This document shows, one piece after another, positions 1-20,550 of a stretch of DNA of 20,550 nucleotides. A program made the translations under genes and the position numbers. This DNA comes from a virus, in the IMG/VR virus record IMGVR_UViG_3300032236_000732, positions 1 to 20,550 of that record; one strand, written 5' to 3'. Every line of letters starts with the position of its first letter. Within the stretch, counting starts at the first letter, position 1. The notes beneath the pieces were generated by a model. That model was given only the letters and a program-made list of their open reading frames with translations, had not been told where the DNA came from and ran no database searches.

Positions 1-2298
1 ATCAATTGGATATACGCCTGAGTGATGATAATCTCTAGCAGTAATTTCAATATTTCCAGATCCATTACCATTAGCGTGGAAGTCGAATTGATTACCATAG
101 CTCAGAGCTTTGGCTCCAAGTGCAATGTTCCCACCGCCCGATGGCATATTTGATCCAGCCCAAGATCCTATGAATGTATTACATACGTTATAAGATCCAT
201 ATCCAGCATAAGCTCCCAATCCAACCGAATCAGTTGGTGAGTGACCGACTGTTTGAACTTCTTGCCCGGCTCTACTTCCTACGAAAGTTAATCTAACGCC
301 AGTATCTGCTACGTTGGCACTTTGATATCCGGCAGAGTATCCAATAAAAGTAGCATCTGTACTGTTCAATACGCCTTGAAGAGCGCCATTTCCTATAATT
401 GTTGCATTATTTGCTGAGGTTAAATTAATACCAGCGCCAGCACCATATACTTCGGCACTAGATAATCCTTTGGTATTACTTAAAAGTTTATTTGTGATAT
501 CATAAGTAAATCCAGCGACATATGTTTGTGTTGTTGCGCTTGTCCAAACTGGGACATTGCCCGAAGATCCACCACTTAAACCGCCAGTCGATACAGGTTG
601 ACCATTCCAATATAAAGCTGTTCCACTAGCATATATTTTGCTTGTAGTAGTTCCGGGAACACCGCTATTTACAGTTATACCACCACTAGTTGTTATTGCA
701 TTAAAAATTTGAAGATCAGTTGCAGTTACTGGCATAAGTGGAATTTGATATGATGTTCCATTTATTCTTGTTTCAAGTAGTTTAGTTATACCGCTAGGAG
801 CTGTTGAAGATGTAGATTGTTCACCCGTTCCATCAGATTTTCCAACCTTAGCAGTAGATGATCCAATAACAAGTTGACTATTTTGGTTAGCTTGTGCGCC
901 ATAACCAATAACAATAGCGCCATTAATAGCTCCTGAACCACTAGCTACGTCAGCACTAGATCCAACAAATATATTACCTGATCCAGTTGTAACTGTATAT
1001 CCAGCATATATGCCTAAAGCGGTGTTGTAGTTTGCATTCAATCCACTGCTAAGATACAATGCTTGATATCCTAAAGCTGTGTTATAACTAGCATTATTAT
1101 ATCTTAAAGCGTTTGTTCCAATCGCGGTATTATATGACATTACACCTGTAGTAGAACTTAACATCGAATAATTTCCGATAGCCGTATTACCTGCTCCAGT
1201 TGTAATATTATTTCCAGCTTGGAAACCTATGCCAACATTATCCCCACCAGTTGAGACTGTTGCTAAAGCTAAACATCCATATGCCACCGCACCACCGCCT
1301 GTAATATACTGACCAGCCCTATCGCCGATTATTGTATTATAGCTTTGCGTAGTTACAGCAGCCCCGGCAGTTTTACCTATGATAATATTGGCACTACCAG
1401 TTGTTATAGCAGATCCAGCATACCATCCAATACATGTATTTGCGGTACATCCTGTTGCATTTGCCATCGCGTTACTACCAATAGCCGTATTATAACTAAG
1501 ATTAGTTGCGCCAGCTTGAGTCATTGAACCCAAAGCGCTAGGTCCAAAAGCTACGTTGCCCCAGTTTGTTCCACTTCCGGCGATATTCTGAGAAACTCTA
1601 CCAAGGGTATCTATTGAAATTAAAGCAGTGCCAAAAGAATCTTGCACTTCTAAAATATTGGCAGATTGAGAAGTTGTGGCTTGGGCAATAAAAACTTTAT
1701 CAGTTGCACTTTTAGCTTGGACTTGTAGAGTTGCGTTGGGTGAGAAATTACCTGATGTCGATCCATCTCCAATATATATTTTTTTGGACAACATATCTCC
1801 AACGATTGTTTCTCCAATGTTTAATTTATTGCTTGAGTTTGCATTTCCATATAATGGAGGATTTGTATTTCTTGTTCTTATCTCAATATTGCCAGTTCCA
1901 TAGACTCTAAATCCAGCATTATATCCGATATTTACATTATACGAACCTGACGCTTGGTATCCTGCTTGATATCCAAGAGCAGTATTATAATCATATGTAG
2001 AATTAGAATCTTCACCACCAGCACCGTATCCAATACAAACATTATATGTACCAGAACTATTTCTAAAAGCTCTGTATCCAGCAACTGTATTATAACTCCC
2101 ACTAACAGCAACTCCATTTGCATTATTTGCCGCCTGAAAACCGATAGCGGTATTATAATTACCCGGAAAAGATGCCCCAGCACTATTTCCAATAAAAATA
2201 TTTGATGTTCCACTTGCGGAATTACCAGCGGTTGGGCCTATAAATATAGGTAGTGTACCTGATGCAGAGTTACCGGCACTATTTCCAATAAAAATATC
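1..2298 (-). repeat. About 27 YadA-head-like beta-roll repeats in the giant fibre
   Basis: Each unit is about 14-20 residues and centres on N[TI]xIGxxAG, for example DIFIGNSAGNSASGT, NTALGYQAGYQASGS and NTCIGWYAGSAITTG. Three blocks are visible: 1881-2298 (8 units), about 855-1557 (14 units) and 1-408 (about 6 units). The first block closes with GNIEI and NKLNIG, and the second with QLVIGSS. The third reaches GNIEI at the window edge, so its closing segment should lie just beyond base 1. The spacing and motif match the left-handed beta-roll of YadA/Hep_Hag adhesin heads and of phage fibres. Similarity is judged by eye. Confidence 0.8.
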
Positions 2299-4647
2299 TG
2301 TGGTTGCAGGAGATATTCTACCACTTCCTGTATTTATATCGCCTATAATAGTACCAGTCGAGAATATTAATTGATTAAGATTTCCTGTTCCGCCCATTGA
2401 TACTGTAATTGATCCACTGCCATTCGTTACACTTATCCCGCTACCAGCCGTTAAAGTATTAAGGGCATAGCTTGTACCACTACCAATTAAAAGTTGACCA
2501 TTAGATGGGGCTGTTGATAAGTTAGTACCACCACTTGCAATCGGAACAATTCCAGTTATAAACTGGTTATTCATAACCTGTTGAGCGGTGAAAATAATTG
2601 ATGGAGCCGATGGAACAGTTGGGCTTGTTTGAGAAGGAATATATGAGACAACAACGCTTGTACTGTTGCTAGCAGAGGCAAGTTGAATATAATCACCTGA
2701 GTTATAAGTATATACATAATTACAACTACCTGCAAGTGCACCGCTTACACCAGTGAAATGTGATCCGGGAACTGTGAATATAGTATTACTTCCTGAAACA
2801 TCAACCCCATTTTTTCTTAGCCAAACGTCAACGTCTTGAAGTTGGATTGCACCATTTAAGAATTGAATGGAATAAGTAAGACTATATGTTCCGGGGTAAT
2901 TAAAAAGAACAGCATTTCCACCAGAAATACTTACGCCTTTAGCTTCAGAAACCTGTCCAAGACCTAATATTACAACTCCAGTAGTTGAGGGATATGTTTG
3001 ATTTGTAATATCATAAAATGACCCATAATATCCCAGTGCGCCACCAGCACCAGATGGACCCATTGGTCCCCCGCTTACGGGAAACCCATTAAACCACAAA
3101 GTATTTCCACTAGCATATAAATTATTATTAGTTGTAACTGCCGGAATACCCGCAGTGAGTGTAATTCCACTAGATACTACAAGATTTGTAAGATTGCCCG
3201 ATCCGCCAAGAGAAATATTTGTAGTGGCCGATCCATTAAAGTTTGCTGTTGTTCCAGTTATACCAGAATTATATGTGAGTGGATTTACAGTAACACCGCT
3301 GACATACCCGCCATTGAATTGCAGGTAAGAGCCGCTGTTATAAAGTTTATTTGTTGTTACGGCTGGAACGCCCGTTGATAAAGTTATCCCACTTGCAATC
3401 GTAGCCGTAATACCAGATACTGCACCACCTGAATCCACAATAAATAATGGAGATCCAGCGCCAGTGTCGATTTCAAATACGTTTACGCTTTGAGTATTAT
3501 TAGCTCTAAGTATTAAACCCTTTGTTGATCCCGTAACTGCTGTAATATCAACAGTACCAGTTGGAGAGGATGTACCGATACCTAATTTACCAGCACTGTC
3601 AATAGCACCAAATGTGATAGATGGATTACTCCACTCTATTAAGTTTGCAGATTGACTAGTCTGACCCTTGACCACTATTCCTTTCGTAGTTGTGGATAAA
3701 GTATCTACTTCTAACTGATTAAGAGATCCGGTTCCACCAATGTGCATTCTACCAGACGCATCAATAATTGTCAATGTTCCACTCGAATAATTTTGAGTTT
3801 CGAGAATATTACTTGTTGAACCAGATGCTGGTCGCAGCACAAGAGTTTTATATCCACTTGGGGCAGCGATCTCGACCTTGCCAGAATACTGACCAAAAGT
3901 TTGACTTGTGCCAATTCCAATAAAACCATCATACTCACCAAATTTAATAAGACCCGAAGCATCAACTTCAATAGAAGACATGCCCGATATATCATTAACA
4001 GAGAAGATAGTTCCAGAAGCAAGTCCATCAGAAATAGAGAATAATTGACCAGCGGTGGATTCAAAAGAAATAGTAGAATCGCTAAGAATATTCATATTCA
4101 TACCGCTAGCGCTTATGCCAGTTCCGGTGAAAACTACTCTATTATTAGCCGAATCAAATTTTAATGAGTTACTATATGAAATTCCACTTGCCGAACTCCA
4201 AATAGTTAAATATCCAGATGCTCCACCAGAAAGTGTTACTGGACCAACATTTATACCTGTTCCATTCCAATATAACGAATTACCGCTGGAATACAAGGTA
4301 TTTGCTGTTGAAGCTGGAACGCCACTTAGAAGTTGTATACCGCTTGAATATATAGCAGAAATGCCAGATTGTTGACTAGAGGGTGAAACATAATAAATAA
4401 TACCACTAGACACATTTTGCAGTTCTATCAAATTCGCCGTTTGCGAAGTCGAGGCTCTTATAATTAATCCTTTATCACCAGAGCTTGCAGTGTTAATATC
4501 TAATGTACCACTAGGAGTTTGAGAATTAATTCCAACCTTATTTGTAGAGTCTACTACAATAAATAGAGGATCGGCGACCCCAGAAGGAGCGCCGTCCCCA
4601 GCATAAAAGTCCGTACCGCTTGGAAGAACAAAAGGTTTAAAAGCCAT
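1..4647 (-). CDS. Giant modular tail-fibre protein, 3' end outside the window
   Basis: The frame is open from an ATG at 4647 to base 1 (1549 codons, no stop read), so the C-terminus is missing. A ribosome site, AGAGGATAGGATAGC, precedes the ATG. Modules in order: N-terminal segments of the common fibre form VGINSQTPSGTLDI (about residue 40) and LGIGTSSPTGTVDI; four copies of a segment ending LYxSGNxLYWNG; a collagen-like GPMGPSGAG (about 526-535); a jelly-roll-like domain containing DVWLRKNG (about 536-670); an IASGGTNLS linker (about 703); then three blocks of YadA-head-like beta-roll repeats (784-920, 1031-1265, 1414-end). Such proteins form trimeric fibres that bind the host surface. Many related fibres end in a self-cleaving S74 chaperone domain, and whether this one does cannot be seen. 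Fibre role is well supported; receptor and exact tail position are unknown. Confidence 0.88.
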   Translation of the reverse strand, partial: MAFKPFVLPSGTDFYAGDGAPSGVADPLFIVVDSTNKVGINSQTPSGTLDINTASSGDKGLIIRASTSQTANLIELQNVSSGIIYYVSPSSQQSGISAIYSSGIQLLSGVPASTANTLYSSGNSLYWNGTGINVGPVTLSGGASGYLTIWSSASGISYSNSLKFDSANNRVVFTGTGISASGMNMNILSDSTISFESTAGQLFSISDGLASGTIFSVNDISGMSSIEVDASGLIKFGEYDGFIGIGTSQTFGQYSGKVEIAAPSGYKTLVLRPASGSTSNILETQNYSSGTLTIIDASGRMHIGGTGSLNQLEVDTLSTTTKGIVVKGQTSQSANLIEWSNPSITFGAIDSAGKLGIGTSSPTGTVDITAVTGSTKGLILRANNTQSVNVFEIDTGAGSPLFIVDSGGAVSGITATIASGITLSTGVPAVTTNKLYNSGSYLQFNGGYVSGVTVNPLTYNSGITGTTANFNGSATTNISLGGSGNLTNLVVSSGITLTAGIPAVTTNNNLYASGNTLWFNGFPVSGGPMGPSGAGGALGYYGSFYDITNQTYPSTTGVVILGLGQVSEAKGVSISGGNAVLFNYPGTYSLTYSIQFLNGAIQLQDVDVWLRKNGVDVSGSNTIFTVPGSHFTGVSGALAGSCNYVYTYNSGDYIQLASASNSTSVVVSYIPSQTSPTVPSAPSIIFTAQQVMNNQFITGIVPIASGGTNLSTAPSNGQLLIGSGTSYALNTLTAGSGISVTNGSGSITVSMGGTGNLNQLIFSTGTIIGDINTGSGRISPATTDIFIGNSAGNSASGTLPIFIGPTAGNSASGTSNIFIGNSAGASFPGNYNTAIGFQAANNANGVAVSGSYNTVAGYRAFRNSSGTYNVCIGYGAGGEDSNSTYDYNTALGYQAGYQASGSYNVNIGYNAGFRVYGTGNIEIRTRNTNPPLYGNANSSNKLNIGETIVGDMLSKKIYIGDGSTSGNFSPNATLQVQAKSATDKVFIAQATTSQSANILEVQDSFGTALISIDTLGRVSQNIAGSGTNWGNVAFGPSALGSMTQAGATNLSYNTAIGSNAMANATGCTANTCIGWYAGSAITTGSANIIIGKTAGAAVTTQSYNTIIGDRAGQYITGGGAVAYGCLALATVSTGGDNVGIGFQAGNNITTGAGNTAIGNYSMLSSTTGVMSYNTAIGTNALRYNNASYNTALGYQALYLSSGLNANYNTALGIYAGYTVTTGSGNIFVGSSADVASGSGAINGAIVIGYGAQANQNSQLVIGSSTAKVGKSDGTGEQSTSSTAPSGITKLLETRINGTSYQIPLMPVTATDLQIFNAITTSGGITVNSGVPGTTTSKIYASGTALYWNGQPVSTGGLSGGSSGNVPVWTSATTQTYVAGFTYDITNKLLSNTKGLSSAEVYGAGAGINLTSANNATIIGNGALQGVLNSTDATFIGYSAGYQSANVADTGVRLTFVGSRAGQEVQTVGHSPTDSVGLGAYAGYGSYNVCNTFIGSWAGSNMPSGGGNIALGAKALSYGNQFDFHANGNGSGNIEITARDYHHSGVYPID

Positions 4648-4670
4648 GCTATCCTATCCTCTACTATTAA

Positions 4671-7472
4671 TTAGACTGACATTGATGTTCTAGTAAATCT
4701 GGTATATACGCTTCCACCTGTGTTACTTGTTCCTTGTACAAGAACATTACCACCAGAAATTGTAGCACTTAAGTTTAGTAATGATTGAGTACCACTTGTA
4801 TAAATTTGTCCATATTCTGTTACGAATGCAGTTCCAAAACCATCGTGAATAACAAGAATTTCGGAAATCTGAGAAATTGTTGGTGTTAATGTTGCGGCAT
4901 TCTTTGTCTGAACAAGATATTTGCCACTTCTATATGTTCCTGTTGGGAATTGGTCAATCGTAGTGACCGATGCTCCAACAGTTACGTCTCCAGAAGAGGT
5001 CACTGTTGTATATGCTAGTGTTAGTAAATTATTTGTGGTATCATATTTTAAATCGTTGTCATATGTAATATTGCCACCAGTATTCCAAACGGCCAAAGTG
5101 CCTGATGATCCTGATCCAGTTACACCAGAAGCAGAGCTTGCAGGAGTATATCCAAGAGCGCCAGTGATGTCTGGGGTTGTTAGCGTGCGATAGAATGGAG
5201 CAGTAGAAGTGCCATTTGATACTAAGAATGATCCACTAGCAACAGCGGCAAGTTTACTGATTGTGGTAGTGGCAGATGCATATAGCAAATCACCAACAGT
5301 ATAGGATGATAGATTTGTACCACCCTGAGCAACTGCCAATGTGCCAGCGGTAATTTGAGCAGCAGATAGATTAGGAATGTCGCCTGAAGCTACAGCCGTA
5401 TTGTTAATTACGCGACCGTATCCATCTATACCAACTTTAACAAATGATGTTCCAGTTGAGCCTTGGGAAACAGTAGCAAGATTAATATATGGAGCTTGTA
5501 ATGTACCAGTTACGGAAATAGTATTAGTTGCGCCCGCTGTAACGGCTGTGACTTGGGCGGTTGTATATCCGGTTCCAATTACAGTACCGTTCCAAACACC
5601 TGTCGCGATTGTGCCAACTTGTTGTAAACTAGAAATATTAACGGCAGATCCAAGAGTGGTGGATGATAGCACAGTAGTGCCGTTAATCATATAAGTCTTA
5701 CCAGTAGCTAGACTCATATTTTCAGTCGATGACCAGTATGGAGTTCCTGCGTTATAATTGTATGTGAATTTAACGCCTAAGCCGTTACCGGCTGTACCAC
5801 TACCAAGAATAAGACCAGCGCCCGTAAGTGGAGCGCCAACCGCTCCAACGCCAGATCCGAGATTTAAGAATAGATCTGAGGTAGAGATTTGAGTTGAGTT
5901 AACAGTAACGGTTTGACCGGCAACATAAAGATTACCAGCGATGTATGTATTAGATGTAGCCGATCCAATATTAATCGTGCCGGTTGCACTATTAGTATTA
6001 ATATTTACTACTCCACTAGCAGTTGATCCTGTTGAAATGTTTGTGGTAGTAGCAGCTCCGAATGCATTTACAGTAGTAGCATTCGTGTTAAGTAGATTAG
6101 CTGTGGTTTGATTTGTGGCAATTGTTCCGCCATTGGCGTTAATAGTTCCAGTTGCTGTTAAAATATTAACGGCAGTAGTGCCACCAATATTAACTGTGCC
6201 GCCAGCGGCCCCAATATTAGTTGTAGTTGCTGCCCCAAACGCATTAACTGTTGTGGCGGTTGTGTTTAATAGATTAGCGGTAGTTTGATTTGTTGCTATT
6301 GTACCGTTATTGGCATTAATAGTGCCAGTAGCAGTTAGGTTATTAACATTTGTTGTGCCAGCACCGCCAATATTGACAGTTGTTGCAGTAGTATTAAAAA
6401 GATTAGCGGTTGTTTGAGTTGTGGCTATTGTGCCACCATTAGCATTCAAAGTTCCTGTTGCAGTTATATTATTAGCTTGAATATTTCCAGTTGTACTCAA
6501 GCCGTTAATGCTAACTGTACCATTTAAATTAATAGTACCACCAGCAGAGCCAATTGTTGTGGTGGTTGCAGAACCACCCATTGTGATCGTAGTCGGAGTG
6601 CTTAGTAATGTATACGATGCAGAAGAACCATCTAATGATCCTATTGTTTTAACAGCACCAGATAACCAAATATTTGGATTTGATCCGCCACCAAGTACAA
6701 TTGAGCCACCGGCAGCTCCACCAATATACACGTTCGTAGCATTGGTGTTGTATAAATATCCAGCAGATGCCGTTGTTGAAATTGTTCCACCATTAACAGC
6801 AATATTACCAGCAAATACCCCGGTTGAACTAGCGCTACCTATATTTATAGTTGTAGCGTTTGCAGTAAATAAGTTTGCTGTCGTTTGATTGGTTGCTATA
6901 GTACCACCGTTTGCATTAATTGTGCCTGTAGCGGTAATTACATTACCAGTGGTAGTGCCTTGTAAAATAATAAACCCAGCACCATTACCAATATTAGTTT
7001 GAGTAGAAGCGCCGAATGCATTAACTGTGGTTGCAGTGGTATTTGCTAAGTTAAAAGTAGTTTGGTTTGTAGCTATCGTTCCGCCGTTAGCGTTGATAGT
7101 TCCTGTAGCAGTTAAGATATTGACTGCTGTTGTACCACCGATATTAACGGTTCCATTTGCCGCACCTAAATTTGTGGTTGTTGATGCTTGACCAATATTA
7201 AGAGTCGTAGCAGTCGTATTAAATAGGTTCGCCGTAGTCTGAGATGTTGTTAGCGATCCACCATTTATCGCGACATTTCCAGAAAAAGTACCGGCAACAC
7301 CAGAGTGATTACCAGCACTGTCGATTCTAGAAATAATATTACCAAGATAATCTTGCCATTGTTGAAGATCGGCTGATTGACCAGATGCGCCCTGAATTGT
7401 AGCTACAATTTGATTACCAGTTGTTGGTAAAACTGTTATACTATTAGGGACTCTAAAAACACTATATGCCAT
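4671..7472 (-). CDS. Repeat-rich tail-fibre protein, 933 residues
   Basis: A structural fibre protein rich in Thr, Asn, Gly and Ala, with almost no charge in its centre. Residues about 60-490 are tandem modules built on TATGTINANGGTIATNQTT, followed by NLLNTTATTVNAFGAATTTN and VNIGGTTAVNIL, consistent with a long beta-structured shaft. Residues about 690-790 hold LAVAQGGTNLSS and TGALGYTPASS, linkers typical of phage tail fibres. The last 96 residues are a separate domain (TYRSGKYLVQ ... SEILVIHDG ... TEYGQIYTS) shared with the two upstream genes. The start at 7472 follows GTATATAAAGGGGTAAAAA, an adequate ribosome site 11 bases after the previous stop. It lies 23 bases upstream of the giant fibre and is probably co-translated with it. 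Specific position on the virion is not known. Confidence 0.86.
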   Translation of the reverse strand: MAYSVFRVPNSITVLPTTGNQIVATIQGASGQSADLQQWQDYLGNIISRIDSAGNHSGVAGTFSGNVAINGGSLTTSQTTANLFNTTATTLNIGQASTTTNLGAANGTVNIGGTTAVNILTATGTINANGGTIATNQTTFNLANTTATTVNAFGASTQTNIGNGAGFIILQGTTTGNVITATGTINANGGTIATNQTTANLFTANATTINIGSASSTGVFAGNIAVNGGTISTTASAGYLYNTNATNVYIGGAAGGSIVLGGGSNPNIWLSGAVKTIGSLDGSSASYTLLSTPTTITMGGSATTTTIGSAGGTINLNGTVSINGLSTTGNIQANNITATGTLNANGGTIATTQTTANLFNTTATTVNIGGAGTTNVNNLTATGTINANNGTIATNQTTANLLNTTATTVNAFGAATTTNIGAAGGTVNIGGTTAVNILTATGTINANGGTIATNQTTANLLNTNATTVNAFGAATTTNISTGSTASGVVNINTNSATGTINIGSATSNTYIAGNLYVAGQTVTVNSTQISTSDLFLNLGSGVGAVGAPLTGAGLILGSGTAGNGLGVKFTYNYNAGTPYWSSTENMSLATGKTYMINGTTVLSSTTLGSAVNISSLQQVGTIATGVWNGTVIGTGYTTAQVTAVTAGATNTISVTGTLQAPYINLATVSQGSTGTSFVKVGIDGYGRVINNTAVASGDIPNLSAAQITAGTLAVAQGGTNLSSYTVGDLLYASATTTISKLAAVASGSFLVSNGTSTAPFYRTLTTPDITGALGYTPASSASGVTGSGSSGTLAVWNTGGNITYDNDLKYDTTNNLLTLAYTTVTSSGDVTVGASVTTIDQFPTGTYRSGKYLVQTKNAATLTPTISQISEILVIHDGFGTAFVTEYGQIYTSGTQSLLNLSATISGGNVLVQGTSNTGGSVYTRFTRTSMSV
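6046..7260 (-). repeat. Protein repeats with diverged codons in the 933-residue fibre
   Basis: Five close copies of TATGTINANGGTIAT lie at about 7074-7118, 6895-6940, 6423-6468, 6294-6339 and 6119-6163. Two weaker copies are nearby (GNVAINGGSLTTSQTTANL and GNIAVNGGTISTT). The peptide is nearly constant but the DNA is not. Between the first two copies about 10 of 14 aligned codons differ, all at the third position. Confidence 0.8.
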
Positions 7473-7483
7473 TTTTTACCCCT

Positions 7484-8170
7484 TTATATACTTATTTTAT
7501 ATAGATTTATATTTGTTCCAGAGTTAGCAGCTATCATTGAAAGATTAATTATTCCACTAACAGATGAAGCATCTACACTAATTAAAGGCTGAGACGAAGT
7601 GTAGAGTTGCCCGTATACTGTTATATACACATTATTTGACTTTGCTATGATTAAAGATTCCTCAATTTGGGTGTCTGAATTATACTGAGCTTTTATTAGA
7701 TATTTTATAGCATTACCAGATGTGGAGTCTACAATAGTTGAATTTGTAGAATTTAAAGCGTATGAGACACTTAATGGGGTTTTTACATCTGAAGCAGTTA
7801 AGTTTTGGCCTGAAAAAGACTTGTCACCATTTGATACTAAATATTGTCCACTGGAAGGCGAAGCTGATGAGTTTAGATAGACCGAAGTTTTAGCAGGATA
7901 GGAAATAAATACTGTTGATGAACTTGAGAGATTAATTAAACTTCCGCTAGAGGAACTTTCAAATACGAGATCCCTACTAAGGGTTCCGCTTATGCTATTG
8001 TAAGTACCTTCTCCAGTTTCCCAGTTTGTGCCATTTACCAGAGTATAGTAAGTTTTTATATTGCCCGTCCCAAGAGCGCTGAAGTCCTGAAAACCGCTAT
8101 ACGCACTGCCGAGAGTTAAAATTCCGGTCCCATTTGTATTTACATTTACTTTTACCCTGTCTTTTAGCAT
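7484..8170 (-). CDS. Tail-fibre protein with common N-terminal adapter domain
   Basis: A 228-residue protein starting at ATG 8170. A longer reading would need TTG at 8176, and the ATG is better placed after TTAGGATTTGAGG. The first about 95 residues (LKDRVKVNVNTNGTGILTLG, then GFQDFSALGTGN, TYYTLVNGTNWETGEGTY, SRDLVFESS, FISYPA) match from memory an N-terminal domain very common in phage tail-fibre and receptor-binding proteins, thought to attach the fibre to the tail. The middle has a GQYLVSNGDKSFSG linker. The last 83 residues are the C-terminal domain shared with both neighbours (KYLIKAQ ... ESLIIA ... VYGQLYTSS). It begins 9 bases after the upstream gene's stop, so coupled translation is likely. 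Fibre/adapter role is likely; the partner is unknown. Confidence 0.82.
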   Translation of the reverse strand: MLKDRVKVNVNTNGTGILTLGSAYSGFQDFSALGTGNIKTYYTLVNGTNWETGEGTYNSISGTLSRDLVFESSSSGSLINLSSSSTVFISYPAKTSVYLNSSASPSSGQYLVSNGDKSFSGQNLTASDVKTPLSVSYALNSTNSTIVDSTSGNAIKYLIKAQYNSDTQIEESLIIAKSNNVYITVYGQLYTSSQPLISVDASSVSGIINLSMIAANSGTNINLYKISI

Positions 8171-8179
8171 CCTCAAATC

Positions 8180-8758
8180 CTAATTTATAATAGTTTTAAA
8201 TAGTTTAATATCAGTATTATTATTTGTTGCCTGTGCATATAAATTAATATATGATCCTGAAATAGAGGTACTAAAATTTGCAAGCAGAGAACTTGTATAA
8301 ACAATTCCATATTGAGTCATGTAGGAATCACCGTTATTAGCAACTAGCAAAATTTCAGATGATTGTATGTCAGTGCTGTGTTTTGCCTTTATTATATATT
8401 TTATACAATCTCCTGAAGATATGGGAGATGAGTCCAATAAAGTACTATTAGTTGTTGAAAGAGTGCCTGATACAGTTCCATCTAAAGTAACGGCTCCCAA
8501 AGTAGATATGGAGCCGCTACCAGAATATGAACTGATGCCAGATGGTATCCAGCCACTTGTTGACCAAGCCAAAACTTGTCCACTTGCTGGAGTGATATTT
8601 AATATGGGATTGCCCTGCAATGAGGAAGCATTCCACTGAGCAGTTCCACTTCCAACTTTCGATGGCGATAATGATACAATCCAATTTGGGTTTACGTAAT
8701 ATCCTGTAGTATATACAAGATTATTTAAACTTATATTATTTCTTTGGATTGTTGGCAT
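8180..8758 (-). CDS. Small fibre-associated structural protein
   Basis: A 192-residue protein whose N-terminal half is not assigned to a family. Residues about 53-72 carry ITPASGQVLAWSTSGWIPSG, a linker of the kind found between domains of phage fibres, and the last 86 residues are the domain shared with the two downstream genes (CIKYIIKAK ... SEILLVANNGDSYMTQYG ... VYTSS). There are no membrane segments or signal peptide. Its ATG overlaps the stop of the 49-residue gene upstream (TAATG), with AGGGAAG as ribosome site, so the two are coupled. Together with its neighbours it probably builds one adhesion apparatus. A structural role is likely, and a precise function cannot be given. Confidence 0.75.
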   Translation of the reverse strand: MPTIQRNNISLNNLVYTTGYYVNPNWIVSLSPSKVGSGTAQWNASSLQGNPILNITPASGQVLAWSTSGWIPSGISSYSGSGSISTLGAVTLDGTVSGTLSTTNSTLLDSSPISSGDCIKYIIKAKHSTDIQSSEILLVANNGDSYMTQYGIVYTSSLLANFSTSISGSYINLYAQATNNNTDIKLFKTIIN

Positions 8759-8907
8759 TAATCTTCCCTATACAATATGAAATCCTTTTGTGTTCTGATA
8801 TACAAATCTATATATTCAGTCTTATCATTTACTATAGACAGAGTTACATTAAAAACTCTTATTGTTGGCAATAAAAAATTTATTAAGTTTGATATATAAG
8901 TATTCAT
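8758..8907 (-). CDS. 49-residue hypothetical protein between fibre genes
   Basis: This short frame begins MNTYISNLINFLLPTIRVF and ends LYRED, reading ATG at 8907 to TAA at 8758-8760. It fills the gap between two fibre genes exactly: the upstream gene's TAA is followed at once by this ATG (TAAATG), and its own TAA shares a base with the next ATG (TAATG). That fit makes a coding role far more likely than chance. It has no clear own ribosome site, so translation probably depends on reinitiation. The N-terminus is fairly hydrophobic (LINFLLPTI) but too short and interrupted for a confident membrane helix. No family is recognised. It might be a chaperone or small connector for the fibre proteins, which is a guess from position only. 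Confidence 0.7.
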   Translation of the reverse strand: MNTYISNLINFLLPTIRVFNVTLSIVNDKTEYIDLYIRTQKDFILYRED

Positions 8908-9333
8908 TTAACTAGCAGACACTTTCAATGATCCGCTAGAGAATACGAATTGATCTCCGCTTCTGATAAATCTTGGGGAATTTAGTTGACCAAAAAATAA
9001 TATATTCCCACTTGCAGCGTCATCAGCAATAAAAATTCCTGAAACATTACCTATATCAGAGGTAGCGACAGGAAATTGAATTTGATTATTATTGTACGTG
9101 ACTCCAGAAGCAATTCCCGAATAGAATGGCGTTATCCAATTTGATGAATTTGAAGTGTATGATTGTCTTGAATATCCGCCACCTGTGGGTTCATCTACTA
9201 TCCCTGATTTTAGACTTCCAGAATTAAATGATTGATTTAATCCAATATATAAAGTAGATGGTGCAGAGTATGCTATTCCTCTGAAAAGATGATTGAGAAT
9301 AGTTGACTCTAGATAGTTTGTTAGCGCGCTCAT
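8908..9333 (-). CDS. Gp80-like phage tail/fibre protein
   Basis: The likely start is ATG 9333 (141 residues), because GTAGGAG lies at the right distance before it. An upstream in-frame ATG at 9384 would begin within the tail of the terminator and lacks a ribosome site. The order of motifs, ALTNYLESTILNHLFRG, then APSTLYIGL, GGGYSRQSY, FPVATSDIG, GIFIADDAASGNILFFGQL and a Ser/Gly-rich end, matches from memory the Gp80-like structural proteins seen in many phages (NYLEN ... APATLYVAL ... GGGYARQ ... ITFP). Function in that family is poorly defined; it is usually near tail or fibre genes. It is the first gene after the capsid terminator and so may have its own promoter in 9334-9390, but I see no convincing one. 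Family call is good, role uncertain. Confidence 0.75.
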   Translation of the reverse strand: MSALTNYLESTILNHLFRGIAYSAPSTLYIGLNQSFNSGSLKSGIVDEPTGGGYSRQSYTSNSSNWITPFYSGIASGVTYNNNQIQFPVATSDIGNVSGIFIADDAASGNILFFGQLNSPRFIRSGDQFVFSSGSLKVSAS

Positions 9334-9387
9334 ATATGATCTCCTACCGCCAGTTTTGCAGTAATGGTTTATATATCTATACACAAT

Positions 9388-9416
9388 AAAAAAAGGACAG
9401 GCTTAAAGCCTGTCCT
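9388..9416 (-). terminator. Intrinsic terminator after the capsid gene
   Basis: A perfect 9-bp stem, AGGACAGGC / GCCTGTCCT (9394-9402 with 9408-9416) and a 5-base loop, is followed on the minus strand by a run of seven T (9388-9394). It lies 22 bases past the capsid stop codon. On the plus strand the same hairpin is followed by TCTTTTT, so it could also stop antisense transcripts. Confidence 0.93.
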
Positions 9417-9437
9417 CTTTTTACGTTTATATTTAGC

Positions 9438-10439
9438 TTAGAAGCTAGCGGCAAGAACGCGACGATTGTCAAGTACGCCGAATCCAACTTCAGCCCAACC
9501 GTAATAACCTTGACGTTGGTTACGGTGAAGAGCTTCGTCTTCGAAAATTTCAACTTCGCGACGAACTGGCATAACAAAGCTATCACGATTGTTAAGGTCA
9601 AGACCTACAACAAGTTCAACTTTGCTTGAGCCTAGTGAGCCACCAAGGTCATTTAGGAAGAAGTTTTGGTATTCTTGGCTATCACCTAATTCGAATAGAT
9701 CTGTTAGGTTAACACCGAAGATTCTTGTCATTGGAGCGCCATCGCTAGCAGCTTGGTAAACTTCACGGCGTGAAATTTCGTCCAATTGATCAATACCCCA
9801 GTTGCGAATATCTTCGATAGCTTCTGGTGATAGGTAAAGATCTGTAAGACGACCAGTTGCTGTTACGGAGTTACCACCACCGTTACGACGCATAACTGTC
9901 TTACATAGAGAAATTAAACGCTTGGTGAATTGACCTTGAGCAGCGTCACCATCATAAACCAAGATGTTACGGTCAACCGTAGCAGCAAGGATAGTGTGCC
10001 AACCGTCATCATTTAGCTTCTTAACGAAACCAGCTTCAAGAACTTGCATAGCACGAGCTACGATGTCCCAACGAGCTTCGCGAGCATAACGAAGTAGGAA
10101 GTCGATGCTGTTGGTGATGCCGTAGGTGTTAACCATGACGTAATCGCCTTCAACGTGCTTCTCAGGAATACGACCGTGACCCGGATTGGTATAAGCGGTG
10201 TAGTCGCGCTCAGTACCCGGAGCTAGAAGGTCAAGAGGGAATTCAGGTTGTGAACCCGGTTCAATGACCATTTTCTCATAGATACCTGTAACGACATCAC
10301 CATACATGATGCCCTTACGTAGTGGTAGTTCTAGAGCTTTAGCGATTTCTCTTTGTGCATCAAGAGCTACAGATTTATCTGAGCTACCTGAGCGTGTTAA
10401 TAGATTAATAAAATCTTGACTTGGACGTTCTAGTGACAT
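9438..10439 (-). CDS. Major capsid protein
   Basis: A 333-residue protein in the expected place: after portal, protease-scaffold and decoration genes, and before a strong terminator. Its length and character (acidic N-terminal helix RPSQDFINLLTRSG, mixed alpha/beta body with RYAREARWDIVARAMQVLEA, and a C-terminal VEIFEDEALHRNQRQGYYGW strand region) fit an HK97-fold capsid subunit. I assign it mainly from context and overall look, not from a diagnostic motif. The ribosome site is TAGGAG, 9 bases before the ATG. Codon choice is unlike the fibre genes: about 24 of 26 Arg codons are CGT or CGC and only two are AGA, as expected for the most highly made protein of the phage. Processing by the upstream protease at the N-terminus is plausible but not visible. 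Confidence 0.85.
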   Translation of the reverse strand: MSLERPSQDFINLLTRSGSSDKSVALDAQREIAKALELPLRKGIMYGDVVTGIYEKMVIEPGSQPEFPLDLLAPGTERDYTAYTNPGHGRIPEKHVEGDYVMVNTYGITNSIDFLLRYAREARWDIVARAMQVLEAGFVKKLNDDGWHTILAATVDRNILVYDGDAAQGQFTKRLISLCKTVMRRNGGGNSVTATGRLTDLYLSPEAIEDIRNWGIDQLDEISRREVYQAASDGAPMTRIFGVNLTDLFELGDSQEYQNFFLNDLGGSLGSSKVELVVGLDLNNRDSFVMPVRREVEIFEDEALHRNQRQGYYGWAEVGFGVLDNRRVLAASF

Positions 10440-10466
10440 TCTAATATTCTCCTATTTCTTTATAAA

Positions 10467-10958
10467 TTATGGAAGGTTAATTTCGACTTTGGCGTAACCA
10501 TCAGCATCTTTGCTTGATAGGAAGCGACCAACAGGTTGAGCGCCAGCATCTAGTGTCAAAGCTCTAGTTGATGTAGAAATCAAACCACTGTCTGCAAGAT
10601 ATGCAAAGTTACCGGCAATTGGAAATCCTGTTGGGTGAATTTTGTTTGTTACAACATAGCCCTTGCGTAGAATTGTAACCTTACCACCCTTTTGAATTTC
10701 ATTCTTGTGCCAGTTAATGTGTTGACGGGTTAGGTCAAGATTAACCATGTCATTTAGAAGAATACCAACTGGAACTAGACCAGAAGGATTAGAAGCGTAT
10801 GTAATTACGTTTAATGATGAATCCATTGCAGCGCCTGATGGTGATGTACCTGAAGCAATACCTGTAGCATGAACTGCTACGCCACCACGTTCTGCAACTT
10901 CATTCATGAAGAAACTAACGTCTGTTTGGAATTCGAAACGATCTGATTTTAAAGCCAT
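10467..10958 (-). CDS. Putative head decoration protein
   Basis: A 163-residue protein directly upstream of the capsid gene and downstream of the protease-scaffold gene, the usual site for a capsid-stabilising decoration protein. It has no membrane segment or catalytic motif. The sequence has a small-barrel look, with Gly-rich turns (RGGVAVHATGIASGTSPSG), GGKVTILRKGYVVTN, and an ending VGRFLSSKDADGYAKVEINL that recalls decoration proteins of other phages. The start at 10958 follows AAAGGAG, a strong ribosome site. Codons are biased toward those of the capsid gene, in line with high expression. An alternative is a head-fibre base or a second minor capsid protein. Confidence 0.68.
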   Translation of the reverse strand: MALKSDRFEFQTDVSFFMNEVAERGGVAVHATGIASGTSPSGAAMDSSLNVITYASNPSGLVPVGILLNDMVNLDLTRQHINWHKNEIQKGGKVTILRKGYVVTNKIHPTGFPIAGNFAYLADSGLISTSTRALTLDAGAQPVGRFLSSKDADGYAKVEINLP

Positions 10959-10978
10959 TTTAGATAAGCTCCTTTAAA

Positions 10979-11692
10979 TTACTTAATATTAGCAGTTGAT
11001 TTTAGAACTTGAGAACTGAACCATTCGCTTGCAAAAGATCTGATTGATTCTTCTTCTGCGGAGTCCACCATTGGAATTTGATTAGGAGAAGCCTCTGCTG
11101 ACTCAAGAACAGAAGCATCTGCTTCATTAGCGTCAGTTTCTTCTTCAGCTTTTCCGACTTTCATCTTGTAGTTACCATCTGGCTTGCTTCTAGGATATAG
11201 ATCGTCGCCACTTGGTGAATACTTAGGTGCGTCAGGTGTTTGCATTGGTAGAGAGTTTGTTTTAACTTTCTTAATAGCTGCAATAACAGCTTCAAAAGCC
11301 TCGTCGGCCAATGCTTCGAATTGAGCAAGACTTTCTTGAACGTCGTCGCCATTTAATCCGGCTTCGGCTAAAGATGCCTTTCTCTTTTCCATCATTTTTT
11401 CTTTTTTCATTTTCTTTAATTCGTCTTCAGCATCAGCCTTAGCTTTCTTAGCAGATTCAGCTTCGTCTTTTGCCTTTTTGGCTTCTTCTTCGGCCTTAAC
11501 TTTAGCCTTCTTAGCTTCTTCAGCTTCTTCTTTGGCTTTCTTGGCTTCTTCTTCTGCCTTGACTTTCATTTTTTCTTTTTCTTCTTCGGCATCTTTTACC
11601 TTGGCATCAGCTTCGTCCTTGGCCTTTTTGGCTTCGTCTTCGGCTTTCTTAGCTTCGGCAAGTTCAGCTTTCAAAAGTTCTAATTCATTCAT
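10979..11692 (-). CDS. Nested scaffold protein from an internal start
   Basis: ATG at 11692, codon 264 of the protease gene and in the same frame, is preceded by GAGGAG with a 6-base spacer, the best ribosome site in this gene. Translation from here gives 237 residues: exactly the coiled coil beginning MNELELLKAELAEAKK plus the acidic tail, without the protease domain. Lambda makes scaffold Nu3 from inside protease gene C in this way, so the arrangement has a known precedent. Scaffold is needed in many more copies than protease, which the two starts would provide. The boundary between the domains falling at this ATG supports the call. It has not been shown that both products are made. Confidence 0.7.
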   Translation of the reverse strand: MNELELLKAELAEAKKAEDEAKKAKDEADAKVKDAEEEKEKMKVKAEEEAKKAKEEAEEAKKAKVKAEEEAKKAKDEAESAKKAKADAEDELKKMKKEKMMEKRKASLAEAGLNGDDVQESLAQFEALADEAFEAVIAAIKKVKTNSLPMQTPDAPKYSPSGDDLYPRSKPDGNYKMKVGKAEEETDANEADASVLESAEASPNQIPMVDSAEEESIRSFASEWFSSQVLKSTANIK

Positions 11693-12481
11693 TTCGATCT
11701 CCTCAGCTTGTGATTCACTAAAGTTAATATTTTTTTTGTTAGAGTAGTTTAAAATAACACTACGAGGATTTGCAGGTTTCTCTACTAATCCTACACCGGA
11801 AAATGAAAAACCGCGTAAAAGTCTTCCAACTTTATATCCATCGTATTCTCCATTTCCACCGTATGCTCTTAAATGCTTGGTTAGAAATGCTGATGATTCT
11901 TCGCGTTTAACAATTTTTTGATTGCCTTTAACGTCGATCATGGCATAATCAAAAGCAGGAAAAAGACATTCCATAGAAACATGCCATTTTTTACCCTCTT
12001 CGATATCTGCAATAATTTTATCCATTCTTGCTTTTAGCTTCTTATCTGTCCAACTTGTATATAAGACAGCGCCAGTAACAATATCAAATGCTGAAGGCAC
12101 TTGAGACATATCGTTAAAATCTGGCATAATATTACCACCGTCATCCATTGCATAACAACTTACCATATGACCAATGATATCTTTCTCATCGTGCATATAA
12201 TTAAATTGTTTATCGACTGGACTTGTTCTAGCCTTCCAAGTTTCAACTGGATCAAAAACATCATCGTTTTTATTCCAGCCAACACTAGCAAGTATAGATT
12301 TTACATAATAAAGATCAGTTGGCGCATTAGAAACTTCTGCAATAGCTTTTATTGCTTTAGCTTGGTTAACTTCTACCTCAGTAGGGGTATATGGAATAGC
12401 TTCGGCGCAAAAGGCAATAGAATTACTATTTGCTACCAAGTCTCCAATACCATCTTTTGCTTCTGCTTTAAATACATGCAT
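10979..12481 (-). CDS. Prohead protease fused to scaffold protein
   Basis: Residues about 1-250 are a phage prohead protease of the herpesvirus-assemblin-like group (T4 gp21 and relatives). The likely nucleophile is S169 in WHVSMECLF and the likely catalytic His is H97 in NYMHDEKDIIGH. SFSGVGLVEKPANPRSVI (about 227-243) is typical of the end of this domain. Residues 264 to about 372 are a long Lys/Glu/Ala coiled coil with heptad-like KKAKEEAEEAKKAK repeats, and the tail (373-500) is acidic and probably disordered, as in scaffolds. The protease cleaves scaffold and capsid inside the prohead, and scaffold guides shell assembly. GAGG lies 11 bases before the ATG. A second, better ribosome site inside the gene points to separate production of the scaffold part. 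Confidence 0.87.
   Translation of the reverse strand: MHVFKAEAKDGIGDLVANSNSIAFCAEAIPYTPTEVEVNQAKAIKAIAEVSNAPTDLYYVKSILASVGWNKNDDVFDPVETWKARTSPVDKQFNYMHDEKDIIGHMVSCYAMDDGGNIMPDFNDMSQVPSAFDIVTGAVLYTSWTDKKLKARMDKIIADIEEGKKWHVSMECLFPAFDYAMIDVKGNQKIVKREESSAFLTKHLRAYGGNGEYDGYKVGRLLRGFSFSGVGLVEKPANPRSVILNYSNKKNINFSESQAEEIEMNELELLKAELAEAKKAEDEAKKAKDEADAKVKDAEEEKEKMKVKAEEEAKKAKEEAEEAKKAKVKAEEEAKKAKDEAESAKKAKADAEDELKKMKKEKMMEKRKASLAEAGLNGDDVQESLAQFEALADEAFEAVIAAIKKVKTNSLPMQTPDAPKYSPSGDDLYPRSKPDGNYKMKVGKAEEETDANEADASVLESAEASPNQIPMVDSAEEESIRSFASEWFSSQVLKSTANIK
11693..11704 (-). promoter_or_regulatory. Internal ribosome binding site for scaffold
   Basis: On the minus strand GAGGAGATCGAA precedes ATG 11692. 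In the full-length protein the same bases encode EEIE, so the site lies within coding sequence. It decides the nested scaffold start. Confidence 0.72.
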
Positions 12482-12511
12482 ATTATTTTTTACCTCATAG
12501 AATATATATAC

Positions 12512-14641
12512 TTAGTCTGACATTTCTTCAAGTTCTAATGAATCAACATAGACTGAGGCATATATATATTTCATTTCATCTACTGTGGGTTTTCTAGATT
12601 TTATATACACAAACTCGCTCACCTGCGCGTCAACTTTGCCTAGAAATTCAGCGGATGGTTTTCCATTTTTATCAATTAACTCTTTAATTATCTCAGGAGT
12701 TAATTCAATAAAAGGTTCAATATTAGTAAGTAAACATAGCTTAAAATGCTCAAGTTGATCAAATTCAGCCTTTGTTAAAGATCTTACATTTTTCTTTTTA
12801 TAAAAATCCAACATCATAGGAGTTACTTCTTCTGCTATTGATTTTTGAACATCATATGCCCATAATGTAGCAGCAGTCTCACCTATTGTTTTTGTCTTTC
12901 TTTTTATTTTATCTTTATTGCCAGAAGGTCTTCCGCCTTGAGGTTTTCCATCTACAGATTTTGGAGCATCTGGAATTGGATTTCCTCCCCCGATTGGCGG
13001 TTTTGCCGCAGGAGGCGTTGGAATTTTTCTCTTAGGTAAATCTAACTCATCATGATAATATTCATCTGCTAATCCATCTTTAGTTACTAGAACTTTAGCA
13101 ACATCGTTTCTAACATTTGGATTATGATATGGACTTGCCTTCATTGGTGTTGATATATCTGATCTTCTAGATTGCTCTTCTCTTCTAACTCTTAGTCTTT
13201 CAATTTCAGGAATTTCTCCAAATCTCTCAAGAATAGTTTGATCTGAAAGAATTCCGCGATCTGCAAGATTAACCAATAATTGTTTTTCAGCAGACTCATC
13301 TGAAAGAATAATATTGTCAAATCTAATTTGGGCAGGAAGTTTAAACCCCATCGCCTTTTGTATATGCTTGATTTCTTTATTCCAGAATTGAGTTAATAAC
13401 ATACGTCCATATTCAAGTCGCTCAATTAGGGTTTTTAATGAGACGTAATTATCTGCATAACTTCCGCCAGAAGTAGCCCCAGCTAAACTAGGAGGAATTC
13501 CCAATCCTGCATAAATACTTGTAAGTACAGGCTCGTATTTTTCTTTTCCAAGAAATTTATATGCATCAGAGGAGCTTTCTTTAAATGATAATTCTGGACC
13601 CCAAATTAAGTCCATAGTACCACCACCAGTGTTAGAGGCGATAATATCTCTAAGTTTATTAATAACATCCTTTTTAGGAATAATCTTATGGTCTAGACTG
13701 CCCACGGTCCATAAACGAATTTGTGAAATCGCACCATCAAGTGCTGCTAGGTCGGCAAGTTTCATCTTTTCTAGCATAATAAGATCATCAAGAATAGCGT
13801 ATAACATAGGATTAGCCCAAACTAACCAGTCGTCTTTTTTATAATAGAAGACTTCGATTGTTTCGGGATCAATTCTAATTTGTCTTTTACCTTGTTTGAT
13901 CTGAGCTTGAATATCAGGTGGTAATTTAGAAAAGGTTTGCTTGCCACTCATATCAGCAGCCGTGAATGTATCATATGTTGTTTTAGATAGGTTCATAACA
14001 TAGATAGGTTCGCCTAAAAACATACCATTATAATAATTAAGAACATCTATAGTCAACGGGTTTAAGAAGTCGTATTGCCAAGGGATTTCTCTCTTGACAT
14101 ATTTTCTATCTACAATTTCCATATCAGCAGCCACTGATTTTCTTAATTCATCTTCTCTGGCGGCATTAATTTTAGCCGTACTTCTTTTTACAATTACATT
14201 TCCAGTTCTGTATAGATAATTCAAGAATCGTTCAGACTTTTCTTGACCTTTTACTTGTTTAAACCAAGCCTTATAAAATCTTTCAATAGACTTATTAGGG
14301 TGAACAATATCCACACCCTGAGATCCAAAGTCGCCCATCAAATCAATTACATTTCTGATAATACCAACTCTATCATAGGCATCCATAGCCATTTTGAGAA
14401 TGCGCTTTTGACGAGTAGGAACAGCTTCTTCGGGGCGGAAACGATAATAATCATTTCTAGTTATACTTGTACGTACAGAGCGATTAGGTTCGATATCAAT
14501 ATATGAACGATATGAATATCCTAAAGCCTTTTCTCTCCCTATTGCGCTATTTTCATTATATGCATCAGCAGCTTCTGAGAAAGCCTGTTGCTTAGAAGAG
14601 TCATCGCCCCACGTTTTATAAAGTTCGATATCTTGCGACAT
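12512..14641 (-). CDS. Portal protein
   Basis: A 709-residue protein placed between terL and the prohead protease, the usual site for portal. The body has features typical of portals: RVGIIRNVIDLMGDFGSQGV (about 92-111) near the N-terminal wing; mixed alpha/beta segments with RIDPETIEVFYY; LYAILDDLIMLEKMKLADLAALDGA (about 285-310) for the long stem-like helix; YAGLGIPPSLAG; and NYVSLKTLIERLEYGRMLLTQFW before the C-terminal wing. After about residue 530 comes a Pro/Gly/Lys-rich linker (KPPIGGGNPIPDAPKS) and an extra helical domain to the end, longer than many portals. Twelve copies normally form the vertex ring that passes DNA and binds terminase. GGAG is 11 bases from the ATG, a slightly long spacer. 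Confidence 0.88.
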   Translation of the reverse strand: MSQDIELYKTWGDDSSKQQAFSEAADAYNENSAIGREKALGYSYRSYIDIEPNRSVRTSITRNDYYRFRPEEAVPTRQKRILKMAMDAYDRVGIIRNVIDLMGDFGSQGVDIVHPNKSIERFYKAWFKQVKGQEKSERFLNYLYRTGNVIVKRSTAKINAAREDELRKSVAADMEIVDRKYVKREIPWQYDFLNPLTIDVLNYYNGMFLGEPIYVMNLSKTTYDTFTAADMSGKQTFSKLPPDIQAQIKQGKRQIRIDPETIEVFYYKKDDWLVWANPMLYAILDDLIMLEKMKLADLAALDGAISQIRLWTVGSLDHKIIPKKDVINKLRDIIASNTGGGTMDLIWGPELSFKESSSDAYKFLGKEKYEPVLTSIYAGLGIPPSLAGATSGGSYADNYVSLKTLIERLEYGRMLLTQFWNKEIKHIQKAMGFKLPAQIRFDNIILSDESAEKQLLVNLADRGILSDQTILERFGEIPEIERLRVRREEQSRRSDISTPMKASPYHNPNVRNDVAKVLVTKDGLADEYYHDELDLPKRKIPTPPAAKPPIGGGNPIPDAPKSVDGKPQGGRPSGNKDKIKRKTKTIGETAATLWAYDVQKSIAEEVTPMMLDFYKKKNVRSLTKAEFDQLEHFKLCLLTNIEPFIELTPEIIKELIDKNGKPSAEFLGKVDAQVSEFVYIKSRKPTVDEMKYIYASVYVDSLELEEMSD

Positions 14642-14664
14642 TAGTATTGATTCTCCGGTTAATT

Positions 14665-14693
14665 GTATTGGTAATCCTATTACAATCTAATAC
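14665..14693. promoter_or_regulatory. Dyad in the gap between terL and portal
   Basis: The 57-base gap holds nested inverted repeats: an inner GTAAT-CCT-ATTAC (14671-14683) and an outer GTATT / AATAC pair (14665-14669 with 14689-14693). There is no T run, so it is not an intrinsic terminator. It could be a message-processing or protein-binding site. Evidence is symmetry only. Confidence 0.3.
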
Positions 14694-14698
14694 ACACT

Positions 14699-16708
14699 CT
14701 AGAAATAATTATTGTAAATATCTTTCATATTTTCTGAGAACCATGCTGGTCCAGAATATAGGTCATTACCAATGTCGCCATTTTTAATATATCCTTGGGC
14801 AAATCCAACATTCGCATAGTATTCTTCATCATATTTTATAACATCTACAGCCCTGTCTATATTTCTGCCAACCCAGTTAGCCATTAGCAAAGCTGAATAT
14901 CTATCTTTGCGAAGTTTATTCTTTTTACCACTTCTTGTATCGGGCGTGTCCCATCTTTCTCTACCATTTTGAGTTTGGCTGATGACAATTAAAGATAGTT
15001 CGTTTTTCAAATCTTCAATTTCCATAACACAGTCCTCTAAGGTGTCGTGTGTTCTATTTGTACGTTTGTCTTCTTCAAGAGATAAACCTAGACTAGCAAC
15101 GTCAAAAAATGGAAATAATAATGCCTTATCTTCCATGTCTTTTCTTAAACTATGGTTGGCATCGCTTGTCCATTGCGCGCTTGCAAAATTCATAACTTCA
15201 ATAATGTGTAAACCGGCTTCACTATCTGTTGGTGCGGGCTTATCGGGGTTTATTTTGGGCCATATCAGTATTTCGCCCTCTTTTAATTTAGCTTTATCGT
15301 GTAATGATTCCATGACTGCTATACCGCCCCCCTGTGGGTCCATAGCGATTTCTACAGTGGGAAATATCTTCATTAGATTTCTAATTTTACGAGCGCAATA
15401 TCCATAAAAATCATTTTCTTCTGTTAAATTACTTTTAAGGCTTTCTCTGTGTCTATCTCTAGTTGTTGTCCAAACATAGACAACTCTTCTATGGTCATCA
15501 TTAATTTCTAGTACAACAATAGAAAAATTGTCAACTTCAGATGCAGGGTCAACTCCGATAACATATCTTTTATTGGGGTTTCCTCTTGTGCTTGCTTCAA
15601 AAAATACATCACCTGATGGCAATGTGATAGGCTTTGTTTCTGAGCAAACGCAGGACTCAATCAAACTACGTTTAAAAAATCCTTTAGAATCTGTTGAGAA
15701 ACAAGCTCCATATTCCATTTGGAATATACCGGCGTGAACAGTAGCTCTAGCGCGAGAAATTTGTCCTTCATCCATAAATCCAGTCGGAAGCATATCTACA
15801 GGTATTCTATAAACACCATAATCCTTCCAATTAAAATCATCCGGAACTTCTGACTTAAATACTTCAGCTAATTTAGCTCTATCGCCTTTGCTTTTCACAA
15901 TCGCATGGTATCTTTTCCAGTAGTCTGCGAAGTGATTGAAATCATAATATGCTGTTCCTGATAATATAATTTGATTTGATCTGTAGAACTCTGAATTATC
16001 TACAACTTCATCCAAATTTATTCCCAATTCTCTGGCTTTTTTCTCTTTTGCTTTTGCTTTTACTTTATCAATAGGCGAACTTGCAACAGCCGCGAAACCT
16101 GCAACAACATTTTCAAAAATATCTCTAGGTATCGAAGCGAATTCGTCTGCCACAATGTCATTAGCTCGCTGACCTCTAATTTTTTGACCATCGCCCAATG
16201 GCAAGAAAGTAATAACACTTCTATTAATTTTTACTGTACATCTATCAACATCTCTAGTCGTTCCACTATTTTGATCGCATAGGTCACGTAGAATTGGCGC
16301 ATTTCTCCAAATAGTTTCAGCATATTCAAACAATACTTTAGATTGTCTAAAGGCAGCACCCACAACAACAATCTTACGTTCGGGCAAAAAGAACGCCCTA
16401 AGCATGCAATATAGCGATAAGATGAAAGATTTACCAAATCCACGCGATCCAACTAGCATTGGGAATTTTCTATTCCACATATCATATAAAATTAATGCTT
16501 GTATTGGAGATATTTCTATATTAAATATATACTTACATACAAATGAGAAATATTCCGGTCTTGTCATTAACCATGCAAGAACATCGGGTACTTTAGTTTT
16601 ATCTTCACCTGCTAATTCATATATATAATCTAATGGATTAAATAAAGAGTCCTCGTCTACATCTATATTTAACCATGCATCCTTAAGTTTCTGTTCTATA
16701 TCGCTCAT
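14699..16708 (-). CDS. terL: Terminase large subunit
   Basis: The ATP-driven motor and nuclease that packages DNA into the prohead through the portal. ATPase domain: Walker A GSRGFGKS at residues 87-94 and Walker B IVADE at 185-189, with E189 as catalytic acid. RNase H-like nuclease domain: acidic residues D387 (VIGVDPASE), D457 (VEIAMDPQG) and probably D602 (RKDRYSALLMANW). At 669 residues it is complete. It starts at 16708, preceded by GAAGAG, and overlaps the end of the ERCC4 nuclease gene by 26 bases, so translation is coupled. The portal gene follows after 57 bases. Motifs and neighbours agree, and the call is firm. Whether packaging is headful or cos-type cannot be read from this sequence. 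Confidence 0.97.
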   Translation of the reverse strand: MSDIEQKLKDAWLNIDVDEDSLFNPLDYIYELAGEDKTKVPDVLAWLMTRPEYFSFVCKYIFNIEISPIQALILYDMWNRKFPMLVGSRGFGKSFILSLYCMLRAFFLPERKIVVVGAAFRQSKVLFEYAETIWRNAPILRDLCDQNSGTTRDVDRCTVKINRSVITFLPLGDGQKIRGQRANDIVADEFASIPRDIFENVVAGFAAVASSPIDKVKAKAKEKKARELGINLDEVVDNSEFYRSNQIILSGTAYYDFNHFADYWKRYHAIVKSKGDRAKLAEVFKSEVPDDFNWKDYGVYRIPVDMLPTGFMDEGQISRARATVHAGIFQMEYGACFSTDSKGFFKRSLIESCVCSETKPITLPSGDVFFEASTRGNPNKRYVIGVDPASEVDNFSIVVLEINDDHRRVVYVWTTTRDRHRESLKSNLTEENDFYGYCARKIRNLMKIFPTVEIAMDPQGGGIAVMESLHDKAKLKEGEILIWPKINPDKPAPTDSEAGLHIIEVMNFASAQWTSDANHSLRKDMEDKALLFPFFDVASLGLSLEEDKRTNRTHDTLEDCVMEIEDLKNELSLIVISQTQNGRERWDTPDTRSGKKNKLRKDRYSALLMANWVGRNIDRAVDVIKYDEEYYANVGFAQGYIKNGDIGNDLYSGPAWFSENMKDIYNNYF

Positions 16709-17165
16709 TGATTCTCTTCATTAATGAAAGTGCGGTTTGATTTGCATAGAATTTATTACCACAAAACATTATTTTTACATTATGCTTTAGTTGTATTTCC
16801 ATAATTTGCTTAAGTAGATATTTTCCGCTTATTTTACTCTCTTTTTGGAGTTTGTTATTAGGTCTATGGAAAGGAAACTCCATTAAATCTTTTAAGGGGA
16901 ACTCACAAATGATAAAAGCATGGGGAAAAGAGTCCATTCTAGTTAATTCTCTAGAAAATCTGGCAAATTCACGCCCCAAATTATTAGCAAGCTCCTCAAT
17001 ACATCCTTTTCTTTCAATACAGAGCTTATCTTCCATGCCTTTTACTGTGTAGTCGCCGGTTTTTAAGGTTGTAACCTCTTCAGCCACGGTGTGTTCGTAG
17101 TAAAACTCCCAAGGGGTCTGCTCTCTGGTGTCTTTTAATATGATAAATTCAGGTTTTTTTTCCAT
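16683..17165 (-). CDS. ERCC4-type (XPF family) nuclease
   Basis: A 160-residue stand-alone ERCC4 nuclease domain. DTREQTPWEF (residues 12-21), GDYTVKG (37-43) and IERKG (50-54) form the family signature; D38, E51 and K53 are the expected metal-binding and catalytic residues. XPF/Mus81 family nucleases cut branched or flap DNA. There is no helix-hairpin-helix domain, so DNA binding or pairing must come from elsewhere. Its start overlaps the end of the HNH gene and its end overlaps terL, so it sits inside the packaging cluster and is co-translated. I infer a role in removing branches from replicated DNA before packaging, like T4 endonuclease VII or T7 gp3 although unrelated to them. No own ribosome site is clear before ATG 17165; the region is A-rich. 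Confidence 0.88.
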   Translation of the reverse strand: MEKKPEFIILKDTREQTPWEFYYEHTVAEEVTTLKTGDYTVKGMEDKLCIERKGCIEELANNLGREFARFSRELTRMDSFPHAFIICEFPLKDLMEFPFHRPNNKLQKESKISGKYLLKQIMEIQLKHNVKIMFCGNKFYANQTALSLMKRINERYRTET

Positions 17166-17427
17166 TTTTTTGTATCAGTGCTAAAAATAAACTCTGGAAG
17201 TGTACTTCCTTGCCTGTAATGTCTTTATGACAACTCTTACAAAGGGTAATCCCGTTTCCGGGATCGAACCTTAGCGTACCCGCATTGGCCCAAGTCATAA
17301 TGTGATGCACTTCTAGGCTCCTTCGGATACGGGATTTGCATAATTGACACGTATATTTGTCACGCTTTAAAACTTTTGACCTAAATTGCTTGTAATTGGG
17401 GTCTTGATAGTCTCGCTTCATCGACAT
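17149..17427 (-). CDS. Small HNH endonuclease near terminase
   Basis: A 92-residue HNH protein: CQLC zinc pair (about 28-31), LEVHHIMTWANAG (about 38-50) with the catalytic His, NGITLCKSCHKDI (about 59-71) with the second zinc pair and final His. Small HNH proteins coded next to terminase genes are a known part of the packaging machinery in several phages (HK97 gp74 is the example I recall), where they help terminase cut DNA. Position between the probable small terminase and terL fits this. A free-standing homing endonuclease is the alternative. The gene overlaps gmd by 47 bases and the ERCC4 gene by 17. ATG 17421 is an alternative start two codons in. The last codons run through A7 and A8 stretches. 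Confidence 0.87.
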   Translation of the reverse strand: MSMKRDYQDPNYKQFRSKVLKRDKYTCQLCKSRIRRSLEVHHIMTWANAGTLRFDPGNGITLCKSCHKDITGKEVHFQSLFLALIQKNGKKT

Positions 17428-18418
17428 CGTTTTTAACCATTCTTTCTACAAGTGTATGAAACGATACTTCAGGTTGCCACTTTAGTTTTTCTTTCGCTTT
17501 CTTCGGGCTTCCAAGTAAAAATTCAACCTCAGCAGGACGGTAAAAGTTAGGATCAACCACAACGTGTCGTTGCCATTCCAATCCGTAAATAGAAAATGCC
17601 TCATGTAAAAACTCCTTAATAGTATGAGTTTCACCAGTAGCTACCACATAATCGTCCGCTACATTTTGTTGAAGCATGAGCCACATAGCTTTGACATAAT
17701 CTTGCGCATGGCCCCAATCCCTACGAGCATCCAAATTACCCAAACGCAACTTAGGAAATTTTTTATCTTGATCACTTGCTATAAATTCCCCCAGCCACTT
17801 AGTAATCTTTCTTGTAACAAAATTTTCCCCTCTTCGTTCACTCTCATGATTAAAAAGAATACCAGAGCATCCAAATATATTATAGGAGTCTCGATAATTT
17901 CTAACTAGATGATGTCCGGCCAGCTTTGCGATGGCATATGGTGACTGCGGCATAAATGGAGTATCTTCATTTTGAAATTTAAGTGGATTTTCACCAAAGT
18001 CATCATAGACGGTCGTGTAATTTTTCCCAAACATTTCGCTAGAAGATGCTTGATAAAACTTGGTTCCTGTGCTACAATTGCGTATAGCTTCCAAGCAGTT
18101 CAGAACCCCGCGAGCAGTGATGTCCCATGTCGTTCCGGGTTGATCAAAAGAAGTTTTAACGTGGGATTGTGCGCCCAAGTTATAGAACTCGTCAACTTCA
18201 TAGTCATTTAATATTCGATAAAGGAACCCCTCATCTGTGAGATCACCTTCGATAAGATTAAATCTTTTGTTTGCTACGCAATTAGCAAGTCTAGAAAAGT
18301 TAGGTTGGGAGGTTCTTCTGTAGATCCCCAGCACTTCATATTTCTTAGATAAAAGTAATTCGGCCAAATAACTGCCGTCTTGTCCTGTGATGCCGGTTAC
18401 TACTGCGCGTTTCTTCAT
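17381..18418 (-). CDS. gmd: GDP-mannose 4,6-dehydratase
   Basis: A 345-residue, full-length NAD(P)-dependent short-chain dehydratase that converts GDP-D-mannose to GDP-4-keto-6-deoxy-D-mannose, precursor of fucose, rhamnose and related surface sugars. Cofactor loop TGITGQDG (8-15), YNLGAQSHVKTSFDQP (79-94), catalytic SSSE (125-128), Tyr161 and Lys165 in SPYAIAK, and the family motifs LFNHESERRGENFVTRKI and LGNLDARRDWGHA are all present. Between the SSE motif and SPYAIAK it has about a dozen more residues than I recall for bacterial enzymes. GGAAGG precedes the ATG and overlaps the stop of the upstream gene. Such genes are known in aquatic phages, where they may alter host surface sugars, but a place between terminase genes is unusual. 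Intact catalytic residues suggest activity. Confidence 0.96.
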   Translation of the reverse strand: MKKRAVVTGITGQDGSYLAELLLSKKYEVLGIYRRTSQPNFSRLANCVANKRFNLIEGDLTDEGFLYRILNDYEVDEFYNLGAQSHVKTSFDQPGTTWDITARGVLNCLEAIRNCSTGTKFYQASSSEMFGKNYTTVYDDFGENPLKFQNEDTPFMPQSPYAIAKLAGHHLVRNYRDSYNIFGCSGILFNHESERRGENFVTRKITKWLGEFIASDQDKKFPKLRLGNLDARRDWGHAQDYVKAMWLMLQQNVADDYVVATGETHTIKEFLHEAFSIYGLEWQRHVVVDPNFYRPAEVEFLLGSPKKAKEKLKWQPEVSFHTLVERMVKNDVDEARLSRPQLQAI

Positions 18419-18420
18419 TT

Positions 18421-19221
18421 TTATCCTTCCACGGTTTCCGGGGTTAAAAAGGGTTGATCGGTTATGCCATCTTCATAAGTGTGGGCTTCACCAAGTCTTT
18501 GTCGTTCAGCGTCCATTGCGAGTCGCATTTTTTCCATGTCAGTTCCAGCGGCTCTGCGAAATTCGGGGTCTAAAATAATTTTCTTAATTAAAGATGCAAA
18601 TGTTGTTTTGCTATCTTCAATAGCTTTAATACGTTGTTCGCGAGTACCTTTAAGATCTTTAATCATTGCGGATTTTTTAGTTTGCAGATCTTTATAATCG
18701 CGAGAGATTGCTTCTTGTGAGGCGCGCAATACTGCACATTGCCTTTCAAGATTAGTAATCATGTCCCAATCAATTGAATCCTTGTCTTGGTTTTTTTCTT
18801 CTATTATAACCTGTTCTAGATTAGAAAGCATTTTTATATTGTCATTTTGCGATTTCAAACTTCTATTCATTAATATCTCAAGTTTAATAGTATCAACAAT
18901 TTGAATTTCTTCAGTATGAAATACATCGTCTCTAAATTGTGACCACATCTTCTTCCAATGGAAGACGAACATTTCCAGCTCGTCTTCATTGAATTGACTC
19001 TCAAGATCATACCAATAGGCTTTACTTTTGAGTTCATTTAGGGCTTCTACTTCTTTGCGGTCACTGGCATTAATTCCAATATTTTTCTTAATCCATAAAA
19101 GTACAGACTTGGGATCACGATTAAGGACCGTCGCAATATTTTCATACGACATATCTTTAATATTTTCTTTAATGTACGATTGTTCATTAAGATCAAGTCT
19201 GCCAGTACGCATATTAGCCAT
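18421..19221 (-). CDS. Probable terminase small subunit (HTH plus coiled coil)
   Basis: A 266-residue protein with an N-terminal helix-turn-helix (about 10-55: LNEQSYIKENIKDMSYENIA, then VLNRDPKSVLLWIKKNIG), a long charged helical middle with coiled-coil character (about 110-205), and a C-terminal tail after ILDPEFRRAAGTDMEKMRL. Small terminases share this plan: HTH that recognises the packaging start site, coiled-coil oligomer core, C-terminal segment for terL. Position at the head of the packaging cluster supports the role. The start at 19221 follows TTGGAG and overlaps the stop of the sigma-like gene by 8 bases (ATGGCTAA). I did not recognise a specific family; a phage transcription regulator is the alternative. 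Confidence 0.6.
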   Translation of the reverse strand: MANMRTGRLDLNEQSYIKENIKDMSYENIATVLNRDPKSVLLWIKKNIGINASDRKEVEALNELKSKAYWYDLESQFNEDELEMFVFHWKKMWSQFRDDVFHTEEIQIVDTIKLEILMNRSLKSQNDNIKMLSNLEQVIIEEKNQDKDSIDWDMITNLERQCAVLRASQEAISRDYKDLQTKKSAMIKDLKGTREQRIKAIEDSKTTFASLIKKIILDPEFRRAAGTDMEKMRLAMDAERQRLGEAHTYEDGITDQPFLTPETVEG

Positions 19222-19723
19222 AAAATTGCTCCAAAATTAATTTTAAATGGTTTAACAAATTTACTTTCTTAGTTTTTGTTAAAGTTTGATCATTCTTAAA
19301 TCTCAGAAAATCGCTTCGCATATTAGCAGGTAAGTGAAGATCAATATATTCGCATAGTTCGCGCTCTTCTAGCGATGTGGAACACTCTGAATTGACAACA
19401 AGATACTTAATATTGTCAATGCTAGATGCGTCAAGGAGTTTCTTTTTGCCGTTTTGGATTTCTTGGGCTTTGCCTTCGTCCTGACGATAGTAGTTATCGC
19501 GTTTGAAGTTCTTTAATCTATTTTTTATATGAATAGAAAGAAAGTTTTCGAGTGGTCTAACACCATCATAACGATTCATAGCTTCCATCCCAATTATAAA
19601 AGCCTCCTGAATAATATCATCAGCCTCATAATTGGGAAATGTAAACTTATTCGCTAGGCGACTCGACACTCGCGTTATCGTTGCCACCACTTGTTCCTCT
19701 GTCATATTCTGCGGAATTTTCAT
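19214..19723 (-). CDS. Sigma-70 region-2-like transcription factor
   Basis: A 169-residue protein. Residues about 20-80 resemble sigma-70 region 2: RLANKFTFPNYEADDIIQEA is the core-binding helix with the usual DDIIQEAF form, followed by AMNRYDG, FLSIHIKNRLKNFKRD and NYYR for promoter melting. The rest (about 105-169) is weakly like region 4 but shows no clear helix-turn-helix, as in short phage late sigma factors such as T4 gp55. It would direct host RNA polymerase to phage promoters, possibly those of this structural operon, which it helps lead. Ribosome site AAGGAAAG lies before ATG 19723. Its 5' end overlaps the upstream 69-residue gene by 77 bases in another frame. Confidence 0.75.
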   Translation of the reverse strand: MKIPQNMTEEQVVATITRVSSRLANKFTFPNYEADDIIQEAFIIGMEAMNRYDGVRPLENFLSIHIKNRLKNFKRDNYYRQDEGKAQEIQNGKKKLLDASSIDNIKYLVVNSECSTSLEERELCEYIDLHLPANMRSDFLRFKNDQTLTKTKKVNLLNHLKLILEQFYG

Positions 19724-19856
19724 TAGAAGCGCTTTCCTTTTTTGCTTTCTTGGTTATAATAGGAGATGGGTCTGGTACGTTTAGATCCGCCGCGACACTT
19801 TTTTGAAGCTCTGCGGTTTCTCTCATTCGCACATCAATAGGAATGTATGGTCTCAT
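19647..19856 (-). CDS. 69-residue hypothetical protein, first gene of the operon
   Basis: A small protein starting MRPYIPIDVRMRETAELQKS, then a polar, low-complexity, Lys/Ser/Asn/Glu-rich tail ending VESPSE. No family is recognised, and the C-terminal half looks disordered. The ribosome site AAAGGAGG is strong, though 10 bases from the ATG, and is partly held in a GNRA hairpin that touches the start codon. The last 77 bases overlap the sigma-like gene in a different frame. The strong ribosome site and first-gene position argue that it is real. It could modulate the sigma-like protein it is coupled to, but that is only position-based inference. Confidence 0.65.
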   Translation of the reverse strand: MRPYIPIDVRMRETAELQKSVAADLNVPDPSPIITKKAKKESASNENSAEYDRGTSGGNDNASVESPSE

Positions 19857-19870
19857 GAGGCTCTCGCCTC
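19857..19870 (-). promoter_or_regulatory. GNRA hairpin covering a ribosome binding site
   Basis: In the minus-strand message GAGGC-GAGA-GCCTC forms a perfect 5-bp stem with a GNRA-type loop. Most of the GGAGG ribosome site is in the stem and the stem abuts ATG 19856. It could limit translation of the first gene until opened by a protein or a ribosome. Confidence 0.45.
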
Positions 19871-19891
19871 CTTTCTAAAGAAATACTAAGC

Positions 19892-20317
19892 ATGAAAAAT
19901 ACAACAATACTTAACAGTAATTATACACACTTAACAGTTGTGTCTTGGAAAAGGGGCTTACGTCTCTTAATGGGAGAAAAGGTAACTCCTATCGACTTTT
20001 ATGAGGATTACATCCTCGTGAGCGCAGGAGGTGAGCCTTTTCAAATTCCAAAAACCGTTGTACTTAAGAAATATGTAAAGTTACCGGATAGAATGTATAA
20101 ACCTAATAGGCGTAATATATTCTTACGAGATAATTATAGCTGCGGTTATTGCTTAAGGCAACTTGGAACTGAAGAATTATCTGTAGATCATATTTTGCCA
20201 AAAAGTAGAGGCGGAAAAGAGACTTGGGAGAATCTAATTACTGCTTGTAAAAGCTGTAACTGCCAGAAGGGGGATAGAACGCCAGAAGAAGCAGGAATGC
20301 CGATACTTTTGAGATAG
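19892..20317 (+). CDS. HNH endonuclease, the only plus-strand gene
   Basis: A 141-residue protein. Residues about 1-70 (LNSNYTHLTVVSWKRGLRLL, then PFQIPKTVVLKKYVKLP) match the N-terminal part of a common bacterial HNH family that begins VLNxxYxPLxVVxWKRA. The HNH domain follows: RNIFLRDNYSCGYC with the first zinc pair, LSVDHILPKSRGG with the catalytic His, WENLITACKSCNCQKGDRTP with the Asn and second zinc pair. The domain is complete and looks active as a metal-dependent DNA nickase or nuclease. It is divergent from the operon starting at 19856, with 35 bases between, and convergent with the unit to its right. AAAGAAA is a modest ribosome site. It may be a mobile or host-derived gene, and its biological role is unknown. 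Confidence 0.87.
   Translation: MKNTTILNSNYTHLTVVSWKRGLRLLMGEKVTPIDFYEDYILVSAGGEPFQIPKTVVLKKYVKLPDRMYKPNRRNIFLRDNYSCGYCLRQLGTEELSVDHILPKSRGGKETWENLITACKSCNCQKGDRTPEEAGMPILLR
19920..19925 (-). promoter_or_regulatory. Possible -10 box for the minus-strand operon
   Basis: TATAAT reads on the minus strand 64 bases before ATG 19856, inside the HNH gene. An AAGACA hexamer lies 15 bases further upstream, a poor -35 match with short spacing. This is weak, since such a box is common by chance in A+T-rich DNA, but some promoter is needed here because a terminator stops transcription from the right. Confidence 0.25.
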
Positions 20318-20398
20318 TAGAGCGTCGGTCTGATAGCTACTCTGGTTATATTGAGTGATACTTTTTAATTTTTGGGGTGTGAATTTTGTAAGACTCAC

Positions 20399-20436
20399 CC
20401 GCCGGTTTCGGCGGTGTACACTCAGTAAGCTACTGA
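20399..20436. other. Cluster of inverted repeats between convergent genes
   Basis: The 139-base gap after the HNH gene contains, nearly touching: the hairpin CCGCCG-GTTT-CGGCGG (20399-20414), the palindrome GTGTACAC (20414-20421) and the hairpin TCAGTA-AGC-TACTGA (20422-20436). None is followed by a T run on the plus strand. The rest of the gap (20318-20398) is A+T-rich and shows nothing I can name. It may be a regulatory, packaging or replication site. Confidence 0.4.
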
Positions 20437-20438
20437 AC

Positions 20439-20475
20439 AAAAAACCACCACCCCCCTTATTCGGGAGAGCGGTGG
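20439..20475 (-). terminator. Intrinsic terminator of the right-hand minus-strand unit
   Basis: On the minus strand CCACCGCTCTCC pairs with GGGGGGTGGTGG over 12 positions including three G-T wobbles, with a 7-base loop, followed by six T (20439-20444). The wobbles become A-C mismatches on the plus strand, so it works in one direction only. The stop codon of the upstream peptide lies in the loop. Confidence 0.9.
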
Positions 20476-20550
20476 CTGGCAATGCTGATCAGTACACCTA
20501 TACAGAACATCACTATGATATACAGTAATTCACCTGCCCTTCCATACATC
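20457..20550 (-). CDS. C-terminal part of a small membrane protein, edge of window
   Basis: The frame from the right edge to TAA at 20457-20459 reads MYGRAGELLYIIVMFCIGVL, then ISIASHRSPE. Residues about 8-24 are a strong single membrane segment followed by a short polar tail. The ATG at 20549 may be the true start (30 residues) or an internal Met of a longer gene that continues beyond the window. That the frame ends within the loop of an intrinsic terminator supports it as the last gene of the right-hand unit. A lysis (holin or spanin-like) or other small membrane role is possible, but no family is recognised. Confidence 0.5.
   Translation of the reverse strand, partial: MYGRAGELLYIIVMFCIGVLISIASHRSPE

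Follow-up and report, generated by a model that had tools for sequence, protein, structure and literature searches.

A putative scaffold nested in a probable head protease gene, with its own conserved ribosome site, in a large family of phages

The gene described here lies in a 20,550-base stretch of DNA that constitutes an IMG/VR virus record (hereafter the window), and it is best explained as one gene, read in one frame, that gives two proteins: a protease-scaffold fusion and a free scaffold started from inside the gene. We put the probability of this reading at about 0.9. The evolutionary evidence makes initiation at the internal ATG at 11692 very probable, close to certain, and the product of this start is in all likelihood a scaffold. 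The predicted scaffold is encoded, in the same frame, by the 3' part of the protease gene, with a start and a ribosome site of its own, as judged from sequence and conservation. An earlier note on this DNA had proposed such a nested scaffold, parallel to lambda C/Nu3, and conservation among relatives strongly supports that proposal. The features are collected in Table 1.

Table 1. Positions of the protease-scaffold gene, its parts and its neighbours in the window, and of its homologues in cultured phages (locus named before the colon)
Feature	Position	Strand	Basis or remark
Full-length protease-scaffold gene, 500 aa (500 codons)	10979..12481	(-)	ORF and family coding sequences from IMG/VR loci
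Internal Shine-Dalgarno sequence GAGGAG	11699..11704	(-)	sequence and conservation among relatives
Internal ATG start, Met264 of the fusion product	11690..11692	(-)	sequence and conservation
Nested scaffold frame (predicted), 237 aa	10979..11692	(-)	consensus and model
Ribosome-binding region of the full-length start, TATGAGGTAA	12489..12498	(-)	duplex energy; weaker than the internal site
Modelled folded protease domain, residues 57-244	11750..12313	(-)	invariant columns, AlphaFold models, BFVD structural matches
Variable disordered linker, residues 248-267, holding the internal start	11681..11740	(-)	pLDDT <50 at 248-267
Upstream gene, portal by position	12512..14641	(-)	homologue upstream in all 233 loci compared
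Downstream capsid cement protein	10467..10958	(-)	PF22758 Phage_cement, E 2.9e-5, slightly below the curated threshold; synteny
Major capsid protein	9438..10439	(-)	phrog_2522 major head protein, E 0.0014, weak; synteny
MaeS homologue	L235:12927-13991		internal start codon 201 (GTG)
Stills homologue	L237:1507-2529		internal start codon 184 (ATG)
Slash, Staley and Stahl homologues	L238, L239, L240:1507-2526		internal start codon 183 (ATG)

The minus strand at the junction reads, in frame, GCT GAG GAG ATC GAA ATG AAT (the longer stretch is GCTGAGGAGATCGAAATGAATGAA), with the 6-nt spacer ATCGAA (11698..11693) between GAGGAG and the ATG (11692..11690). The ribosome site and the 6-base spacer claimed in the earlier note can therefore be read directly from the strand, and its placing of this ATG where the protease ends and the coiled coil begins holds within the resolution of the model, in which the protease extends to about residue 244 and the linker covers 248-267, with the Met at 264 and the helix from 267. 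GAG accounts for only 9 of the 60 Glu codons of the window gene, yet both Glu codons at the internal site are GAG, and the calculated pairing with the anti-Shine-Dalgarno sequence is -9.2 kcal/mol at the internal site versus -6.9 kcal/mol at the gene start. Rfam and tRNA scans of the window returned no match.

Three scans of IMG/VR gave at least 233 other loci with a homologue, and matches to the protein family number more than 500, which is a lower bound. Among the matches listed, 234 loci (the window's included) hold 175 distinct coding sequences, 161 of them complete, and the internal ATG preceded by AGGAG or GGAGA is found in all 174 readable non-identical sequences, shortly after the PANP motif with which the protease ends; the remaining sequence (L016) is cut off by the contig end before the junction. 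Loss of the internal ATG or of its Shine-Dalgarno sequence in relatives, which would speak against the proposal, was looked for and not seen. The ribosome site is thus conserved in its core, AGGAG or GGAGA, while the full string GAGGAG is not present in every relative. M264 is an invariant column in an alignment of 47 protein sequences, while the stretch around it is highly variable, and few parts of the protein are less conserved than the flanking linker. The predicted short product measures 205-255 aa in the representatives defined below, and its Met is mostly followed by Ser/Ala-Asp (MSD in 38/65). In three relatives (L017, L019 and L023) an ATG directly abuts AAGGAG (ATG AAA or AAT ATG), giving two close in-frame ATGs, of which only the second has a normal spacer.

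One could argue that Glu/Lys-rich coding produced the internal site by chance, that the fusion alone is made, and that the scaffold is freed by self-cleavage in the linker. The scaffold part is indeed rich in Glu and Lys, and self-cleavage from a scaffold is possible for such proteases, as in HSV UL26 (PMC12474303). We compared 65 representatives, less than 80% identical in the protease domain, with versions in which codons were shuffled within each gene among synonymous positions, so that protein and codon usage were kept. The site stands in 65/65 representatives versus 9.95 +/- 2.8 after shuffling (maximum 19 in 200 shuffles), or about 10 of 65 expected by chance, although the sequences are related and not independent trials, so that these statistics overstate the significance. 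In the same genes, a comparable site precedes 2 of 645 other in-frame ATGs and 13 of 1315 out-of-frame ATGs. The use of two codon phases and the occurrence of the site in distant isolates (see below) do not share the weakness that comes from relatedness. The GGAG core is read as xxG-GAG in 41 representatives (KE, RE, EE, ME, QE) and as GGA-GAx in 24 (GE, GD), and it is therefore the nucleotide signal that has been conserved while the amino acids changed. The phase-0 sequences (GGA-GAx) make up one side of a branch in the protease-domain tree (support 93/90, one change), which indicates that the site stayed in place while its reading phase shifted. At phase-2 sites, where a Glu codon closes the motif, this codon is GAG in 41/41 cases, although GAG makes up 22% of Glu codons in the family genes. 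A chance Shine-Dalgarno sequence in Glu-rich coding is rejected by the shuffles and the codon usage, and an accidental site is very improbable, given its presence in every readable sequence and in distant isolates, in two phases and against codon preference, within a linker that is otherwise so poorly conserved.

The strength of the signal agrees with this. Median anti-Shine-Dalgarno (16S tail) pairing is -8.5 kcal/mol at the internal site, -6.9 kcal/mol at the gene start and -1.5 kcal/mol at other in-frame ATGs; the internal site pairs more strongly than the gene start in 49/65 representatives, and in 55/65 the internal start lies in RNA with less folding than the rest of the gene. A stronger internal site fits the need for more scaffold than protease, of which T4 proheads, with 72 protease and 576 scaffold copies, give an example (PMC9026906).

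By predicted fold and gene position, and not by sequence family, the N-terminal domain would be a head maturation protease. Searches of Pfam, PHROGs, NCBIfam and PDB sequences matched it to no protease family, and PF14550 (Peptidase_S78_2/XkdF) had no match in the window record, in Microcystis phage MaeS or in three long relatives, while the control was matched in B. subtilis. The AlphaFold model has a beta-rich domain at residues 57-244, followed by low confidence at 248-267, and its invariant residues (47 sequences) are H97, H105, S169 (in VSMECLF), H203 and an SGxGLV..PANP motif. Against BFVD, the protease model gave 112 structural matches at E<=0.001, many of them named prohead protease, COG3740 or XkdF, and the first-ranked entry has 354 residues, the same length as the MaeS protein. 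Against PDB (Foldseek), herpesvirus proteases had the highest probabilities (0.84 and 0.80), but with weak E values of 0.18-0.25 (best 0.18). The structural matches thus appear to point to generic prohead proteases and, weakly, to those of herpesviruses. S169 is a candidate for catalysis together with H97 or H105, and perhaps H203; in the profile alignment (hhalign), S169 pairs with the Ser of the MaeS SME motif, and H105, not H97, pairs with a MaeS His. In the model, the scaffold part begins with a single helix (267-373); two short ones reach to 406, and beyond a disordered stretch lies a C-terminal helix (477-497). It has a conserved KRKA..EAG / F..L.DE.FE motif at about 365-405, and the disordered stretch after it is acidic.

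The earlier note had called the protease domain T4-gp21-like, and had set the gene against T4, where protease and scaffold are separate genes. The first claim was not borne out. It would make the N-terminal domain a Peptidase_S77 homologue and the gene a gp21-gp22 fusion, which would be compatible with the internal start, and in both families a His does precede the Ser, with a P(A/S)xP-like motif towards the C-terminus. However, homology is rejected at the sequence level, as hhalign against seven aligned gp21-family proteins gave a probability of 0.2% (E 0.26), and PF03420 (Peptidase_S77) had no match in 26 members of the window family, with T4 gp21 as positive control at 6e-112; those structural matches that carry a name belong to prohead proteases/COG3740 and XkdF-like proteins. 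We therefore find gp21 ancestry hard to credit. The phage group around Slash and MaeS (see below) gave 0.8% (E 0.073) against the gp21 family. As to the second claim, genes 21 and 22 are indeed separate, but the contrast is weaker than stated, since gene 21 has its own internal start, from which a short essential product that is not the scaffold is made (PMC9026906; a note in the T4 record agrees on the internal start). This start is placed at Met45 in the review (PMC9026906) and at codon 23 by the coordinates of the T4 record. T4 itself therefore has internal initiation in its prohead protease gene, and T4 gp21/gp22 resemble the window gene in supplying a head protease and a scaffold and in having an internal start, whereas they differ in the separate genes, in the location of that start near the beginning of the protease and in the lack of detectable profile similarity to the window family.

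The gene order terminase, portal, protease/scaffold gene, cement and major capsid protein was found in 233/233 loci compared, as far as the contigs reach, which gives the gene the position of a prohead protease in the head cluster. The portal is named by position, as Pfam and PHROGs searches with the product of 12512..14641 found no family match. No separate scaffold gene was seen: in the window only the cement gene stands between the protease/scaffold and capsid genes, and the gene order in the relatives' loci shows no other scaffold candidate between portal and capsid genes. From the helix, the position and the absence of another candidate we infer the scaffold role of the short product. It might instead be made as a targeting or regulatory partner and not as the main scaffold, as T4 gp21s may be, and the T4 gene 21 internal start does yield an essential short product that is not a scaffold (PMC9026906). 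But the internal start of T4 gene 21 falls early in the protease, and that of the window gene would release the entire long helix together with the conserved C-terminal helix; with no alternative candidate seen between portal and capsid genes, a mere partner is very unlikely.

Several other genes of the window, all on the (-) strand, were noted. Directly upstream of the terminase large subunit lie an HNH endonuclease (PF01844, 17149-17427) and an ERCC4-type nuclease (PF02732, 16683-17165), and the frame at 17381-18418, adjoining the packaging genes, looks by eye like a GDP-mannose 4,6-dehydratase-type sugar-nucleotide enzyme (TGITGQDGSYLAELLL). A small protein at 19214-19723 has sigma-70 region 2 (PF04542) and may be a phage sigma factor. 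At the other end, an open frame of at least 1549 aa (1-4647) leaves the window; it is Gly/Ser/Thr-rich with repeated 'NTAIG/YNTALG' motifs and by eye is of tail-fibre or adhesin type. It is followed by a 933-aa fibre-like protein (4671-7472) with many near-repeats of the type 'TATGTINANGGTIATNQTTANL', and by two consecutive proteins of 230 and 192 aa (7484-8758) whose ends resemble that of the 933-aa fibre (e.g. 'VYGQLYTS', 'QYGIVYTS', 'EYGQIYTS'), perhaps as a shared C-terminal module.

A tblastn search with the window protein found no match in cultured GenBank phages, and cultured isolates were found by terminase match and synteny. The terminase matches were Microcystis phage MaeS and the Bacillus megaterium phages Slash, Staley, Stahl and Stills, and in all five the gene two after the terminase encodes 339-354 aa with SME and PANP motifs. 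The junction site is present in 5/5 isolates, as AGGAGG-ATG in Slash, Staley and Stahl, AAGGAGG-ATG in Stills and AAGGAGG-GTG in MaeS. In the isolate records inspected the internal starts carry no annotation and the genes are annotated as hypothetical. Profile comparison of the Slash/MaeS proteins with the window family gave a probability of 88% (E 2.8e-6, 153 columns). The Slash/MaeS family is phrog_16389, listed as function unknown, which 7 of 26 window-family members match weakly (best E 0.0013). Thus, the Slashvirus/MaeS gene shares with the window gene its position, the SME and PANP motifs, the helical C-terminus and the internal AGGAGG with ATG or GTG, and differs from it in being shorter; on these sequence features, phrog_16389 is very likely the same kind of nested protease-scaffold.

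With two products from one frame as the preferred reading, we propose the following course of head assembly. Translation from 12481 would give the protease joined through a flexible linker to the scaffold, and translation from 11692 the scaffold alone. The free scaffold, presumably in larger amount, would build the core of the procapsid and organise the capsid protein, and a few fusion molecules would be brought in by the common coiled coil and C-terminal end, so that the protease becomes enclosed. The enclosed protease may then cleave the scaffold and itself, emptying the shell for DNA. The conserved nucleotide signal, its placement at the junction and the position of the gene are observed, and from these we infer that both products are made, in what ratio, and that scaffold cleavage follows.

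Under this reading, a large unannotated family and likewise phrog_16389 would have a head-assembly function and a second product that has been hidden. It also offers a clean case in which an internal start is backed by a signal that changed codon phase in evolution, an approach applicable to every protease/scaffold gene. New here are the family and its breadth, a protease domain that sequence profiles fail to recognise, and the proposed function of phrog_16389; among open-licence papers we found no description of the internal start in this family. We lean slightly towards the view that very abundant and mostly uncultured phages combine a herpesvirus-type protease with a lambda-type, Shine-Dalgarno-driven nested scaffold, and that this combination is ancient and kept across highly diverged lineages, as far as Slash and MaeS, the junction site being conserved while the linker drifts and changes phase.

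The arrangement is already known in kind from lambda, Mu/PaMx73 and herpesviruses. In lambda, the scaffold Nu3 is started within the protease gene C and corresponds, in frame, to the C-terminal portion of its product, gpC, an S49 (ClpP-like) protease. The window gene has the same in-frame nesting in the 3' part of the protease gene, whereas its fold matches other prohead proteases and no sequence similarity to gpC was shown. In herpesviruses, the nested scaffold has a separate gene start and its own transcript, in contrast to the internal Shine-Dalgarno sequence of the window gene. UL26/UL26.5 nevertheless resemble it in the same-frame scaffold 3' of the protease (assemblin), and herpesvirus proteases rank highest, at weak E values, among the named PDB fold matches. 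The fusion-derived VP21 makes up ~10% of the herpesvirus scaffold (PMC12474303), and the roles of lambda C, Nu3 and the portal B have been described (PMC3224144). Mu I/Z and gene 27 of the Mu-like phage PaMx73 have an in-frame scaffold start with a Shine-Dalgarno sequence inside the protease gene, as here, although PaMx73 uses a Val codon, ACGAGGA and a 9-nt spacer (PMC4378225); the searches run found no relatedness of either to the window gene. Placing the scaffold inside the protease gene can hold the ratio of protease to scaffold low, and the present family adds weight to the view that tailed phages and herpesviruses use this solution repeatedly.
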